Assembly: GCA_033584155.1 (NCBI GenBank)
Contig: CP138355.1
Span: 1,813,501-1,877,500, forward strand
Origin: Candidatus Electrothrix scaldis
GTDB taxonomy: Bacteria > Desulfobacterota > Desulfobulbia > Desulfobulbales > Desulfobulbaceae
DNA: 64,000 nt
Direction of reading: 5' to 3'
Position numbers and translations under genes: made by a program. The number at the start of each line of letters is the position of its first letter. Position 1 is the first letter of the stretch. Under the pieces are notes generated by a model. The model saw only the letters and a program-made list of their open reading frames with translations. It had not been told where the DNA came from and made no database searches. Shown one piece after another: positions 1 through 64,000 of the stretch.

Positions 1-579
1 GAGCGTGCTGTTCCTGTTCTTCGGCAGGCAGAAATGGAGGTCGGCATACAGCTGATGCTGGGCCTGCCCGGTGATACCCGCACCTCCCTGCGCAGGACTG
101 TTGAGCGAGTCATTGCGCTCCAGCCTGATTTTGTCCGTATCTACCCTCTCCTGGTTGTGCAGCACAGTGAATTGGCTGAGCAATACAAGCGAGGGGAATA
201 TGCGCCGTTGAGTTTGGATAAGGCGGTGATTTTGACTGCCTGGATGAAACAGCGTTTTGATAAAGTTGATATTCGGGTAGTGCGCATGGGCTTACAAGCC
301 GGGCCAGAGTTAGAGTCCTCGGTGCTGGCTGGGCCGTGGCACCCTGCATTTGGCGAGCTGGTGGCCTCCCGCTTGATGCTGCGCCGGACAAGAAGGTTGC
401 TGGCGCAGATTCCCGCCGAGGATGCGATCCAGCTCTACATCAATCAACGGGACCAATCCGTCTTTCGCGGTATGAAATCCGCAAACATCAGGAGGTTGCA
501 AGAGCTTGGCCTTTGGCAGCGTATTGCCCTGAGTACAGACCCCACGGTTCCACGCGGTACGGTTAACGTCCTGTCCTGA
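1..579 (+). CDS. Radical SAM protein, C-terminal part (cut by window edge)
   Basis: The frame is open from the first base, so the gene starts before the window. The visible 192 residues contain the stretch VGIQLMLGLPGDT followed by a segment on tyrosine/proline-rich strands (RIYPLLV) and a GEYAPLSL stretch. This pattern is typical of the C-terminal half of Elp3/HemN-like radical SAM enzymes. The CX3CX2C iron-sulfur motif would lie upstream and is not visible, so the substrate is unknown. A hairpin terminator follows directly. The last 73 codons and the terminator are duplicated at 12288-12543, on the far side of the Rhs island. Confidence 0.75.
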   Translation, partial: ERAVPVLRQAEMEVGIQLMLGLPGDTRTSLRRTVERVIALQPDFVRIYPLLVVQHSELAEQYKRGEYAPLSLDKAVILTAWMKQRFDKVDIRVVRMGLQAGPELESSVLAGPWHPAFGELVASRLMLRRTRRLLAQIPAEDAIQLYINQRDQSVFRGMKSANIRRLQELGLWQRIALSTDPTVPRGTVNVLS

Positions 580-616
580 TTGTTTTCATCCTTGAGGAGC
601 TTGTGAGCTCCTTCTC
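361..616 (+). repeat. Direct repeat copy A: radical SAM 3' end plus terminator
   Basis: About 256 bp that recur at 12288-12543. The copies differ at roughly a dozen positions, all within the 5' two thirds and several of them synonymous; the last part and the terminator are nearly identical. Copy A belongs to the intact reading frame. The two copies bracket the whole Rhs locus. Confidence 0.9.
595..615 (+). terminator. Hairpin terminator after radical SAM gene
   Basis: Perfect 7-bp stem AGGAGCT / AGCTCCT with loop TGTG, followed by a pyrimidine-rich tail. An identical hairpin is at 12522-12541. Confidence 0.7.
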
Positions 617-817
617 TTTCCCCTCTCTCATCCTGAGACCACCTTCTCTTTTCTCCTGTAGTTTTTTGTTTAGAAAAAGTATCTCTGGAATTTCCTTGTG
701 GCACAGAGGGGAAACTAGATTGTTTCAAATATGTAACTGATAACTAATATATTTTTATTGACTTACTAGAAAGTCGCTGATAGCTTTTGCCAATATCGGC
801 AGATTGTATGTCCTCCA

Positions 818-1378
818 ATGAAGAATAACACAATCCCTTATTCTACAATGACAGATCGAAAAATGCCCCGCCTGTTATCCGCCCTGAAAATAGTGCCCGC
901 TATCTGGTTTTTGGTTTTCGCTATACCTCCTGCTGTATTCTCAAAAACTGTTTATTACGATTACAACAATCTCGGTCATCTTGAACAGGCACAAGAGTCA
1001 ATAGGAACTGTTTTTGATTACACCTACGATCTCATGGGTAATCGAAAAGCCATGACTGTCACGCCGCAGGACTCTGATGATGACGGTTTGGGGAATGGCG
1101 AGGAGGTCATACTGTATGGTACAGACCCCTATGCCGCAGATACAGATGGTGATGGCCTCAATGACGGTGACGAAGTTGCTTACTGGGGTGAGGACTGGAA
1201 CAGTGATTTCGACAATGACGGTCTGATTAATCTGTTGGATGAAGACTCTGATGGTGATGGGTATAGCGATGGATTTGAAGTCAGTCGTGGCACTAACCCA
1301 GGCGATCCAGAAGATCATCCCTCAATGATATTAACACCAATCCTCTTTCTCCTTCTTCATGGACAAGAGGCTATATAG
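818..1378 (+). CDS. Secreted YD-repeat / thrombospondin type 3-like protein
   Basis: 186 residues. A hydrophobic stretch around residues 24-42 (ALKIVPAIWFLVFAIPPAVFS) looks like a signal peptide; a second possible start is Met17. One YD-type repeat (YDYNNLGHLEQ ... YDLMGNRKAM) is followed by acidic calcium-binding DxDxDG units (DSDDDGLGN, DTDGDGLND, DSDGDGYSD) of the thrombospondin type 3 kind. The end is odd: after a proline-glycine-rich stretch the frame closes with a short hydrophobic tail. Another frame would continue with an NDINTNPLSPSS-like stretch more typical of this repeat, so a frameshift near 1320 is possible. It lies just upstream of the giant Rhs gene and is probably part of the same locus. 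Function is not known. Confidence 0.6.
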   Translation: MKNNTIPYSTMTDRKMPRLLSALKIVPAIWFLVFAIPPAVFSKTVYYDYNNLGHLEQAQESIGTVFDYTYDLMGNRKAMTVTPQDSDDDGLGNGEEVILYGTDPYAADTDGDGLNDGDEVAYWGEDWNSDFDNDGLINLLDEDSDGDGYSDGFEVSRGTNPGDPEDHPSMILTPILFLLLHGQEAI

Positions 1379-1471
1379 GTTTTCAGTCCATGTTTATTGC
1401 TTGATTGTGTTTTATTTGATGTTTGAAAATCCAGCTTGTTAACCACCAAAAATAAGAGCCGGACTCTACTC

Positions 1472-4400
1472 ATGTATAAAGAAAAATATCGCTATTTTTT
1501 GCTCCTCCTTCTTGTTTCCACCTTTTTTTATTCTGGAGCAATACCTGTCTGTTTTGCACAATCTCAAGGCAGTACAGTTGAGAAAAAGATGGAGATGACA
1601 TTGCCGAAAGAGGTATTGACCTCCGGTAGTCCCTTTATGATCATGATGGATAGCCAAGGGCATCATCGGATTATCACATACAACAAACAACCGAACAAGA
1701 AATTGCCTGAAGTTCATTCAGATACCTTTGCAGCCGATACGATGGCGGTATATGCAGCGGATTCCACGGTTGCATTAACTGCCACAGCAGATGCAGCGGC
1801 TTCCGCTCTGCCATCGGAGCGGATAATTAAGACAGAGACCACAGATTATCAGGAAGGAACCGTAGGGCAACAACTGGGTCAGGCGTTAGAAGTTACAGTC
1901 CGGGATGAAAATGATCTGCCGGTCGCTAACACACAGATTGTGTTTCAGGTTGCTAAGGGTGGCGGTACTTTTGTTGGTGGCTCAACTGATCTTACCGTTA
2001 CTACTGATGGCGATGGTAAGGCGTCTGTTGAACTTATTCTTGGCACCAGTACCGCTGATAATCCGATTGGCTGGGTTGAAGCGGGGCTGAATACCCAGCA
2101 GGTTGGTCTTAATGTTGTTGAGTGTTGGCCTACGGCTATTCCCTCGTATAAGACGATATTTTCTGCTTATGGATTTCCTGATATTCCTGCGGAAATAAAG
2201 CTGCATAATGATATCGTTGATATAAGCAACATAGAGGTGTCGGTACTGACTTGGGTTCATGATGTACTCGTTTCAGTTTTGGATCAACATGGAAATCCCA
2301 TATCAAATGTTCCAGTTACTGTTAGCGCAGGAAATATTATTGAGCTGTCTAACGAAGAGTGCAATAAGGAGAATAGCGACAGACGCCCAGCCTTGGTTCT
2401 CCCTATAGAGGAAAAAGATGCCGAATTTCCATTTGCATACGAGAGTTTTGCAGGTTATGTAGGTCAATCTCTCATAATTACCTCTGATTATAATCCGGTA
2501 CCGTTTACTGTTTTTTCAGGCGCTATACCGGATGCAAGGTATTACTTTGACATAACAACTGATTCTGGGTTATTCGCTCAACAGTATACCCAGACAAAAA
2601 CTAGATCGGAAAGTTTAGGAAATTGTAGTGGGTACGACGCTCCTGGATCTATCCAGCGATTATTCCTCCGTGGGAGTGGTACCCACGAGCTGGGTGAGAC
2701 CGTTGATATTTCAGGCTGGCTCTATGAAATCAAAGAACATGATGACATTATCGCCCAATGCGGTGCATGTGACGATGTAGTTGGGAAAAGTGAATATTTC
2801 ACCGGCTCGACGTTAACAGGTATTAATGTGGAAATTCAGGGCATAACCCTGGGGCATACTGGAGTTGAATGCCCTGACAGCTCTTCATGCGGATATGAGT
2901 TTTCCGCAATAACAACAATGGGGTCAAATATTGGTTACCTAAGCGTCAGTGTTGATTTTACAAAAGAAATAAAAAACAGAGAGTATCAGGATGCATCAGG
3001 ATGCTACTGTACATTGACCAATACATCTGCCCGTAACATATCTGATTGGTTATATTTCGTTCCGAGATCTATTGTCCTTGATTCCTCAAAAGTTATTCCG
3101 GTGGACCAGGATGGACAGGTTTTATGTGATATCGAAATCCCCTTTGAAGATAATTGTTATTATTATCCGCAGATCATTTCCATGACCATTCTGGAAGACG
3201 GAAACCCTTTTGCCGTGTTACCTATTGATCCTGACACCCTTGCCCCACCTGTTATAAATAGGGGAACAGAGTTTGATCTATCCAAAAACTACACTGCCAT
3301 AATCAAGGCAGATGACTGGACAGATGAAGGCTCTCTTGATGGTGTTCAAAGCAATGAAATGACTTTGGTCCTGAGCCAGGAAGACCCCATAGACTACCTC
3401 TACATCGAAAACCTGAAAGAAAAGATCCCTGTTATGCAGGGCGAAAATGTCACGATCAAGGCGCAGACCTCCCCAGAAGAATTGGTGAATGACCTGGAGT
3501 GGTCTATTGTCGCAAGGCATCCCTATGATGAAAAACAAAAAATTAATGCGGAAATAGACCCGACTACCGGTGTACTGACTGTTTTTGAAGATTCTGGCAA
3601 CGGTACTGTAACAGTAAGAGCCTCCTACAGCGGCTGTGTGTACAAAGATGCAGAAGTGCCAGTCGGATGTCAGAAATGCAGTGAAGGCTATTGCCCTATG
3701 GTGACAGAAGGCAGCAACAGCAACAGGCTGGGCAGTGTGGAGTTTGCCATATCCCTGGGAAAAACCACGGATGGTAATCCCGCAGGTACTCTGCTTCTCC
3801 GCTCCGAAACCGTTTCGGCTCAGCTCTATTCCCCAGAAGCACTGTATCTTTCTTCCCTCGTAAAAGACAACGAGGTGCTGTATGACGGAAATGATGCCCT
3901 ACGTCAGATCCTGACGGCCAAGACCTTTGTCGATATAACCACGCAGAACGAATATCATTACACGGTAAACCTGTACCGTCCCGATGACATAACGGGACAG
4001 GTCGATGGGCTGTACACTCTGAATCCCGCCGCAGTCCCCTTTGTCTCCTTTCAGATTGAAAATCCAGATATGCTGCCGACAGTGAGCGAGCGGCTGCGGA
4101 TTACCGAAACCCGTGGAAGTAATTCTTCATTTACAGAATATTTCAACAATAAAGACACCGGAGCATGGACTCTGAGCGAAGCAAATGGTGAGCGGATAAC
4201 CGAACGAAGCGAACAGGTTGTCGGCGACACCATTGTTCGGCGGGAGACCGTGAAAAATGGTTCAGGTCAAATCTCCGCCGTCTATGAACGAACCTATAAA
4301 GAATTTCCCTGGGGAGAGGAACTGCTCAGTCAGGCAGATGACCCGGACGGTGATAACCTAGTCACGACCTTTACCTATTACGAGGACAGTAATGATTCAG

Positions 4401-7400
4401 GCAGTTATTCCAAGCTGAAGTCTGTCGAAAATCCAGATGGTTCCTGGGAGTATTACGAATATGACAGCCAAGGTCGAATTACCTCTCAGTATTCGAGCTG
4501 GCTGGATCTGGATATCAGCCAGAGAGCCAATGCCCGTGTTACAAGCTATAACTACGATCCGACGGTCTTGTCCGGCGATACAAACCGGGATGAAGATAAA
4601 AGCCAACCCAGAATTATTACAGAAACAATAGGCGGTGTTGTCACCTCTCTGAGATATGCGGTCTATTCTACTGAATCAGGCGGTAAGAAGGAAATTCATG
4701 AGACCGCAATCAGTCAAAGTGCTGGCTACGGCAGCGCCAGCAACCTGCGGACTGTTACTGTCTATTATCCTGAGGACAGCAGCGTGTCCTCGGGTCGGTT
4801 GAAATCGGTACTTTCTCCTGACGGTCAATTCAGTGCTCAGATATATGAAGCTGGCGACTTTGATCCGGCAACGCAGGTCTTTGCTCCGGGTAGCGGCAGC
4901 TACGAGCGGGTCACGGTAACCCACGGCACAGAAAACTCACCCGCCGGTATTGCGCTGAAAACAACCAGGGAGGAAAGTATATCCGACAATCTGGGAAATA
5001 CAGTATTTCAGCGCACCCTGATTTTTGATGGAGGCGCTTATCAGCCGGTGAGCTGGACAGCGCAGGAATTTGATGAATTTGGCCGGGTGGTTTCCCGGAC
5101 CGCCTCCGACGGGACTGAAACCTCTACAGATTGGTCCTGTTGCGTGAAAAATTATGAAACCGACGCAGCCGGAGTAACAACGAACTTTACCCTCTATGAC
5201 GGCCTGCATCGTCTCCTGATCAGTACCCGTGAAGCTGAACAGGGGGATATTATCACCAATTACAGCTATGATGCGTCCGGCAGGCGGCTTTCCGAAACTG
5301 TCACGTCCGGCAGTCTCAGCCTGGGCAGTTCCAGTACATACGATCTGTCCGGCAGAATCACCAGCCGGACCGACAGCAGGAACCTGACCACGGGCTACGG
5401 TTACACCTCAGGAGGACGAATAACCACCGAGACCCGGCCCGGTAACATCACCGAGATCACGGAAACCTATTTGGATGGCCGGACAAAATCCGTGACCGGC
5501 AGCGGCGTGGTGCCCCGCTTCTACAGCTATGGAGTGAACAGTGACGGCAGTACCTGGACCCAGGTGCATAGCGGAAGCGTTGCTTCCCCGGTCTGGGAAA
5601 AGACCACAACAGATCTGGCCGGACGGACAGTCAAGACTGAAAAGCCCGGTTATCTGGGCACCGAAACCATAGCGAGCTTTTATAACGATAAAGGCCAGCT
5701 GTGGAAAACGAGTACCCTTGGGCTGGCCGATACCCTGTATGTGTACGATGAAGTCGGCAACAGAACCCGTTCCGGCCTGGATATCGACAGCAGCGGAGCT
5801 TTGGAAACCGCCTCGGATGACCGGATCAGCGGCAGCGAGACCATGTATACGCTATATGACGGAGAGTGGTGGACTGAAGAGACCCGGAGCATCTTTGCCG
5901 AGTCCGGTTCATCGACAGAGACGGTCACGGGCAGAACCCGCACCCGGCTGACCGGGCTGGGAGCAGGCAATCTGGTTTCCGAGACCATGAGTGAAGATAT
6001 CCACGGTAACGAGACAGTCTCGTCGCGGTATATCAACCGGACCTCGCACACAATTACTGAAATCACGGATTATCCCGATTCGGACACGGATGCGGTGCAG
6101 GAATCCCTGTACGGCCTGCTGAAATCCTCCACAGATAAGTCAGGCATTACGACCACCTTCCAGTACGACGCCCTGGAACGACGCACCGGCGTCACTGATC
6201 CCCGCACCGGCCAGAGCATCACCCATTACAACGCCTTGGGGCAGGTTGATTACACCGAGGACGCTGCAACAAAGCGAACTGAGTACGGCTATGATCCAAT
6301 CACAGGCAGAAAATCCTCAGTCACCGACGCGGAGAACCGGACTGTTTACTTTCTTTATGACGATCTCGACCGGGTTACCCACACTTGGGGCGCAACAAGC
6401 CCTGTCCGCTACGAATACGACGGCTACGGCAGAATGGACACCATGTATACCTGGCGTAGCGGAGAGGGCTGGGATTCCCCGACCTGGCCGTCGGCCAATG
6501 ATCCCTTGGCCGATATCACCCGTTGGCATTACCACGAGGCCACCGGCCTGCTGGAGTCCAAAGAAGATGCGCAGAATAAAAGCACGCAATACACCTATCT
6601 TGAGGGTGGAAAACTGCATACCCGAACCTGGGCTAGAACTCCGGCTATCACAACCACCTACAGCTATGATCCGAACACCGGCGAGCTGACCGGTATCGAC
6701 TATTCCGACACCACCCCGGATATTGGTTTTACCTATAATCGCACCGGCCAGCGCAGTACAGTGACCGACGCAGTGGGCAGCCGCAGCTTCACTTACAATA
6801 CTGCTCTCCAGCCCGAGACTGAAACCGTAAGCGGGTTGATCAGCCGCACTTTCACCCGTACCTACGACACAACCACTGTGCCAGGTAGAAATACCGGTTT
6901 TAACACGGACAGCAGCTATGCCGTCACCTACGGCTATGACAGCACCGGACGCTTCGGAGGTGTTTCCTGGAATGTCGGGGCGCACAGCGATACTGTGCAG
7001 TACGGCTATGAACCGAACTCACACCTGCTGAAAAGCGCAACCTTCGGCTCCGGTGCATCAACAGGCTATTCCTACGAAACTCATCGTAACCTGAAAACTT
7101 CTGTACTGAATAAATATAACACCACAACAATTTCACAGTACGACTATACCCATGACCATATAGGGCGTCGGAAAACCATGACGACCTCCGGGGATGCCTT
7201 TTCCATCTCCCTGCCGGTCCCGCCGGATCAGAAACTGGTCAACACGGGAACCTATACCTCGGTCGGTTACACGGCGAATGATCTGAATCAGTATACCTCC
7301 GTGAATACGAACGGTGCTGCGGTCAGTCCGGCTTATGACGATGACGGAACCTTCATCTATACCTGGAACGGAGAGAACCGGCTCATCACCATTACGCCGA

Positions 7401-8644
7401 AAACCCCGGCTATCGGTGACAAAAAACTTGAGTTTCTCTATGATTACATGGGCCGCAGAGCGCGGAAAATTACAACCGCCTGGGACGGCTCAACTTGGCA
7501 ATCTGATGAAACCTGCTTCTTTGCCTACGATGGCTGGAATCTGATTGAGGAACTGGACGGAACCGGAGCTGTTACGGCGAGTTACGTCTACGGCCTTGAT
7601 CTTTCGCAGAGCCTTCAGGACGCTGGCGGTATCGGCGGTATCCTCGCCCGTGTTGATCACGGAACAGATAAGGTTCACCTCTATTTCTACGATGCCAACG
7701 GTAATGTAGGTCAACTCCTCGACAGCGCGGACGGCTCTGTCGCTGCCGCCTACGAGTACGCGCCTTTCGGCGGTCTGACTTCCGCTATGGGAAGCTATGC
7801 TGAGATTAATCCGTTTCGATTTTCCAGCAAATACGCTGATGATGTTATCGGGTTGTATTATTATGGGTATCGGTATTATTCACCCGAGCTCGGCCGGTGG
7901 ATGAGCAGGGATCCGATTGGAGAGGATGGCGGAGTTAATCTGTATGGGTTTGCGGGGAATGATGGGGTTAATAAGATTGACGGGTTAGGTTTAGATACTT
8001 ATTTCGCAATTTATTATAATAATATAGCAAAAGATAAAGATGGCTCATTTAAGGCTGCTGCTGAAACTTGGAAGAGAAATATAGAGTCTTCTCCCAACTT
8101 TAATTCGAAATGCGATTATGTTTTTCTTTTTCCTGTTAAAACAGAGCAACAATTTGTTTTTGCATGGGGAGCCATTAGTTTTGCAACTTCCTGGTTGAAA
8201 AAACTTAATCCTCAAAATTATAGAATTAAAGAAGGGCGTATATTTTCACATTCAGGAAAAGGTGAAGGCTCAGGAAATCCAGCCCTATATCTTGTCCCAG
8301 ATTATGACAGGTCAGGTAACCAAGTGACCGACGGGAGTTTTCGGTGGACAGACACAAAAGCCTTGGATAAGCTACCTTGGAAAAAGGATGGGAGATTGAT
8401 TCTACATGGTTGCAGGTCTGGCTTGGAAGGTTATTATAGTCCTTCAATGGCAGAAGCATTTTCCGATACACAAGGAGTTGAGGCACAGGGCGAATCTGGA
8501 TATGCATATTTTTCTGAGAGTCCTGATAAATATGTGCGAATCAAAAAATCGTCAAAGGATATATACTTGAAAGCATTTGAGCGTAGAGCAAATGGATTAT
8601 GGGGGGATGGGACAGCTATTCCACCGCAAGTTTATAAGCCTTAG
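1472..8644 (+). CDS. Giant secreted Rhs/YD-repeat toxin with caspase-like C-terminal tip
   Basis: About 2390 residues. The start chosen is ATG 1472, giving a classic signal peptide (MYKEKYRYFLLLLLVSTFFYS); an in-frame TTG lies at 1436. Order of parts: signal peptide; Ig-like domain resembling bacterial Big_1 (about residues 128-210); further beta-rich, cysteine-containing segments; many YD repeats from about residue 930; the Rhs core end (YYSPELGRWMSRDPIGEDGG ... NLYGF). A variable tip then starts near residue 2170 and has visibly lower GC than the core. The tip carries FSHSGKGEG (His2260) and LILHGCRSG (Cys2314), followed by SMAEAFSDTQGVEAQG. This His/Gly-Cys pattern is seen in caspase-like clan CD folds and DUF4347-type proteins, so a peptidase toxin is inferred. 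Secretion by Sec and an envelope or extracellular role follow from the signal peptide. Compared with the second Rhs copy it lacks 7 codons near 7345. Confidence 0.85.
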   Translation: MYKEKYRYFLLLLLVSTFFYSGAIPVCFAQSQGSTVEKKMEMTLPKEVLTSGSPFMIMMDSQGHHRIITYNKQPNKKLPEVHSDTFAADTMAVYAADSTVALTATADAAASALPSERIIKTETTDYQEGTVGQQLGQALEVTVRDENDLPVANTQIVFQVAKGGGTFVGGSTDLTVTTDGDGKASVELILGTSTADNPIGWVEAGLNTQQVGLNVVECWPTAIPSYKTIFSAYGFPDIPAEIKLHNDIVDISNIEVSVLTWVHDVLVSVLDQHGNPISNVPVTVSAGNIIELSNEECNKENSDRRPALVLPIEEKDAEFPFAYESFAGYVGQSLIITSDYNPVPFTVFSGAIPDARYYFDITTDSGLFAQQYTQTKTRSESLGNCSGYDAPGSIQRLFLRGSGTHELGETVDISGWLYEIKEHDDIIAQCGACDDVVGKSEYFTGSTLTGINVEIQGITLGHTGVECPDSSSCGYEFSAITTMGSNIGYLSVSVDFTKEIKNREYQDASGCYCTLTNTSARNISDWLYFVPRSIVLDSSKVIPVDQDGQVLCDIEIPFEDNCYYYPQIISMTILEDGNPFAVLPIDPDTLAPPVINRGTEFDLSKNYTAIIKADDWTDEGSLDGVQSNEMTLVLSQEDPIDYLYIENLKEKIPVMQGENVTIKAQTSPEELVNDLEWSIVARHPYDEKQKINAEIDPTTGVLTVFEDSGNGTVTVRASYSGCVYKDAEVPVGCQKCSEGYCPMVTEGSNSNRLGSVEFAISLGKTTDGNPAGTLLLRSETVSAQLYSPEALYLSSLVKDNEVLYDGNDALRQILTAKTFVDITTQNEYHYTVNLYRPDDITGQVDGLYTLNPAAVPFVSFQIENPDMLPTVSERLRITETRGSNSSFTEYFNNKDTGAWTLSEANGERITERSEQVVGDTIVRRETVKNGSGQISAVYERTYKEFPWGEELLSQADDPDGDNLVTTFTYYEDSNDSGSYSKLKSVENPDGSWEYYEYDSQGRITSQYSSWLDLDISQRANARVTSYNYDPTVLSGDTNRDEDKSQPRIITETIGGVVTSLRYAVYSTESGGKKEIHETAISQSAGYGSASNLRTVTVYYPEDSSVSSGRLKSVLSPDGQFSAQIYEAGDFDPATQVFAPGSGSYERVTVTHGTENSPAGIALKTTREESISDNLGNTVFQRTLIFDGGAYQPVSWTAQEFDEFGRVVSRTASDGTETSTDWSCCVKNYETDAAGVTTNFTLYDGLHRLLISTREAEQGDIITNYSYDASGRRLSETVTSGSLSLGSSSTYDLSGRITSRTDSRNLTTGYGYTSGGRITTETRPGNITEITETYLDGRTKSVTGSGVVPRFYSYGVNSDGSTWTQVHSGSVASPVWEKTTTDLAGRTVKTEKPGYLGTETIASFYNDKGQLWKTSTLGLADTLYVYDEVGNRTRSGLDIDSSGALETASDDRISGSETMYTLYDGEWWTEETRSIFAESGSSTETVTGRTRTRLTGLGAGNLVSETMSEDIHGNETVSSRYINRTSHTITEITDYPDSDTDAVQESLYGLLKSSTDKSGITTTFQYDALERRTGVTDPRTGQSITHYNALGQVDYTEDAATKRTEYGYDPITGRKSSVTDAENRTVYFLYDDLDRVTHTWGATSPVRYEYDGYGRMDTMYTWRSGEGWDSPTWPSANDPLADITRWHYHEATGLLESKEDAQNKSTQYTYLEGGKLHTRTWARTPAITTTYSYDPNTGELTGIDYSDTTPDIGFTYNRTGQRSTVTDAVGSRSFTYNTALQPETETVSGLISRTFTRTYDTTTVPGRNTGFNTDSSYAVTYGYDSTGRFGGVSWNVGAHSDTVQYGYEPNSHLLKSATFGSGASTGYSYETHRNLKTSVLNKYNTTTISQYDYTHDHIGRRKTMTTSGDAFSISLPVPPDQKLVNTGTYTSVGYTANDLNQYTSVNTNGAAVSPAYDDDGTFIYTWNGENRLITITPKTPAIGDKKLEFLYDYMGRRARKITTAWDGSTWQSDETCFFAYDGWNLIEELDGTGAVTASYVYGLDLSQSLQDAGGIGGILARVDHGTDKVHLYFYDANGNVGQLLDSADGSVAAAYEYAPFGGLTSAMGSYAEINPFRFSSKYADDVIGLYYYGYRYYSPELGRWMSRDPIGEDGGVNLYGFAGNDGVNKIDGLGLDTYFAIYYNNIAKDKDGSFKAAAETWKRNIESSPNFNSKCDYVFLFPVKTEQQFVFAWGAISFATSWLKKLNPQNYRIKEGRIFSHSGKGEGSGNPALYLVPDYDRSGNQVTDGSFRWTDTKALDKLPWKKDGRLILHGCRSGLEGYYSPSMAEAFSDTQGVEAQGESGYAYFSESPDKYVRIKKSSKDIYLKAFERRANGLWGDGTAIPPQVYKP

Positions 8645-8725
8645 TGTGCTGACTCCTTGTAATGATTTTGTTTTTCAAACAGCTATTGAAGTTTCGATAA
8701 TACGAGAATAAGGAGTTGTATCCGT

Positions 8726-9145
8726 ATGAAATTAGCAAGAAGCGCTATTGTTGTTTTGTTGCTATTTAATTTAATTACTGTTTCCTCTTGTTCGGGAGAA
8801 GAAAAATCAAGATTAATCTTACCCCGCCAGGTTAAAAAAGTGTTATATGAACGAGTAGAAATAAAAGGGAATGACTTTGAAAAGCTCAATTCTTTTTTGA
8901 GTAAACTGGAATCCGTACATAGAGAAATTTATAGCAAAGCTGATGGGCATCTTTTATTTTTTGTTGAGGGTAAGTATGAACCTATTCCTTACGCCATATT
9001 TTTTAAAGAGAATTTGATTTACGAGGGATATTTTCAGGATGCTTGGACCGAGCGGATGCAAGGTAACGTATCACTTTGCTATAAAATGGACAATGAGACT
9101 CGCGAGTTCCTGATGTCAATTTTAAAGAAAGTCAGTCATGAATAG
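8726..9145 (+). CDS. Lipoprotein, candidate immunity protein for the caspase-like tip
   Basis: 139 residues with a clear AAGGAG ribosome site. The N-terminus is a lipoprotein signal (hydrophobic VVLLLFNLITVSSC with the lipobox cysteine at residue 22). The rest is a small mixed alpha/beta domain I do not recognise. It is the only gene between the Rhs tip and the next Rhs fragment, 81 bp after the toxin stop, the usual place of an immunity gene. A lipid-anchored immunity protein would fit a toxin acting in the periplasm. The immunity role is inferred from position only. Confidence 0.6.
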   Translation: MKLARSAIVVLLLFNLITVSSCSGEEKSRLILPRQVKKVLYERVEIKGNDFEKLNSFLSKLESVHREIYSKADGHLLFFVEGKYEPIPYAIFFKENLIYEGYFQDAWTERMQGNVSLCYKMDNETREFLMSILKKVSHE

Positions 9146-9198
9146 ATGTTGTCAAGGCTTGACCGCCCCGATAATCTGTTCTGTTCAGCAAATCGAAA

Positions 9199-9219
9199 GG
9201 GTCAGACTCGATTGATTTT
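9199..9219 (+). repeat. Junction repeat, copy 1
   Basis: GGGTCAGACTCGATTGATTT plus one T. The same sequence with one base changed (A to G) is at 11985-12005. Both copies lie after a lipoprotein gene and directly before an rhs fragment, so they mark module borders. Confidence 0.8.
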
Positions 9220-9239
9220 GGCGTGACGACTACGGCAGG

Positions 9240-11531
9240 ATGGACACCATGTATACCTGGCGGAGCGGAGGAGAGGGCTGGGATTCCCCGCTCTGGCCGT
9301 CGGCCAATGATCCCCTGGCCGATATCACCCGCTGGCATTACCACGAGGCCACCGGTCTGCTGGAGTCCAAAGAAGACGCGCAGCATCACCAGACCCTTTA
9401 CAGCTATATTGAGAACGGAAAACTCTACACCAGGACCTGGGCGCGAAACTCAGCTTCTCTTGTCACGACCTATAGTTATGACTTCAACACTGGGGATCTG
9501 ACCGGGATTGATTATTCCGATTCCACCCCGGATATCGGCTTCACCTATTACCGTTCCGGCCAGAGGCACACGGTCAGTGATGCGGTCGGTACCCGTACCT
9601 TTGCCTATAACACCGCTCTTCAACCAGATACCGAGACCATCTCCGGGCTGATCAGCCGGACGCTCACCCGTTCCTATGAAACGACCGGAGTGATCGGCAG
9701 AAACACCGGCTTCAGCACGGACGGCAGCTATGCCGTAACCTACGGCTATGACAGCACCGGACGCTTCGGAGGTGTTTCCTGGAATGTCGGTACGCACAGC
9801 GATACTGTGCAGTATGGCTACGAGCCAAACTCACACCTGCTGAAAAGCGCAACCTTCAGTACCGGTGCATCAACAGGCTATTCCTATGAACCCCATCGTA
9901 ACCTGAAAACCTCGGTACTGAATACGTATAACGCCACAACAATTTCACAGTTCGACTATACCCATGACAATATAGGCCGCCGAAAAACCATGACGACCTC
10001 CGGGGATGCCTTTTCCATCTCCCTGCCGGTTCCGCCGGATCAGAAGCTGGTCAACACGGGAACCTATACCTCGGTCGGCTACACGGCGAATGATCTGAAT
10101 CAGTATACCTCCGTGGAGACGAACGGGGCAGCGGCCAGTCCGGCGTATGATGACGACGGCGACCTTACCGACGACGGGGCCTTCACCTATACCTGGAACG
10201 GAGAGAACCGGCTCATCACCATTACGCCGAAAACCCCGGCTATCGGTGACAAAAAACTTGAGTTTCTCTATGATTACATGGGCCGCAGAGCGCGGAAAAT
10301 TACAACCGCCTGGGACGGCTCAACTTGGCAATCTGATGAAACCTGCTTCTTTGCCTACGATGGCTGGAACCTGATTGAGGAACTGGACGGAACTGGAGCA
10401 ACCACGGCAAGCTATGTTCACGGGCTTGATTTGTCGCAGAGTTTACAGGGAGCTGGCGGCATCGGCGGTATCCTGGCCCGTGTTGATCACGGAACAGATA
10501 AGGTTCACCTCTATTTCTACGATGCTAACGGTAATGTGGGTCAACTCCTCGACAGCGCGGACGGCTCTGTCGCTGCCGCCTACGAGTACGCGCCTTTCGG
10601 CGGTCTGACTTCCGCTATGGGAAGCTATGCTGAGATTAATCCGTTTCGATTTTCCAGCAAATACGCTGATGATGTTATCGGGTTGTATTATTATGGGTAT
10701 CGGTATTATTCGCCCAGGCTGGGTAGGTGGCTAAGCCGAGATCCGATTGGGGAAGAGGGTGGGGTTAATTTGTATGGGTTTGTGGGGAATGAGCCGATTG
10801 GACGATGGGATTATTTGGGGTTGAAGGTTTCGGTTATTGTTTTGGGGGACTCAATGACCTTTGGAACATGTAATAAAAACACAGGACAATTTTTTACTGG
10901 ATATGCTGCTTATCTTACTATAAAAAATACTGGTAACTTATGGTTTTATGCTGGAGGCCCCGGACAACGAATCCGTGAAATCAGGTCAAAATATGAAGAT
11001 AAGGCAGCTCAATGCACTGAAAAGGTCGCAATTTTATCAATGATGGGAATGAACGATGCACTCTCATTGGCACTTGACTATCGTGACAATAAGTATAATG
11101 AGACGACCCGGGCGGAAAACTATCAGAAGCGGTATAAGTCCGCCGTGGAGAGCTGGGAAGGGCTGTACAATTCCCTGAAGAGCGATTTCAGCCGACTTGA
11201 TCCCAAAAAGAAGGTGCTCTTTGTGACCATCACTGTTCCCGCCGTGGCCGCCACGCCGAAACTTGGCAAGCAGTTCAAAGGCATTATCGGCAAAATCAAT
11301 CGGTTCCTCACCTCTCTGAATGCCGACATGTCACGGACGTGCGGGCCGGACGGGGATTGGTGGAACTGCGAAATCGCCGATGCATCTGGAATGGCTCATA
11401 CAATGGTTACAGACACCCAGGGAAAGCCCGACCCGAACAGAGGCGATGACGGCGTTCACTTTTTTGATTACAAGAGCAAGGCCATCGCGGATATGGTGTC
11501 CCGAATTGTCAACGAATGGTCGGGAGAATAA
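9240..11531 (+). CDS. 5'-truncated Rhs copy with SGNH-hydrolase tip (orphan toxin module)
   Basis: 763 codons. Homology to the first Rhs protein begins abruptly a few codons before ATG 9240, matching it from about 6417 onward, with a stop codon at 9213. There is no signal peptide, so this looks like a displaced rhs C-terminal cassette rather than a normal secreted protein. The Rhs core end is intact (YYSPRLGRWLSRDPIGEEGG). The new tip has SGNH/GDSL blocks: block I VIVLGDSMTFGT (Ser538), block III GMNDALSLA (Asn605) and block V DDGVHFFDY (Asp737, His740). A lipase/esterase or carbohydrate-esterase activity is inferred. Long stretches of the core are almost identical in DNA to the first copy, so the cassette could be swapped onto it by recombination. 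Whether it is translated as it stands is unclear. Confidence 0.75.
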   Translation: MDTMYTWRSGGEGWDSPLWPSANDPLADITRWHYHEATGLLESKEDAQHHQTLYSYIENGKLYTRTWARNSASLVTTYSYDFNTGDLTGIDYSDSTPDIGFTYYRSGQRHTVSDAVGTRTFAYNTALQPDTETISGLISRTLTRSYETTGVIGRNTGFSTDGSYAVTYGYDSTGRFGGVSWNVGTHSDTVQYGYEPNSHLLKSATFSTGASTGYSYEPHRNLKTSVLNTYNATTISQFDYTHDNIGRRKTMTTSGDAFSISLPVPPDQKLVNTGTYTSVGYTANDLNQYTSVETNGAAASPAYDDDGDLTDDGAFTYTWNGENRLITITPKTPAIGDKKLEFLYDYMGRRARKITTAWDGSTWQSDETCFFAYDGWNLIEELDGTGATTASYVHGLDLSQSLQGAGGIGGILARVDHGTDKVHLYFYDANGNVGQLLDSADGSVAAAYEYAPFGGLTSAMGSYAEINPFRFSSKYADDVIGLYYYGYRYYSPRLGRWLSRDPIGEEGGVNLYGFVGNEPIGRWDYLGLKVSVIVLGDSMTFGTCNKNTGQFFTGYAAYLTIKNTGNLWFYAGGPGQRIREIRSKYEDKAAQCTEKVAILSMMGMNDALSLALDYRDNKYNETTRAENYQKRYKSAVESWEGLYNSLKSDFSRLDPKKKVLFVTITVPAVAATPKLGKQFKGIIGKINRFLTSLNADMSRTCGPDGDWWNCEIADASGMAHTMVTDTQGKPDPNRGDDGVHFFDYKSKAIADMVSRIVNEWSGE

Positions 11532-11533
11532 GT

Positions 11534-11974
11534 ATGAATGCTATTTTCGATGCTTCCTCCCTCATGCTCCGACGGTGCTTCGGCCCGGTCGCGAAGGGAA
11601 CCGCCTTAGCCTTGTGTTTTCTGATTTTCGCAGGGTGCCACTCAGAGCCCGATCATGTCGGGATCGAGATAATACAACGCTATACTCAGGATGTCGATAT
11701 CCAGAGTCGGGGATCCGATTTTCCTATCTATATTATCTCACGGTACTGCGGTTTTGATAAAGACGACCCTTTAGTTCTGAATAATGGACATGTAGTTATT
11801 TTTGTTGTCGATGACAAGGTGACCATGATCGGCTGGGATGCTGAAGATTTGAGCAGAGGAGGAATGGTGCAGGTTGATTCATCGAAACTGGATGGATTTT
11901 CTGTACAGCATGGAAAACGATGGTGGTTAAAGGTCGCAGAACAGGATAGTCGTTTTTCGATCAGTAGCCATTAA
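11534..11974 (+). CDS. Lipoprotein, candidate immunity protein for the SGNH tip
   Basis: 146 residues from ATG 11534, which lies 2 bp after the stop of the SGNH-tip gene and has a GGGAGA ribosome site inside that gene's end, so the two are translationally coupled. The N-terminus has a long hydrophobic stretch ending in a lipobox (LCFLIFAGC). The remainder is a small beta-rich domain not recognised. Position and lipoprotein character parallel the gene at 8726, supporting a periplasmic immunity role by inference. Confidence 0.6.
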   Translation: MNAIFDASSLMLRRCFGPVAKGTALALCFLIFAGCHSEPDHVGIEIIQRYTQDVDIQSRGSDFPIYIISRYCGFDKDDPLVLNNGHVVIFVVDDKVTMIGWDAEDLSRGGMVQVDSSKLDGFSVQHGKRWWLKVAEQDSRFSISSH

Positions 11975-11984
11975 TAAATCAATG

Positions 11985-12005
11985 GGGTCGGACTCGATTG
12001 ATTTT
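11985..12005 (+). repeat. Junction repeat, copy 2
   Basis: Direct repeat of 9199-9219 with a single base difference, again between a lipoprotein gene and an rhs fragment. Confidence 0.8.
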
Positions 12006-12023
12006 GTAGAGTGAAGAAGTACA

Positions 12024-12258
12024 GAGCATCTTTGCCGAGTCCGGTTCATCGACAGAGACGGTCACGGGCAGAACCCGCACCCGACTGACCGGGCTGGGAG
12101 CAGGCAATCTGGTTTCCGAGACCATGAGTGAAGATATCCACGGTAACGAGACAGTCTCGTCACGGTATATCAACCGGACCTCGCACACAATTACTGAAAT
12201 CACGGATTATCCCGATTCGGACACAGATGCGGTGCAGGAATCCCTGTACGGCCTGCTG
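12024..12258 (+). pseudogene. Internal rhs fragment
   Basis: 235 bp nearly identical (about three differences) to 5887-6121 of the large Rhs gene, without start, core end or tip. It begins after the junction repeat and stops exactly at the next palindromic junction. Confidence 0.9.
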
Positions 12259-12278
12259 GGGATTTAGGGACAGACCCC
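12258..12278. repeat. Palindromic junction sequence, REP-like
   Basis: GGGG and CCCC ends around ATTTAGGGACAGA, followed by AATTAATTA. It separates the rhs fragment from the duplicated radical SAM end. It looks like the short GGGTCTGTCCC-type repeats often left by REP-associated transposases; that identification is from memory, not from a search. Confidence 0.5.
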
Positions 12279-12287
12279 AATTAATTA

Positions 12288-12506
12288 GTAGCCTCCCGTC
12301 TGATGCTGCGCCGGACAAGAAGGTTGCTGGCGCAGATTCCCGCCGAGGGCACGATTCGGCTCTGTATCAATCAACGGGACCAGTCTGTCTTTCGTGGTAT
12401 GAAATCCGCAAACATCAGGAGGTTGCAAGAGCTTGGCCTTTGGCAGCGTATTGCTCTGAGTACAGACCCCACGGTTCCACGCGGTACGGTTAACGTCCTG
12501 TCCTGA
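12288..12506 (+). pseudogene. Duplicated 3' end of the radical SAM gene
   Basis: 73 codons matching the end of the gene at 1-579, with no start of its own. Most base changes lie in its first half, several at third codon positions. There are also four clustered amino-acid changes (DAIQLY becomes GTIRLC). It is followed by the same terminator. Probably the original chromosomal end displaced by the inserted Rhs island, or the reverse. Confidence 0.9.
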
Positions 12507-12521
12507 TTGTTTTCATCCTTG

Positions 12522-12541
12522 AGGAGCTTGTGAGCTCCTTC
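12522..12541. terminator. Hairpin between convergent genes
   Basis: Same AGGAGCT / AGCTCCT hairpin as at 595-615. Here it sits between the radical SAM remnant and the rhomboid gene on the other strand and may serve both directions. Confidence 0.65.
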
Positions 12542-12547
12542 TCTTCC

Positions 12548-13729
12548 CTACTCCCTCACCTTCTGATGCTGCTGGTACTTTTGCAGGTGCTCCTGATAGA
12601 GGGCCTTGACCGGAGCCTCCTCATTTCCCAGCTTCTCAATCGCCTGTTGCTGAGTGGCAATGGCTTCTTCCCACCTGTCAGCTTCCGCATAGGCGGCAGC
12701 CAGGGTGTCTATATACATTGCTTCATTCCATCCGTCTTTTTCGCAGGCACGTAATGCCAGCTCCACGGCCTCGGTACCGTTGCGAAAAGCAGGGTCAGGA
12801 TCTGTTGCCAAGATCCAGGCAAGGCTATTCAAAGCAGGGACATAGCCTTGCTCGGCTGACTTTCTCAACCATGATATTCCTTCAGCCTTGTCTTCCTCAT
12901 ACTCCATGAAAACATCCCCATACTGGAACTGTGCTTCGGGATCACCTGCTTTAGCTTTTTCCCCCAGCTCGACAAACTCAAGGATCTCGTGGCGTGAACG
13001 CCATTGCTCAGACCAGGGTAAATAGGTGACAGAGAGGACCGTCATGGAGGTCAGGAGCGCAAGGGCCAAACTACAGACCGCAACATATGAACGGGCGACA
13101 AAGACCATGCCTATGCAAAGCCCGAACAGAAACCCTGCAATATGTGCCTCATTGGCGATGTTCATTACATCGAAGTGGGTGAGAACGATGCACGCGCCAA
13201 GCCAGATGAGCAGCCATTGCACCGTCCTTTTGTCAAAGATCTGTTGATAATGAGGATACACCCGCCGCGCCACAATCCCAAACCCGAACATCGCATAGAC
13301 GACCCCGGAAAAGCCGATGCCTGTCTGATCTGTAAACAGCAGCTGCACCCCGGAGCTGACAATAGCGGCGGCAAGGATAAAGGCGAGATAGGTCTTGCGT
13401 CCCATGCTCGGTTCAAGTATGCGCCCGAAGTCTTTGGTCCACCACATATTGAACAGGATATGCCAGAAATCGAAATGCACGAATGCAGCCGTGACCAGTG
13501 CCCAGATCGCACCGGTCCAGATGCGGAACCCTCGCGGAGCTACGGTATCAACGACATCTGTGTAGTATGGCAGATCTTTGGCAAAGTTCAGGTAGGCCCA
13601 GATGACTGCACAGAGGCAGATCACGGTATAGGTGATCCACGGGGTTTGCTGCTGCTCGGGTGCCGATTCTCCTTGCTCATGAGCAGGGAAAGGGTGTTCA
13701 GTCGTATTCAGCTGTGTTGACTCGGTCAT
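12548..13729 (-). CDS. Rhomboid-family intramembrane serine protease with C-terminal Sel1/TPR repeats
   Basis: 393 residues. The first 30 residues are hydrophilic, then about seven membrane segments follow. Rhomboid hallmarks are present: HFDFWHILFNMWW (Asn94), GFSGVVYA with nucleophile Ser141, and EAHIAGF with His196. After the membrane part (about residue 245) come Sel1-like repeats (AEQGYVPALNSLAWIL) and a TPR-like tail, probably for partner binding in the cytoplasm. The gene starts 22 bp after the small membrane protein gene at 13752-14132 and lacks a clear ribosome site of its own, so coupling is likely. Confidence 0.85.
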   Translation of the reverse strand: MTESTQLNTTEHPFPAHEQGESAPEQQQTPWITYTVICLCAVIWAYLNFAKDLPYYTDVVDTVAPRGFRIWTGAIWALVTAAFVHFDFWHILFNMWWTKDFGRILEPSMGRKTYLAFILAAAIVSSGVQLLFTDQTGIGFSGVVYAMFGFGIVARRVYPHYQQIFDKRTVQWLLIWLGACIVLTHFDVMNIANEAHIAGFLFGLCIGMVFVARSYVAVCSLALALLTSMTVLSVTYLPWSEQWRSRHEILEFVELGEKAKAGDPEAQFQYGDVFMEYEEDKAEGISWLRKSAEQGYVPALNSLAWILATDPDPAFRNGTEAVELALRACEKDGWNEAMYIDTLAAAYAEADRWEEAIATQQQAIEKLGNEEAPVKALYQEHLQKYQQHQKVRE

Positions 13730-13751
13730 AGCAGGAGGGGTATTGATATAT

Positions 13752-14132
13752 TTATCTTTTATTGTTCTTCCTGGGTGGGTCCAGGAGCCATGCCAGGCAG
13801 AGCAGGCCTATATCCAGGGGGATGATCCAGGCAAGCAGCTTCGGGAGCGAAGGGTCCTTGCCCTGCATCATCATATCACCAGCAGTATAGGGATTGATGA
13901 CTCCGAAGGTGACAACGAATATGGCGAGTAGCAGGAGGCATACAGTACAACGTTGGGCCCAGATCTTATTCTGCAGCAGACCGAGACTAAGCAGCAGGAA
14001 TCCTCCTGCAACGATATAGCTTAAGATAGGGTTGCTTGAGACATAGATCACGCGAATGGCAAGAAAGAGGGCATACAGTCCGCAAGCGATTGATACCCAA
14101 CGGCGGAGGGGTGTTGATGGGGTTGGTGGCAT
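13752..14132 (-). CDS. Small four-helix membrane protein, function unknown
   Basis: 126 residues with about four hydrophobic segments (YALFLAIRVIYV, YIVAGGFLLLSLGLL, CTVCLLLLAIFVVTFGV, LLAWIIPLDIGLLCLAWLL). No catalytic motif seen. It lies directly upstream of the rhomboid gene on the same strand and is likely co-transcribed. Confidence 0.6.
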   Translation of the reverse strand: MPPTPSTPLRRWVSIACGLYALFLAIRVIYVSSNPILSYIVAGGFLLLSLGLLQNKIWAQRCTVCLLLLAIFVVTFGVINPYTAGDMMMQGKDPSLPKLLAWIIPLDIGLLCLAWLLDPPRKNNKR

Positions 14133-14169
14133 TGGATATCTAATGCACCTAACAGAGTCTTGTTAGCCG

Positions 14170-14622
14170 CTACTCTTCATCGGTGATGGGTTGAAGTACT
14201 TGAACAACAGGGTCCCCTGTTTTTACATAACTTTCCTCTTCGCTCAAGTCTTCCCATGTTTTTTCAACGGTCTTTAATGTTTCATATTTCGTTACGTATT
14301 TAGGCGGCATCAATGTTTTAGCTAATAAACCCACATCCTCCATGAAACCTGCACCTCCAGTACCTCCAATATTAACTTCCTGCTTTTTGTAGGTCATTGC
14401 CACAGACAATCTTTCCTGTGCATTTGAAACCTTAACTCTAACCTTTGGGCGTTGGATTGATCCTAAAATTTCTCCACTATCAGGATCTTTAATATCTTCA
14501 CCATTCGGCTCTAATACGTCAAAATACATATCCACTGCCACGCCTTGTTCGGTGCCCACATTTATAACGATTTCTCTCGAGTTTAAAATTCGAGCAACTT
14601 TGCCTTTAATTGGCTGGTTCAT
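14170..14622 (-). CDS. Hypothetical protein, beta-rich (FlgT C-terminal-like start)
   Basis: 150 residues with an AGGAG ribosome site. The start GKVARILNSREIVINVGTEQ resembles the small beta-barrel found at the end of FlgT-like and other envelope proteins (an interpretation, not proven). It ends in an acidic tail. No signal peptide. It overlaps the upstream gene (14606-15079) by 17 bp, so the two form a translationally coupled pair. Confidence 0.55.
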   Translation of the reverse strand: MNQPIKGKVARILNSREIVINVGTEQGVAVDMYFDVLEPNGEDIKDPDSGEILGSIQRPKVRVKVSNAQERLSVAMTYKKQEVNIGGTGGAGFMEDVGLLAKTLMPPKYVTKYETLKTVEKTWEDLSEEESYVKTGDPVVQVLQPITDEE

Positions 14623-15079
14623 TGTTTCTCCTGTCTAATCTTGATCTTTCTAATCTGGTTTTCAATTCAGATACTTCTTCAGGAACAATATCATTCCAAT
14701 CTTCTAAGGCATCATCAGCTGTTGAAAGCTGCTCAATGACTATTGCCTCAAGCTTTGCCATAGTATGAGACTGACTTTCTGCGGTATTATGACAATTCTC
14801 AATAGCATAAGCAACCCTCGAAAGGCTTTCATAAAGGGATATGAGTCGCCTAAAAGCTGATCGAGCATGAGGGTTAATTATCTCTTTTGCGGCCTCCTTT
14901 GCAGAGTGCTTCCCAAACATGAATGAACCAATCAACCCCAATCCTAGGCCAAATGCTTGAAGTAAAGTATTCTCTAAGCTAGTTAGGTTCCTTTGACTAG
15001 AAATAAAAACTGAAAGAGCAATGAATATAAAAGCCGCAATCACCATTATTATTGGCAAGATTCGGTCACCACTCTTCAT
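14606..15079 (-). CDS. Small membrane protein, function unknown
   Basis: 157 residues with a GAGGAA ribosome site. Two membrane segments near the N-terminus (IMVIAAFIFIALSVFI and LLQAFGLGLGLIGSFMFG) are followed by a helical, charged cytoplasmic region. It overlaps the next gene and is probably a partner of that soluble protein. Confidence 0.6.
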   Translation of the reverse strand: MKSGDRILPIIMVIAAFIFIALSVFISSQRNLTSLENTLLQAFGLGLGLIGSFMFGKHSAKEAAKEIINPHARSAFRRLISLYESLSRVAYAIENCHNTAESQSHTMAKLEAIVIEQLSTADDALEDWNDIVPEEVSELKTRLERSRLDRRNNEPAN

Positions 15080-15548
15080 GAATATTCCTCATTTATTGCT
15101 CCTGTATTGGTAAGATGATTAATGAGCAATTCTATAAGTTCTGAATAGCAACATAGTATTTGAAGAAAGATACCCCTCTTAGCAGTCTACCGCAACAACT
15201 TTACCTCCTGTTTCTCGCCCATTACTTCCCGATAGCACCTCTGCTTATCGTACGATAAGCCCTCCCCTCATCACCCATGATCCTTACCAGATATCACTCG
15301 ATATCCTTACAGAGCAACTACGGTCCCTCTGATAGAGCAACCAAGGTCCCTCTTTCAGAGCAACACTGGTTGCTCATATTGAGACACTAAGGTTGCTTAT
15401 ATAGAGCCACCCTGGTTTCTCTCACTCTCCCTCACTCTAAGTACAGTAACAGGAATACTGTTGACAAAGGAGAAACAGCGCTTTAGTCTGCATAAGTCAC
15501 ACCTATGCCCCACCTTTCATTGCCCACCCTTACAACAGGAGAATACAC
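15080..15548. other. 470-bp intergenic region between divergent genes
   Basis: No coding sequence seen. The right half holds the phased 23-bp array (15311-15425). The rest is AT-rich and should contain promoters for both directions, but no convincing -35/-10 pair was picked out. Confidence 0.5.
15311..15425 (+). repeat. Five tandem 23-bp units, each an imperfect palindrome
   Basis: Units begin at 15311, 15334, 15357, 15380 and 15403. Each contains an 18-bp dyad of the form GAGNNAC-N4-GTNNCTC. The third unit is a perfect 7-bp-arm palindrome (GAGCAAC ACTG GTTGCTC). Outer and inner arm pairs are kept in nearly all units while the middle two vary. The array ends 123 bp before the DUF4469/HU-like gene. 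Confidence 0.85.
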
Positions 15549-16625
15549 ATGCCTACTATCCAATGGCGGCCCCAGGTCAATGCCCTGACAAAACCTCTGT
15601 CCTACCGCATCCAGTACGTCCCACGCAATACCGCTGGCTACAGGGAGATGGCCACAGATATCTCCTCTTCCCACCCCATCTACAGCGCAGATCTGGTCCT
15701 GACCCTCGCGCCCCTGATCATGGACTGGATTCAGGAGCGCCTGTGTAACGGCGACCAGGTCACCCTCAAGGATGCCTTTAACTTCCGTACCTCCTTTACC
15801 GGCAAACTAAACCACCCCAATGACCCGCTCCCGGACAAGAAAGACTTTCTCCATGTCCGGGTCACACCCTCCCGGCCCTTTGTCCGGAAGATACGGCAGA
15901 AGGCCCGACTGGAACGGTTACCCATGAATGAGAAGCTCCCTCTGATCACTTCCTGCCAGGACACCGTGCTCAAGCTCCCTGATGTCCTGAACCCGGCCGG
16001 TCTCCTCCTCTTACGCGGGATCAATCTCTTCTTTGATAATGATGAGCCCAAGGCAGGCTGTGTGCTCAGGGGCAGCCAAAGCGGCGAGACCCGCCAGCAC
16101 AGCTATGGCCCCATCTCCAACACCGAAGTCCTGCTCATCCCGGACATCCCGGCCCAGGAGAACCCGTGGAATAACGAGTATCTCCTCAGTCTCACAACCC
16201 ACTACACCGCGCACGGCACCCAGCGCTCTGGCATCTACCGACACAGGCTGCGCACCCCGCTCCAGGTGCCTGGCCTTGGTCAGAGCAATCCGCCGGAGAC
16301 CGGTATCCTCAGCGGCAGCGGGACAACGCCCTTGGTCGTCATTACCGGCGGCACGGTCAGCGCAGACACCCTGGTCCGTATCCAGGCCCTTCTTGACCGG
16401 AGAGCCGACCGGGTCCTTGTCCGTCTCCTGGATATGAAAAGAGAGGGAGCCATAGGTCAGGAGGTAAGCATACAAGAGAACGGGGAATATACCCTGTCAG
16501 GCCCGAATGATTCAGCTGTCAGCAGCTTGGTAATCAAGGTGCAGGACTATGCAGCCCTGAAGAAGTTGATCCGCGATAACTACAGCGGCAATCTGGTGGA
16601 TATTCTGGATGTCACGACAGGATAA
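15549..16625 (+). CDS. DUF4469 / HU-like DNA-binding domain protein
   Basis: 358 residues, ribosome site AGGAG 8 bp upstream of the start. The N-terminal half (about residues 1-125: PLSYRIQYVPRNTAGY, VTLKDAFNFRTSFTGKLN, FLHVRVTPSRPFVRKIRQKA) matches the HU-like DNA-binding domain fused to DUF4469 proteins. The middle (about 145-235) fits the Ig-like DUF4469 region (LRGINLFFDNDEPKAGCVL ... YLLSLTTHYTAHGTQRSGIYRHRL). A further C-terminal domain (about 265-358, VVITGGTVSADTLVRIQALL) is not assigned. Such proteins are thought to bind nucleic acid; the role is unknown. The phased palindrome array lies directly upstream. Confidence 0.75.
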   Translation: MPTIQWRPQVNALTKPLSYRIQYVPRNTAGYREMATDISSSHPIYSADLVLTLAPLIMDWIQERLCNGDQVTLKDAFNFRTSFTGKLNHPNDPLPDKKDFLHVRVTPSRPFVRKIRQKARLERLPMNEKLPLITSCQDTVLKLPDVLNPAGLLLLRGINLFFDNDEPKAGCVLRGSQSGETRQHSYGPISNTEVLLIPDIPAQENPWNNEYLLSLTTHYTAHGTQRSGIYRHRLRTPLQVPGLGQSNPPETGILSGSGTTPLVVITGGTVSADTLVRIQALLDRRADRVLVRLLDMKREGAIGQEVSIQENGEYTLSGPNDSAVSSLVIKVQDYAALKKLIRDNYSGNLVDILDVTTG

Positions 16626-16721
16626 GCAGAGAGCTTACGGAGAAGCTTACAGAGAAGCTTGTGAAATGATACGGAGCAGATTGTGGTGGAGTTCTGCGGA
16701 AGAAATGGAGGAAATATAACG

Positions 16722-16749
16722 AAGGGCATGTGAACGTCACACGCCCTTT
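16722..16749 (+). terminator. Hairpin terminator after the DUF4469 gene
   Basis: Stem AAGGGC..TGTGA / TCACA.GCCCTT with loop ACG, located between convergent genes. Confidence 0.65.
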
Positions 16750-16801
16750 GACAAGCATTGAAGAGGGTTAGCCGCCTTCTCAAGGCCTTACCTACTTGTT
16801 G

Positions 16802-17551
16802 TTAATACCCATCGTTCACAGGGTATGGAAGTGCGGGCTGCGTTGGACTGAGGAGTAATTTGCCATCCCTATAGCTAAAGACGATCTCCTGTCCATTCCT
16901 GATCATCTCCATAACCATTTCGGCAATTTTCCTATCATCAGTTTTCCCGTCATCTTTCTTTTCTGAATCTTCTGGTTCGTCTTGCGGGAAGAGAGAATAG
17001 AAATCAAGCAAATCCTCCCAGATGTACCCTATCGTCCCTTGATCATCCACCTTGTACCAAGAGCCCTTTCTGTCGCCAACATAGCCTTCGATGGGATCGC
17101 TCTGTAACTTGATGATTTTGCCCTCCGGTATACAGCCTATTTGGGGGGAGTCGATGCTTGAGCTTGCCCGTATATTAATATATCCGTTGCCATTGATTCT
17201 AATTTTGGCAATGTCCTTAGGTTCTGAACGGGATGAGAATCTATAGAAATTCAAGAGGTGGCTTAAAACAAAACCTGTTTGCTTTCTGTATTCGACCTGA
17301 TGCCATTCCGTGGGGATTCTGTCGATGGTCCCTGCAAAGGGCCCGGCAAGGATCTGGACAAAGTCGCCTTCCGGTATCCATCCCACTGGCTGGGAGTCCG
17401 CATTGGGATTTTCTGTCATGAGAACATAGCCATCCCCGTTGATTTTGATTTCCCCAATCTCAGGGCGAGGCGCAGCGTTGGCAGCACTACTGATAAAGCT
17501 GGATACCAGCAGGAACATGAGACAAAAAGAAAGATAATGACGTGGGTGCAT
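16802..17551 (-). CDS. Exported protein with two bacterial SH3 domains
   Basis: 249 residues. Signal peptide with cleavage near SSAANA-AP (residue 27). Two SH3b-like repeats follow (about 30-105 and 110-185; GDGYVLMTENPNADSQPVGWIPEGDFVQIL and NGYINIRASSSIDSPQIGCIPEGK), then an acidic linker and a short C-terminal beta region. SH3b domains bind peptidoglycan or proteins, so a periplasmic or cell-wall role is inferred. AGGA ribosome site present. Confidence 0.75.
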   Translation of the reverse strand: MHPRHYLSFCLMFLLVSSFISSAANAAPRPEIGEIKINGDGYVLMTENPNADSQPVGWIPEGDFVQILAGPFAGTIDRIPTEWHQVEYRKQTGFVLSHLLNFYRFSSRSEPKDIAKIRINGNGYINIRASSSIDSPQIGCIPEGKIIKLQSDPIEGYVGDRKGSWYKVDDQGTIGYIWEDLLDFYSLFPQDEPEDSEKKDDGKTDDRKIAEMVMEMIRNGQEIVFSYRDGKLLLSPTQPALPYPVNDGY

Positions 17552-17753
17552 AATGTTGATCCTCGCTCAAGAAGAGCATGAACAATGCTTACAAGGTGGT
17601 ACGAAAATGAGCTGCTCATTTCGCAGGAGCTACAAGTAAACCAAAAGACAGCTTATTCATTTTTCCTCAGAGATGTCAAGTGTATTTTCTTGTTCTGCTG
17701 TGCCTGAAAGAGGCTACATCGAATAAAAACTCGAAAGTGCGGCTTGCCCTTTA

Positions 17754-19157
17754 TCATTTAAACTCCTCACGCTTGAGCCCATATTTTTTCATCAGCTTAT
17801 GGAGCTGTCGGGTACTGACGCCAGCGGCCTCTGCGCTGCGGTTAATCTTTCCCTTCTTGCTGCTCAAGACCTCCTTAAGGTAGCAACGCTCAATCTCCTC
17901 AATGCCCCGCCTGCGAACCTCGGCCAGGGGGAGCATGGTGTCCATCTGGATTCTTGTCAGGGTATCGTCATGGACAAAGAGTTCTGCCGGGAAGCTGTCC
18001 GGCAGGAGCATGGAAGAGCGTTCAATAATGCAGGAGCGCTCAATGATGTTTTCCAACTCACGGATATTCCCTGGCCAGGAGTACCTGAGAAAGGCATCTA
18101 TCACCTGAGGGTGAATATCGATGATCTCTTTGGCGTAGAGCCGGTTGAACCTGCGGATAAAGCCCTCGGTGAGGCCGGGGATGTCCTCTTTGCGCTCGCG
18201 CAAGGGCGGCAGTTCAATGGGAAAGACATTGAGGCGGTAGTATAAATCCTGGCGAAATTTCTTTTCCTCGCAGAGTTGCTTGAGGTTCTCGTTGGTCGCC
18301 GCAATAACCCGGACATTGACCTTGGTGTCGTGTTCACTGCCTATTCGCTGGAGACAGCCATCCTGAAGGACCTGGAGCAGTTTTATCTGGGCTGATGGCG
18401 TGATGGTGCCAATCTCATCAAGGAAGATTGTGCCGTTATTGGCTACCTCGAATCTCCCTTGTTTTTTCTTGATCGCCCCGGTAAAGGCCCCTTTCTCGTG
18501 ACCAAAGAGTTCGCTTTCCAGCAGGGTATCAGGTATTGCCCCGCAATGAACACTGATAAAGGGCTCATCCCGTCGGTTGCTGTGTTTGTGGATGAGCCCG
18601 GCCAGCACGCCTTTTCCTGTCCCGGTCTCACCAGTGAGTAATACGGTACTTTTTGTTGGAGCTACTGCCCGGACATCTTCAAAGACTTTATGCATGGCAG
18701 GGCAGCTTGTCTGGATAAAAGGCGCTGCATCACGGCCCCAGAACTGATCCCTGAGATAATCCAGCTCGGACTGAACCTGCTGGGAATCCTTCAGGTTGTT
18801 GATGACCAAGCGGATTTCATCGGCAATGATGGGGTACATGATGTAGTCACTGGCCCCCTGTTTTACCGTAGCAACCGCTTCCCGTAGCATCTCCTGTGAG
18901 GTCATGACCACGATATCCAGGCTCGGGTATTGGAGCCAGAAGGGTTGCAGGGTTGCCTTGTAACTGCTTCCATGAGCTGCGGCTGTCTCCCGCAGGATTT
19001 CCATATCGACAAAGAGTGCTTCGCAGCGATGGGCGCTGAGAGTGCGCAATGCCGCATCCAGAGAGGGGCAGGAAAAGATATGGGCACCTTGGGTGCAGCT
19101 TTCCTGAAACACGGCCAGCACCTCAGGGGCCTGACTGATAAGCAAAATAGTACGCAT
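17754..19157 (-). CDS. Sigma-54-dependent response regulator, NtrC type
   Basis: 467 residues. Residues 1-120 form a receiver-like domain with Asp51 (EALFVDMEIL), but the usual conserved lysine is replaced (SDYIMYPI, Met107), so phosphorylation may be altered. The central AAA+ domain has Walker A GETGTGKG (176-183), the sigma-54 contact motif GAFTGA (223-228), Walker B (NGTIFLDEIG) and the RYSWPGNIRELEN box. The C-terminus has a Fis-type helix-turn-helix (INRSAEAAGVSTRQLHKLMKKYGL). It activates transcription from sigma-54 promoters. No sensor kinase gene is adjacent, so the signal and targets are unknown. Confidence 0.9.
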   Translation of the reverse strand: MRTILLISQAPEVLAVFQESCTQGAHIFSCPSLDAALRTLSAHRCEALFVDMEILRETAAAHGSSYKATLQPFWLQYPSLDIVVMTSQEMLREAVATVKQGASDYIMYPIIADEIRLVINNLKDSQQVQSELDYLRDQFWGRDAAPFIQTSCPAMHKVFEDVRAVAPTKSTVLLTGETGTGKGVLAGLIHKHSNRRDEPFISVHCGAIPDTLLESELFGHEKGAFTGAIKKKQGRFEVANNGTIFLDEIGTITPSAQIKLLQVLQDGCLQRIGSEHDTKVNVRVIAATNENLKQLCEEKKFRQDLYYRLNVFPIELPPLRERKEDIPGLTEGFIRRFNRLYAKEIIDIHPQVIDAFLRYSWPGNIRELENIIERSCIIERSSMLLPDSFPAELFVHDDTLTRIQMDTMLPLAEVRRRGIEEIERCYLKEVLSSKKGKINRSAEAAGVSTRQLHKLMKKYGLKREEFK

Positions 19158-19435
19158 ACCTCACCATGTGAACATGAACTCAAGGTTCTTTTTTTCGGAT
19201 ACTCTGAACTGAAGATTCTCAATATCTTGCTGTCGCCTGATATGCAAGAAATAATGTGCATTCCATAGCGCTTTCTTTTCCTTCTTCTATGTTTGGGGGC
19301 CAGTGAAGAAGAACTTTGAGTTCTGCTGGGGGATGTGCTATTTGAAAGGAAATCTTATTATAACAGTGCCATGTGCTTTGGTATGGCTTTTGCTATAGAG
19401 ACAGCAGGGATGATTTAATGTATAGAGGAGACCTT

Positions 19436-19618
19436 ATGAAAATCAAGAGATGCCCTACCTGCGGTGGCAAGATCAAAATCTATTATGATCATGAACCTGG
19501 TGATGAAGTATATTGCGAGGATTGTGAAAAAGAATTTCAGTTAATGAGCCTGAATCCAATCGTGCTGGAGTCCTTTGGTCGCGACGAGGAATATTTTTTC
19601 GAGGAGGATGAGTATTAA
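19436..19618 (+). CDS. LysW-like small zinc-ribbon protein
   Basis: 60 residues, GAGGAG ribosome site 6 bp before ATG 19436. Two CxxC pairs (CPTCGG at 6-10 and CEDC at 27-30), the pattern GDEVYCEDCEKEFQLMSLNPIVLE and an acidic tail resemble LysW, the carrier protein of lysine/arginine biosynthesis. The tail ends in EEDEY rather than the usual EDWGE-like end, and no lysine genes are nearby. A carrier role is therefore unproven; it may be a general LysW-fold zinc-ribbon protein. Confidence 0.6.
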   Translation: MKIKRCPTCGGKIKIYYDHEPGDEVYCEDCEKEFQLMSLNPIVLESFGRDEEYFFEEDEY

Positions 19619-19648
19619 GCAGGTTAAGCAGGATGGACAGGTCAGCAA

Positions 19649-19733
19649 AAAAGCAGGGCCTGTACTCTATTCGGTGGGGGGCTCGTTTGGCGAGCTTCTG
19701 CCGGAGAGCGCACAGGCCCTGCTTTTCTTTTAA
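19649..19733. terminator. Long bidirectional terminator
   Basis: Arms AAGCAGGGCCTGT (19651-19663) and ACAGGCCCTGCTT (19712-19724), with an inner GCTCG/CGAGC hairpin and T/A tracts on both sides. Lies between convergent genes. Confidence 0.85.
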
Positions 19734-19738
19734 ATCTA

Positions 19739-20179
19739 TTATTCCATAGTTATTTTGTACAATTCAATATTCTCATAAAGAGATTTCAGCATATTGATAA
19801 ACACAGGCGCATCCATCGTGCATTGGGTGGAAAACATTTCCTCGTAGATTGCCAGATCTTTCCGATCGAGAACTGCATCAGCATCCAGATTAAAAACATC
19901 CATTTGCCAGTCCGGGAATCCCCTTCTTGCAACCTTGGTGTCAACAAGTCGGGTAATTTGGGTATGGCGGGGATCCTTTTCAAGCGTAGCCATAAGTTCC
20001 TCCAGATGTCCCTGTTCTCCTTCCAGTGCCTGAAGAAAATTACGGTTATGATAGAAGAGCACGCCGGTGATGTCGAGACCGGGGTTGTTTTTGCTTGATG
20101 ACTTATGGATTTTTATAAGATCTCTTCCTATCTCTTTATCTGCCCCGGTATAGTCGCTTATGTAGATTATGAGGTGCAT
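19739..20179 (-). CDS. BLUF-domain blue-light sensor
   Basis: 146 residues. The N-terminal 95 residues match BLUF flavin photosensors: LIIYIS (Tyr6), NNPGLDITGVLFYHNRNFLQALEG with Gln50, and FPDWQMDVF with Trp91 and Met93. The tyrosine-glutamine pair drives the BLUF photocycle. There is no output domain, only a short helical tail, so it is a single-domain short BLUF protein acting by protein contacts. It follows wrbA by 15 bp and is co-transcribed with it. Confidence 0.9.
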   Translation of the reverse strand: MHLIIYISDYTGADKEIGRDLIKIHKSSSKNNPGLDITGVLFYHNRNFLQALEGEQGHLEELMATLEKDPRHTQITRLVDTKVARRGFPDWQMDVFNLDADAVLDRKDLAIYEEMFSTQCTMDAPVFINMLKSLYENIELYKITME

Positions 20180-20194
20180 ATATTTTTAAGTGGG

Positions 20195-20806
20195 TTATGC
20201 CATAAGCTTTTTGGCGATCTTTGCCACATGCTCTCCCTGGAAACGGGCACCGGCAAGTTCGTTTGCACTGGGCAGGCGGCTGCCATCATGACCGGCAATA
20301 ACTGATGCGCCATAGGGAGAACCGCCAGTGATCTCATCCGTGGTCATTTGTCCCTGGAAGGAATAGGGCAGGCCGACAATAACCATGCCATGATGTAAGA
20401 GGCTGATATGAAAGCTGAGAATGGTTGACTCCTGGCCGCCATGCTGGGTGTTCGAGCTTGTAATGACGCTGCCTGGCTTGCCGATCAAGGCTCCCAGCAT
20501 CCAGAGTTGTCCTGTTGAGTCAAGAAACTGACGCATTTGCCCGCACATATTGCCAAAACGGGTGGGGGTGCCGAAGATAACCGCATCAGCCTGACCCAGC
20601 TCTTCGACTGTGCAGATGGGCACATCTTTTTGCTCATTCTGGGCATGGTCAGCACTCATCTTTTCTAACACTTCTTGAGAGAGTGTTTCCGGTACCCTGC
20701 GTATCATCACTTCCGCAGAGTCCACAGATTCTGCCCCTTCAGCAGCAGCCTGAGCCAATTTGTAGACATGTCCGTACATTGAGTAATAAACAATTAACAC
20801 TTTCAT
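20195..20806 (-). CDS. wrbA: NAD(P)H:quinone oxidoreductase WrbA
   Basis: 203 residues, normal length for WrbA, AAGGGG ribosome site. Flavodoxin fold: [22 protein letters not shown] (FMN phosphate loop), [20 protein letters not shown], and [13 protein letters not shown] ... [12 protein letters not shown] (isoalloxazine contacts). It reduces quinones with two electrons to avoid radical formation under oxidative stress. First gene of a two-gene operon with the BLUF photosensor. Confidence 0.95.
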
Positions 20807-21147
20807 GGCAATTCCCCTTCTGCTTTAATTAAAGCTCATTATTTTTATGAGCCAGATAGTTAAGAGCATAGAGAAGAAAATTCAAGGTTGCAATGAGTTT
20901 TTTGTTTTACAATTTAGTAAGAAAATTAAGAGACTGTCTCTTTATGTTTTTTTCTTTGCAGCGCAGGGAGATTTGCAAAAATCACGTGATGAGTCTTCCT
21001 CCGCGAGAGAGGGCAGGAGGAAGCCCTTGACGCACTACTTTGTTGCCTTTACTATATTGCTCTTGGAAAATGAAAAAATGCTGCCAGATGAACAGATTCC
21101 TCTGGCATGCATGCCCATCAAGAATCCAGGATCAAGGGAGCTGCTCC
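20807..21147. other. 340-bp region between divergent genes
   Basis: AT-rich, no convincing gene. Contains a GCTCAT / ATGAGC dyad around 20832-20851 close to the wrbA start, a possible operator or start-site hairpin. Weak open frames here are not credible. Confidence 0.4.
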
Positions 21148-22188
21148 ATGACTGCCGACCTCATCGCAAGGACGGTTGACTTTAAGGCCGGTGAGCGCAA
21201 TGTCTTTTTTCATCTGCTCACAGCCTGTAACCTCTCCTGTCAGCATTGTTATATAAATCCTCCCCAGCACGGAACAGAAACTCTGCCTGTTGATACCGTG
21301 CTGAAATGGCTGCGTCTCTTTGCCCGGCCTGCACAGGAAAGTAATCTTATTTTGCTCGGCGGTGAGCCTACCCTCCATCCTGATCTGGCCCAGATTATCC
21401 GGGCTGCTAAGTCCATGCGCTATGCTGTGACTGTGGACTCCAATGGCTATCTTTTTCACGACCTTTTGGAACAGATCAGGCCTGCGGAGCTGGATTTTCT
21501 CAGCTTCAGTCTGGATGGACCGGACGCAGCTCTTAATGATTCCATCCGTGGGCAGGGTGTTTTTGCGGTCTGCACAGAAAACCTGCGTAAGGCTGTCCGG
21601 CTGGGCTTCCGTACCAGCCTTATTTACACGGTTTCAGCCCGCAATATTGATCATCTGCATCGTATGCCCGCCCTGTTGGCAGAGCTCGGGGTACGCCGTT
21701 TCTTTATTCAGGTGATCGGGCTACGAGGCAAACCTGCCACTGCTTCGCCGGAAGAAGAACAATGGCAGGTGGATCCGGCCCATTGGCTGGATGTTGTACC
21801 CGAGGTGGCCCGGCAGGCCGCCCGTGCCGGTATTCATGTGACCTATCCCAAGGTTTTTCTCGGTGCGGAAGAGTCCTTTGCCTGCGCAGGTCAGGTGGCG
21901 GAAAACTATTTTATTTTTCCCAACGGCAGGGTCTATCGTTGTCCGCTTTGTGAGGATTATCCCATTCATAGCCTGTGTATTGAGGATGATCAGTTGCACA
22001 AGCATGAGGGCCTGAATGAAGATCGTTTTTTCTCCTTAGACATACCAGAAGGCTGCGTGATGAATAAACTTCTACAGCCTGATACCCTTGAGTATCTCCC
22101 TGATGGGCAGGTGAAACACCGTATCTCCTGCTGTATGCTGAAACAGGAGATCCTCCCGGTCGGACGCGGAGAGGGAGGAAGAATATGA
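21148..22188 (+). CDS. Radical SAM protein with SPASM-like C-terminus
   Basis: 346 residues from ATG 21148, chosen because an AAGGGAG site lies 8 bp upstream; in-frame codons before it have no such signal. CNLSCQHC (Cys27, 31, 34) binds the SAM [4Fe-4S] cluster; LLGGEPTLHPDL and FSLDGPDAALND are typical. Cysteines near the end (CAGQ ... CPLCEDYPIHSLC ... CCML) suggest extra clusters of the SPASM/twitch type used in peptide modification or enzyme maturation. It overlaps the next gene by 4 bp; the substrate is unknown. Confidence 0.85.
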   Translation: MTADLIARTVDFKAGERNVFFHLLTACNLSCQHCYINPPQHGTETLPVDTVLKWLRLFARPAQESNLILLGGEPTLHPDLAQIIRAAKSMRYAVTVDSNGYLFHDLLEQIRPAELDFLSFSLDGPDAALNDSIRGQGVFAVCTENLRKAVRLGFRTSLIYTVSARNIDHLHRMPALLAELGVRRFFIQVIGLRGKPATASPEEEQWQVDPAHWLDVVPEVARQAARAGIHVTYPKVFLGAEESFACAGQVAENYFIFPNGRVYRCPLCEDYPIHSLCIEDDQLHKHEGLNEDRFFSLDIPEGCVMNKLLQPDTLEYLPDGQVKHRISCCMLKQEILPVGRGEGGRI

Positions 22189-23411
22189 CAGGGAGAGCTA
22201 TGGAAGATATAGAGCAGGTCTATGCCCAGGCACTTGCTGCTCATGAACAAGGTGATGTGGCAGCAGCTGTCGAGCTCTACGGAAAAATTCTTCTTCATTT
22301 TCCAGATGCGGATGTAGTGCTCTATAATCAGGGTTTGGCTCTCTTTGATTTGGAGCGTTATGCCGAGGCTGTACAAGTCCTTGCCCAGGCGGCAGAGCTG
22401 CGCAAGGATGATGCAGATATCTGGTATAATCTGGCCCTGGCCCTGAAGCAGGGGAAGCGCTATGCAGAGGCTGTGGATGCCTATACGCAGGCCCTTGCTT
22501 TGCAACCCGATGACCGGGATGTGCTCTTTAATCTGGCGAATTGTTGCCGGGAGAGTGGCGATGCTGAGCAGGCAGCAACTGTCTATACCCGCTTGCTGGA
22601 GCTGGAGCCGGAGCATGCCTCTGCCCTGAATAATTTCGCCTATCTCTGTCATCGGCAACAGGACTATAGTCAGGCCGAAGAGCTGTATCTGCGCCTTTTG
22701 GAGTTGGAACCTGATCATGCCGGAGCCTTGCACATGCTGGCCGCCTTGCGGGGCGATGCTGAAGAAGCGCCGGAGAAGGCCTATGTCCGGGATCTTTTTG
22801 ATCAGTACAGCGACAGCTTTGAGCAGAGTCTGGTGGAAAAGTTGGAATACCGGGTGCCGGAGTTACTTGCCAAACTTGTGTCCCGAACCCTTTCCAAGGA
22901 GAAAGAAGGGGAGAAGAAGATATATCAGCATGGTCTGGACCTTGGTTGCGGGACCGGACTGGCGGGTGAGTTCTTCAAAAGCTCCTGCGCGCAACTCACC
23001 GGGGTGGACCTGTCCGAAAAGATGATTGCCCAGGCTACTGATAAGAATCTGTATCATCGACTGGTTGCCGATGATGTGGTGCATTTTCTCAAACAGGACG
23101 AGCATCACTATGATTTGCTCATGGCAGCGGATCTTTTGACCTACCTGGCTGATCTGGAACCGTTGCTCCGGGCAGCACATCAGCGGAGCGCAGCAGGTGC
23201 TCTCTTTGTCTTTTCCACCGAGCATGGGGAGGAGGCTCAGTGGCAGGTCTGTCCCACTGGTCGTTTTGCCCATCATCCTGACTATGTTGCCGAGGCGGCT
23301 CGGCGCTGCGGCTGGCAGGTTCTTCATTCCGAGGGAGCTGACCTGCGCCGGGAAGCAGATTTCTGGGTGAGGGGAGATCTGTTTGTGTTGAAGAAGTCGG
23401 ATCTCTCCTGA
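22185..23411 (+). CDS. TPR-methyltransferase fusion
   Basis: 408 residues. The start ATG 22185 overlaps the previous stop (ATGA) and has a GAGGGAGG site; a second ATG at 22200 also has a purine-rich site. Five TPR units (about residues 10-185) are followed by a class I SAM-dependent methyltransferase (HGLDLGCGTGLAGEFF near 250, GVDLSEKMIAQA, LLMAADLLTYLADL). This TPR-methyltransferase layout is known in bacteria, the target usually being unknown. Coupling to the radical SAM gene suggests that the two modify the same substrate. Confidence 0.85.
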   Translation: MTGRAMEDIEQVYAQALAAHEQGDVAAAVELYGKILLHFPDADVVLYNQGLALFDLERYAEAVQVLAQAAELRKDDADIWYNLALALKQGKRYAEAVDAYTQALALQPDDRDVLFNLANCCRESGDAEQAATVYTRLLELEPEHASALNNFAYLCHRQQDYSQAEELYLRLLELEPDHAGALHMLAALRGDAEEAPEKAYVRDLFDQYSDSFEQSLVEKLEYRVPELLAKLVSRTLSKEKEGEKKIYQHGLDLGCGTGLAGEFFKSSCAQLTGVDLSEKMIAQATDKNLYHRLVADDVVHFLKQDEHHYDLLMAADLLTYLADLEPLLRAAHQRSAAGALFVFSTEHGEEAQWQVCPTGRFAHHPDYVAEAARRCGWQVLHSEGADLRREADFWVRGDLFVLKKSDLS

Positions 23412-24055
23412 TACCCTGCCGCCCTTTCTCCTTGCTCTTCTGTTTGTTTCTCGATGAAAAAATCTCGCCTTCTCCATGATGATCTGTTAAGGAGAAGGCA
23501 TCCCATCTTTTTTGGGGACAGGAATGTCCCAGGTGCCTTTTGGGAAGATATGTTCCCTGTCCTTCCGGTGCAGTGAAGAGACTGTGCTGGCTTTTCTTTG
23601 AGTACGAACTGTTTTTGCGGTGTGAAATCAGTGTGGTGCTTGCCAAATAGATTTCACAAAATGAATATAAGAGGCTGTGTCAGTCATCCTGACAATGCTT
23701 TACTGTTCGTCTCAAAAGAGGAAAAGTGGCGTTTGTAGTTTTTTTGCGGATTATTGCAGGAAAAAAGCGGTCGCTCGCAATTGTCCTGCCAAGGCTGGCA
23801 ACTTAGTTGCGGGAGCCTGCAACTCTATTGCGGGAGCCTGCAATTCAACTGCGGAAGCTCGCAATAAGCTTGCGGGGCCTTGCAACCTTCTTGCGAATGG
23901 CCGCAGGAAGATTGCGAGAGGCCGCAATAAAAAAAGATGTCCTTGCAATTACGTTGCGAGGGTTTGCAGGAAAGAATCCAGAACACGCAATGCAACATAC
24001 GCCTGTGGCTTTCGAGCTGCTGCGTTTTCATACAACGAAACAGGAGGGTGCCATC
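23412..24055. other. 640-bp intergenic region
   Basis: Contains a GGGAC..GTCCC dyad (about 23515-23531) and, in its second half, the phased 21-bp array. No gene is credible; several frames are open across the array only because of its repeat structure. Confidence 0.5.
23735..24007 (+). repeat. Tandem array of about 13 units with exact 21-bp pitch
   Basis: GCA is found at 23756, 23777, 23798, 23819, 23840, 23861, 23882, 23903, 23924, 23945, 23966 and 23987, every 21 bp without a slip; a degenerate unit precedes at 23735. Most units have the dyad GCAA-N5-TTGC followed by an 8-bp G/C-rich spacer. Sequence between anchors is variable. It ends about 50 bp before the gene at 24056. Confidence 0.9.
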
Positions 24056-24406
24056 ATGTTGACGAGAAGTGTACCGAAGTTGTTGCAGGAAGCAGGAGAA
24101 GTAAAAAAGGCCCTGGAAAAGATCGGGGCCGGGCTGCCGGATGCCATCTCAGCGACTGAGATGGAGACCAGGATCGCTGCTTTGGAAGCAAAGGTCAGTG
24201 CGCTTGATGCGGTCAATGCCGAACGGACGCGGCTGGTGAATGAAAAAGGAGATACCGCCGAGGATCTGAGTGATTATCTGGTTAGGGTTCGGGCTGCGGT
24301 CAAGGGAATCTTTGGGTCGGATTCGTCGGAGTATGATATGGTCGGCGGGACCCGGTCGAGTGAGCGGAAGAAGGCGAAGAGGAAGGATGGGGAGGGGGCG
24401 GAGTAG
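24056..24406 (+). CDS. Hypothetical helical protein downstream of the 21-bp array
   Basis: 116 residues from ATG 24056, set by a strong AGGAGG site. The frame stays open upstream through the repeat array to 23807, so a longer, heptad-repeat (LRxxAxx) form cannot be fully excluded, but it would need a TTG start with no site. Helical N-terminus (VPKLLQEAGEVKKALEKIG), a coiled-coil segment (METRIAALEAKVSALDAVNAERTRL), and a basic/acidic tail (SERKKAKRKDGEGAE). Not recognised. Confidence 0.6.
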   Translation: MLTRSVPKLLQEAGEVKKALEKIGAGLPDAISATEMETRIAALEAKVSALDAVNAERTRLVNEKGDTAEDLSDYLVRVRAAVKGIFGSDSSEYDMVGGTRSSERKKAKRKDGEGAE

Positions 24407-24526
24407 GCGATTGTTTCTGGAATGATGTGCTTGGAGAAAGATCGGGTGGGCACTGGATGCCTGTATTTGCAGGCTTCCAATGTTGCCGGGTAAAACTGAA
24501 CAGGATACATTGCAAAGAGCAAAAGA

Positions 24527-24802
24527 ATGGAAACATCAATTGTCTGGACAGAATACATGAAATACCGGCTCAGTCTGCGCGGCTATGATCTTGCCGTTAT
24601 TGAAGAAATTTTGCGATATTCTTCTGAGCGATACGCAGATACTCAGACGGAAAGGATGATTGCGGTCGGGCAGCACGATAATCTTCTTGTTATGGTGCCG
24701 TATGAGATCAGGGGAAACGAGATTATTCCGGTGACTGTTCATGCAACGGATAAGAAACAGATTACAGCCAGACTCAGATCAGGGAGGTTTAGAAATGTCT
24801 GA
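24527..24802 (+). CDS. DUF4258-like putative toxin
   Basis: 91 residues. The pattern YRLSLRGYDLAVIEEILRYSSERYADTQTERMIAVG ... IIPVTVHATDKKQI resembles small RelE/BrnT-like DUF4258 proteins, usually the toxin of a pair. It overlaps the DUF2283 gene by 8 bp. The order toxin-antitoxin is inverted relative to most pairs. The function is inferred from family resemblance and pairing. Confidence 0.6.
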   Translation: METSIVWTEYMKYRLSLRGYDLAVIEEILRYSSERYADTQTERMIAVGQHDNLLVMVPYEIRGNEIIPVTVHATDKKQITARLRSGRFRNV

Positions 24803-25025
24803 AAACCGTATGAAATATTTTGCTCAGGAAGATATTCTGCATCTTGCTCTGTCCGATGAAGCGGAGGCGGGCAGTGTTGAGGTCAGTCCGAATATCACGG
24901 CGGAGCTGAATGCTGAAGGGGAGTTGATCGGTATTGAGATTATCGGGGCGAGTACGTTTATCCGGGATTCGGTGCTGGACAGCGTGCAGGCGCGGCTGCT
25001 TCAGTTGGGCAAGACAGCGTTGTAA
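24795..25025 (+). CDS. DUF2283 family protein, putative antitoxin
   Basis: 76 residues from ATG 24795 with an AGGGAGG site inside the upstream gene. The stretch ILHLALSDEAEAGSVEVSPNITAELNAEGELIGIEIIGAS is typical DUF2283. DUF2283 and DUF4258 genes often occur side by side, supporting a toxin-antitoxin pair. Confidence 0.75.
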   Translation: MSENRMKYFAQEDILHLALSDEAEAGSVEVSPNITAELNAEGELIGIEIIGASTFIRDSVLDSVQARLLQLGKTAL

Positions 25026-25052
25026 TGCCGCCCGGCCCGGAGATAAGTCTTC

Positions 25053-25130
25053 GGGTTGCGATGCTGTCCGGGGGCGACAGGACGGGGTGTTTAAGGGGAT
25101 GATTGAGGAGTATGTGGAGGGGCGTTATGG
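25053..25130 (+). pseudogene. Repeated gene tail, copy 1
   Basis: Shares about 80 bp with 26059-26136 and 27024-27101 (GGTTGCGATGCTGTCCGGGG ... AAGGGGATGATTGAGGAGTA). This copy has a small deletion/frameshift. It separates the DUF4258/DUF2283 pair from the UPF0175/DUF3368 pair. Confidence 0.8.
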
Positions 25131-25243
25131 AAAGAGGAAGGAGGGAAAACAGAGTGAGAGCAATAGGCATAGAGATTGCCGGGTGCTTCCTGCCGGGGTA
25201 TTGTAACGGTAAAGAAAGAATATATTCCGTATGAGGTGAACTG

Positions 25244-25510
25244 ATGGATGTAACTGTGCAGATTCCAGACCAATATCTTCTGGACATATCGGCAGGCGAA
25301 CTGGCCGCACGACTGAAACTTTCCGCAGCCTTGCTGATGTTTCGGGCCGGGAAGTTCTCAGCAGGCGCGGCCTGCGAGTTTGCCGGGATTGATCGGTATA
25401 CCTTTCTTGAGGCGTGTCGGCAGCACCGCATTGATACGGTTGATTATGACCCGGACGAACTGGAAGCGGATCTTGCGGGACTTCTCCGGGGAGATGCGCC
25501 GTCATGCTGA
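25244..25510 (+). CDS. UPF0175 family antitoxin
   Basis: 88 residues: LARRLKL-like region (LAARLKLSAALLMFRAGKFSAGAACEFAGIDRYTFLEAC) is the helix-turn-helix of UPF0175 proteins, which pair with DUF3368 PIN proteins. Its last 7 bp overlap the toxin start at 25504. Confidence 0.85.
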   Translation: MDVTVQIPDQYLLDISAGELAARLKLSAALLMFRAGKFSAGAACEFAGIDRYTFLEACRQHRIDTVDYDPDELEADLAGLLRGDAPSC

Positions 25511-25977
25511 TCATCGCGGACAGCTCCGCACTCGTGGCCCTGGCATTATGTAACGGGCTTGAGTTGCTTGACCGTCTGTTTGCGGAAATTCGGGTACCGC
25601 AGGCCGTGTATGATGAAGTCATCGTGGAGGGGAAACCTGCCGCGCAGACGCTTCAGGCGTATCTCCGAGGCAAGATTGTACCTGTCCCTCTGGAGAATGT
25701 GGTCATCACCGGAGCCGGACTGGGGCCCGGGGAAATCGAGGCGATGGCCCTGTATAAATCAATGCGGGCGGATTATCTGCTGATTGATGACAACCGGGCG
25801 CGCAAGGTTGCCCGACTGAATTATGTCCGAATCACCGGCAGCCAGGGAGTGCTGCTCATGGCAAAGCATCATGGGCTGATTACCCATGTGCGACCGTATC
25901 TTGAGCAGCTGCGGGCCACGGATATTCGGATCAGTGAGCGTTTGATTGAGCGGACGCTTGCGTTGGCGGGAGAATAG
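25504..25977 (+). CDS. DUF3368 PIN-domain putative toxin
   Basis: 157 residues. PIN-like acidic residues: IIADSSALVAL (Asp6), VYDEVIVEG, GPGEIEAMALY and YLLIDDNRARKVA (Asp pair). PIN domains are Mg-dependent ribonucleases. Second gene of the UPF0175/DUF3368 operon; the gene is complete. Confidence 0.85.
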   Translation: MLIIADSSALVALALCNGLELLDRLFAEIRVPQAVYDEVIVEGKPAAQTLQAYLRGKIVPVPLENVVITGAGLGPGEIEAMALYKSMRADYLLIDDNRARKVARLNYVRITGSQGVLLMAKHHGLITHVRPYLEQLRATDIRISERLIERTLALAGE

Positions 25978-25978
25978 A

Positions 25979-26144
25979 GAGCAAGGACGAGAACATCAGT
26001 CTGTCCTTACCCGGAACAGGGGAAGATTCTGTTTCGCCGGTCTATGTGGACGGGGAGCGGGTTGCGATGCTCTCCGGGAGCGACAGGATTGCGGAGTTTA
26101 AGGGGATGATTGAGGAGTATGTGGAGAGGCATTACGGAGTTTGA
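25979..26144 (+). pseudogene. Repeated gene tail, copy 2 (longest)
   Basis: Open for about 54 codons to TGA 26142, with no start. It encodes SPVYVDGERVAMLSGSDR and then a helical EFKGMIEEYVERHYG end. It reads like the C-terminus of a larger enzyme not present here. It begins 2 bp after the DUF3368 stop. Confidence 0.75.
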
Positions 26145-26200
26145 CCTCCTCCCGGAGGAGCGATGCGAACAGCTCCCGCCGCTTCAGGTGGCCGGAACGT

Positions 26201-26578
26201 TCAGCCTTGAACATCGGGAGCTTGCGGCCTGTTGATCTTTTCCGCTTCGATGATCGCGGTTATTTCCGTTTGCAGCTCCGGCAGCGAGTCTTCGACAGTG
26301 CTCCAGAGGATAGCCGCTTCCGTGTCCCAGTAATGATGAATCAGCCGGTCCCGCATTCCTGCTATTGCCCGCCAGGGAACAGAGGGATGTGCTGCGGTAA
26401 TGTGTTCGGGAATCTTCTTCACCGCTTCACCGATGATTTCAAGTTCCCGTTCAACCGCGCGGATTGTCTTTTCGTCACGCTGGAACTGCTCGAAATCCAT
26501 TTGTGCGGTGAACCGTGCAATCGCGTTGATGGCCGCAAGGATATCGGCGAGAAAGTGAGATGTTATACGGCTACTCAC
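26201..26578 (-). CDS. hepT: HepT-like HEPN ribonuclease toxin
   Basis: 125 residues, GTG start. HEPN fold with ERELEIIGEAVKKIPEH and the active-site stretch WRAIAGMRDRLIHHYWD (R-x4-6-H motif). In HepT/MntA pairs this protein is the RNase and the MNT partner silences it by nucleotidylation. It overlaps mntA by 4 bp. Confidence 0.9.
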   Translation of the reverse strand: MSSRITSHFLADILAAINAIARFTAQMDFEQFQRDEKTIRAVERELEIIGEAVKKIPEHITAAHPSVPWRAIAGMRDRLIHHYWDTEAAILWSTVEDSLPELQTEITAIIEAEKINRPQAPDVQG

Positions 26579-26871
26579 AGGTAGACGACCTCATCAAGGA
26601 TGTGCCGACGGAGTTGCGGCTTCAGCCCTTTGCTGGTGACAAGATCAACCTTCAGGCCGAGCAGGTCGCTCAACATATTTTCGATTTCGATCAGCTCGAT
26701 AAGGCTCGGGGCTTTGTCGTAGTCGATAAGGACATCCACATCGCTTTCGCTCCGCTGTTCTCCCCGGATATAGGAGCCGAAGATACCGAGCCTGCTGATT
26801 CGGTATTTATTTTGCAGCAGGGATTTCTGCCCGGCAAGGCGCTGTTTGATAAAATCGAGGGAGTTTTTCAT
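26575..26871 (-). CDS. mntA: MntA-like minimal nucleotidyltransferase antitoxin
   Basis: 98 residues. Nucleotidyltransferase signature LGIFGSYIRGEQRSESDVDVLIDY (GS-x10-DxD). First gene of the operon with HepT. Confidence 0.9.
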   Translation of the reverse strand: MKNSLDFIKQRLAGQKSLLQNKYRISRLGIFGSYIRGEQRSESDVDVLIDYDKAPSLIELIEIENMLSDLLGLKVDLVTSKGLKPQLRRHILDEVVYL

Positions 26872-26954
26872 TTCTTATTGCGTAAGGTATGAGTTTCTGT
26901 TAGCTAACAGTAGCGTAGGGCAAGGAAGATAGCAAACATTTTTCGTTGTGCAGT

Positions 26955-27109
26955 TGTATGATTTTTGCTCTGTTCCCGGAACCGGGGAAGACTCTGTTTC
27001 GCCGGTCTCTACGGATGGGAAGCGGGTTGCGATGTTGTCCGGGGGCGACAGGATTGCGGAGTTTAAGGGGATGATTGAGGGGTATGTGGAGGGACATTAT
27101 GGAATTTGA
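26955..27109 (+). pseudogene. Repeated gene tail, copy 3
   Basis: Same tail as 25979-26144 with several substitutions; ends at TGA 27107. It closes the HepT/MntA module and precedes the CHAP gene. Confidence 0.8.
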
Positions 27110-27291
27110 GCTGTTCTTTACGAAGTGTGTTGACGATCAGAAGAAAGAGATGCAGATCGGAGAAAGTGATGTGGTTCACCGGGTTGATGGTCTGTGGAGG
27201 GTAGCATAGAAGCAGGGTGCGTTGTATGCGCCACACAATATAATATGGGTGCGGCGACCGCATCCTACCTGACTTTTTGGAGAAAGAATAA

Positions 27292-28098
27292 ATGATGAAA
27301 GGAAAGATTAGTTTAACTGCATTATTTGCCATACCATTTATTTGTTATTCTTCTCTTGTCTTAGCTGATTATCCATATAAATGTCCTGATGAAGAAGGAA
27401 CAGATAAATGGGGTTTTTTCAAGTGTAATTGTACTTCTTACGCAGCTTACAAGATAACAGAAAATGGTATTTCTCGATTCTATAATACAACGTATCGTGT
27501 GCAATCACCCGAAAGATGGGGGCATGCTGGCTTCTGGGGGGAGGTAGCAGAGGATGTCGGTATCCCTGTTGACAACTGCCCGAAAGCAGGAGATATTGCA
27601 TATTGGGAATATCAAGACAAATACGATGTTGGTCATGTCGCTTATGTTGAATCAGTTAACAGCAGCAAGAAAACTGTTATTATATCAGAGTATAATTACA
27701 AGTCTTCTTCAAATAATTATCAGGAACTTGTATATGGTACAAGAACAATTAAGATTAATGATCCAGATGGATACATCCATTTTCCTTATCCTAAATTTTT
27801 TCATATAGAAGAATCAGGCGGTTCCACCTCTGTTAAGATTGAATGGTATCCAGCGGACAAGTCCTGTGTGGATGCTTCTATACGTTTCTATAACGATACC
27901 TGTGATACGCGGCCTGCTGAAGAAATCTGCAAAGAGGCTCAGATTGGACTGTCTGGATTTTTTTGGAAATATCTCTCTGGAGACTGGACTAATATCTTTT
28001 TGGGGCATAGCGATATTGAGAAGTATGTCGAACGGGTTGGTAGTTGCAATATCGATAAACATGCGGACAAGCCGGATGTAACATGCTACGACTTCTAA
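27292..28098 (+). CDS. Secreted CHAP-domain protein (putative peptidoglycan hydrolase)
   Basis: 268 residues with a signal peptide (ALFAIPFICYSSLVLA-DY). CHAP features: KCNCTSYAAYKI with the candidate catalytic Cys, KAGDIAYWE, YDVGHVAYVESV with the His, and ISEYNY. CHAP enzymes cut peptide cross-links or amide bonds of peptidoglycan. A cysteine-containing C-terminal region (190-268) is not assigned. The base composition is lower in GC than the next gene, suggesting transfer. The 3' end is close to the CARDB gene start. Confidence 0.8.
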   Translation: MMKGKISLTALFAIPFICYSSLVLADYPYKCPDEEGTDKWGFFKCNCTSYAAYKITENGISRFYNTTYRVQSPERWGHAGFWGEVAEDVGIPVDNCPKAGDIAYWEYQDKYDVGHVAYVESVNSSKKTVIISEYNYKSSSNNYQELVYGTRTIKINDPDGYIHFPYPKFFHIEESGGSTSVKIEWYPADKSCVDASIRFYNDTCDTRPAEEICKEAQIGLSGFFWKYLSGDWTNIFLGHSDIEKYVERVGSCNIDKHADKPDVTCYDF

Positions 28099-28115
28099 TT
28101 CGACTGGGTGATACA

Positions 28116-29810
28116 ATGAAATCATTATTTTTTGTTATTCTTTTCCTGCTCTCTGGGAATATAGTTTTTGCTGCCTGTGGATATGTATCTTATCAAATAG
28201 ACGTACCGGGACCTGGCAATTCTACGTCTGATCCTTCTGAAACGCCTGCCTCCGGCAAGTTACCCGACTTCATCACCAGCAAGGTGACGATGGGCAACAA
28301 GAGCGGCAACAAAGAAAAATACACCTGGAAGATCAACGAGACCGCCTACGTCCACGATTACATCGACAACATCGGCACCGCTGACTGGGAAGGCAAAGCC
28401 AAGAAGATCAAGGTTCCTTTCTATCTCTCCAAAGGCACCAAAGAAGACAACCATTCCGAATGGGTGCGTGTCTCCCGGCAGGAGATCAAGAAGGAAAACC
28501 TTAAGGTCAAGAAAAAACCCAAGCACGAATACATCAAGTTCAAGCTGCAAGACTATGCCAACGACGGCACGATCATGCCGGGTCGCACCTATAACTTCGT
28601 GGTCTGCGCCGACCGACCCAAGGATGAAAACAACGGCGACGGCGATGTGAAGGAGAAGCACAAATCCAACAACTGCTCCACCGAAGCGGTTTTCTATGTG
28701 GACTACGGCCCTGCCCGCAACGTTGACCTGATGGCCGACAATCTGGCCCTGACCGGCGGCAGAACCCAGCTTCAGGCGGGCGAGAAATACGGCCTGCAAC
28801 TGGAGGTCTCCAACATCGGCACGGAGCAGCCGTGGAACGGCTTCCTCACCAGCTATGAAATCAAAGGGCCGAGCACCGGCGGCGCATGGCAGAAGATCGG
28901 CGAGGATACGTCCAAGGCCAGCAGCCTTTATCCCGGCGCAATCCACTTTGAGGCGATGGACGGCGATGATGAAGTTGCCGCGCCAATGACCGGCGGCGAT
29001 TATCTCTTCCGCGCCTGCACCGACTACACCCAGGCTGTGCCGGAGACTGATGAAAGCAATAACTGCACGGAAGAGCTGGCGGTCTATGTTGTTCCGCCGC
29101 CCATGCCCGACCTGATCACCGAGGGGCTTCAGCTTACCCACAGTCGCACCAGCCTGATTGCCGGTGAACTGTATGGGTTAACCGTCAATGTGCGGAATAT
29201 CGGTGATGTCGCGCCCTCAAGCTACAGCCGTACCAAATACGAAATCAAAGGGCCGGGGACGAACAACCAGTGGCAGTTCATTACTGATGACGGCACAAAG
29301 GCCGAGCATCTTGAACCGGGCGGAACCCATTGGGAGGAAATCGACGATGACTTTGGCGCACATATTCCTGCTGTGCCCGGAACCTACACCGCCCGCGCCT
29401 GTGCGGACTATCAGGGTGCTGTCCCGGAATCAGACGAAGGCAATAACTGCTCTGAGATGGACTTTGAGGTGGAGGATATTCCGGCTGACGCACCGCGTAT
29501 TGTCATCACCAATCCCAACAGTGATGATGATTGGCGCAGTAGCGGGACTGACCATGATTTCCGCTGGGATTATTTTGATTTCCCTGAAGCAGGTCATGTA
29601 CGGATAGAATATTCTCTGGACGGCGGCGCAACCTGGCTCCTGGTTACTGATGAAACCAGCAACGACGGCAGAAAGTACTGGAGGGATATGTGCGATTATC
29701 ATACCGTTGACACCCATCATGCCTTTGTCCGCATCACCTCTGTCGAATATCCATATGTTTATGATATCTCCGATGAGTTCAGCATTGATCATGCCAAGGA
29801 ATGTGAGTAG
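28116..29810 (+). CDS. Secreted CARDB-domain protein
   Basis: 564 residues from ATG 28116, which begins a good signal peptide (KSLFFVILFLLSGNIVFA). Two CARDB-type adhesion domains (about 195-320 and 325-445), each starting DL(M/I)...L and ending in ETDESNNCTE / ESDEGNNCSE, follow a lysine-rich N-terminal domain. A third Ig-like domain ends the protein (IVITNPNSDDDWRSSGTDHDFRW). CARDB domains occur in cell-surface or secreted proteins. A role together with the CHAP protein is inferred from adjacency. Confidence 0.75.
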   Translation: MKSLFFVILFLLSGNIVFAACGYVSYQIDVPGPGNSTSDPSETPASGKLPDFITSKVTMGNKSGNKEKYTWKINETAYVHDYIDNIGTADWEGKAKKIKVPFYLSKGTKEDNHSEWVRVSRQEIKKENLKVKKKPKHEYIKFKLQDYANDGTIMPGRTYNFVVCADRPKDENNGDGDVKEKHKSNNCSTEAVFYVDYGPARNVDLMADNLALTGGRTQLQAGEKYGLQLEVSNIGTEQPWNGFLTSYEIKGPSTGGAWQKIGEDTSKASSLYPGAIHFEAMDGDDEVAAPMTGGDYLFRACTDYTQAVPETDESNNCTEELAVYVVPPPMPDLITEGLQLTHSRTSLIAGELYGLTVNVRNIGDVAPSSYSRTKYEIKGPGTNNQWQFITDDGTKAEHLEPGGTHWEEIDDDFGAHIPAVPGTYTARACADYQGAVPESDEGNNCSEMDFEVEDIPADAPRIVITNPNSDDDWRSSGTDHDFRWDYFDFPEAGHVRIEYSLDGGATWLLVTDETSNDGRKYWRDMCDYHTVDTHHAFVRITSVEYPYVYDISDEFSIDHAKECE

Positions 29811-29840
29811 GATCGCAACTGAAAGAGGATAAAGAATAAG

Positions 29841-30018
29841 GCCCTGAGTCCGCCTTGGACTGGTGCCCAAGTTCTGCTTGGGCACATACACCGTGAAGCT
29901 CCGCTTCAAATAAGAAGCAGAGCTTCAGGAATACGTACTCCCAAGCTGGAGCTTGGGAGCGAGAATAAATAAGATCAACCTCAAATATTCGCCCTGAGTC
30001 CCTCACCGGATTCAGGGC
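29841..30018. repeat. Triple-hairpin element flanked by 11-bp direct repeats
   Basis: GCCCTGAGTCC at 29841-29851 and 29991-30001. Between them lie perfect hairpins GTGCCCAAG/CTTGGGCAC (29863-29885) and CTCCCAAGC/GCTTGGGAG (29938-29959), plus a GAAGCTC/GAGCTTC pair. The right repeat forms a terminator-like stem with TCAGGGC (30012-30018). Looks like a small mobile hairpin element that landed in a terminator. Confidence 0.6.
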
Positions 30019-30053
30019 TTCCCGTTTAACGTCAACATACTTTTGAAACACCT

Positions 30054-30296
30054 ATGCGTTTTATGAAACCCTGTGAGGATATCATTCTGTACCTGCACCA
30101 TTATCAGGATGGCACACCGCATCTTCACGCAACATATCAGGGGCAGGAGGCGATCATCACCCTGCCTGACTGCAATCTCCGCCAGGGAGAACTGCCGGAA
30201 AATAAACTGCATCAGCTGCGGACATGGATTGAGACGCACCAGCATGAATTCATGGCGGGCCGGGAAGCGAACGGGTTTCGCTCGTCTTCAGAATAA
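30054..30296 (+). CDS. DUF4160-like small protein
   Basis: 80 residues. The pattern YLHHYQDGTPHLHATYQGQEAIITLPDCNLRQGELPENKLHQLRTWIETHQHEF fits DUF4160, a family commonly found in toxin-antitoxin-like pairs. A short frame (30300-30362, MKSGNALSHEEVWG) follows and resembles the tail of an antitoxin, so the pair may be decayed. Confidence 0.6.
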   Translation: MRFMKPCEDIILYLHHYQDGTPHLHATYQGQEAIITLPDCNLRQGELPENKLHQLRTWIETHQHEFMAGREANGFRSSSE

Positions 30297-30388
30297 AATG
30301 AAAAGCGGCAACGCGCTTTCGCATGAAGAAGTGTGGGGGTTGAGCTCGGCAGATGTTGCATAACGGAAAGAATAAATCCAGTCGCATG

Positions 30389-30420
30389 CAGCGCGAAGCC
30401 GAGACTGTCGCGGTGATGAT
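30389..30420 (+). repeat. ygbA 5'-end repeat, copy a
   Basis: 32 bp identical to 32820-32851 and 33827-33858 (CAGCGCGAAGCCGAGACTGT onward), encoding QREAETVAVMI of YgbA. In this copy the frame then diverges. Confidence 0.85.
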
Positions 30421-30437
30421 TCGCCAATACATATCTG

Positions 30438-30450
30438 CTGTTGACAACAG
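30438..30450. promoter_or_regulatory. Possible operator palindrome
   Basis: CTGTTGACAACAG, a perfect 6-bp-arm palindrome just after ygbA copy a; a near-identical site is at 32867-32879. Both lie upstream of toxin-antitoxin genes, so autoregulation is possible. Confidence 0.4.
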
Positions 30451-30503
30451 TTGTTATCAACCCGTATCATGAAATTGAATGAAAAACTTGCGGAGGGAAG
30501 GAT

Positions 30504-30665
30504 ATGGCTGGATCAGAAAGATCAGGAAAAGGTATCATACTTTATTCGACTGTTGCTGAATTAATCAAAATATCAGGCATTGAAAAAGAACTCGCCGAAA
30601 GACGGAAGAAAATCCAAGCAGGTGAAACTTTGTCCCATAAAGAGATTTGGGAACAGTTATCATAA
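30504..30665 (+). CDS. Short antitoxin-like ORF or remnant
   Basis: 53 codons ending in ELAERRKKIQAGETLSHKEIWEQLS, a tail common in small antitoxins. An overlapping frame from 30469 encodes 31 residues (MKLNEKLAEGRIWLDQKDQEK). Probably a frameshifted remnant. Confidence 0.35.
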   Translation: MAGSERSGKGIILYSTVAELIKISGIEKELAERRKKIQAGETLSHKEIWEQLS

Positions 30666-30777
30666 CTCCTTCCTTTACTATTTAAAATAAACAGCAGTGA
30701 AGAAAGCCTTGCAACCCGCCTCCGCTGATCTGAAATATTTTACCTCCTGCACCAAAAGGTTATATTAAGGTTACATT

Positions 30778-31065
30778 ATGAACATCACCTTGACACCCGA
30801 TATTGAACGGTTCGCAAACGACCTTGCCAAGAAGCAGGGTACTGATGTTGAATCGATTGTGTTGAAAACACTTCGTGAATGCTTTTTTCGTACACAAAGA
30901 AGCAGAACGGCGGAGCAGCCAGAGAGTCTTGCTGACCTGCTGACAGGATATATCGGCGGCATTGACAGCGGAGAACTTGCTAACGGAGGTCTTCAGCTCT
31001 CGGAGAACAGCGGGGGAAAATTTACTGAACTTCTTGGCAGAAAACAGCAGCAGGGAAAAGTATGA
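30778..31065 (+). CDS. Putative antitoxin of the disrupted PIN pair
   Basis: 95 residues. The start MNITLTPDIERFANDLAKKQGTDVESIVLKTLRE resembles ribbon-helix-helix-type antitoxins. The last 4 bp overlap the PIN toxin start (ATGA). Confidence 0.7.
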   Translation: MNITLTPDIERFANDLAKKQGTDVESIVLKTLRECFFRTQRSRTAEQPESLADLLTGYIGGIDSGELANGGLQLSENSGGKFTELLGRKQQQGKV

Positions 31066-31335
31066 TCCTGACCGATACCGGGCCGTTGTTGGCCCTACTC
31101 GACAGGAGAGATGCGCATCATCAGCGTTGCCTTGATTTTCTCAGGACGTTGCCGCCGGAACCCATGCGGACGACATGGCCTTGTTTCACTGAGGCGATGT
31201 ATCTTCTTGGCGCAACAGGAGGTTATCACTATCAGTCATTTCTTTGGAAACTGGTGGAGGAGGCAAATCTGGAGCTGCATGACCTGACGGATTCTGAGAT
31301 AAAAAAGATGAATTCCTTGATGAGGATATACCGGG
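31062..31335 (+). pseudogene. PIN-domain toxin, 5' part, disrupted by IS
   Basis: Starts MILTDTGPLLALLDRRD (PIN Asp5) and runs to RIYR, where the ISAzo13-like element begins. Joining it to 32632-32768 gives 411 bp, an intact 136-residue PIN protein, so the disruption is recent. Confidence 0.9.
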
Positions 31336-31392
31336 GGAATGTAAAAAAAATAACTTCCCGATTTGCTCCACTGCTGTAAAATATCCTGTATT

Positions 31393-31584
31393 ATGAAAAC
31401 AGCACATTACACATCAGAAGTAGAGGAAGGCATGCAGCTATTTGCAGCAACACTTAATGAACGAGATTTTCGTCGCTATGCGGCAATCGAAGCTCTAAAG
31501 TTGGGGCACGGCGGTATTAGCTACATTTCAAAGTTGTTATCCCTTGATCCCAAAACAATTTCTAAAGGAATCAAGGAGATTTAA
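31393..31584 (+). CDS. ISAzo13-like transposase, N-terminal frame (ORF A)
   Basis: 63 residues (EEGMQLFAATLNERDFRRYAAIEALKLGHGGISYISKLLSLDPKTISKGIKEI), the helix-turn-helix start of ISAzo13 transposases. It ends at a TAA directly before a run of eight A; the -1 frame continues through KPGGGRSYIDEKYP into ORF B. A frameshifted fusion is possible, but no canonical slippery heptamer lies before the stop. Confidence 0.7.
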   Translation: MKTAHYTSEVEEGMQLFAATLNERDFRRYAAIEALKLGHGGISYISKLLSLDPKTISKGIKEI

Positions 31585-31709
31585 AAAAAACATTAAATCA
31601 TGAATATATCAGGAAGCCTGGAGGCGGTCGTTCGTATATTGATGAGAAATATCCCAATATTCACAAGGTTTTTCTGTCGATAATTAAAGAACATACCGCT
31701 GGATGCCCG

Positions 31710-32600
31710 ATGAATGATGACATTCGCTGGACGTATCTAACCCACCAAGAAATTGTCGAAAAATTAGCGAAGAAAGAAATCTTTATTAGCTCTCCCACTG
31801 TTGCTGATTTACTCAAGTTTCATGGCTTTAAAAAGCGTAAAATGAGCCAATGCAAGACAATCAAAGATGTTAAAAACAGAGATGAACAATTCATAAATAT
31901 AGAGAGACTACGTAATATCTACACCCAAGCAGGAGAACCAGTTGTCAGTGTTGACAGCAAGAAAAAGGAACCGTTTGGCAGTTTGTATCGAGAAGGTGAA
32001 GTCTATTCAACAAGTTCCCCTGAAGTATATGATCATAGCTTTGCTTCCTTGCAAACCGGTTTATCCGTACCTCATGGCATTTTTGATATCAATAAAAATA
32101 AAGCATGTGTTAACATAGGGTTGTCTCGCGATACCGCCGAGTTTTTCTATGACAGTATGGTTTTGTGGTGGGAGACTTATGGAAAGATTGAGTACCCTGA
32201 TGCTGGAAAATTGTTAATTCTTTGTGATGGTGGTGGTTCAAATGGTTGCAGACATTATGTTTTCAAGGAAGCTGTGCAAAAATTAGCCAATACGCTTGGT
32301 CTTAGTATTCGTATTGCCCATTATCCGGCCTATTGCTCAAAATATAACCCCATAGAACACAGGGTTTTCCCTCATATAACCAGAGCGTTATCCGGTGTTG
32401 TCCTGGATAGTGTACAGACAGTGAAATCTTTGATTGAGAGTAGGGCAAAAACAAAAAAAGGTTTAGAAACCTACGTGAATATAGTGGATAAAATCTACGA
32501 AACGGGCAAAAAGGCGTCGGAGTTGTTTATGGAGAATATGCCTATCGTTTTTGACCAGTTCCTGCCGAAATGGAATTATAAGGCCGTGCCAGTTTTTTGA
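31710..32600 (+). CDS. ISAzo13-like transposase, DDE frame (ORF B)
   Basis: 296 residues, with homologous sequence extending upstream of the ATG. Catalytic region: PVVSVDSKKKEPFGSLY (Asp), LLILCDGGGSNGCRHY (Asp) and YCSKYNPIEHRVFPHI (Glu), as in ISAzo13-type DDE transposases. Differs from copy 2 at about three residues. Confidence 0.85.
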   Translation: MNDDIRWTYLTHQEIVEKLAKKEIFISSPTVADLLKFHGFKKRKMSQCKTIKDVKNRDEQFINIERLRNIYTQAGEPVVSVDSKKKEPFGSLYREGEVYSTSSPEVYDHSFASLQTGLSVPHGIFDINKNKACVNIGLSRDTAEFFYDSMVLWWETYGKIEYPDAGKLLILCDGGGSNGCRHYVFKEAVQKLANTLGLSIRIAHYPAYCSKYNPIEHRVFPHITRALSGVVLDSVQTVKSLIESRAKTKKGLETYVNIVDKIYETGKKASELFMENMPIVFDQFLPKWNYKAVPVF

Positions 32601-32631
32601 AATCGGGAAGTTATTATTTTTTTGTTCCGGG

Positions 32632-32768
32632 ATACGCCGATGGACATGGCTGATGCTTCTCTGATGGCCGTTGCTGAGACTATGCGTTTGAAGCAGATTT
32701 TCACCATTGACAATGATTTTTATATATACCGTTTTGCAGATGGCTCCGGGCCAGAAGTTGTTCCGTAA
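32632..32768 (+). pseudogene. PIN-domain toxin, 3' part
   Basis: Continues the 5' part after one CCGGG is removed: DTPMDMADASLMAVAE and FTIDNDFYIYR, the last PIN acidic motifs. Stop at 32766-32768. Confidence 0.9.
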
Positions 32769-32777
32769 TGAGGAATA

Positions 32778-32873
32778 ATGAAACACATCGGAAATAAAAA
32801 GAAAAAATCAGGCCGCACGCAGCGCGAAGCCGAGACTGTCGCGGTGATGATCCACCAATTCATCTGCTGTTGA
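32778..32873 (+). pseudogene. ygbA 5'-end fragment, copy b
   Basis: MKHIGNKKKKSGRTQREAET then VAVMIHQFICC and a stop. The first 30 or so codons match the YgbA start at 33785, then the sequence runs into the palindrome CTGTTGATAACAG (32867-32879). Confidence 0.8.
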
Positions 32874-33033
32874 TAACAGTTGTAAAGGGAAGGCTTTGGT
32901 TAAAATTACCCCGGCTTCGCAGCATGAACAGGGATCATGATTGGGATGTATGCGGGACAGAGGAAGGATTAAGGGCGATATTATCTCATGCGATGAATGA
33001 AACGAAACTAGATAGTAATCCGAGGTACTTGTT

Positions 33034-33282
33034 ATGGATACGGTGAAAATAATCTCTGATCAGGTGGAAAGACTGCCGCTGAACCTTCAGGAAGAAGTGC
33101 TGCATTTTGTCCGAAATCTTATTGTACGGAACAGGCTTAAAGCAGGTGGGAAGGAATGCAGTCGCGATACAGCGAAGCCCTGCCGTAGCATCTTGGAACT
33201 GCGTGGTCTGGGCAAACACCTGTGGAAAGATACGTCGGTCAAAGAATACATCAATGCGGAGCGTGACGCATGGGATGGATAG
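33034..33282 (+). CDS. VapB-like antitoxin
   Basis: 82 residues, CGAGGT site. IISDQVERLPLNLQEEVLHFVRNL is a DUF2281-like/VapB-like start. The C-terminus (ILELRGLGKHLWKDTSVKEYINAERDAWDG) is typical of antitoxins that wrap a PIN toxin. Overlaps the toxin gene by 13 bp. Confidence 0.8.
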   Translation: MDTVKIISDQVERLPLNLQEEVLHFVRNLIVRNRLKAGGKECSRDTAKPCRSILELRGLGKHLWKDTSVKEYINAERDAWDG

Positions 33283-33710
33283 ATGAATTGCGCGGAAAAC
33301 TCATTGCCTTGGATACGGCTCCGCTCATTTATTTTATTGAGGAGCATCCAGCATACTGCCCTGTTGTTGAGCCGTTCTTCGAGCAGCTCGACAAGGGAAC
33401 AGTAGAGGTTGTGACTTCTGTCATCACTCTGACGGAGGTACTGGTAAAACCTTTGCGTGACGGTGATACTCGATTGGCAGAACAGTATCGGGATATCCTG
33501 CTCAATATTGACGGTTTGACAACGGTGGAAGTTTCTGTTGCTATTGCTGAGAAGGCTGCCCGGCTGCGGAGTCAATATTCGCTGCGCACACCGGATGCGA
33601 TTCAGATAGCAACGGCTCTGCACTCAGGCGCATCGGCATTGCTGACAAATGATATCCGCTGGCCTGCTTTGCCGGATGTACACATCCTGACCCTGGAGCA
33701 ACTTGTTTGA
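33270..33710 (+). CDS. VapC-like PIN-domain toxin
   Basis: 146 residues: LIALDTAPLIYFIEEHP (Asp), TEVLVKP (Glu), LRTPDAIQIATAL (Asp) and LLTNDIRW (Asp), the complete PIN acidic set. Predicted RNase. Intact, unlike the PIN gene at 31062. Confidence 0.9.
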   Translation: MGWIDELRGKLIALDTAPLIYFIEEHPAYCPVVEPFFEQLDKGTVEVVTSVITLTEVLVKPLRDGDTRLAEQYRDILLNIDGLTTVEVSVAIAEKAARLRSQYSLRTPDAIQIATALHSGASALLTNDIRWPALPDVHILTLEQLV

Positions 33711-33784
33711 GTTGAGGTTAATTGATCTGATATAAAACAGAGGTAGCATCGCCGCAACGAGCTGGAAACACCTTGGAGGATGCG

Positions 33785-33946
33785 ATGAAACAGAGTGGAA
33801 TAAAAAATAAAAAGTCAGGGCGAATACAGCGCGAAGCCGAGACTGTCGCGGTGATGATCCACAAGTATTGCCGGTTAAAGCATGGCGGTGCCAATGAACT
33901 CTGCAGAGACTGCACCGAGCTACTTGATTATGTAACAAAAAAATAA
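33785..33946 (+). pseudogene. ygbA: ygbA, 5' part, interrupted by IS
   Basis: GGAGG site, then MKQSGIKNKKSGRIQREAET ... MIHKYCRLKHGG ... LCRDCTELLDYV, the first half of the nitrous oxide-stimulated promoter family (YgbA) with its first cysteines. Genuine sequence ends at 33933; the frame runs into the IS to a stop at 33944. Joining 33785-33933 to 37092-37308 gives 366 bp in frame, 121 residues, close to the usual length. Confidence 0.9.
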
Positions 33947-33959
33947 TAACTTCCCGATT

Positions 33960-34850
33960 TCAAAAAACTGGCACGGCCTTATAATTCCATTTCGGCAGGA
34001 ACTGGTCAAAAACGATAGGCATATTCTCCATAAACAACTCCGACGCCTTTTTGCCCGTTTCGTAGATTTTATCCACTATATTCACGTAGGTTTCTAAACC
34101 TTTTTTTGTTTTTGCCCTACTCTCAATCAAAGATTTCACTGTCTGTACACTATCCAGGACAACACCGGATAACGCTCTGGTTATATGAGGGAACACCCTG
34201 TGTTCTATGGGGTTATATTTTGAGCAATAGGCCGGATAATGGGCAATACGAATACTAAGACCAAGCGTATTGGCTAATTTTTGCACAGCTTCCTTGAAAA
34301 TATAATGTCTGCAACCATTTGAACCACCACCATCACAAAGAATTAACAATTTTCCAGCATCAGGGTACTCAATCTTTCCATAAGTCTCCCACCACAAAAC
34401 CATACTGTCATAGAAAAACTCGGCGGTATCGCGAGACAACCCTATGTTAACACATGCTTTATTTTTATTGATATCAAAAATGCCATGAGGTACGGATAAA
34501 CCGGTTTGCAAGGAAGCAAAGCTATGATCATATACTTCAGGGGAACTTGTTGAATAGACTTCACCTTCTCGATACAAACTGCCAAACGGTTCCTTTTTCT
34601 TGCTGTCAACACTGACAACTGGTTCTCCTGCTTGAGTGTAGATATTACGTAGTCTCTCTATATTTATGAATTGTTCATCTCTGTTTTCAACATCTTTGAT
34701 TGTCTTGCATTGGCTCATTTTACGCTTTTTAAAGCCATGAAACTTGAGTAAATCAGCAACAGTGGGAGAGCTAATAAAGATCTCTTGCTTCGCTAATTTT
34801 TCGACAATTTCTTGGTGGGTTAGATACGTCCAGCGAATGTCATCATTCAT
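33960..34850 (-). CDS. ISAzo13-like transposase, DDE frame, copy 2
   Basis: 296 residues, nearly identical to 31710-32600. All DDE residues are kept. Its ORF A is cut by the nested IS (remains at 34976-35145 and 37003-37029), so this copy is probably not self-mobile. Confidence 0.85.
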   Translation of the reverse strand: MNDDIRWTYLTHQEIVEKLAKQEIFISSPTVADLLKFHGFKKRKMSQCKTIKDVENRDEQFINIERLRNIYTQAGEPVVSVDSKKKEPFGSLYREGEVYSTSSPEVYDHSFASLQTGLSVPHGIFDINKNKACVNIGLSRDTAEFFYDSMVLWWETYGKIEYPDAGKLLILCDGGGSNGCRHYIFKEAVQKLANTLGLSIRIAHYPAYCSKYNPIEHRVFPHITRALSGVVLDSVQTVKSLIESRAKTKKGLETYVNIVDKIYETGKKASELFMENMPIVFDQFLPKWNYKAVPVF

Positions 34851-35145
34851 CGGGCATCCAGCGGTATGTTCTTTAATTATCGACAGAAAAACCTTGTGAA
34901 TATTGGGATATTTCTCATCAATATACGAACGACCGCCTCCAGGCTTCCTGATATATTCATGATTTAATGTTTTTTTTAAATCTCCTTGATTCCTTTAGAA
35001 ATTGTTTTGGGATCAAGGGATAACAACTTTGAAATGTAGCTAATACCGCCGTGCCCCAACTTTAGAGCTTCGATTGCCGCATAGCGACGAAAATCTCGTT
35101 CATTAAGTGTTGCTGCAAATAGCTGCATGCCTTCCTCTACTTCTG

Positions 35146-37002
35146 AAGGGTGTTGAAAAGTACCCCAGCATAGAGCAATTTCAGTTGTCCGAGATGCCCA
35201 ATAAGCATTTTTTTTCGTTTATCAGTGTTGCTGCAGCTTGATGTCGAACACTTTCCAGGCGGATTTTAGCCTTTTTCAAACCACTATGGGCAAAGACTCT
35301 GTTTTTTGGACAAGCCGACTGTCAGGAACAGCAAAAATGAGCAAACGGGTGCTGCAATAATTTACATTGTTTCTTTGATCTTTCTGTTATGCTGCCATTT
35401 TGAAGAGCGGCAGTTGCGGTGACTTTTTAGCAGGTTCTTTTTTTGCGGGTTCCTGCCATTTTTAACAATAACAAAGAGATGCTGCTGAACGTACATCGAA
35501 CTGTGATTGCGGACTGACCGCGAACCCGAACGGTTTCAAGACCGGTTTGATGCTTTAACAGATTGAAAGGCCGTTCACAGTTCTTGCGAATATCATGCGC
35601 CTCCCGTATCTGCTCGACATGGTAAGGTATTCGCTGGAAAAAGCCTCTGTCTAATGATATGCTTCGACATTGAGGGCAGCTTCCTTTAAGAAGGCATTCA
35701 CCTGTATTTGCTGCGCATTTATACTCGTGATGATCTTCGTCAACGCCCGCATACTCCATAGGAACAGAACATTCGTTATGGCAGAAAACCGTGCCATTGG
35801 CGGTATCAACATTGTCCGGTGTAGATACTGTGGAACAGGGTGGGGTTGTCACGTATATACCTGTTTTGCCGTGCAATGATCCGTCATTGTCATGATAGGC
35901 AGTATCGGCGGTGACCAGTTTCACCTCAACGCCCATAGCCTGCGCCACATCAACCAAAAGCGAAAGAAAATGGCTGTCATGGTGATTTGCCGGTGCAAGC
36001 AGGGAGATAATCGGAAAACTATGACCGGTTTCAGTATCAATCGCGGTTAACGTATGCAGACGATAGCCGACTACGTATACAGATTTGTCACGCTTGTTGC
36101 GTCGTTTTCCACAGTCGCTATCGAGATCACTGTAAATACGTATGTTTTGGCCATTGATATTTAGTGAAGCCAAGGGGATTTTACATTCATTGGCCAGTTC
36201 GGTAGAGTCCACTCCGTGCAGAATATGGTCACCAAGCATCCCGGACTGCAAAAAATGGTGCAAAATATACACCGTAATATTAATTTGTTGGACAAATGTA
36301 AGGGAATGACGGAATTTGCTGAGCTGAGTATGGTCAATAATTGCTTTTTCACGCAATGACAATCCGATAAAGGCGCGGTTCTGTTTGCGGTCAAGGCCGA
36401 GGTATTCTTTATCACAGAATTTTCGGTAGCTTATTTCTGGATACTTGATCGTCTTGAGCAGTTCGGCACGAAACATGTTGTGAGGAAATAAGTCCCGCAT
36501 AGCAGGACTATAGCCCTCATAAGCTAACAGGCGATTGATAATTTCGTTGTCAAGCAGCTGGTCGATAAACCGGAGTTCTTCATCTTTGATATATTTGGCG
36601 AAACGACTTTTTCCGCAAAGCTTCATGATATTGTTATTTTTTGATTCATTGACAATATCAGCCATCTGGTCAAGGCTGATAATGCCTTTTGTCTGAACCT
36701 GTTGCTCCACGCCGAGCAGCTCATCCGACGAGGCTGAAATCTCCTGTTTAAAATCATACTCGCCTGCGACCTGCGCAAGAACTTTTCGAGAGATTTCTTT
36801 TTTGGTTTTTCGATTCAGACGGTTCCAATTGGGATAGTTTTTCTTGAGCTCTTTTTGTACGATACGTTTGATATTTTTATTATGCATAACACTTGAAATG
36901 AGCAAGCGATTTAATATTATTGAATTTTTTTTATTATACAGGCTTTTTTTAGCTTAAGCAACTGTTTTTGTGCAATATTGAGATGATCTTTTCAACACCC
37001 TT
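35146..37002 (-). mobile_element. Nested insertion sequence, 1857 bp, 15-bp perfect inverted repeats
   Basis: Ends AAGGGTGTTGAAAAG (35146-35160) and its exact complement (36988-37002), flanked by TTCTG on both sides (35141-35145, 37003-37007). Copy 1 of the host IS shows the empty site with a single TTCTG. Carries one transposase gene. Confidence 0.95.
35427..36905 (-). CDS. DDE transposase, IS1182/IS5-like
   Basis: 492 residues, fitting the IS1182 size class. N-terminal half: RAFIGLSLREKAIIDHTQLSKFRHSL; catalytic core: ILHGVDSTELAN (Asp), VKLVTADTAYHDND (Asp) and a cysteine-rich insert (CAANTGECLLKGSCPQC) before the final REAHDIRKNCERPFNLLKHQTGLE region with the Glu. Family assignment is from pattern only; the 5-bp duplication is a caution. 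Confidence 0.75.
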   Translation of the reverse strand: MLISSVMHNKNIKRIVQKELKKNYPNWNRLNRKTKKEISRKVLAQVAGEYDFKQEISASSDELLGVEQQVQTKGIISLDQMADIVNESKNNNIMKLCGKSRFAKYIKDEELRFIDQLLDNEIINRLLAYEGYSPAMRDLFPHNMFRAELLKTIKYPEISYRKFCDKEYLGLDRKQNRAFIGLSLREKAIIDHTQLSKFRHSLTFVQQINITVYILHHFLQSGMLGDHILHGVDSTELANECKIPLASLNINGQNIRIYSDLDSDCGKRRNKRDKSVYVVGYRLHTLTAIDTETGHSFPIISLLAPANHHDSHFLSLLVDVAQAMGVEVKLVTADTAYHDNDGSLHGKTGIYVTTPPCSTVSTPDNVDTANGTVFCHNECSVPMEYAGVDEDHHEYKCAANTGECLLKGSCPQCRSISLDRGFFQRIPYHVEQIREAHDIRKNCERPFNLLKHQTGLETVRVRGQSAITVRCTFSSISLLLLKMAGTRKKRTC

Positions 37003-37086
37003 TTCTGATGTGTAATGTGCTGTTTTCATAATACAGGATATTTTACAGCAGTGGAGCAAATCGGGAAGTTATTTTTTTTACATTCC

Positions 37087-37308
37087 TCTGCAAACCAACG
37101 TCTCGCCCATTGCCCTTTTCAGGAGGGAAAAACAACCTGCGGTAATTGCCAGGTCCATTGCTATAAACCGAGTATGCGGGAGAAAATTCGTGAGGTGATG
37201 CGGACCATCGGTCCCCGGATGATCCTGAGCAATCCGGTCATAGCCTTACAGCATATGTTAGATGGGCTGCGCAAGGAGCCGATCAAGAAGAAGGCAGAGG
37301 AAGAATGA
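37087..37308 (+). pseudogene. ygbA: ygbA, 3' part
   Basis: NQRLAHCPFQEGKTTCGNCQ then VHCYKPSMREKIREVMRTIG and PRM: the cysteine-rich second half of YgbA, separated from its start by 3.1 kb of nested IS. Confidence 0.9.
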
Positions 37309-37337
37309 TCAGAGGAAAAATGATGTTGGTACGGCCT

Positions 37338-37440
37338 GTAGGGGCAGGTTCCTGTGCCTGCCCGATTGAATATACCGTGCCTGCTGGCCGTTGATACAGC
37401 CCGGAAACGTTCAGGGCGAACACAGGGGTTGCGCCCCTAC
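37338..37440. repeat. MITE-like palindromic element
   Basis: About 103 bp with inverted ends GTAGGGGC / GCCCCTAC and internal inverted stretches (GGGCAGG / CCTGCCC). A widespread type of non-coding repeat; lies between ygbA and the reductase gene. Confidence 0.6.
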
Positions 37441-37462
37441 GGAGACTTTGCTCTGACTGTAA

Positions 37463-38374
37463 CTATTGCCGTTTCTTTCGGGCAAACATGGCAGCTTCCA
37501 TGCCCGCTACGCAACCTTCACCCACAGCCTTGGCCATTTGGTATGGAGGACCAACGATATCGCCAGCAGCATAGATACCAGGAATATTGGTTTCCTGCTT
37601 ACGATTCACATCGATATATTTGAACTGCTCTGTGTCCAGCATAACACCAACCTGGGTGGCTAACTCTAAGGCCCCCTTGGAGCCCAGCTCGATAAATACC
37701 CCGTCCACGTTCAGTTTGTTTCCGCTCTTGAGCAGAATTTCTTCGACTTTTCCCTGTCCGATAATCTCCTGCACCCACTCGCCAGTGTGCAATTCAACCG
37801 CAGAGTTATTGAGTTTTTCCAGCATGGCCTCGGAGCCTTGCAGCTCTTCCGCTACCAGATAAACTTTGGCCGCATAGTCCAGCAGGGTCAGGGCGCCATC
37901 AATGGCCGCGCTCTGGTTGCCCACTACCATGACCGTGTCGCCACGATAGAAGTTGGCATCGCAATCAACACAGTAACTTACTCCGCAACCTCCCAGTTCT
38001 TTTTCTCCGGGGACAGCAAGCTTATTTTTGGAAACGCCCATTGCAAAGATCAGGGTTCGGCTGGTGACACTGTCGCCGCTTTCCAGCTCCAGGGTAAAAT
38101 GGCCGTCTTCTTCCTGGGCGATTTTTAAGACGTCATCAGGCCGCATCTCTGTACCGAAACGCTCCAGCTGTTTTCTGCCTGCTTCCAGGAGAGCCTCGCC
38201 ATCAGTGACTCCATCAATACAGGCGTAGTTTTCCACATGGGCTGGATAAATGGCGCTGTTTTCAAACCGTCCCAGCATCAGGACATTGGTTTTTTTTCTG
38301 GTTGAATGGATGGCCGCCTGAATACCGGCAGGGCCTGCGCCGATGATAACAACATCGTAGATTGCATCCGACAT
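37463..38374 (-). CDS. Thioredoxin reductase-like flavoprotein
   Basis: 303 residues, AGGAGG site. FAD-binding GAGPAGIQAA at the N-terminus, redox pair CVDC (135-138), NADPH-binding region (VMVVGNQSAAIDGA, where the usual GxGxxA is changed to GNQSAA), and the C-terminal GIYAAGDIVGPPYQMAKAVGEGCVAGMEAA. It fits the TrxB family. The altered NADPH motif leaves room for a different electron donor. Confidence 0.85.
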   Translation of the reverse strand: MSDAIYDVVIIGAGPAGIQAAIHSTRKKTNVLMLGRFENSAIYPAHVENYACIDGVTDGEALLEAGRKQLERFGTEMRPDDVLKIAQEEDGHFTLELESGDSVTSRTLIFAMGVSKNKLAVPGEKELGGCGVSYCVDCDANFYRGDTVMVVGNQSAAIDGALTLLDYAAKVYLVAEELQGSEAMLEKLNNSAVELHTGEWVQEIIGQGKVEEILLKSGNKLNVDGVFIELGSKGALELATQVGVMLDTEQFKYIDVNRKQETNIPGIYAAGDIVGPPYQMAKAVGEGCVAGMEAAMFARKKRQ

Positions 38375-38737
38375 GAAGACCTCCTCTTGTCATTATGGAT
38401 GTTTTTCTTCGTTTTTTTAGGCAGAGATTTAACTCTCTGAAAAAAGCAGGGAATAATTTACTTGATTTTGTTATGAGTTATGTACACTATATTGAGTTCA
38501 GGGTCGACATAATTATCAGAACCCGTTATACTCTTTTTATGTTTTTTTGAGATAAATAATGGATAAAGTTGCTCTGATTTTATCCTCTTGAGTTCCTGTA
38601 ACAGCGCATTCTTTCATCTCATTTGACAGCGAAAAGAACGTCCTGTTTTTGTCGTTGCGTTGTTCGGGATCGACAGTTGGCTGGGGTAAACAGCATCATT
38701 GATTTGAGCTGTATGAGCTGATCAGTAGGAGTAAATT
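38375..38737. other. 360-bp region between divergent genes
   Basis: AT-rich, no gene seen. Holds the likely tol promoter at 38504-38532. Confidence 0.5.
38504..38532 (+). promoter_or_regulatory. Sigma-70-type promoter for the tol operon
   Basis: TCGACA (38504-38509), 17-bp spacer, TATACT (38527-38532). It lies about 205 bp before tolQ. Confidence 0.55.
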
Positions 38738-39430
38738 GTGAATCTTTCTGTGTTCAGCATGATGGCGCATGCCGGTCTGGTGGTGAAGCTGGTTATGCTT
38801 GTCTTGCTTGTTTTTTCTTTGTTTTCCTGGTGGATTATTATATCCAAGTATATCCTGTTTTCCCGTGCCCGCTATGCATCGGAAGATTTTCTCGCAGATT
38901 TCTGGGAATCCAAGACCTTGAATAATGCCTACGAGGCAGCGCAGAGTTTCACCCTTAGCCCTGAGGCCTCGGTCTTTGTCTCCGGCTTTAACGAGTTGCG
39001 CAAGCTGAGTAGCGCACGGAGTGAACGAGCTAAGGTTGAGACCCTGCAAAGCAAATTGGCCTCTATGGATAACCTGAACAGAGCGGTTCGTAAGGCCCAG
39101 TTGGTGGAAAGAGATCGTCTGGAGCGTTCCCTGGCTTTTTTGGCAACCACAGGCAGTGCCACCCCCTTTATCGGTTTATTCGGGACGGTGTGGGGTATCC
39201 TGACCTCGTTTCAGGAAATAGGGGCACACGGCTCGGCCTCGTTGGCTGTTGTTGCGCCGGGTATTGCCGAGGCCTTGGTTGCCACGGCGGCAGGTTTGGC
39301 GGTGGCGATTCCAGCAGTTATTTTTTATAACTTCTACTCCAACAAACTTGCTGATTTTGAATCAGATATTGAGAATTTTTCTTTTGATTTTTTAAATCTG
39401 GTTGAACGTGATATGCTGTCAAGAGACTAG
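38738..39430 (+). CDS. tolQ: TolQ, proton-channel subunit of the Tol system
   Basis: 230 residues, GTG start with TAGGAG site. Three membrane segments (LVMLVLLVFSLFSWWIII; ATPFIGLFGTVWGILTSF; ALVATAAGLAVAIPAVIFYNF), with the conserved GLFGTVWG and EALVATAAGL motifs of TolQ/ExbB. With TolR it uses the proton gradient to drive TolA across the periplasm for outer-membrane constriction. Confidence 0.92.
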   Translation: MNLSVFSMMAHAGLVVKLVMLVLLVFSLFSWWIIISKYILFSRARYASEDFLADFWESKTLNNAYEAAQSFTLSPEASVFVSGFNELRKLSSARSERAKVETLQSKLASMDNLNRAVRKAQLVERDRLERSLAFLATTGSATPFIGLFGTVWGILTSFQEIGAHGSASLAVVAPGIAEALVATAAGLAVAIPAVIFYNFYSNKLADFESDIENFSFDFLNLVERDMLSRD

Positions 39431-39494
39431 CAGAGGAACAACCTGAATTTTTTTCCGGTGCTGTAGATTTTTCATTTCTTGCTGAAATAAACGA

Positions 39495-39535
39495 CCCCGC
39501 CCCCAAGGGGCGGAGTATCAGACCCAGAGCTTTGC
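39495..39535. repeat. GC-rich hairpin plus GTATCAGACC repeat upstream of tolR
   Basis: CCGCCCC/GGGGCGG hairpin followed by GTATCAGACCCAGAGCTTTGC. The last part recurs at 57084-57107 before lolD with one change, also within an operon. Confidence 0.65.
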
Positions 39536-39549
39536 AATAAATTTGTTTT

Positions 39550-39969
39550 ATGGGACCTTCCGGGAACAGAGGCCGAAAAGGCGTCGTCGCAGAGATTAAC
39601 GTCACTCCGCTTGTGGACGTTATGTTGGTGCTGCTGATTATTTTTATGGTCACAGCCCCGATGATGACCCAAGGGGTGGACGTGGATTTGCCTAAAACCA
39701 CGGCCAAGGCCCTGCGCCAGCAGGATCAGCCTATGGTGGTGCAGATCAACGCGGCAGGAGAGATACACCTCGGGAATATCCAGGTCCCTTTGGCTCTTGT
39801 ACGGCAGGAGCTGGAAAAAAAGCCTGAGGAAATAAAAAAAGAACCGGTTTATTTGCGGGCCGACGAAAAGGTTCCCTATGGTTTGGTGGTACAGGTGATG
39901 GCCCAGATAAAGCAGGCTGGTTTTGAAAAGCTGGGTATGATTACTCAGCCGGACGATAAGGAGAAATAG
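39550..39969 (+). CDS. tolR: TolR/ExbD-family protein
   Basis: 139 residues. EINVTPLVDVMLVLLIIFMVTAPMMTQGVDVDLP: the membrane segment with the conserved proton-binding Asp, followed by a periplasmic domain (VYLRADEKVPYGLVVQVMAQIKQAG). No good ribosome site; the upstream repeat seems to have replaced the normal leader. Confidence 0.9.
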   Translation: MGPSGNRGRKGVVAEINVTPLVDVMLVLLIIFMVTAPMMTQGVDVDLPKTTAKALRQQDQPMVVQINAAGEIHLGNIQVPLALVRQELEKKPEEIKKEPVYLRADEKVPYGLVVQVMAQIKQAGFEKLGMITQPDDKEK

Positions 39970-40011
39970 CAGCTGTAGGCAGCAGAGCAACAAACGGTAC
40001 TGAAGAGGCAA

Positions 40012-41343
40012 ATGAAGGGCTTATATATTGGTGACACCTGGGAAAAATTCTTGGCACAGCGGGAGCGCTTGCCGAGCTGGAAAATTCCCCTGAGTATAGC
40101 GGCAGTCCTTCATCTTGCTGTTTTTACAGGAGCTGCTGTTTTTCCAGATGTGGGAAAGAAATATGAACAGGATAAGGTTATTACCATAGACCTGCTCTCA
40201 CTGCCTCCGGCCGCACCTGCCCCGCTGACTGCACAGAAGGGCGAATCCCAGGGGGAAAAGCAGGGCGGCCAGTCTGCGCAGGCAGAGAAACCGGCGCAGG
40301 TCAAAAAGATTGTCCAGGCGGCTGAGCAGAAGAAAATTGTGCAAAAAGCACAACCTGCGCAAGTGGTCGTCAAGCCTGCTCCCCCGGAACCGAAAGAACA
40401 GGCCCGGGAGCTCCCTGTTGTGGTGCCCAAAAAAGTTGTGCTGAAACCGGCGCAAAAAAAAACGTCACCTCCTGAGCCGGTTGCTGAGGTCAAGTCTGCC
40501 CAGGTCAAACCTGTTTCCCTTAATCCTTTAAAGCGCAAGAAACAGCTTGCTGAAGATATTCGTTTAGCTGAGGAAAAGGAGCGGGCAGAACGAGAGAAGG
40601 CACGCGCCGCAAAGGAAAAAAAGCAAGAGCAGGAACGACTTGCCGCTCAGCAAAAGAAGGAAGAAAAGAAACGCCTTGCTGAACAGCGGAAACGGGAACA
40701 GATCGCTGCTGAGCAACAAAGAAAGCTGGCTGCTCAAAAAAAGAAGCAGCAGGAAGCTGAGGCGAAGAGGAAGTTGGCTGCTCAGCAACGCAAGAATCGC
40801 GCCCTTGCTGAGGCCGCACGTTTAGCCCGTGAGGCTGAGCGGGCTGCGGAACAGGCTCGGCTTGAGGCGGCTCGGGCCAGGAATGAATATGCTGCTGTCT
40901 CCCAGACGGTTTCTGATCTGGAGAGTCCTTTGCTTTCTTCCGGGAGCAATTCGGGAGGGGGGCGTTCTTCCGATAGAGGGAGCAATTCGGGAAGTGCTTC
41001 TGGACGCGGGATATATGGTGGATACGGCAGTGAGCAGGTTAATAATGCTGCGCTTAAAGAGTATGGCGCTAAGTTGCAGGAAAGACTTCGAGAATTTTGG
41101 CAGATTCCTGAAATCGTTAATGCCAAACCAAATCTTATCACTAGTGTTGCTCTCACGGTCCGCCGGGATGGTACCATAGTAGGGAATGTGCAGATTGAGC
41201 GGGGATCAGGAGATAGTTTTTTTGATCAATCTGTGCTAAAGGCCTTGTACAGTGCCGTCCCTTTTCCTGGCTTATCTGGGCTTACTGATGAATCAACACA
41301 GGAATTCACCTTGGATTTTACCCCGGAAGGACTGGCTCTCTAG
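40012..41343 (+). CDS. tolA: TolA-like energy-transducing protein with TonB-type C-terminus
   Basis: 443 residues. Inner-membrane anchor at 26-45 (LSIAAVLHLAVFTGAAVF), proline/alanine/lysine-rich stretch, a long Lys/Glu/Ala coiled coil (about 175-295), a Gly/Ser linker and a TonB/TolA C-terminal domain (LQERLREFWQIPE ... LTVRRDGTIVGNVQIERGSGDSFFDQSVLKALYSA). It spans the periplasm and contacts TolB/Pal. Third gene of the operon. Confidence 0.88.
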   Translation: MKGLYIGDTWEKFLAQRERLPSWKIPLSIAAVLHLAVFTGAAVFPDVGKKYEQDKVITIDLLSLPPAAPAPLTAQKGESQGEKQGGQSAQAEKPAQVKKIVQAAEQKKIVQKAQPAQVVVKPAPPEPKEQARELPVVVPKKVVLKPAQKKTSPPEPVAEVKSAQVKPVSLNPLKRKKQLAEDIRLAEEKERAEREKARAAKEKKQEQERLAAQQKKEEKKRLAEQRKREQIAAEQQRKLAAQKKKQQEAEAKRKLAAQQRKNRALAEAARLAREAERAAEQARLEAARARNEYAAVSQTVSDLESPLLSSGSNSGGGRSSDRGSNSGSASGRGIYGGYGSEQVNNAALKEYGAKLQERLREFWQIPEIVNAKPNLITSVALTVRRDGTIVGNVQIERGSGDSFFDQSVLKALYSAVPFPGLSGLTDESTQEFTLDFTPEGLAL

Positions 41344-41529
41344 TAAAGTCAGACGTAATTTGCTCTATTTTTTTTGGGGTCGCTATTCTATTTTTGACAA
41401 AGCATTTTGCTGTAAAAATAGTGTAAGACCTAAGTGATTATTTTTTTGTCTTGGGGCTGTTCGAAGGCTTTGTAGATTTTGTAACGAGAGATCTGTAATT
41501 TTTTGTTGTTTGTAATAACCCTCTATAAC

Positions 41530-42840
41530 ATGTACGTAATGAACCTCTTTCGCTCTCTGCTTCGTAGCTTTACGATTTCATCACTGGTGATAATGAGTGC
41601 TTTGCTGTGCGCTTCTAGTGCCTCTGCCGAACGGATTCACCTGAATATTACCAGTTCCGGTGTCCGTAAACTTGTTGTTGCCGTCCCCTCATTTATCGAT
41701 GAGGCTGGAGATCCGGGTACGACCACAGGCCGGAATTTTGCCCACCTGATGGAGGAGGGCTTACGCTTTCACGGTTTTATCCAGATCCTGGATGCCCAGC
41801 GCTATGAAGGGCAACGCAGGCCCGATTGGCGAGGCCTTGGGGTGGATTATGTCGTTATGGGCAATTACACCAAAGCGGGAGAGGGTGTCAGTGTTGCGGC
41901 CAGTTTACTTGATGTTATGAACGGGAATATGCTGGCAACCAAGAGTTATAAAGGTACCTCTGCCCAGCAGGAAGACATGGCTCTTCGTCTTGTTGATGCG
42001 ATGGTTAAGGAGTTTACCGGCGAGGCAGGGGTGTCCCGAAGTGCTATTGCCTTTGTCTCCGATAAAACCGGGCGGAAGGAAATTTATATCGCCGATATCT
42101 TTGGTCGTCATATCCGTCAGATAACCCGTCATCACCATCTCTGTGTTTCTCCCCGTTTTACTGCTGACGGGAGTCAGCTGGCTTATTCCTCGTATCATCG
42201 GGGCAATCAGGATCTGTATCTGACCGATTTAGATCAGAATAAAAAGACCCGCACCTTGTCCCGGCGAAATGGCATGAATCTGGCTCCGGCTTTTTCACCG
42301 GATAAGCAAACAGCTGTTGTGACCCTGAGTAAGGATGGTAATCCTGATCTGTATCTTATAGACATGGAAGGGGATATTATTAAGCGTCTGACCAAGCGGG
42401 CAGGAATTAATGTTTCTCCATCTTTTTCTCCTGATGGCCGGGCAATATGTTTTGTTTCTGACCGAAGCGGCAGACCCCAGGTCTATATTATGGATCTGCA
42501 AAGTATGCGGGTGCAGCGCCTGACCTTTGATGGTAAGGAGAATGTTGAGCCCTCCTGGTCGCCACGGGGAGATAAAATTGTCTATACACGCCTTGCCGAA
42601 GGACGATATCATATTTATACTATTGCTGTCAGCGGGGGGAGGCCCACTCGTCTAACCCATGGTGCGGGGAGCTACGAATCTCCGACTTGGTCTCCTGATG
42701 GCAGACTGATCGCCTTTTCCCGCAAGCTCAATGGAAAGATTGAACTTTATGTTGCACAGGCCAATGGAGAAGGGATGCGTCCGATGTTCCCTTTTGATGG
42801 CAATCAGTCCTATCCGCGTTGGTCACCTCGTTTACATTGA
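41530..42840 (+). CDS. tolB: TolB, periplasmic beta-propeller
   Basis: About 436 residues from ATG 41530 (Met at 41539 and TTG at 41503 also in frame; no clear ribosome site). Signal peptide ending CASSASA-ER. The N-terminal TolB domain (KLVVAVPSFIDEAG ... VDYVVMGNYTKAGEGVSV) is followed by a six-bladed propeller of WD40-like PD40 repeats (AIAFVSDKTGRKEIYIADI, PSFSPDGRAICFVSDRSGRPQVYIMDL, PTWSPDGRLIAFSRKLNGKIELYVAQ). Confidence 0.93.
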   Translation: MYVMNLFRSLLRSFTISSLVIMSALLCASSASAERIHLNITSSGVRKLVVAVPSFIDEAGDPGTTTGRNFAHLMEEGLRFHGFIQILDAQRYEGQRRPDWRGLGVDYVVMGNYTKAGEGVSVAASLLDVMNGNMLATKSYKGTSAQQEDMALRLVDAMVKEFTGEAGVSRSAIAFVSDKTGRKEIYIADIFGRHIRQITRHHHLCVSPRFTADGSQLAYSSYHRGNQDLYLTDLDQNKKTRTLSRRNGMNLAPAFSPDKQTAVVTLSKDGNPDLYLIDMEGDIIKRLTKRAGINVSPSFSPDGRAICFVSDRSGRPQVYIMDLQSMRVQRLTFDGKENVEPSWSPRGDKIVYTRLAEGRYHIYTIAVSGGRPTRLTHGAGSYESPTWSPDGRLIAFSRKLNGKIELYVAQANGEGMRPMFPFDGNQSYPRWSPRLH

Positions 42841-42904
42841 GCCCGGCTCAAAAAAGCATACATGAGAAAACTTTTAACTCAGCTGTACATATAAGGAACG
42901 AGAT

Positions 42905-44113
42905 ATGAAAAAAATACAAACTATTGCCCTTGCGGGGTGCTCGGTGCTCCTGCTGTGCCAGTGTGCAAGCGTGGATGATGTCCGAAGGCTCAACTACCAA
43001 CTTCGTACCATGAACCAAAAAGTGAAGGAAGTTGAAGCCAATACAACGAATCAGGTGCTGAAGCGGACTGCGGAATCATCGACCCAGTTGGATAATGTGG
43101 CTGAGGAAACGCGTGAGTTGCGGACTATCACAGAGGAAAATTTAGAAGTCATCAGTCGTAAGCGCGAGCAGGATGCACAAAAAATTGCTGAATTGGAAGA
43201 TGCCCTGCAGCAATTACGCCACGAGAATCAGCAAATTCGTTCCGAGAGTGATCAGCTCCGTTCGGAAAGTGGTCAGATTCGACGGGATAATGACATGCTT
43301 ATTCAGTCCCTTGAGACGAAAATCAGCAAGCTTTCCGGGAGTATAGAACGATTAAGCCAGGCAAGAGTATATGCTGCGGAAAAGAAAGCACGGCAGGCAG
43401 CTGAGCGGGCAGAGGCGGCCAAGAGAAGGGCCGTACTGGCAGCACAGGCGCAGCAGAGCGAGAATACGACCTTATTGCCGAGCAATAGAAAGGTTCGCAA
43501 AAATTACGGAACAGTGGTTGATGCTGCTCCTCAGCACCAGACACAGTTACGAATTAATCAGCCGATTACTCGCCCGACGATTACGCCAGCACGGCAGAAA
43601 GAGGCCGTGGCTCCGGCTGTCACGCAGCAGCCTGTCCGGCATGTACAACAACCTGTTCAGCGGCGGGTGCAGCAGGCGCAAAGGGTACAGGAGCCTCCTC
43701 GACAGCAGGCTCCTCTTGTAGAGCATCCATCGCAGTCTCAAGGTATGGAAGATAGCTTGTTGGCACAAGGCATCTCACAGTTTAAAGCCAAAGAGTATAA
43801 GTCTGCGTACAAGGTTTTTGAACAGGTGCTTGCTGGTCGGCCTGCTAATGATCAGGCTGCGAAAACCCTTTATTTTATGGGTGAGTGCCTTTTTAACCTG
43901 GGAGAGTATGATCTGGCGATTCTTGATTATCAGAAAGTTATCTCAAATTACAGCAGTAACCCGCACAGTTCTGCGGCTCTGTTGCGCCAGGGTATGTCCT
44001 TTGAACGGCTGACTGATCATGAGACAGCCAAGATCATTTACACAAAGTTGACAGCTGATTATCCTAATAGCCGAGAGGCTGGAGTGGCAAGACAGCGCCT
44101 GGAAAGCCTGTAA
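42905..44113 (+). CDS. cpoB: CpoB/YbgF-like Tol-associated protein
   Basis: 402 residues. Hydrophobic N-terminus (IALAGCSVLLLCQCAS) with cysteines that may be lipidated although the lipobox is poor. A coiled coil (about 30-165), a Gln/Pro-rich linker, and a C-terminal TPR domain (SQFKAKEYKSAYKVFEQVLAGRPAND ... YFMGECLFNLGEYDLAILDYQKVIS) as in CpoB, which coordinates peptidoglycan synthesis with Tol constriction. A pal gene would be expected between tolB and this gene but is absent. Confidence 0.82.
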   Translation: MKKIQTIALAGCSVLLLCQCASVDDVRRLNYQLRTMNQKVKEVEANTTNQVLKRTAESSTQLDNVAEETRELRTITEENLEVISRKREQDAQKIAELEDALQQLRHENQQIRSESDQLRSESGQIRRDNDMLIQSLETKISKLSGSIERLSQARVYAAEKKARQAAERAEAAKRRAVLAAQAQQSENTTLLPSNRKVRKNYGTVVDAAPQHQTQLRINQPITRPTITPARQKEAVAPAVTQQPVRHVQQPVQRRVQQAQRVQEPPRQQAPLVEHPSQSQGMEDSLLAQGISQFKAKEYKSAYKVFEQVLAGRPANDQAAKTLYFMGECLFNLGEYDLAILDYQKVISNYSSNPHSSAALLRQGMSFERLTDHETAKIIYTKLTADYPNSREAGVARQRLESL

Positions 44114-44126
44114 AAAGGGAGTCTCT

Positions 44127-44885
44127 TTGCCGTCAAAGAAGCGTTTGGATCAATTGCTGATAGAACGAGAGGTTGCTGTTGATCTGAAAAAGGCCCAAGC
44201 CCTGATAGGGGCAGGTCAGGTTATTGTCAATACCAGGAGCGATTACAAGGCAGGCAGTCTTGTCCCGGTGGACAGTGAGATCTGGCTGCGGCAAAAAAAA
44301 ACAGCCTTTGTCAGCCGGGGTGGGGAAAAGCTGGCTGGAGGACTCAGGCAGTTAGGGATAAGTCCGGCAAACTGGGTCTGTGCTGATATTGGTTGTTCAA
44401 CCGGTGGCTTTACCGATTGCCTACTGAGGAATGGGGCAGCTCAGGTCTATGCCATAGATGTGGGATACGGTCTGCTGGCCTGGAAGTTGCGACAGGATAA
44501 GCGTGTTGTTCTGCACGAGCGCACCAATGCCCGTTATCTGAGCCGTGAGCATATACCGGTTCCTCTTGACCTGGCGGTCATGGATGCCTCATTTATCTCT
44601 CTACGCCCCTTGCTCCCGCCGCTTCTGCCGCTCTTTGGTCCGGTTATTCGAATAATAGCCCTGGTCAAACCGCAGTTTGAGCTGGCTCAGGATAAAATCG
44701 GATCAGGTGGCGTTGTCCGTGAAGTAGAGCTACATCAGGAAGCTATTGATTCGGTAAAACAATTTGCAGAAGAACTGGGGTTGTGCTGTCGGGGCGAGGT
44801 TGCTTCAACGATCTGTGGGGCAAAGGGTAACCAGGAGTTTCTCTTGTACTTTACAGCTGCTAAAAATATTGAGAAAGAAACCTGA
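44127..44885 (+). CDS. tlyA: TlyA-family rRNA 2'-O-methyltransferase
   Basis: 252 residues with a TTG start and an AAGGGAG site. N-terminal S4 RNA-binding domain (RLDQLLIEREVAVDLKKAQALIGAGQVIVN) and FtsJ-like methyltransferase (VCADIGCSTGGFTDCLLRNGA, LAVMDASFISLRPLLPPLLPL, ALVKPQFELAQDKIG) with the Lys-Asp-Lys-Glu pattern. Modifies ribosomal RNA. Confidence 0.9.
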   Translation: MPSKKRLDQLLIEREVAVDLKKAQALIGAGQVIVNTRSDYKAGSLVPVDSEIWLRQKKTAFVSRGGEKLAGGLRQLGISPANWVCADIGCSTGGFTDCLLRNGAAQVYAIDVGYGLLAWKLRQDKRVVLHERTNARYLSREHIPVPLDLAVMDASFISLRPLLPPLLPLFGPVIRIIALVKPQFELAQDKIGSGGVVREVELHQEAIDSVKQFAEELGLCCRGEVASTICGAKGNQEFLLYFTAAKNIEKET

Positions 44886-44917
44886 AAAAGAAAAGTGGTA
44901 AAACAAAGGAGAATCTA

Positions 44918-45388
44918 ATGCGATACCGAACTCTTCAGGAGGGAGTGAGAGTCTGTATGCTGACAGCAGCCTTGGCTGTGATGTTGACTGGCGTAGCTGG
45001 AGCTGCGGATTTTGTTTCAGTTGTGAAAGACGGGGTAAATCTTCGCTCCGGCCCAACAACCAAACATGATGTGCTTTTTCAGCTACCTGCCGGGTACCCC
45101 CTCAAGGTGCTGGAGCGGGAAAAAAAATGGCTGAAGGTCAGTGATTACGAGAACGATAAGGGGTGGATTTATGCCAGTCTTGTTTCTGACACCCCTTATG
45201 TAATTGTGAAGGTCAAGGAAGGGAATGTTCGTTCAGGTCCAGGTACAAATTTCGACAAGATCGGTAAGGTGGTTAAGGATGTTATCATGAAAAGGGTCGG
45301 TAGAGACGGTGACTGGTTTAAGGTCAGTCATCCTGAACTGACTGGTTGGATATACCGTAATCTTGTCTGGCCGAGAGAGGCAAGCTAA
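44918..45388 (+). CDS. Exported protein with two SH3 domains
   Basis: 156 residues, AAAGGAG site. Signal peptide ending VAGAA-DF. Two bacterial SH3 domains (VVKDGVNLRSGPTTKHDVLFQL ... KGWIYASLV; VKVKEGNVRSGPGTNFDKIGKV ... GWIYRNLVW). Likely binds envelope components. Different from the SH3 protein at 16802 in having canonical NxRSGP motifs. Confidence 0.8.
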   Translation: MRYRTLQEGVRVCMLTAALAVMLTGVAGAADFVSVVKDGVNLRSGPTTKHDVLFQLPAGYPLKVLEREKKWLKVSDYENDKGWIYASLVSDTPYVIVKVKEGNVRSGPGTNFDKIGKVVKDVIMKRVGRDGDWFKVSHPELTGWIYRNLVWPREAS

Positions 45389-45482
45389 GCAGCAGAGCGG
45401 ATGTGCAGGAAAAGGTGCTTGGAGTTTTTGCCTTGGAGGCAAAAAAACGGTCACTCGGCTGCTGTCGGCATAGAGAAGGACG

Positions 45483-47120
45483 ATGAAAAAAAATAAGTGT
45501 ATATATCTTTGCGTCGGTTTGTTGCTTTGCAGCACAGTTGCGCCTGTGACATCCAGGGGAGCCTCAAAAGAGGATATCCAGAAAAATTTTAATCGTCTGG
45601 TGAAGACCAAGCAATGTCCGGGCTGTGACCTGCATGGCACTGTCCTGACCAGAATGGACTTGAGGGGAGCTGACCTGCAAGGTGCTGATCTGACCGGTGC
45701 AAAGCTCAGTCTGAGCAATTTATCCAAGGCGAACCTGCAAAACGCCATCCTGCGAAAGGCGATCCTTGGTGGTGCGGATTTCTCTGGAGCGGACCTACGG
45801 GGCGCTGATTTAACTGGTGCAAAACTGGCTGGAGCCTATCTGAAAGAGGCCATTCTGGATCAGGAAATTATGCAGGATAAACCGTATGAGCCGGAAGAAT
45901 TACCGGAGTCTTCGCCTGCTCAGGAGACTGGTGAGAGTGACGAGGAAAAAGCAGATATCGAAGATGTTGAGCTTTCTGAGCCCTCTGCACAGGCACCTGC
46001 TCAGGAAGTTCTTCCTTCTGCTGAGCCTGCGGATGCGGTTTCAATTCCTTCGGCAAGTGAAGACCTTGTCTCGGCAGATGAAATGGTTGCAGAGCCTTCC
46101 CTTGTCGCAGCCAATGAAGCACCTAACGAAGCAGTAACTGAGTCTGTCCCTGAAACCCTTCCCGAAGCAGAAATTGTTCAAGAGCCTGAGCTACCCGAGC
46201 AACCAGTTGCAGTGGCTCCTGCCTCTGGTGAAAAAAAAACACCGGAGGTGGCTCTGCCTGATTTAGGCGGCAAGACAGAAACGACCCTGCGTTCGAAAGA
46301 ACTGGTTCCCTTGGCGGATGTTTCAGAGGCAGATGCAGAAGGAGAAGAGGTGTTGGAAAATACGGCTCAGGTGGAAAGGAAAGCTCCTGAACTTGATGAG
46401 ATTCCGGTCATTGATACTGCGTCTGAGCAGGCAGAGGGGAGTGGAGAGGAAAAAGAGGCTGAATCGAGTCTCTGGGATAGCCTGACCTCCTTGTTTCATT
46501 CAGACGCAGAGCAAGAAAAAAAAACAGCGGAAAAGCAGGCTCCATTCGGTGATGAAAAACAAGAGCGGATAGCTGGAATAATCGCCAAAAAAGAAAAAGA
46601 AGCAGAAAAGGACGCGCAGTCGGCTGCCCATGAGCTGCAAAAAGCGGAGAGTGATAAGACTGAGGCTATAAAATCAGAGGCCGCCGCAATGCCAGCAGAA
46701 TCTTTGTCTCAACCCTTGTCGCAGTCTGAAAAACAGCAGGTTGGTGCCTACTCCGTTGAGACCTTTGCCCAAAGCAAGGCCCGGTTACAAGGTTTGGCAG
46801 AAAAACTGCTTGATAAGAAGCGTTGTGTGTCCTGTGATCTGGCTGGGATAGACCTGAAGGGGAAGGATCTGGAAGAGGCTGATTTGGAACGAGCAGACCT
46901 CAGTGGGGCACAGCTGGAGAACGCAGACCTCCACTCTGCTAACCTGAAAGGAGTGAATTTTACGGATGCAAATCTGAAGAATGCAGATCTCCGCCAAGCA
47001 GATCTCTATCTGGCAGATTTCACCAATGCAGACCTCACAGGTGCGCAGTTAGAAGGAGCCCTTACTGACTCAACGGACTTTACCGGTGCGATCGGTGCCA
47101 AGCTTGATGTCGCACAATGA
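45483..47120 (+). CDS. Exported protein with two pentapeptide-repeat blocks and an acidic linker
   Basis: 545 residues, signal peptide at the N-terminus (YLCVGLLLCSTVAPVTS). Each pentapeptide block (about 40-135 and 450-540, A(D/N)LxG units) is preceded by a similar cap: KTKQCPGCDLHGTVL and DKKRCVSCDLAGIDL, each with a CxxC. Between them lies about 310 residues rich in Glu, Ala and Pro, probably disordered. Two quadrilateral beta-helices joined by a flexible acidic tether are inferred. The role is unknown. Confidence 0.75.
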   Translation: MKKNKCIYLCVGLLLCSTVAPVTSRGASKEDIQKNFNRLVKTKQCPGCDLHGTVLTRMDLRGADLQGADLTGAKLSLSNLSKANLQNAILRKAILGGADFSGADLRGADLTGAKLAGAYLKEAILDQEIMQDKPYEPEELPESSPAQETGESDEEKADIEDVELSEPSAQAPAQEVLPSAEPADAVSIPSASEDLVSADEMVAEPSLVAANEAPNEAVTESVPETLPEAEIVQEPELPEQPVAVAPASGEKKTPEVALPDLGGKTETTLRSKELVPLADVSEADAEGEEVLENTAQVERKAPELDEIPVIDTASEQAEGSGEEKEAESSLWDSLTSLFHSDAEQEKKTAEKQAPFGDEKQERIAGIIAKKEKEAEKDAQSAAHELQKAESDKTEAIKSEAAAMPAESLSQPLSQSEKQQVGAYSVETFAQSKARLQGLAEKLLDKKRCVSCDLAGIDLKGKDLEEADLERADLSGAQLENADLHSANLKGVNFTDANLKNADLRQADLYLADFTNADLTGAQLEGALTDSTDFTGAIGAKLDVAQ

Positions 47121-47200
47121 GTAAGGGACAAGAGGCTGGAGGACAGTAGTTTTTTTATGGAAGAAAAGTCGGCGAAAAACGGATTGTTCAGCAAATAGAG

Positions 47201-47229
47201 TTGACAAGAGAGGTTTATTCAGCTATACG
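47201..47229 (+). promoter_or_regulatory. Promoter for rpsT
   Basis: TTGACA (47201-47206), 17-bp spacer, TATACG (47224-47229). About 145 bp upstream of the rpsT start. Confidence 0.65.
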
Positions 47230-47374
47230 GTATACTCTGTTTGAAAATGGATGAGTGACGGGCAAGGTGGATCTCCCGTTTTAGGAATATTATCCCGTTC
47301 TTTCGTCATAAGCAGCTATCTGGCCGAGATAGTCGTCAGGATTTATATTTTATAGACAGCATTAAGGAGTTTTC

Positions 47375-47647
47375 ATGGCTAATCATAAGTCAGCAATCAA
47401 GAGACACAAGCAATCCCAGGTACGCCGTATGCGTAACCGAATCAACAAATCAAAAATGAGCACCGCAGTGCGCCGTGTTGAAGAGGCTCTGGTGGCTGGT
47501 GCTGAGGACGCTGCGCAGGAAGCCCTGAAGATTGCAATTCCCATTATTCAAAAGACAGCAGGAAAAGGGACGATTCATAAGAAGACCGCATCCCGTAAGA
47601 TTTCCAGGCTGACCGGACGAGTCAATCGTATGATGCCTATCGGTTGA
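47375..47647 (+). CDS. rpsT: 30S ribosomal protein S20
   Basis: 90 residues: MANHKSAIKRHKQSQVRRMR ... KTAGKGTIHKKTASRKISRL, the standard S20 sequence and length, with an AAGGAG site. Binds 16S rRNA. Confidence 0.97.
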   Translation: MANHKSAIKRHKQSQVRRMRNRINKSKMSTAVRRVEEALVAGAEDAAQEALKIAIPIIQKTAGKGTIHKKTASRKISRLTGRVNRMMPIG

Positions 47648-47689
47648 TCGATTCCCGCAGGGAATCCTTTGATTTAGAGAAGGATTACG

Positions 47690-47723
47690 AGCCATGGAAG
47701 CTGGACTTCCGTGGCTTTTTTTG
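47690..47723 (+). terminator. Intrinsic terminator after rpsT
   Basis: Stem AGCCATGGAAG / CTTCCGTGGCT with 5-nt loop and a run of seven T. It lies 100 bp before trpE; no Trp-rich leader peptide is seen, so it is more likely the rpsT terminator than an attenuator. Confidence 0.9.
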
Positions 47724-47820
47724 TTTCAGGCTGCGCTTCTTGCTCCTGCATTTGCCTGTGCGGCAGGTATTGCCGAAGCAGAGAACGCTTTTTGCTCACA
47801 GTATTTGTTGATAGGTAATC

Positions 47821-49308
<1,488 letters not shown>

Positions 49309-49310
49309 CC

Positions 49311-49928
49311 GTGATTGTTATTATTGATAACTACGATTCGTTTACGTTTAATATCGTTCAAACCTTAGCGGCGGCTCCTCCGGGTGCGTCTGCGGACTGG
49401 AAGCAGCCTGACATCCGTGTCTTTCGCAACGATAAGATCACGGTGCAGGAAATTGCTGATATGGCACCGGACCGCCTGCTGATTTCCCCTGGTCCCTGTA
49501 CCCCCAAGGAAGCGGGAATCTCTGTGGAGGCTATTCAGTATTTTAGCGGTAAGATTCCTATCCTCGGTGTTTGTCTTGGGCACCAATCCATCGGCGAGGC
49601 CTTTGGTGGTAAGGTAATCCGGGCGGGTAGGGTGATGCACGGCAAGACCAGTCCCATGCACCACGATGGGCGCGGGGTGTTCTACGGTCTGGAGAATCCC
49701 TTTGACGGAATGCGCTATCATTCCCTGGTGGTGGAGGAATCCACTCTGCCGGATTGCCTTGAGGCCACAGCTCATACAGATCAAGGTGAGTTGATGGGTA
49801 TACGCCATAAGACCCTGGATGTGGAGGGCGTGCAGTTTCACCCGGAGTCCATCATGACCGGTGTTGGGCCGGTGCTGCTCCATAATTTTCTGCGCGAGGA
49901 TTATCCGGCCTTGATGCGGAAGGGGTGA
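49311..49928 (+). CDS. trpG: Anthranilate synthase component II (glutamine amidotransferase)
   Basis: 205 residues, GTG start. IIDNYDSFTFN, LISPGPCTPKEAG, nucleophile Cys in GVCLGHQSIGEAFGG, and VQFHPESIMT with the catalytic His-Glu. Supplies ammonia to TrpE; could also serve PabB. Confidence 0.95.
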   Translation: MIVIIDNYDSFTFNIVQTLAAAPPGASADWKQPDIRVFRNDKITVQEIADMAPDRLLISPGPCTPKEAGISVEAIQYFSGKIPILGVCLGHQSIGEAFGGKVIRAGRVMHGKTSPMHHDGRGVFYGLENPFDGMRYHSLVVEESTLPDCLEATAHTDQGELMGIRHKTLDVEGVQFHPESIMTGVGPVLLHNFLREDYPALMRKG

Positions 49929-49964
49929 TTGAGCTGAGGTGCTTTGGAAGAGAGCGAGGATGGT

Positions 49965-52900
49965 ATGGAACTGACAGTCAACATCATTGAACAGAAGCTG
50001 GTTTGTACTTTTGGTGAGCGACCAGCGGTGTCTGTTAAGCTGACTGATACCCTTATCGCTGAACTGCAAGCCTGCTGTGATCAATACCATGACCTTCAGA
50101 AATCCGACGATACAGCTGCGCTGTTGGCAATCGGCCAGACCCTGTTTGCTCTCATCAACACCCAACCAGCTGAAACCCAATCATGGCTGAATGCAACAGG
50201 TTCACGCTGTTTAACTGTTTTTAGCGATGCGAATCCCACCCCGGAACAGCAACTTCTCCTCCATCTTCCCTGGGAAGTCCTGGCTGAGAATAATCAGTTT
50301 TTCACAGACGATGTGGTGCCCTTTGAAGTGATTCGTCGGGTGGGCCAACCTTCCTCAGCTCCTCTCCAGCCCCGCTATAAAGATTTGACCCTGGCCTTTA
50401 TGGCTGCTGACCCGGGATTGAACAGTGGGCTGAACTATGAAGCTGAAGAACGGGCCATCTTCACTGCGACGAGAAATCATAGAAACCTCAATCTGCTGGT
50501 TGACGAGTCTGGTAATCTTGAGGAATTAAGTCGTCGTCTTTCTGAGGCAGGCCATTGTGATGTGCTCCATCTCTCCTGTCATGGCAGTTTTGATGCTGAA
50601 CGCGGTTTTGTCCTGCATCTGGAAGATGATCACTTTGGACTGATGACGGCAACGGCCCATGACTTCGGTCGGTTACGCCTGCATGAACAGTTCAGCACCC
50701 TGTTTCTTTCAGCCTGTCATAGTGCAAATCACCAGGATAAGCATTCTCTGATGATTGATCTGGCCCGTTTGGGTATTGCCAACATTGTGGGTTGGGATGG
50801 TGCTGTGGCTGATGAGGATGCGACAGTCTTTGCTGAATATTTTTATCAGGCCCTTCAGAGACAGGCAACCGTGCCTGATGCCTGTGCTCGTGCCCGACAG
50901 GCTCTTTTGCAGAAAGGATATACCCATTGGCACCTGGGTCGTTGCTGCCTCAGTGCGCAGGGTGGAGAACCTCTGGTTTCGAGAGCAAAGCCGAAAAGCC
51001 AACGGCGCAAGGGCAGGCCCTGCCATGAATTGTTGGACAAGGAAAAGCAGGAGGTGCGGGTTGCCAGCCGGGAGACCTTTGTGGGCAGGCGGCGACAGAC
51101 CAGGGAAGCCCTTCGGGTCTTTGCGGAACAGGAATATGCAGGGGTGCTGCTCTATGCCATCGGCGGAAGTGGCAAATCAAGCCTGGCAGCACGGATTGCG
51201 GATCGTCTGGAACCGACCTTTAAAGCCGCTGTGCTGTACAGGAATTATCAGCCCTTTGATGTGCTGCAAACTTTGGGGACTGCGGCAAGAGGGACCAAAG
51301 AGGGAGTTGATTTCCCGAAACTCATTGCTCAGATTCAGGAACAACCTGAAGATTTCAAAGACGTTCTGATTGACCTGCTGGAAGGGGTGTTTGATCAGCA
51401 GCGGATTCTGCTGGTTCTGGATGATCTGGAGCAGCATGTCCTGGAAGAACTGGCCGGTGATCGGAAAGAAGTCGAGGTGAAATCGGAGTATCAGGCAACC
51501 TTGACCGCTATTATCGAAGCCTTTGATGAGGCCGATACCGAATCCCGTTTATTGCTCACATCCCGCTATAAATTCGTTGTGCAGAATCGCTTTGGTGTTG
51601 ATGTGGCCGCAAGGTTGAAGGCCATTAATGTGCCAGATATGACAGAGACGGAACTGAAGAAGCACTGGTTGGCCTTGCAGGAGACGGCGCAGGGGGAAAG
51701 GGAGGAAGGTGAGCAGGACAACCAGTATTTGCAACGGATTTATGATGCAGGCAAAGGCAATCCCGGTTTGCAGCATCTGCTTTTTCAGCCTTTGCTCAAA
51801 GGGGAAACCGTTGCGCTTGACCGGGCTTTGGAAAGGATTGGCGATTACCGGGCCACGCAAATGGGGCAGAGTGATTCGTCTGTTGATGATCTGGATAAAT
51901 ACTTGCAGCGTATTGCTCTGGAGGTGTACAGCAGGGCCTTGAGTGATACGGAGTTACAGCTCTTGCGGCTGCTGGCCCTGTTTGATTTTCCTGTGCCTGA
52001 AGAGCTGCTGTTGCAGGCTGGTCCCAAGGTCGGGATTGCTGACCCGGCTGCGGCCTTGCAGCGGTTGGATAATTTCGGGCTGCTGAATCATTGGTCGGAA
52101 AAAGGGCTGGAGGAGCATGTTTCCTGTTATGGTTTGGCTGAGAAGGTGGTGGAGCCGTTGGGGCAGAAGGACAGGAATGATCTGGCGAAGATTTGTGCGC
52201 CGTTGTTGTGGCGGATTTGGTTTAAGGATTTTCTGGATGAGTATGCAGTGCCAGAGACAGAGACGCTCAAAGAGAGTGTTGAGTTTGTTATTTCCCAAGA
52301 TTTTGATTTTCTGCATTATTGCCCTATATGTAAGGCAGGGCAGTTACCGTTGTCCGGCGAGACTGACCAACGGCGTATTGCTGCCCTGCATCGACTTTGC
52401 ATTCGGAACAGTCTGGCGGACTGGGAGAAAAACGGCTTTGAGGAAGATACTTTTATCAATTCTTTAGAACTATCGCTTTCGCTTAATGTTTTTGAAAAAA
52501 TAGCTGCCAGCAGTACGGTATTGGAAAGATTGTCCACGGTACGATTTGAAGAATGGCACAAGTTTTTTTTGGAAGACCTTGTTAAATGGAGAAAGAAAGT
52601 TAAGGAACATCCACAATCTGTTCTTGCAGATATCTTTCAGCAGTTTTCTGGAAATAATGAGCTGGTACGGCAGGCATGCTCTCTGTTATTTGGTGAATTG
52701 GACAGAACTACCGAGAATGTTTTACAGGAAGCTGATTTGACAGATAAAGAAAATCGACTGAACACTGCTCTCCAACTGGCCAAGACAGACAAAGAAAAAG
52801 CAATTGCTTACGGCAACTATGCCATTTTTTTGGCAGGTCAGAAGCAGGATTACCCGGCAGCAGAGGCGATGTACGAACGGGCCGTGGAGGCTGATCCTCA

Positions 52901-54410
52901 ATATGCGAACGCTCTCGGTAACTACGCTTGGTTTCTGCATGATCAGAAGAAAGATTACTCCGCAGCTGAAGCAATGTACCTCCGGGCTTTAGAGGTACAC
53001 CCTGTCTCTGTTAATATTTTTAATAATTATGCTATATTATTGGATGAGCGGAAAAAGGATTATGCGGCGGCTGAAGTCATGTACAAGCGGGCGATTGAGG
53101 CCGAACCAAAGTTTGCGCGAGCTCTCAGCAACTATGCCAATTTTTTAGCTGATCAGAAAAAGGATTATGCGGCGGCTGAAGTCATGTACAAGCGGGCGAT
53201 TGAGGCCGAACCAAAGTTTGCGCGAGCTCTCAGCAACTATGCCAATTTTTTAGCTGATCAGAAGAAGGATTATGCGGCGGCTGAAGTCATGTACAAGCGG
53301 GCGATTGAGGCGAAACCAAAGTTTGCGAGAGCTCTCGGCAACTACGCCAATTTTCTGGCTGATCAGAAGAAGGACTACGCGGCAGCGGAAGCGATGTACG
53401 AGCGGGCTGTGGAGGCTGACCCGAAACAAACATGTAATCTCTGCAAATACTCTGTATTTATAGAGAACAAAAAAGAAGACTACACAGCAGCGAAAGCAAT
53501 GTACCAGCGGGCTGTAGAGGCTGATCCGAATCGTACTTGTGTTGCCTGTAAATATGCTATTTTTTTAGAGAAAAGTGATTGTGTTGCAGCGGAAGCGATG
53601 TACAAGCGGGCCGTGGAGGCCGATCCAAATCATGCGAACACTCTCGGCAGCTACGCCAATTTTCTTGCCGATCAGAAGAAAGATTATCCGGCGGCAGAGG
53701 CGATGTACGAGCGGGCCGTGGAGGCTGACTCGAAGCATGCGAGTAATCTGGGCAACTACGCCTATTTTCTGGGGTATCAGAAAAAGGATTACGCAGCAGC
53801 TCAAGCGATGTACGAGGGGGCCGTGGAGGCCGATCCGAAGCATGCGCGTAATCTTGGCAACTACGCCGTCTTTCTGAAGAATCAGAAGCAGGATTACGTA
53901 GCGGCGGAAGCGATGTACGAGCGGGCCGTGGAGGCTGATCCGAAACATGCGCGTAATCTTGCTGGCTACGCTATTCTTCTGGATGTGTACAAAAAAGATT
54001 ATGCGGCAGCGGAAAAGATGTATCAACGCTCTCTTGAGGCAGCACCGGAGAATGCAAATTGCCTCGGCAACTATACACGACTGCTTTTCCTGGGGGGAGA
54101 TAAAACCAAGGCCGTCGAAATGCTCGAACAGGCAGAGCGGCATCAGGAAAAACATCCCCCGGATTTATCCGTGGAACTAGCCTTCTACCGCTACGCCCAC
54201 TGCCAACCTCAACCCATCGACCCCCTGAAAAAACTCCTGCTGGACGGTGTGCGTTCCCTTGGCTGGAACCTGAAAGACAATGTCCGCCGCGCCGGGCAGG
54301 ACGGCCACCCCAACCCTGCACTGCTGACCGCCCTTGGCAAAGTCATCAGCGACGATGAATCACTAGAAACCTTGGAGCAATTCGAGGAATGGAGTGAAGC
54401 CAATGACTGA
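49965..54410 (+). CDS. CHAT protease - P-loop NTPase - TPR protein
   Basis: 1481 residues from ATG 49965 (GCGAGG site); an in-frame TTG at 49944 is less likely. CHAT domain (about 90-320): HLSCHG with His206 and FLSACHSA with Cys251 form the caspase-like dyad. NACHT/AP-type ATPase: YAIGGSGKSSLAARI (Lys404), RILLVLDDLEQH (Walker B), RLLLTSRYKF (sensor). A helical region is followed by about 13 TPR-like units of 35 residues (about 940-1400, consensus DYAAAEAMYERAVEADPKHARNLGNYA). Units at 53057-53161 and 53162-53266 are identical but for one base. Architecture is that of STAND-type bacterial conflict or cell-suicide sensors: TPR senses, NTPase switches, CHAT cuts. The trigger is unknown. Confidence 0.85.
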   Translation: MELTVNIIEQKLVCTFGERPAVSVKLTDTLIAELQACCDQYHDLQKSDDTAALLAIGQTLFALINTQPAETQSWLNATGSRCLTVFSDANPTPEQQLLLHLPWEVLAENNQFFTDDVVPFEVIRRVGQPSSAPLQPRYKDLTLAFMAADPGLNSGLNYEAEERAIFTATRNHRNLNLLVDESGNLEELSRRLSEAGHCDVLHLSCHGSFDAERGFVLHLEDDHFGLMTATAHDFGRLRLHEQFSTLFLSACHSANHQDKHSLMIDLARLGIANIVGWDGAVADEDATVFAEYFYQALQRQATVPDACARARQALLQKGYTHWHLGRCCLSAQGGEPLVSRAKPKSQRRKGRPCHELLDKEKQEVRVASRETFVGRRRQTREALRVFAEQEYAGVLLYAIGGSGKSSLAARIADRLEPTFKAAVLYRNYQPFDVLQTLGTAARGTKEGVDFPKLIAQIQEQPEDFKDVLIDLLEGVFDQQRILLVLDDLEQHVLEELAGDRKEVEVKSEYQATLTAIIEAFDEADTESRLLLTSRYKFVVQNRFGVDVAARLKAINVPDMTETELKKHWLALQETAQGEREEGEQDNQYLQRIYDAGKGNPGLQHLLFQPLLKGETVALDRALERIGDYRATQMGQSDSSVDDLDKYLQRIALEVYSRALSDTELQLLRLLALFDFPVPEELLLQAGPKVGIADPAAALQRLDNFGLLNHWSEKGLEEHVSCYGLAEKVVEPLGQKDRNDLAKICAPLLWRIWFKDFLDEYAVPETETLKESVEFVISQDFDFLHYCPICKAGQLPLSGETDQRRIAALHRLCIRNSLADWEKNGFEEDTFINSLELSLSLNVFEKIAASSTVLERLSTVRFEEWHKFFLEDLVKWRKKVKEHPQSVLADIFQQFSGNNELVRQACSLLFGELDRTTENVLQEADLTDKENRLNTALQLAKTDKEKAIAYGNYAIFLAGQKQDYPAAEAMYERAVEADPQYANALGNYAWFLHDQKKDYSAAEAMYLRALEVHPVSVNIFNNYAILLDERKKDYAAAEVMYKRAIEAEPKFARALSNYANFLADQKKDYAAAEVMYKRAIEAEPKFARALSNYANFLADQKKDYAAAEVMYKRAIEAKPKFARALGNYANFLADQKKDYAAAEAMYERAVEADPKQTCNLCKYSVFIENKKEDYTAAKAMYQRAVEADPNRTCVACKYAIFLEKSDCVAAEAMYKRAVEADPNHANTLGSYANFLADQKKDYPAAEAMYERAVEADSKHASNLGNYAYFLGYQKKDYAAAQAMYEGAVEADPKHARNLGNYAVFLKNQKQDYVAAEAMYERAVEADPKHARNLAGYAILLDVYKKDYAAAEKMYQRSLEAAPENANCLGNYTRLLFLGGDKTKAVEMLEQAERHQEKHPPDLSVELAFYRYAHCQPQPIDPLKKLLLDGVRSLGWNLKDNVRRAGQDGHPNPALLTALGKVISDDESLETLEQFEEWSEAND

Positions 54411-54774
54411 AATAGAATTTCGTCTCCCCAAAGATAACTCGGCTCTGGAAGCCGCTGTCGCAGAATTCATTCAAGCTGAGTTCAAGCAGACCGCGCAGTT
54501 CACCCCGGAACCGCAGCCCGATGGAGAGCATAAAGATAAAGGCTTGTTAGATATAGCCTGGCAGTTGGTTGTAATTGCGGCTACCATTGAAGGCTCGCTT
54601 CAGTTTGCCGAGCGGGCAAAGCGGATGGAGCGGGTTAAAAAGCTGCTGGCCGTCATTCAGACCAGCGGAAAACCTGTCTATCTCAAGGTTCGCGGCAAGG
54701 TCATTGATCTGTCCAAACAATCTGTGGACAAAATCATGGACTTACTGGCCGGGGATGACGATGATCAGCAGTAA
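54403..54774 (+). CDS. Small CHAT-associated protein, EACC1-like
   Basis: 123 residues from ATG 54403, overlapping the CHAT gene stop by 8 bp. A short N-terminal beta segment, a hydrophobic helix (LLDIAWQLVVIAATIEGSL), then a charged helix and KPVYLKVRGKVIDLSKQSVDKIMDLL. This resembles the small effector-associated constant component (EACC1) often coded beside CHAT and other effector-NTPase genes. The resemblance is from memory and needs testing. Confidence 0.5.
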   Translation: MTEIEFRLPKDNSALEAAVAEFIQAEFKQTAQFTPEPQPDGEHKDKGLLDIAWQLVVIAATIEGSLQFAERAKRMERVKKLLAVIQTSGKPVYLKVRGKVIDLSKQSVDKIMDLLAGDDDDQQ

Positions 54775-54792
54775 CAGCGCGAGAGACTGAAC

Positions 54793-55770
54793 ATGCCAAC
54801 CCGAAAACTTGTCAGCTTTGACTGGGCCATGAAAAAGCTCCTGCGGAGCAAGGCCAACTTTGACATCCTGGAAGGTTTCCTCAGCGAACTCCTGAAAGAG
54901 GATATCCACATCCTGGAGATCCTGGAAAGCGAAAGCAATAAGGAGGAACAACAGGACAAGTTTAACCGGGTGGATCTGAAGGTCAGAAACCAGGACAATG
55001 AGCTGGTCATCATTGAGGTGCAGTATGACCGCGAGCTTGATTACCTCCAACGTATTCTCTTCAGTACTGCCAAGGTCATTACTGAGCACCTCAGTGAGGG
55101 CGATCCGTATTCCTCTGTGTCTAAGGTGATTTCGGTTAATATTCTCTATTTCGATCTCGGCCAGGGCACAGATTATGTCTATCATGGCTCAACATCTTTT
55201 CAGGGTATTCATAATCAGGATATCCTTCAGCTCTCGGAAAGCCAGAAAAAGATGTATCAGAAAAAAGAGGTGCATCTGATTTTTCCTGAATACTATCTCA
55301 TCAAAATTAATAGCTTTGATGATATTGCCAAGGACAGCCTGGACGAGTGGATCTATTTTCTCAAAAATGAGGAGATTAAAGAGGAGTTTCGGGCCAAGGG
55401 ACTGGAAAAGGCCAAGCATGAACTGGACATTATGAAGCTCCCTGAAAAGGAACAGCGGGCCTATGAACGCTATCGGGATAACCTCCATTATCAGGCCAGC
55501 ATGTTTGAGACGTCTTATACGGCTGCTATTCTGGAAGGACGGAGAGAAGGTCTGAAAGAAGGAAAGCTTGAAGGTCTGAAGGAAGGTAAGCTGGAAGGAA
55601 TCAAGGAAGGGAAGCAAGAAGGTATAAAGGAAGGCGAGAAGAAGAAGGCCATGCAGATTGCCCGCAAACTTCTTACAACAGGTGAGTTGGATGTCCAGAG
55701 TATCGCAGCTATGACAGAGTTGAGTGAAGAAGAGGTAAACGCATTGAAAAATAAAGAGGAAAATATATGA
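54793..55770 (+). CDS. Rpn/YhgA-like PD-(D/E)XK nuclease family protein
   Basis: 325 residues. SFDWAMKKLLRSKANFDILEGFLSELL start, then NRVDLKVRNQDNELVIIEVQYDRE with the PD-(D/E)XK Asp...Glu-x-Gln motif (Asp56-equivalent, EVQ), as in recombination-promoting nucleases. The C-terminus has KEGKLEG/KEGKQEG repeats typical of this family, made of near-identical 24-bp DNA units prone to slippage. It follows the EACC1-like gene by 18 bp and may belong to the same conflict cassette. Confidence 0.85.
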   Translation: MPTRKLVSFDWAMKKLLRSKANFDILEGFLSELLKEDIHILEILESESNKEEQQDKFNRVDLKVRNQDNELVIIEVQYDRELDYLQRILFSTAKVITEHLSEGDPYSSVSKVISVNILYFDLGQGTDYVYHGSTSFQGIHNQDILQLSESQKKMYQKKEVHLIFPEYYLIKINSFDDIAKDSLDEWIYFLKNEEIKEEFRAKGLEKAKHELDIMKLPEKEQRAYERYRDNLHYQASMFETSYTAAILEGRREGLKEGKLEGLKEGKLEGIKEGKQEGIKEGEKKKAMQIARKLLTTGELDVQSIAAMTELSEEEVNALKNKEENI

Positions 55771-55782
55771 GGGCCATTATTC

Positions 55783-57009
55783 ATGTCCTTTGAACGTTTT
55801 GTCAGCTTCCGCTATCTGCGGGCCAAGCGCAAACAAAAATTTATTTCCCTCATCTCGGTTATCTCCGTGCTCGGAGTCGCTGTCGGGGTAATGGCCCTGA
55901 TCGTGGTGCTCTCCGTCTATACCGGTTTTACCGAGGGGCTACGGGATCAGATTATCGGCATCAATGCCCATGTTATGATCCATCGACCGGGCAGTGGGAT
56001 TGCTGATCCTCAGCAACTGAAACAGGATGTCGAATCGGTCAATGGGGTCCAGGCTGCTACCCCGAATATCTACGCCCAGGCCCTGATCACCTCGGGGCAA
56101 TATTCCTCAGGCATAGCAGTGCGCGGAATTGATCCTGCCACTGCGGGTCGGGTTTTTAACCTGGAAGCCAAGATGGTCAGCGGTCGTTTGATTGACTTGG
56201 CTGATACTTTCGGACTTCCTCTTATTTTTCTTGGTCAGGAGCTGGCAGCGCAGCTACGGGTGGATATGGGCTGGAAGATTCGCCTGCTTTCACCGAATGG
56301 AACGCTTACGCCTATGGGAGTACTCCCCAAGGTGCAGACCTGCGTGGTTGGCGGGATTTTTGCCACGGGTATGTATGAGTACGATTCCACCATCGGTTTT
56401 GTCAATCTGGAGACCGCGCGTCGACTGGTCGGGATAGACGGTGACGGGGTGCAGAGTCTTGAGTTACGGGTGGCTGATATTGACAAGGCTGATGCCGTGG
56501 CTGAGGCGGTGCGGCAGCATATCGGGCCTTCTTATCTGGTGCGGGATTGGAAACAGGCCAATCAAAATCTCTTTGCCGCCCTGAAGCTGGAGAAAATCGG
56601 GATTTTTATCGCCTTGGCATTGATTATTTTGGTGGCCTCCCTGAATATTATCAGCGCCCTGGTCATGGTGGTGATGGAGAAAAATAAGGATATTGCCATC
56701 CTTAAATCTATGGGGGCCAAGACAGGCTCTATCATGCGTATTTTTTTCTATCAGGGGGCGGTGATCGGCATAACCGGTACCGTACTCGGAGTGGGAGCAG
56801 GCTTGGGCCTTTGTTCGCTGCTCAAGCGCTATAAGATTATCGAATTGCCCCGCAATGTTTACCCCATGTCCACCATGCCGATCAAGGTGGTTCCTGAGGA
56901 TATAGCCGTGGTCGCAATTGTCGCTGTCCTGATCACCCTGCTTGCAACCCTTTACCCCTCCTGGAAGGCATCCAGGGTCCGGCCAGCAGATGCCCTGACC
57001 TATGAGTAA
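55783..57009 (+). CDS. lolC: LolC/LolE-type lipoprotein-releasing permease
   Basis: 408 residues. RFVSFRYLRAKRKQKFISLISVISVLGVAVGVMALIVVLSV start, a large periplasmic domain, and three C-terminal membrane helices (ALIILVASLNIISALVMVV; VIGITGTVLGVGAGLGLCSLL; DIAVVAIVAVLITLLATLYPSWKASRVRPADALTYE). Single gene for both LolC and LolE roles here. Extracts lipoproteins from the inner membrane. Confidence 0.92.
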   Translation: MSFERFVSFRYLRAKRKQKFISLISVISVLGVAVGVMALIVVLSVYTGFTEGLRDQIIGINAHVMIHRPGSGIADPQQLKQDVESVNGVQAATPNIYAQALITSGQYSSGIAVRGIDPATAGRVFNLEAKMVSGRLIDLADTFGLPLIFLGQELAAQLRVDMGWKIRLLSPNGTLTPMGVLPKVQTCVVGGIFATGMYEYDSTIGFVNLETARRLVGIDGDGVQSLELRVADIDKADAVAEAVRQHIGPSYLVRDWKQANQNLFAALKLEKIGIFIALALIILVASLNIISALVMVVMEKNKDIAILKSMGAKTGSIMRIFFYQGAVIGITGTVLGVGAGLGLCSLLKRYKIIELPRNVYPMSTMPIKVVPEDIAVVAIVAVLITLLATLYPSWKASRVRPADALTYE

Positions 57010-57083
57010 GCACGTTGCCAATAACGCCGCCCCTGGGGGCGGGGTGTTAATTGAAAATATTTTACTGTTATGCCGCAAGCAGC

Positions 57084-57107
57084 GGGGTATCAGACCCGGA
57101 GCTTTGC
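57084..57107. repeat. GTATCAGACC repeat, copy before lolD
   Basis: GGTATCAGACCCGGAGCTTTGC region, matching 39514-39535. A GC-rich hairpin (57025-57048) lies just before. The repeat supplies the GGAG that serves as ribosome site for lolD. Confidence 0.65.
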
Positions 57108-57108
57108 G

Positions 57109-57792
57109 ATGAAGAAAGAAGGAAATCTCCTCCTTCAGGCTGTTAATATCCATAAGAGCTACGGATCCGAGGATAATCCGGTCCAGGTCCTGCGCCGGGT
57201 GAATCTGGAAATCACGCCCGGAGAAATGCTGGCCATTGTCGGTGCCTCAGGGTCCGGGAAGACCACCCTGCTCCAGATTCTGGGTAGCCTTGATGTCCCG
57301 GATAAGGGTGGGCTCTGGTTCACAGGTCAGGACCTGACAGGTTTTTCAGAGAATCGTCTGGCCACGCACCGGAATAAAAATATCGGGTTTATCTTTCAGT
57401 TTCATTATCTTCTCCCGGAATTTTCAGCCCTGGAGAATGTTATGATGCCTGGTTTGATTTCCGGTCTGGCAGAGAAAGACCTGCTGGAGGATGCGCATCA
57501 GCTCCTCAAGCAGGTGGGGCTGGGGCACCGCATCAAGCATCGTAGTGGTGAGCTGTCCGGTGGAGAGCAACAACGGGTGGCCCTGGCCAGGGCACTTATC
57601 ATGCGCCCCACGCTCCTGCTGGCTGATGAGCCCACCGGAAATTTGGATTCGGCCAGTGGGCAACAGGTTTTTGCCTTGCTGACGGAGTTGTGCCAGACCC
57701 GTTCTATGTCCGTGGTCATGGTGACCCATAATATGGAATTGGCTGAGGCGATGGACCGCTGCCTTACTCTGAAAGACGGAAGGCTAGAGTAA
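57109..57792 (+). CDS. lolD: LolD lipoprotein-releasing ATPase
   Basis: 227 residues from ATG 57109. Walker A GASGSGKTTLLQ, Q-loop FQFHYLLPEFSALENVMMP, signature LSGGEQQRVALARAL, Walker B LLLADEPTGNLD. Powers LolC/E. The frame is open upstream through the repeat to 57070, but that extension is repeat-derived. Confidence 0.95.
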   Translation: MKKEGNLLLQAVNIHKSYGSEDNPVQVLRRVNLEITPGEMLAIVGASGSGKTTLLQILGSLDVPDKGGLWFTGQDLTGFSENRLATHRNKNIGFIFQFHYLLPEFSALENVMMPGLISGLAEKDLLEDAHQLLKQVGLGHRIKHRSGELSGGEQQRVALARALIMRPTLLLADEPTGNLDSASGQQVFALLTELCQTRSMSVVMVTHNMELAEAMDRCLTLKDGRLE

Positions 57793-57902
57793 GGACAGGT
57801 GCAGGGCTCCTTTACCTGCACGGAAAAAGCGCGAAAGAATACCCAAAAAGATCAGGAAAGCTATGTTGGATTTCGGAGGTATTGGGTTATTCGTTGTTTT
57901 TG

Positions 57903-57932
57903 TTGATTTCTTCTGTTCAGAAGCAGTATACT
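57903..57932 (+). promoter_or_regulatory. Candidate promoter for lon
   Basis: TTGATT (57903-57908), 18-bp spacer, TATACT (57927-57932), 76 bp before the lon start. No heat-shock operator was identified. Confidence 0.5.
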
Positions 57933-58008
57933 GTCAAAGTGCATAAGAAGAGATGAACGAACAATGTGGTTCCATCAAACGATAAAAAGGTGAATTACCG
58001 GAGAATAC

Positions 58009-60387
58009 ATGGACGATCAATCACAAAATAAGAATACACCGCAAGATCCAACCTTGCTGCCTATACCGAAAGAACTGCCCATTCTTCCGCTGCATGGATT
58101 TGTTTTCTTTCCAGGTATGGGGTTTCCTCTCCAGATTGCCAGTGCCACCTCTAAACAATTGGTGGATGAGGCCCTGGAAGGAGATCGGATGGTTGGGCTG
58201 GTGCTTTGTCATAAACAACAGGTCGGCGATGATGATACCATTACCAGCGAGGACCTGCATCGTGTCGGGGCAGTGGGCTATGTTCACAAAGTATCCAAGA
58301 CAGAAGAGGGATATTATCAAGTATTGGTGAGCGGTATTCATAAGCTCAGCGTTGATAAGTTCACTCAGGAAACGCCCTATATTAGGGGGGAAATTAGCAT
58401 CCTTCCTATGCAGGTCAAGGATCAGGATAGTCAGACCGATGCCTTGGTTCTCGGAATCCGTAATGAGTTCAAAAAACTCGGCGAGCTTATTAATCTGCCT
58501 GCGGAAATTATGGCAACTATGGATGCCATTACCGATCCTTTTCACGTCGGGTACTTGGTCACCTCGCAGTTGAATCTTCGGGTCAATAAAGAGCAGGAGA
58601 TCCTTGAAATCGTCGAGGTTAATCTGATGTTGCATCGGGTGGCCCGTGAGTTGAATCGACGGGTAAGCACTGCTGAGATGAGTAATAAGCTGCAGGAAGA
58701 TATCAAAAAAGATATGGACAGCAAGCAGCGTGAGTTCTTCCTCAGACAGCAGATGCAGGCCATTCGTAAGGAATTGGGCGAAGAGTCTGACGGTAAGGTA
58801 GAGCTTCAAGAGCTTCGAGAGCGTGCTGAGAAGGCTGGTCTGACTGAAGAAGCTATGGGCGCAGTGGAAAAAGAGCTGGTCCGTTTGGAACGAATTTCTC
58901 CCTCTTCCCCGGAATACTCTGTTTCCCGCAATTATATTGACTGGATTCTTGATCTTCCTTGGTCTGTTTCCACGGAAGATACTCTGGATTTCAATAAGGC
59001 TGAAGCTGACTTGGAAGACGAGCATTACGGTCTTGAGAAAATCAAAAAGAGGATCCTGGAGTTCCTGGCTGTTCGTAAGCTGAAAAATGATATCCACGGC
59101 CCGATCCTCTGTTTGGCCGGTCCTCCAGGCGTTGGTAAAACCTCGCTGGGCCAGTCCATCGCCCGTACTATGGGGCGAAAGTTTTCCCGTATGGCCTTGG
59201 GCGGTATGCGGGATGAGGCCGAGATTCGCGGGCACCGTCGGACCTATATCGGGGCACTGCCCGGTCGTATTATCCAGAATCTGAAAAAGGTGGGTGCCAA
59301 TAATCCGGTTATCCTTTTGGACGAGATCGACAAACTGGGCAATGATTTTCGCGGCGATCCCGCTTCTGCCCTGCTGGAGGTTCTGGACCCTGAGCAGAAC
59401 TCTACCTTTACCGATCATTATCTGGATATAGAGTTTGATCTGTCCAAGGTCATGTTTATCGCCACAGCCAATATGTTGGAGACCATTCCCGGCCCTCTGC
59501 GGGACAGGATGGAAGTCGTGCATTTGTCCAGCTATACCGAGAATGAAAAGTTGGCCATTGCTCGTAAATACCTGCTGAAAAAGCAGCTTAAGGAGCACGC
59601 GCTTACGGAAGAAAATCTGGAAATGGGAGATGACGCCTTGCTGGCCGTTATCCGCTCCTATACCAGAGAAGCGGGGGTGCGTAATCTGGAGCGTCAGTTG
59701 GCAGCTATCTGCCGTGGCGTTGCTGCGAATCTGGCCCGTGGCTGGACCGAGAAAACCGTGGTCACCGAGGACAATCTCTACGACTTCCTCGGAGTGGTCA
59801 ATTTCACCTCGGAGATGAAGGCCCGCACTTGGGGACCGGGACTTTCCACAGGCTTAGCCTGGACTCCGGTGGGTGGGCAGATTCTCTTTATTGAGAGCTC
59901 CAAGATGAAGGGAAGGGGGAATCTGGCCCTGACCGGTAAACTGGGCGATGTGATGAAGGAGTCGGCTTCTGCGGCCCTGACCTATATTCGCTCCAATGCC
60001 GAAGCCTTGGGCGTTGATGAGGATATTTTCTCCCAGATTGATATCCATGTTCACGTACCTGATGGAGCGACTCCTAAAGACGGTCCTTCTGCTGGTGTGG
60101 CAATGGTCAGTGCCCTGATTTCCGTGATTACCGGACGGGTTGTTCGTCAGGATGTGGCCATGACTGGTGAGATCACCCTGCGTGGTGATGTCCTGCCGGT
60201 TGGTGGTATCTCTGAAAAAGTTCTGGCTGCCTTACGGGCCGGAATTAAAGAGCTGGTTTTGCCGGTTCTTAATGAAAAGGATGTGCTGGAGATACCGGAA
60301 GAGATCCGAGAGGGTGTCATTTTCCATTATCCGCATACTATAGAAGAAGCTCTGGAATTTGTTCTGGAGAAAGAAACGGATAAGTAA
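58009..60387 (+). CDS. lon: Lon ATP-dependent protease
   Basis: 792 residues, CCGGAGA site. N-terminal substrate-binding domain, AAA+ module with Walker A GPPGVGKTSLGQS and Walker B ILLDEIDKLG, and the C-terminal protease with Ser in PKDGPSAGVAM and Lys in PVGGISEKVLAALRAG. Degrades misfolded and regulatory proteins, possibly antitoxins of the pairs in this window. Confidence 0.97.
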   Translation: MDDQSQNKNTPQDPTLLPIPKELPILPLHGFVFFPGMGFPLQIASATSKQLVDEALEGDRMVGLVLCHKQQVGDDDTITSEDLHRVGAVGYVHKVSKTEEGYYQVLVSGIHKLSVDKFTQETPYIRGEISILPMQVKDQDSQTDALVLGIRNEFKKLGELINLPAEIMATMDAITDPFHVGYLVTSQLNLRVNKEQEILEIVEVNLMLHRVARELNRRVSTAEMSNKLQEDIKKDMDSKQREFFLRQQMQAIRKELGEESDGKVELQELRERAEKAGLTEEAMGAVEKELVRLERISPSSPEYSVSRNYIDWILDLPWSVSTEDTLDFNKAEADLEDEHYGLEKIKKRILEFLAVRKLKNDIHGPILCLAGPPGVGKTSLGQSIARTMGRKFSRMALGGMRDEAEIRGHRRTYIGALPGRIIQNLKKVGANNPVILLDEIDKLGNDFRGDPASALLEVLDPEQNSTFTDHYLDIEFDLSKVMFIATANMLETIPGPLRDRMEVVHLSSYTENEKLAIARKYLLKKQLKEHALTEENLEMGDDALLAVIRSYTREAGVRNLERQLAAICRGVAANLARGWTEKTVVTEDNLYDFLGVVNFTSEMKARTWGPGLSTGLAWTPVGGQILFIESSKMKGRGNLALTGKLGDVMKESASAALTYIRSNAEALGVDEDIFSQIDIHVHVPDGATPKDGPSAGVAMVSALISVITGRVVRQDVAMTGEITLRGDVLPVGGISEKVLAALRAGIKELVLPVLNEKDVLEIPEEIREGVIFHYPHTIEEALEFVLEKETDK

Positions 60388-60389
60388 GA

Positions 60390-61607
60390 ATGCTTGGTTG
60401 GTTTAAGAAGAAAATCTCGCGCAAGAAGGATGAGGCAGCGGTCGAAGAGAGCGCTGTCCAAGCCGATGCTATCGAGAAGCTTGAGGCGCCTCCTGATGGT
60501 GCCGCTTCCTCGTCTTCTGTAGGGACGGAAAAAGAGCCGGATACGATCACCTCGGCTCCGGCTACCGAACCCGTTGCTTCAATGCCGGAAAAAGCAGAGG
60601 AAGCGGAGACACAGGAGGAAGAGCTTGGACAGAGTAATGCCGGGGAACAGGAGAAACCCCAGCAGCGCTCTATGTTTCAGCGTTTGCAGGCCCGTCTGGG
60701 AAAAAGTCGTAATCACTTTGTCCATCGTCTGGATAATCTCTTCCGTGGCCGGAAGAAGATTGACCAGGAGCTCTTTGATGAGCTGGAGGAAATTCTGATT
60801 ACGGCTGATCTCGGGGTCGTTACAGCGATGGAATTGCTGGATGCAGCCAAAAACAGCGTCAAGCGCCAGGAGCTCAGTGATCCCCAGGCATTGAAAGAGG
60901 TGTTGCGCGATAAGATTCTCTCTTTTCTCCAGGAGTCTGACCAAGCAGCGGAACTGGTACTGCCGGAATCCGGCCCCTTTGTTATCATGGTGGTTGGTGT
61001 GAACGGGGTGGGGAAAACCACCTCAATCGGCAAGATTGCTTCTAAATTTGCCAAGGCAGGTCAATCGGTTCTGCTGGTGGCTGGCGATACCTTCCGGGCC
61101 GCAGCCATTGATCAGCTCAAGATCTGGGGGGAACGAATCGGGGTGGAGGTAATTGCCGGGCCGCCCAAGTCTGATCCCTCCTCTGTGGTTTTTGACGGTG
61201 TGGCCAAGGGCGTGTCAAAGGGATACGACGTGGTCATCATCGACACAGCCGGTCGTCTGCATACCAGTATCAACCTGATGGAAGAGCTGAAAAAGATTAA
61301 GCGGGTCGTAGGTAAGAACCTGTCAGCAGCTCCTCATGAGGTCATGTTGGTGGTTGATGCCACCACAGGTCAGAATGCGATTTCTCAGGCCAAGATGTTT
61401 AATGAGGCTGTGGGAATTACCGGGGTAACCCTGACCAAGCTGGATGGCACAGCCAAGGGCGGCATTGTCGCCAATATCTGCCATGAACTCAAAATACCGG
61501 TTCGTTTTATTGGCATCGGCGAGCAGGTGGATGACCTGCGGGATTTCGATCCTGAAGAATTTGTTGATGCCCTGTTCAGCGTAGGGGAGGGGAGTGAAGC
61601 TGTTTGA
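60390..61607 (+). CDS. ftsY: FtsY, signal recognition particle receptor
   Basis: 405 residues, 2 bp after lon. Acidic N-terminal A-domain (about 1-85), then the NG GTPase: VVGVNGVGKTTSIGKIA, VAGDTFRAAAIDQL, VIIDTAGRLHTS, TKLDGTAKGG, GEQVDDLRDFDPEEFVDALF. Receives ribosome-SRP complexes at the membrane. Confidence 0.97.
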   Translation: MLGWFKKKISRKKDEAAVEESAVQADAIEKLEAPPDGAASSSSVGTEKEPDTITSAPATEPVASMPEKAEEAETQEEELGQSNAGEQEKPQQRSMFQRLQARLGKSRNHFVHRLDNLFRGRKKIDQELFDELEEILITADLGVVTAMELLDAAKNSVKRQELSDPQALKEVLRDKILSFLQESDQAAELVLPESGPFVIMVVGVNGVGKTTSIGKIASKFAKAGQSVLLVAGDTFRAAAIDQLKIWGERIGVEVIAGPPKSDPSSVVFDGVAKGVSKGYDVVIIDTAGRLHTSINLMEELKKIKRVVGKNLSAAPHEVMLVVDATTGQNAISQAKMFNEAVGITGVTLTKLDGTAKGGIVANICHELKIPVRFIGIGEQVDDLRDFDPEEFVDALFSVGEGSEAV

Positions 61608-61623
61608 TCAGGTCCCCTGATCA
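61605..61623 (+). terminator. Perfect dyad at the ftsY stop
   Basis: TGATCAGG TCC CCTGATCA, 8-bp arms; includes the ftsY stop codon. It has no U-tract, so it may attenuate or stabilise the mRNA 3' end. Confidence 0.4.
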
Positions 61624-61671
61624 TCCCCCCTTCCCCCCACCAAGTCCTACAACCTTTTTCTTTCCTTCCTC

Positions 61672-62541
61672 ATGCAACGCCAGTACAGCTATAACAGCAA
61701 CCAGCCGGGCTGCGGCGGTTGTCTTCTGATTTTTGTCCTCCTCCTGCTGGCCACTGGTGGCTGGCAGGCTGTGGGGAACTTTGTTTCCATCCTTATCTAT
61801 TCCGGTCTGTTCGGGGGGCTTGTTCTCTTTGCGGCCTTTTTCGGCTTTACCCGTTATATCCAGAGTCGGGCCGCAGCTTATGCAAAGTCCCAGACCGAGA
61901 GCCATAACCGGTTCGTTTTTCTCCTGGTGAATATCCTGGTCAGCATTGCCAAGGCAGATGGTCATTTCACCAAGTCCGAGTTGCGGACCATGCTCAACTT
62001 TTTCCAGCACAACCTTCATTATAATCAGGACCAGATGTACTGGGTCAAGCAGCTGATTAAGGATGCCCGTGATGAAGATCAGGACCTTGATGCCCTGCTC
62101 ACCGAGTTCCGCAACAGCTTCGCCTATGAACCTCGCCTGATTCTGTTAGAGCTGATCTACCAGATCGTGTTTACGAAAAAACCGGTGAACGAAGGGGAAC
62201 TGAACCTGGCCCGCAAGATCGGTCAATTCCTCGGGATTGCCGAGTATGAACGCCAGAGTATGGAGAGTAAATATCGATACGGGTACAGTTACCAACAACA
62301 GCGGAGGTCTGCCGGTGCCGGTCCGAGCAATGGCTATGCAGAGCAGCAGTATTATGCTGTTCTCGGGGTAGAGCAGGGGGCGGATTTTGCGACCATCAAA
62401 AAAGCCTATCGTAAGCTCTCCATGCAGTATCACCCGGATAAGGTGGCTCATTTAGGTGATGAGTTTAAGGGGGTTGCTGAGGAGAAGATGAAGGAGATCA
62501 ATGCTGCCTATGATCATTTTAGGAAGAAGTTTGGGGAGTAG
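61672..62541 (+). CDS. TerB-DnaJ membrane protein (DjlA-like)
   Basis: 289 residues. One or two N-terminal membrane segments ([39 protein letters not shown]), a TerB-like helical domain ([27 protein letters not shown]), and a C-terminal J domain with HPD ([32 protein letters not shown]). Recruits DnaK to the membrane, as DjlA does. Confidence 0.85.
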
Positions 62542-62602
62542 TTAGGGGAGGGAAGAGCAGGTCTGCCCCCGGCTATTTTAAGTATATTTTTTTGATAAAA
62601 AG

Positions 62603-62743
62603 GTCCATTGGATGGATTAAAAAGTCCAATCGTTGGACTTAAAAGTCCACCGGGTGGATCTTTTTATCCAAAGTTTGGATAAACTCATCTAAATTTTAGA
62701 TAAGGTTATCTGAAGTGTTGATCTGGAGATCGAAGTTTTTGTT
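62603..62743 (+). repeat. Seven palindromic units on an exact 21-bp pitch
   Basis: Units start at 62603, 62624, 62645, 62666, 62687, 62708 and 62729. Each is a 15-bp dyad plus a 6-bp mostly A/T spacer: GTCCATTGGATGGAT, GTCCAATCGTTGGAC, GTCCACCGGGTGGAT, ATCCAAAGTTTGGAT, ATCTAAATTTTAGAT, then two weaker units. Units 4 and 5 are perfect 7-bp-arm palindromes; arm changes are compensated (C:G at position 4:12 becomes T:A). Lies 63 bp before the next gene. Confidence 0.92.
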
Positions 62744-62805
62744 TTTTTTGTTGGGAGGGTTGGTGGAGTGATCCAGAAAATGGATTGAACTGTTATGGAG
62801 TTATT

Positions 62806-63276
62806 ATGGATATTGGGGCAATTACATCTGCGCTATCTGGGATTAAGCAAGCAACAGATATCGCAAAGATAATTAAAGATAGTAGCTCGTCTCTGGAAGA
62901 AGCTGAAATAAAATTGAAACTGGCTGACCTTATCAGCGCATTAGCTGATGCTAAGGTTGAAATTGCGAATATTAAGGAGGCTGTCACTGAGAAGGATGAG
63001 GAGATTACGAGACTGAAGGGGGTGATAGAAACCTCTGATAAATTGGTTTGGAGAGCACCTTACTACTTTTTGATTGATGATAATTATGAAGATGGGCCAT
63101 ATTGTCAGAAGTGTTATGATTCACAAAGGAAATTAATTCGACTTCAGTCTCCAGGTGCAAAAGGATATTGGGAATGTAAGGAATGTAGTAATAATTATAA
63201 AGACAAAAATTATGAAGAGCACATATTCACAGCTTCAGTGAGTCGTCGTGATAGATTTTCTGTAAACATAACGTGA
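62806..63276 (+). CDS. Hypothetical coiled-coil protein with zinc-ribbon C-terminus
   Basis: 156 residues from ATG 62806 (GGAG site); an in-frame TTG at 62785 lacks one. Residues 1-75 are helical and end in a coiled coil (LKLADLISALADAKVEIANIKEAVTEKDEEITRLKGVI). Residues 95-140 carry CQKCYD and CKECSN, a zinc-ribbon. This helix-plus-zinc-ribbon layout is seen in small phage- or plasmid-associated proteins. Function unknown. Confidence 0.6.
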   Translation: MDIGAITSALSGIKQATDIAKIIKDSSSSLEEAEIKLKLADLISALADAKVEIANIKEAVTEKDEEITRLKGVIETSDKLVWRAPYYFLIDDNYEDGPYCQKCYDSQRKLIRLQSPGAKGYWECKECSNNYKDKNYEEHIFTASVSRRDRFSVNIT

Positions 63277-63347
63277 TTGCTTTCTTCTTGAAGAAAACAT
63301 TTTGATGTTGAAAAAGGCAGAGAAAATTTAATAGGATGGCGTAAAAA

Positions 63348-63791
63348 ATGACCAAGAAAACACAGCGAAAATCCACCTTAAAGGACATGAAAAGGCGTCA
63401 TTACTTCTTTCTCAATTCCTATGAGGATTGCGCCTTTACCAAGTGCCCGCAATGCAACGCCAAGACAAAAGTAAGAAAATTCCCCCTTGTTATCCACATC
63501 TACCCGCAGCAGCTGTTCCTCATGAACAAAATATGCAAATATTGTGTTGACTGCGATTTGATTATTACCAAGCAATCCGAGGTGGAGCATTTGCTAGCAG
63601 AACGTTTTCTTGAAGTTAATCCTGAGATTATTGGTAATGATTATTTGGTTATGGGGACTCTGGATAAGAAGGATTGGAGAAATAGAGATAAGGGTGGAGA
63701 CGATCCCGTCGATATCATTGGAAAGATGTATGTTTTTAAAAAACACTTGAATTTTGAGCTTGCTCCGATTGGATGGCATCCCGATCAATAG
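63348..63791 (+). CDS. Hypothetical zinc-ribbon protein
   Basis: 147 residues. CPQCNAK and CKYCVDC pairs form a probable zinc site; the rest (LLAERFLEVNPEIIGNDYLVMGTLDKKDWRN) is not recognised. Low GC; separated by 71 bp from the preceding gene. Confidence 0.6.
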   Translation: MTKKTQRKSTLKDMKRRHYFFLNSYEDCAFTKCPQCNAKTKVRKFPLVIHIYPQQLFLMNKICKYCVDCDLIITKQSEVEHLLAERFLEVNPEIIGNDYLVMGTLDKKDWRNRDKGGDDPVDIIGKMYVFKKHLNFELAPIGWHPDQ

Positions 63792-63862
63792 TGAGGCAGA
63801 TTTTTCCCTGGAGAAGTGTTGGAAAAAGGGGATGTTTTCTTCAGACAGGTTAGGTTGATTTC

Positions 63863-64000
63863 ATGGAGATAAAATCAAAAGCCGAGGCCCAGCGCCGGGC
63901 TGATCAAATCGGACATTTTCAGGCTGAAGTAGCTCTCCTTGAACAGGAAAACATTTTCTCCCTTCAGGACAGCCAACGCTCTGCCATTGCCGATTATCAC
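63863..64000 (+). CDS. Start of a gene cut by the window end
   Basis: 46 codons from ATG 63863: EIKSKAEAQRRADQIGHFQA then EVALLEQENIFSLQDSQRSA. A helical N-terminus; the family cannot be named from this piece. Confidence 0.5.
   Translation, partial: MEIKSKAEAQRRADQIGHFQAEVALLEQENIFSLQDSQRSAIADYH

Follow-up and report, generated by a model that had tools for sequence, protein, structure and literature searches.

The array examined here lies in a 64,000-nucleotide stretch (hereafter the window) of the genome of Candidatus Electrothrix scaldis (labeled G000; 5,089,909 bp, one contig), between genes for a TerB-DnaJ protein and a zinc-ribbon-like protein (Table 1). It is composed of seven palindromic (dyad) units whose starts at 62603, 62624, 62645, 62666, 62687, 62708, and 62729 are separated by exactly 21 bp, as an initial, sequence-only reading of this DNA had reported; units 1–5 are clear dyads and units 6 and 7 are weak. 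Absent from that account was an extra in-phase copy, ATCCAgaaaaTGGAT, at 62771, i.e. at 62603 plus 8 × 21. Two other places in the window, at 15.3 and 23.8 kb, had been proposed to share the same design. Arrays with dyad units repeating every 21 or 23 bp are designated P21 and P23, respectively.

Table 1. Genes, palindrome arrays, and associated elements in the window (positions are those of the window).
Feature	Position	Strand	Remarks
P23 array	15241..15424	.	GAGCAAC..GTTGCTC units and two other palindromes in same phase; upstream of HU-HIG gene
TTGACA (-35 type)	15461..15466	+	at -88 of HU-HIG gene
HU-HIG/DUF4469 gene	15549..16625	+	predicted HU fold and Ig-like part
P21 array TTGC..GCAA	23761..24012	.	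252-bp block; further copy at an unrelated locus in G003 and G001
GGTRxSERKK gene	24056..24406	+	linked to P21 array at 23.8 kb
TerB-DnaJ gene	61672..62541	+	array on 3' side in six of eight Electrothrix genomes
Focal P21 array	62603..62743	.	seven 21-bp units, core RTCCA-N5-TGGAY drifting to ATCTA..TAGAT
Unit 3 and T run	62645..62664	+	only + strand terminator-like site here: 6 pairs, 3 G-C, weak
Isolated in-phase unit ATCCAGAAAATGGAT	62771..62785	.	exactly 8 periods past unit 1; from sequence
Zinc-ribbon-like gene	62806..63276	+	CxxC pairs read from sequence; among eight genomes, only in G000 and G005

A phased-dyad scan of the window over 25 periods (16–40) returned the three places as ranks 1–3, with scores at 4/5/6 units of 21/25/30, 20/24/28, and 19/23/27 against 19/23/25 for the best of five dinucleotide shuffles; the third place, at 23.8 kb, ties with the top shuffle for 4 and 5 units and exceeds it for 6. 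In the scan with 5, 6, and 8 units, the focal array reached z 8.64 (P = 21) and the other two places 8.67 and 7.33, all passing z 7 and the 23.8-kb place standing clearly above the shuffles, whose maximum was z 6.54 (six runs on three of five segments), with none at z ≥ 7. The focal array has the properties by which the class is defined, namely dyad units at exactly 21 or 23 bp and a score above shuffles. It is real, above chance as the sequence-only reading maintained, and a member of a genome-wide class.

A genus-wide class with two fixed periods

The scan covered 1,064 kb of G000 (window included), 200 kb of G003, 400 kb of G005, and 200 kb of G007, the latter three belonging to the same genus as G000, together with 200 kb of G008 from another genus of the same family. 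Across the 1,664 kb of G000, G003, and G005, with periods of 16–40 allowed, there were 23 matches at z ≥ 7: 11 at P21 (two of which are halves of one long G003 array), 11 at P23, and a lone exception at period 26, which is a poly-C/G tract with long C and G runs (G000:C1:3894280). No array reached z ≥ 7 in the 200 kb of G007, and the 200 kb of G008 gave a single match, at P18. A mirror-symmetry control at this threshold gave 38 matches in G000 (31 at period 40, 1 at 21), 17 in G005 (15 at 40), and none in G003, G007, or G008. A search of the genome and its relatives for phased dyads in excess of shuffles had been suggested as a check, and on these samples it came out in favor of the arrays, which appear at z ≥ 7 in three genomes and in none of the six shuffle runs.

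The proposal that the three places in the window represent one recurring design was right in that the multi-genome scan recovered such a class, with two fixed periods; the places are of two kinds, however, P23 with an HU-HIG gene at 15.3 kb and P21 at 23.8 and 62.6 kb. Motifs vary from array to array, and the spacing of the arms within the unit also varies between motif families at a fixed period; among copies of one array, the arms are conserved and the loops and spacers are variable. A literature search returned no account of such phased palindrome arrays.

Two gene families, each linked to one period

Paralogous HU-HIG/DUF4469 genes were found downstream of two among the first four P23 arrays. 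A profile search for this family, counting fragments, returned 106 matches from seven of the eight genomes, with 25 in G005 and 21 in G000 (the latter count comprising fragments and distant relatives); many of the 106 are fragments. Scoring was carried out on 55 of the 106 upstream regions, mostly those of matches with a start, leaving out startless matches, distant relatives, and L201, L225, L226, L230, and L231. A dyad array at z ≥ 5.5 was found in 42 of the 55, 39 at P23 and none at P21, compared with 17 (5 at P23) in the mirror-symmetry control and 8 (1 at P23) in the shuffle control; in G000 alone, 9 of 13 HU-HIG genes have an array. In 54 of the 55 regions the exact sequence TTGACA occurs between -130 and -60, in 40 of these at -86 to -88, and in the 19 regions inspected the arrays are upstream of it. 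Arrays are retained before one HU-HIG ortholog group in five species. The structural model of the protein (mean pLDDT 87.6) matches a putative DNA-binding protein of Bacteroides vulgatus, 4fmr, at E 8.7e-12 and HU/IHF chains with probability 1.0 at E 0.01–0.03, and the protein encoded at 15549 is predicted to have an HU fold; its Pfam matches score under the curated cut-offs. Helical phasing upstream of an HU-fold gene, by position and predicted fold, holds for the HU-HIG-linked P23 arrays and not for the focal array. Outside the genus, HU-HIG matches were found in none of 246 other sampled genomes of the phylum, on no confirmed viral contig, and on no plasmid.

The P21 arrays are linked to GGTRxSERKK (GGTR), a small, expanded, and previously undescribed family that takes its name from its hallmark sequence, includes the gene downstream of the 23.8-kb array, and has 61 matches in seven of eight genomes. 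Forty-four upstream regions were scored, in sets of 29 and 15. Arrays reach z ≥ 5.5 in 36 of them, at P21 in 32 and at P23 in none, and 21 is the best period in 35; the mirror-symmetry control gave 8 of 44 (4 at P21), and the shuffle control 16 of 132 (none at P21). Seven of 11 GGTR genes in G000 alone have an array, and 400 other G000 ORFs, taken as a control, yielded 63 arrays at z ≥ 5.5, of which 8 were at P23 and 7 at P21. As orthologs were counted, the HU-HIG and GGTR copies in these tallies are not all independent. TTGACA at -130 to -60 occurs in 12 of the 44 GGTR regions and in 17 of the 400 control regions.

Modeling of a GGTRxSERKK protein (mean pLDDT 87.8) gave a long hairpin of helices with a basic tail, for which no PDB match was obtained at E ≤ 0.001, and DNA binding by these proteins is therefore a guess. 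Outside the genus, the family was found in none of 394 sampled genomes of the phylum, and a relative, 38% identical, is encoded on a replicon of the cyanobacterium Kovacikia minuta, where no dyad array rises above shuffles at periods 16–69. Four 42-bp direct repeats (2 × 21; L345 2523–2690), which are not dyads, lie ~310–480 bp upstream of the Kovacikia gene; that 42 is twice 21 may be chance. A phage origin was considered and rejected, the focal region and a GGTR protein each matching no phage record.

An orphan array behind terB-dnaJ

The sequence-only reading had presented the focal array as an element upstream of the zinc-ribbon gene. That gene proved incidental and was rejected as the array's partner because it is found only in G000 and G005 of the eight genomes; a second copy in G005 has no array nearby. 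The array instead lies 3' of terB-dnaJ in G000, G005, G003, G002, G001, and G006, species in which the next gene differs, and none was seen behind terB-dnaJ in G004 or G007. These orthologous arrays vary by whole units, with one 21-bp unit more in G000 than in G005, and the G002 copy is worn, its units being visible by eye and in alignment but giving no match at z ≥ 5.5. No GGTRxSERKK or HU-HIG gene adjoins the focal array, which is thus an orphan among the P21 arrays; the GGTR match closest to it in G000 lies at 1837556–1837903, ~38 kb away.

Sixteen orphans were compared with all scored gene-linked arrays. Eight match one above the best of 12 shuffles, and for all eight the gene-linked class is the one predicted by the orphan's own period: 91425, 2741680, and 815589 at P21, and 2794200, 2894744, 4733189, G005_396050, and G005_318246 at P23. 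The matches of 815589 and 318246 are marginal, and five of the eight are within the orphan's own genome. The remaining eight, including all four of the focal ATCCA..TGGAT motif family, match no gene-linked array above shuffles. The focal motif has 16 forward matches in four G000 arrays, against 0 for a reversed-pattern control, and is also present in G001, G003, G005, and G006; none of the 44 GGTR regions contains it three or more times, and the other three G000 arrays that carry it adjoin neither gene family. Beyond the genus, one match with one mismatch was found in each of G008, G029, and G044 (reversed control: one, in G023), and a wider contig collection held 16 stretches, of which 11, with arrays of three units, come from a single PVC MAG; the matches in that collection are uninformative on the class because the motif itself was the search query.

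Array-only copies occur, as for the 23.8-kb array, of which a copy of ~252 bp lies at a second locus in G003 and G001. Several individual loci were also recorded. In G003, the counterpart of the 23.8-kb P21 array with its GGTR gene has an HU-HIG fragment beside it (G003:C1:490137-490379). The P23 array at G000:C1:4332515-4332720, which no HU-HIG gene adjoins, consists of some eight almost identical units (GACACTCGTCAGGATCGAACGCT) and looks like a young expansion. At G005:C1:318004-318440, a pair of unlike P23 arrays occur next to each other, and no HU-HIG gene adjoins either. In the PVC-group MAG, the 11 stretches carry three GTCCA-N5-TGGAC units at 21 bp and have unrelated flanks (L050, L053-L056, L058-L060, L062-L064), and an Odoribacteraceae contig (L049, 5250-5543) has ~14 near-identical 21-bp units, GTCCArTCATyGGACGAAGTC, in a row.

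Covariation of the palindrome arms

It had further been claimed that the palindrome rather than the sequence is kept, with both arms changing together. In the focal array, Watson–Crick pairs number 37 against 28.1 expected at k = 5 (z 3.7), 41 against 32.1 at k = 6 (z 3.3), and 39 against 36.4 at k = 7 (z 0.9). An initial test gave class-wide covariation at z 4–10, which was rejected as an artefact: wrong periods gave z 16–21 and unused pairs z 1.2 and 0.5, and choosing the register by pairing builds covariation in. Tests for palindrome covariation must avoid that choice, and in the unbiased test the register was picked from column frequencies alone. The sets were drawn from 55 P23 and 44 P21 regions, the remainder being dropped for weak symmetry, and gave z -1.8 (44 arrays, k = 4) and -2.4 (41 arrays, k = 5) for P23 and -2.1 (42 arrays, k = 4) and -1.4 (41 arrays, k = 5) for P21, with a test that is slightly negative by itself (wrong periods, z -0.4 to -2.4). 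The six orthologous arrays behind terB-dnaJ, focal array included, gave z +1.4 at k = 4 and +3.5 at k = 5, and six orphans pooled, again with the focal array, z +1.9.

The claim of matched changes consequently survives for the focal array at k = 5 and 6, not at 7, and fails for the gene-linked P21 and P23 arrays. Since within-unit covariation is absent from them, the arms of the gene-linked arrays are kept as sequence, array by array. Arms kept in this way fit protein-read sites better than selection for pairing, and the focal array is the exception.

Rows of protein sites on DNA and alternative explanations

The explanation we favor, with about an even chance of being right, is that the arrays constitute an Electrothrix class of 21- and 23-bp phased dyads that form rows of sites on DNA for dimeric proteins, probably the linked paralogs, whose binding we infer. 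Its observed basis comprises the two periods and their linkage to separate gene families, the position of the arrays upstream of genes and, for P23, before a TTGACA promoter, the conserved arms, the gain and loss of units, and the array-only copies. Each array would offer a dimeric DNA-binding protein a row of predicted sites on which it loads cooperatively along the helix. In the simplest case, the binder would be the linked paralog, controlling its own gene, and the orphan arrays, the focal one included, would be scattered copies, either serving as additional sites of that kind or persisting as relics. If the sites are read by sequence, no within-unit covariation is expected, as is the case in the gene-linked arrays. 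The sequence-only reading had offered two mechanisms, dimer sites on one face of the helix or hairpins in the transcript, and the former is the better supported, by inference.

Several findings run counter to dimer sites. The focal array and the three arrays of the same motif are beside neither family and match no gene-linked array, and the focal covariation is not something that a row of sequence-read sites requires. One dimer footprint does not explain why arm spacing varies at a constant period, and 23 bp is a non-integral number of helical turns. An array at z ≥ 5.5 with the expected period is missing from 12 of 44 GGTR and 16 of 55 HU-HIG regions, and TTGACA is present in just the dozen GGTR regions counted above.

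It is tempting, if decidedly speculative, to suppose that these are two lineage-expanded families of DNA-architectural proteins of multicellular cable bacteria, each with its own lattice constant (23 bp for HU-HIG, 21 bp for GGTRxSERKK), whose paralogs, with private, many times repeated palindromes before their own promoters and satellite arrays elsewhere, might make up dozens of orthogonal pairs serving as private chromatin domains or switches. Were the linkage regulatory, cable bacteria would have many paralogous DNA-binding proteins, each with private repeated target arrays. Gene regulation in cable bacteria is little known. These bacteria are described as unculturable (PMC10926707). As the arrays point to a candidate target for every paralog ahead of any experiment, the specificity of the HU-fold family becomes directly testable.

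The focal array may have gained, or retained, a role in RNA. In the corresponding alternative, which we judge unlikely, the 3' end of the terB-dnaJ transcript would fold into a row of small hairpins, or into a single long compound stem, and thereby terminate or protect the transcript. The array covaries and lies directly behind the terB-dnaJ stop codon in six species. Both strands outfold their shuffles (+ strand, -66.9 against -51.8 kcal/mol, z -3.96; - strand, -56.2 against -32.6, z -5.9) and each carries one weak terminator-like unit, so that an RNA role of the focal array is possible; however, the better folding z-score belongs to the antisense strand, the minimum free energy structure is a nested compound stem rather than a hairpin string, and Rfam 15 gave 0 matches above the gathering score in the window. 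Mismatches of the G.T kind outnumber A.C mismatches 113 to 52 in the assumed gene direction across 15 P21 arrays (six being focal orthologs, and the direction of three being unknown), with the reverse, 99 to 145, in P23. Strand-biased C-to-T mutation would give a G.T excess too, though, and the register for this count was picked by pairing. The P23 arrays and part of the gene-linked P21 arrays, moreover, sit upstream of a promoter-like TTGACA.

The arrays might alternatively be selfish or neutral DNA without function, grown and shrunk by slippage in steps of 21 or 23 bp and kept palindromic by hairpin-templated repair or copying. The gain and loss of whole units between species, as in the extra unit of G000 relative to G005, the weak end units, the near-identical units of some arrays (G000 4332515, G003 610k), and the array-only copies at other loci all accord with such a process. 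We nonetheless think it an improbable account of the class, as it leaves unexplained both the existence of two fixed periods, with a separate gene family for each, and the retention of arrays before one HU-HIG ortholog group in five species.

Dispersal of REP-like mobile palindromes by a RAYT/Y1 transposase has considerably less to recommend it and is very improbable. The extragenic palindromes are indeed dispersed, with block copies at two loci, and among four Y1_Tnp loci read in G000 (5 found) one has a P21 array behind the gene: a TTGC..GCAA-type array at G000:C1:815589-815798, ~150–170 bp behind a Y1-type transposase gene (815951-816403, - strand). The other three loci read (L298-L300) have no P21 or P23 array at z ≥ 5.5, however, 62603–62743 contains no GTAG or CGTC tag, nor a complement of either, and the arrays differ from each other in sequence while the period is fixed. 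Finally, open 7-residue-repeat frames in several P21 arrays prompted the idea that the 21-bp repeats encode the heptads of a small amphipathic protein, which was rejected as next to impossible on evidence from three loci. Three stops interrupt the heptad frame at the focal array, and no ORF of at least 60 aa spans that array; the G005 ortholog of the 3896k array contains a TAG; and substitutions by codon position number 16/28/21 in the 23.8-kb array, with no third-position excess. P23 arrays cannot be read as heptads at all. Annotators should be aware that 7-residue-repeat ORFs inside P21 arrays need not be genes.

Comparison with known repeats and proteins

Rows of ~20-bp sites, phased on the helix and upstream of a gene for a DNA-binding protein, are a feature of iterons and multi-operator arrays, as in plasmid rep iterons and omega-type repeat operators. 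The gene-linked Electrothrix arrays resemble these systems in presenting a helix-phased row of predicted sites of about that size upstream of a gene for a putative DNA-binding protein. The class differs in that the units are dyads with array-specific sequence and a period of exactly 21 or 23 according to the gene family, and in the many chromosomal paralogs and the orphan arrays, binding here being putative. The HU-HIG proteins likewise share with known HU-HIG/DUF4469 proteins (Pfam PF18291, PF14734, PF14848; PDB 4fmr, Bacteroides vulgatus) an HU-like fold, here predicted, and an Ig-like part, but are expanded in one genus of the Desulfobulbaceae, in which most of the genes each have their own 23-bp palindrome array.

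REP/BIME palindromes are short, extragenic, clustered, and often located behind genes (PMC3733652), and the Electrothrix arrays are likewise short, clustered, extragenic palindromes often found behind genes. In contrast to REP/BIME elements, the focal array lacks the GTAG/CGTC tag, and the Electrothrix arrays have no common sequence, are strictly phased, and, among the four Y1_Tnp loci read, have a RAYT gene beside one only. CRISPR arrays also consist of regular repeats of palindromic character, yet the arms of the Electrothrix arrays vary by array and no repeat is common to them. A CRISPR-like array is in fact present at G000:C1:4219429-4220186, with palindromic repeats in steps of 33–34 bp and a lower score, z 6.6–6.7, in the same dyad scan. 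Within the window, a further set of tandem repeats, eleven of 105 bp each at 52811–53959, lies within an ORF of 1488 aa (49944–54410).
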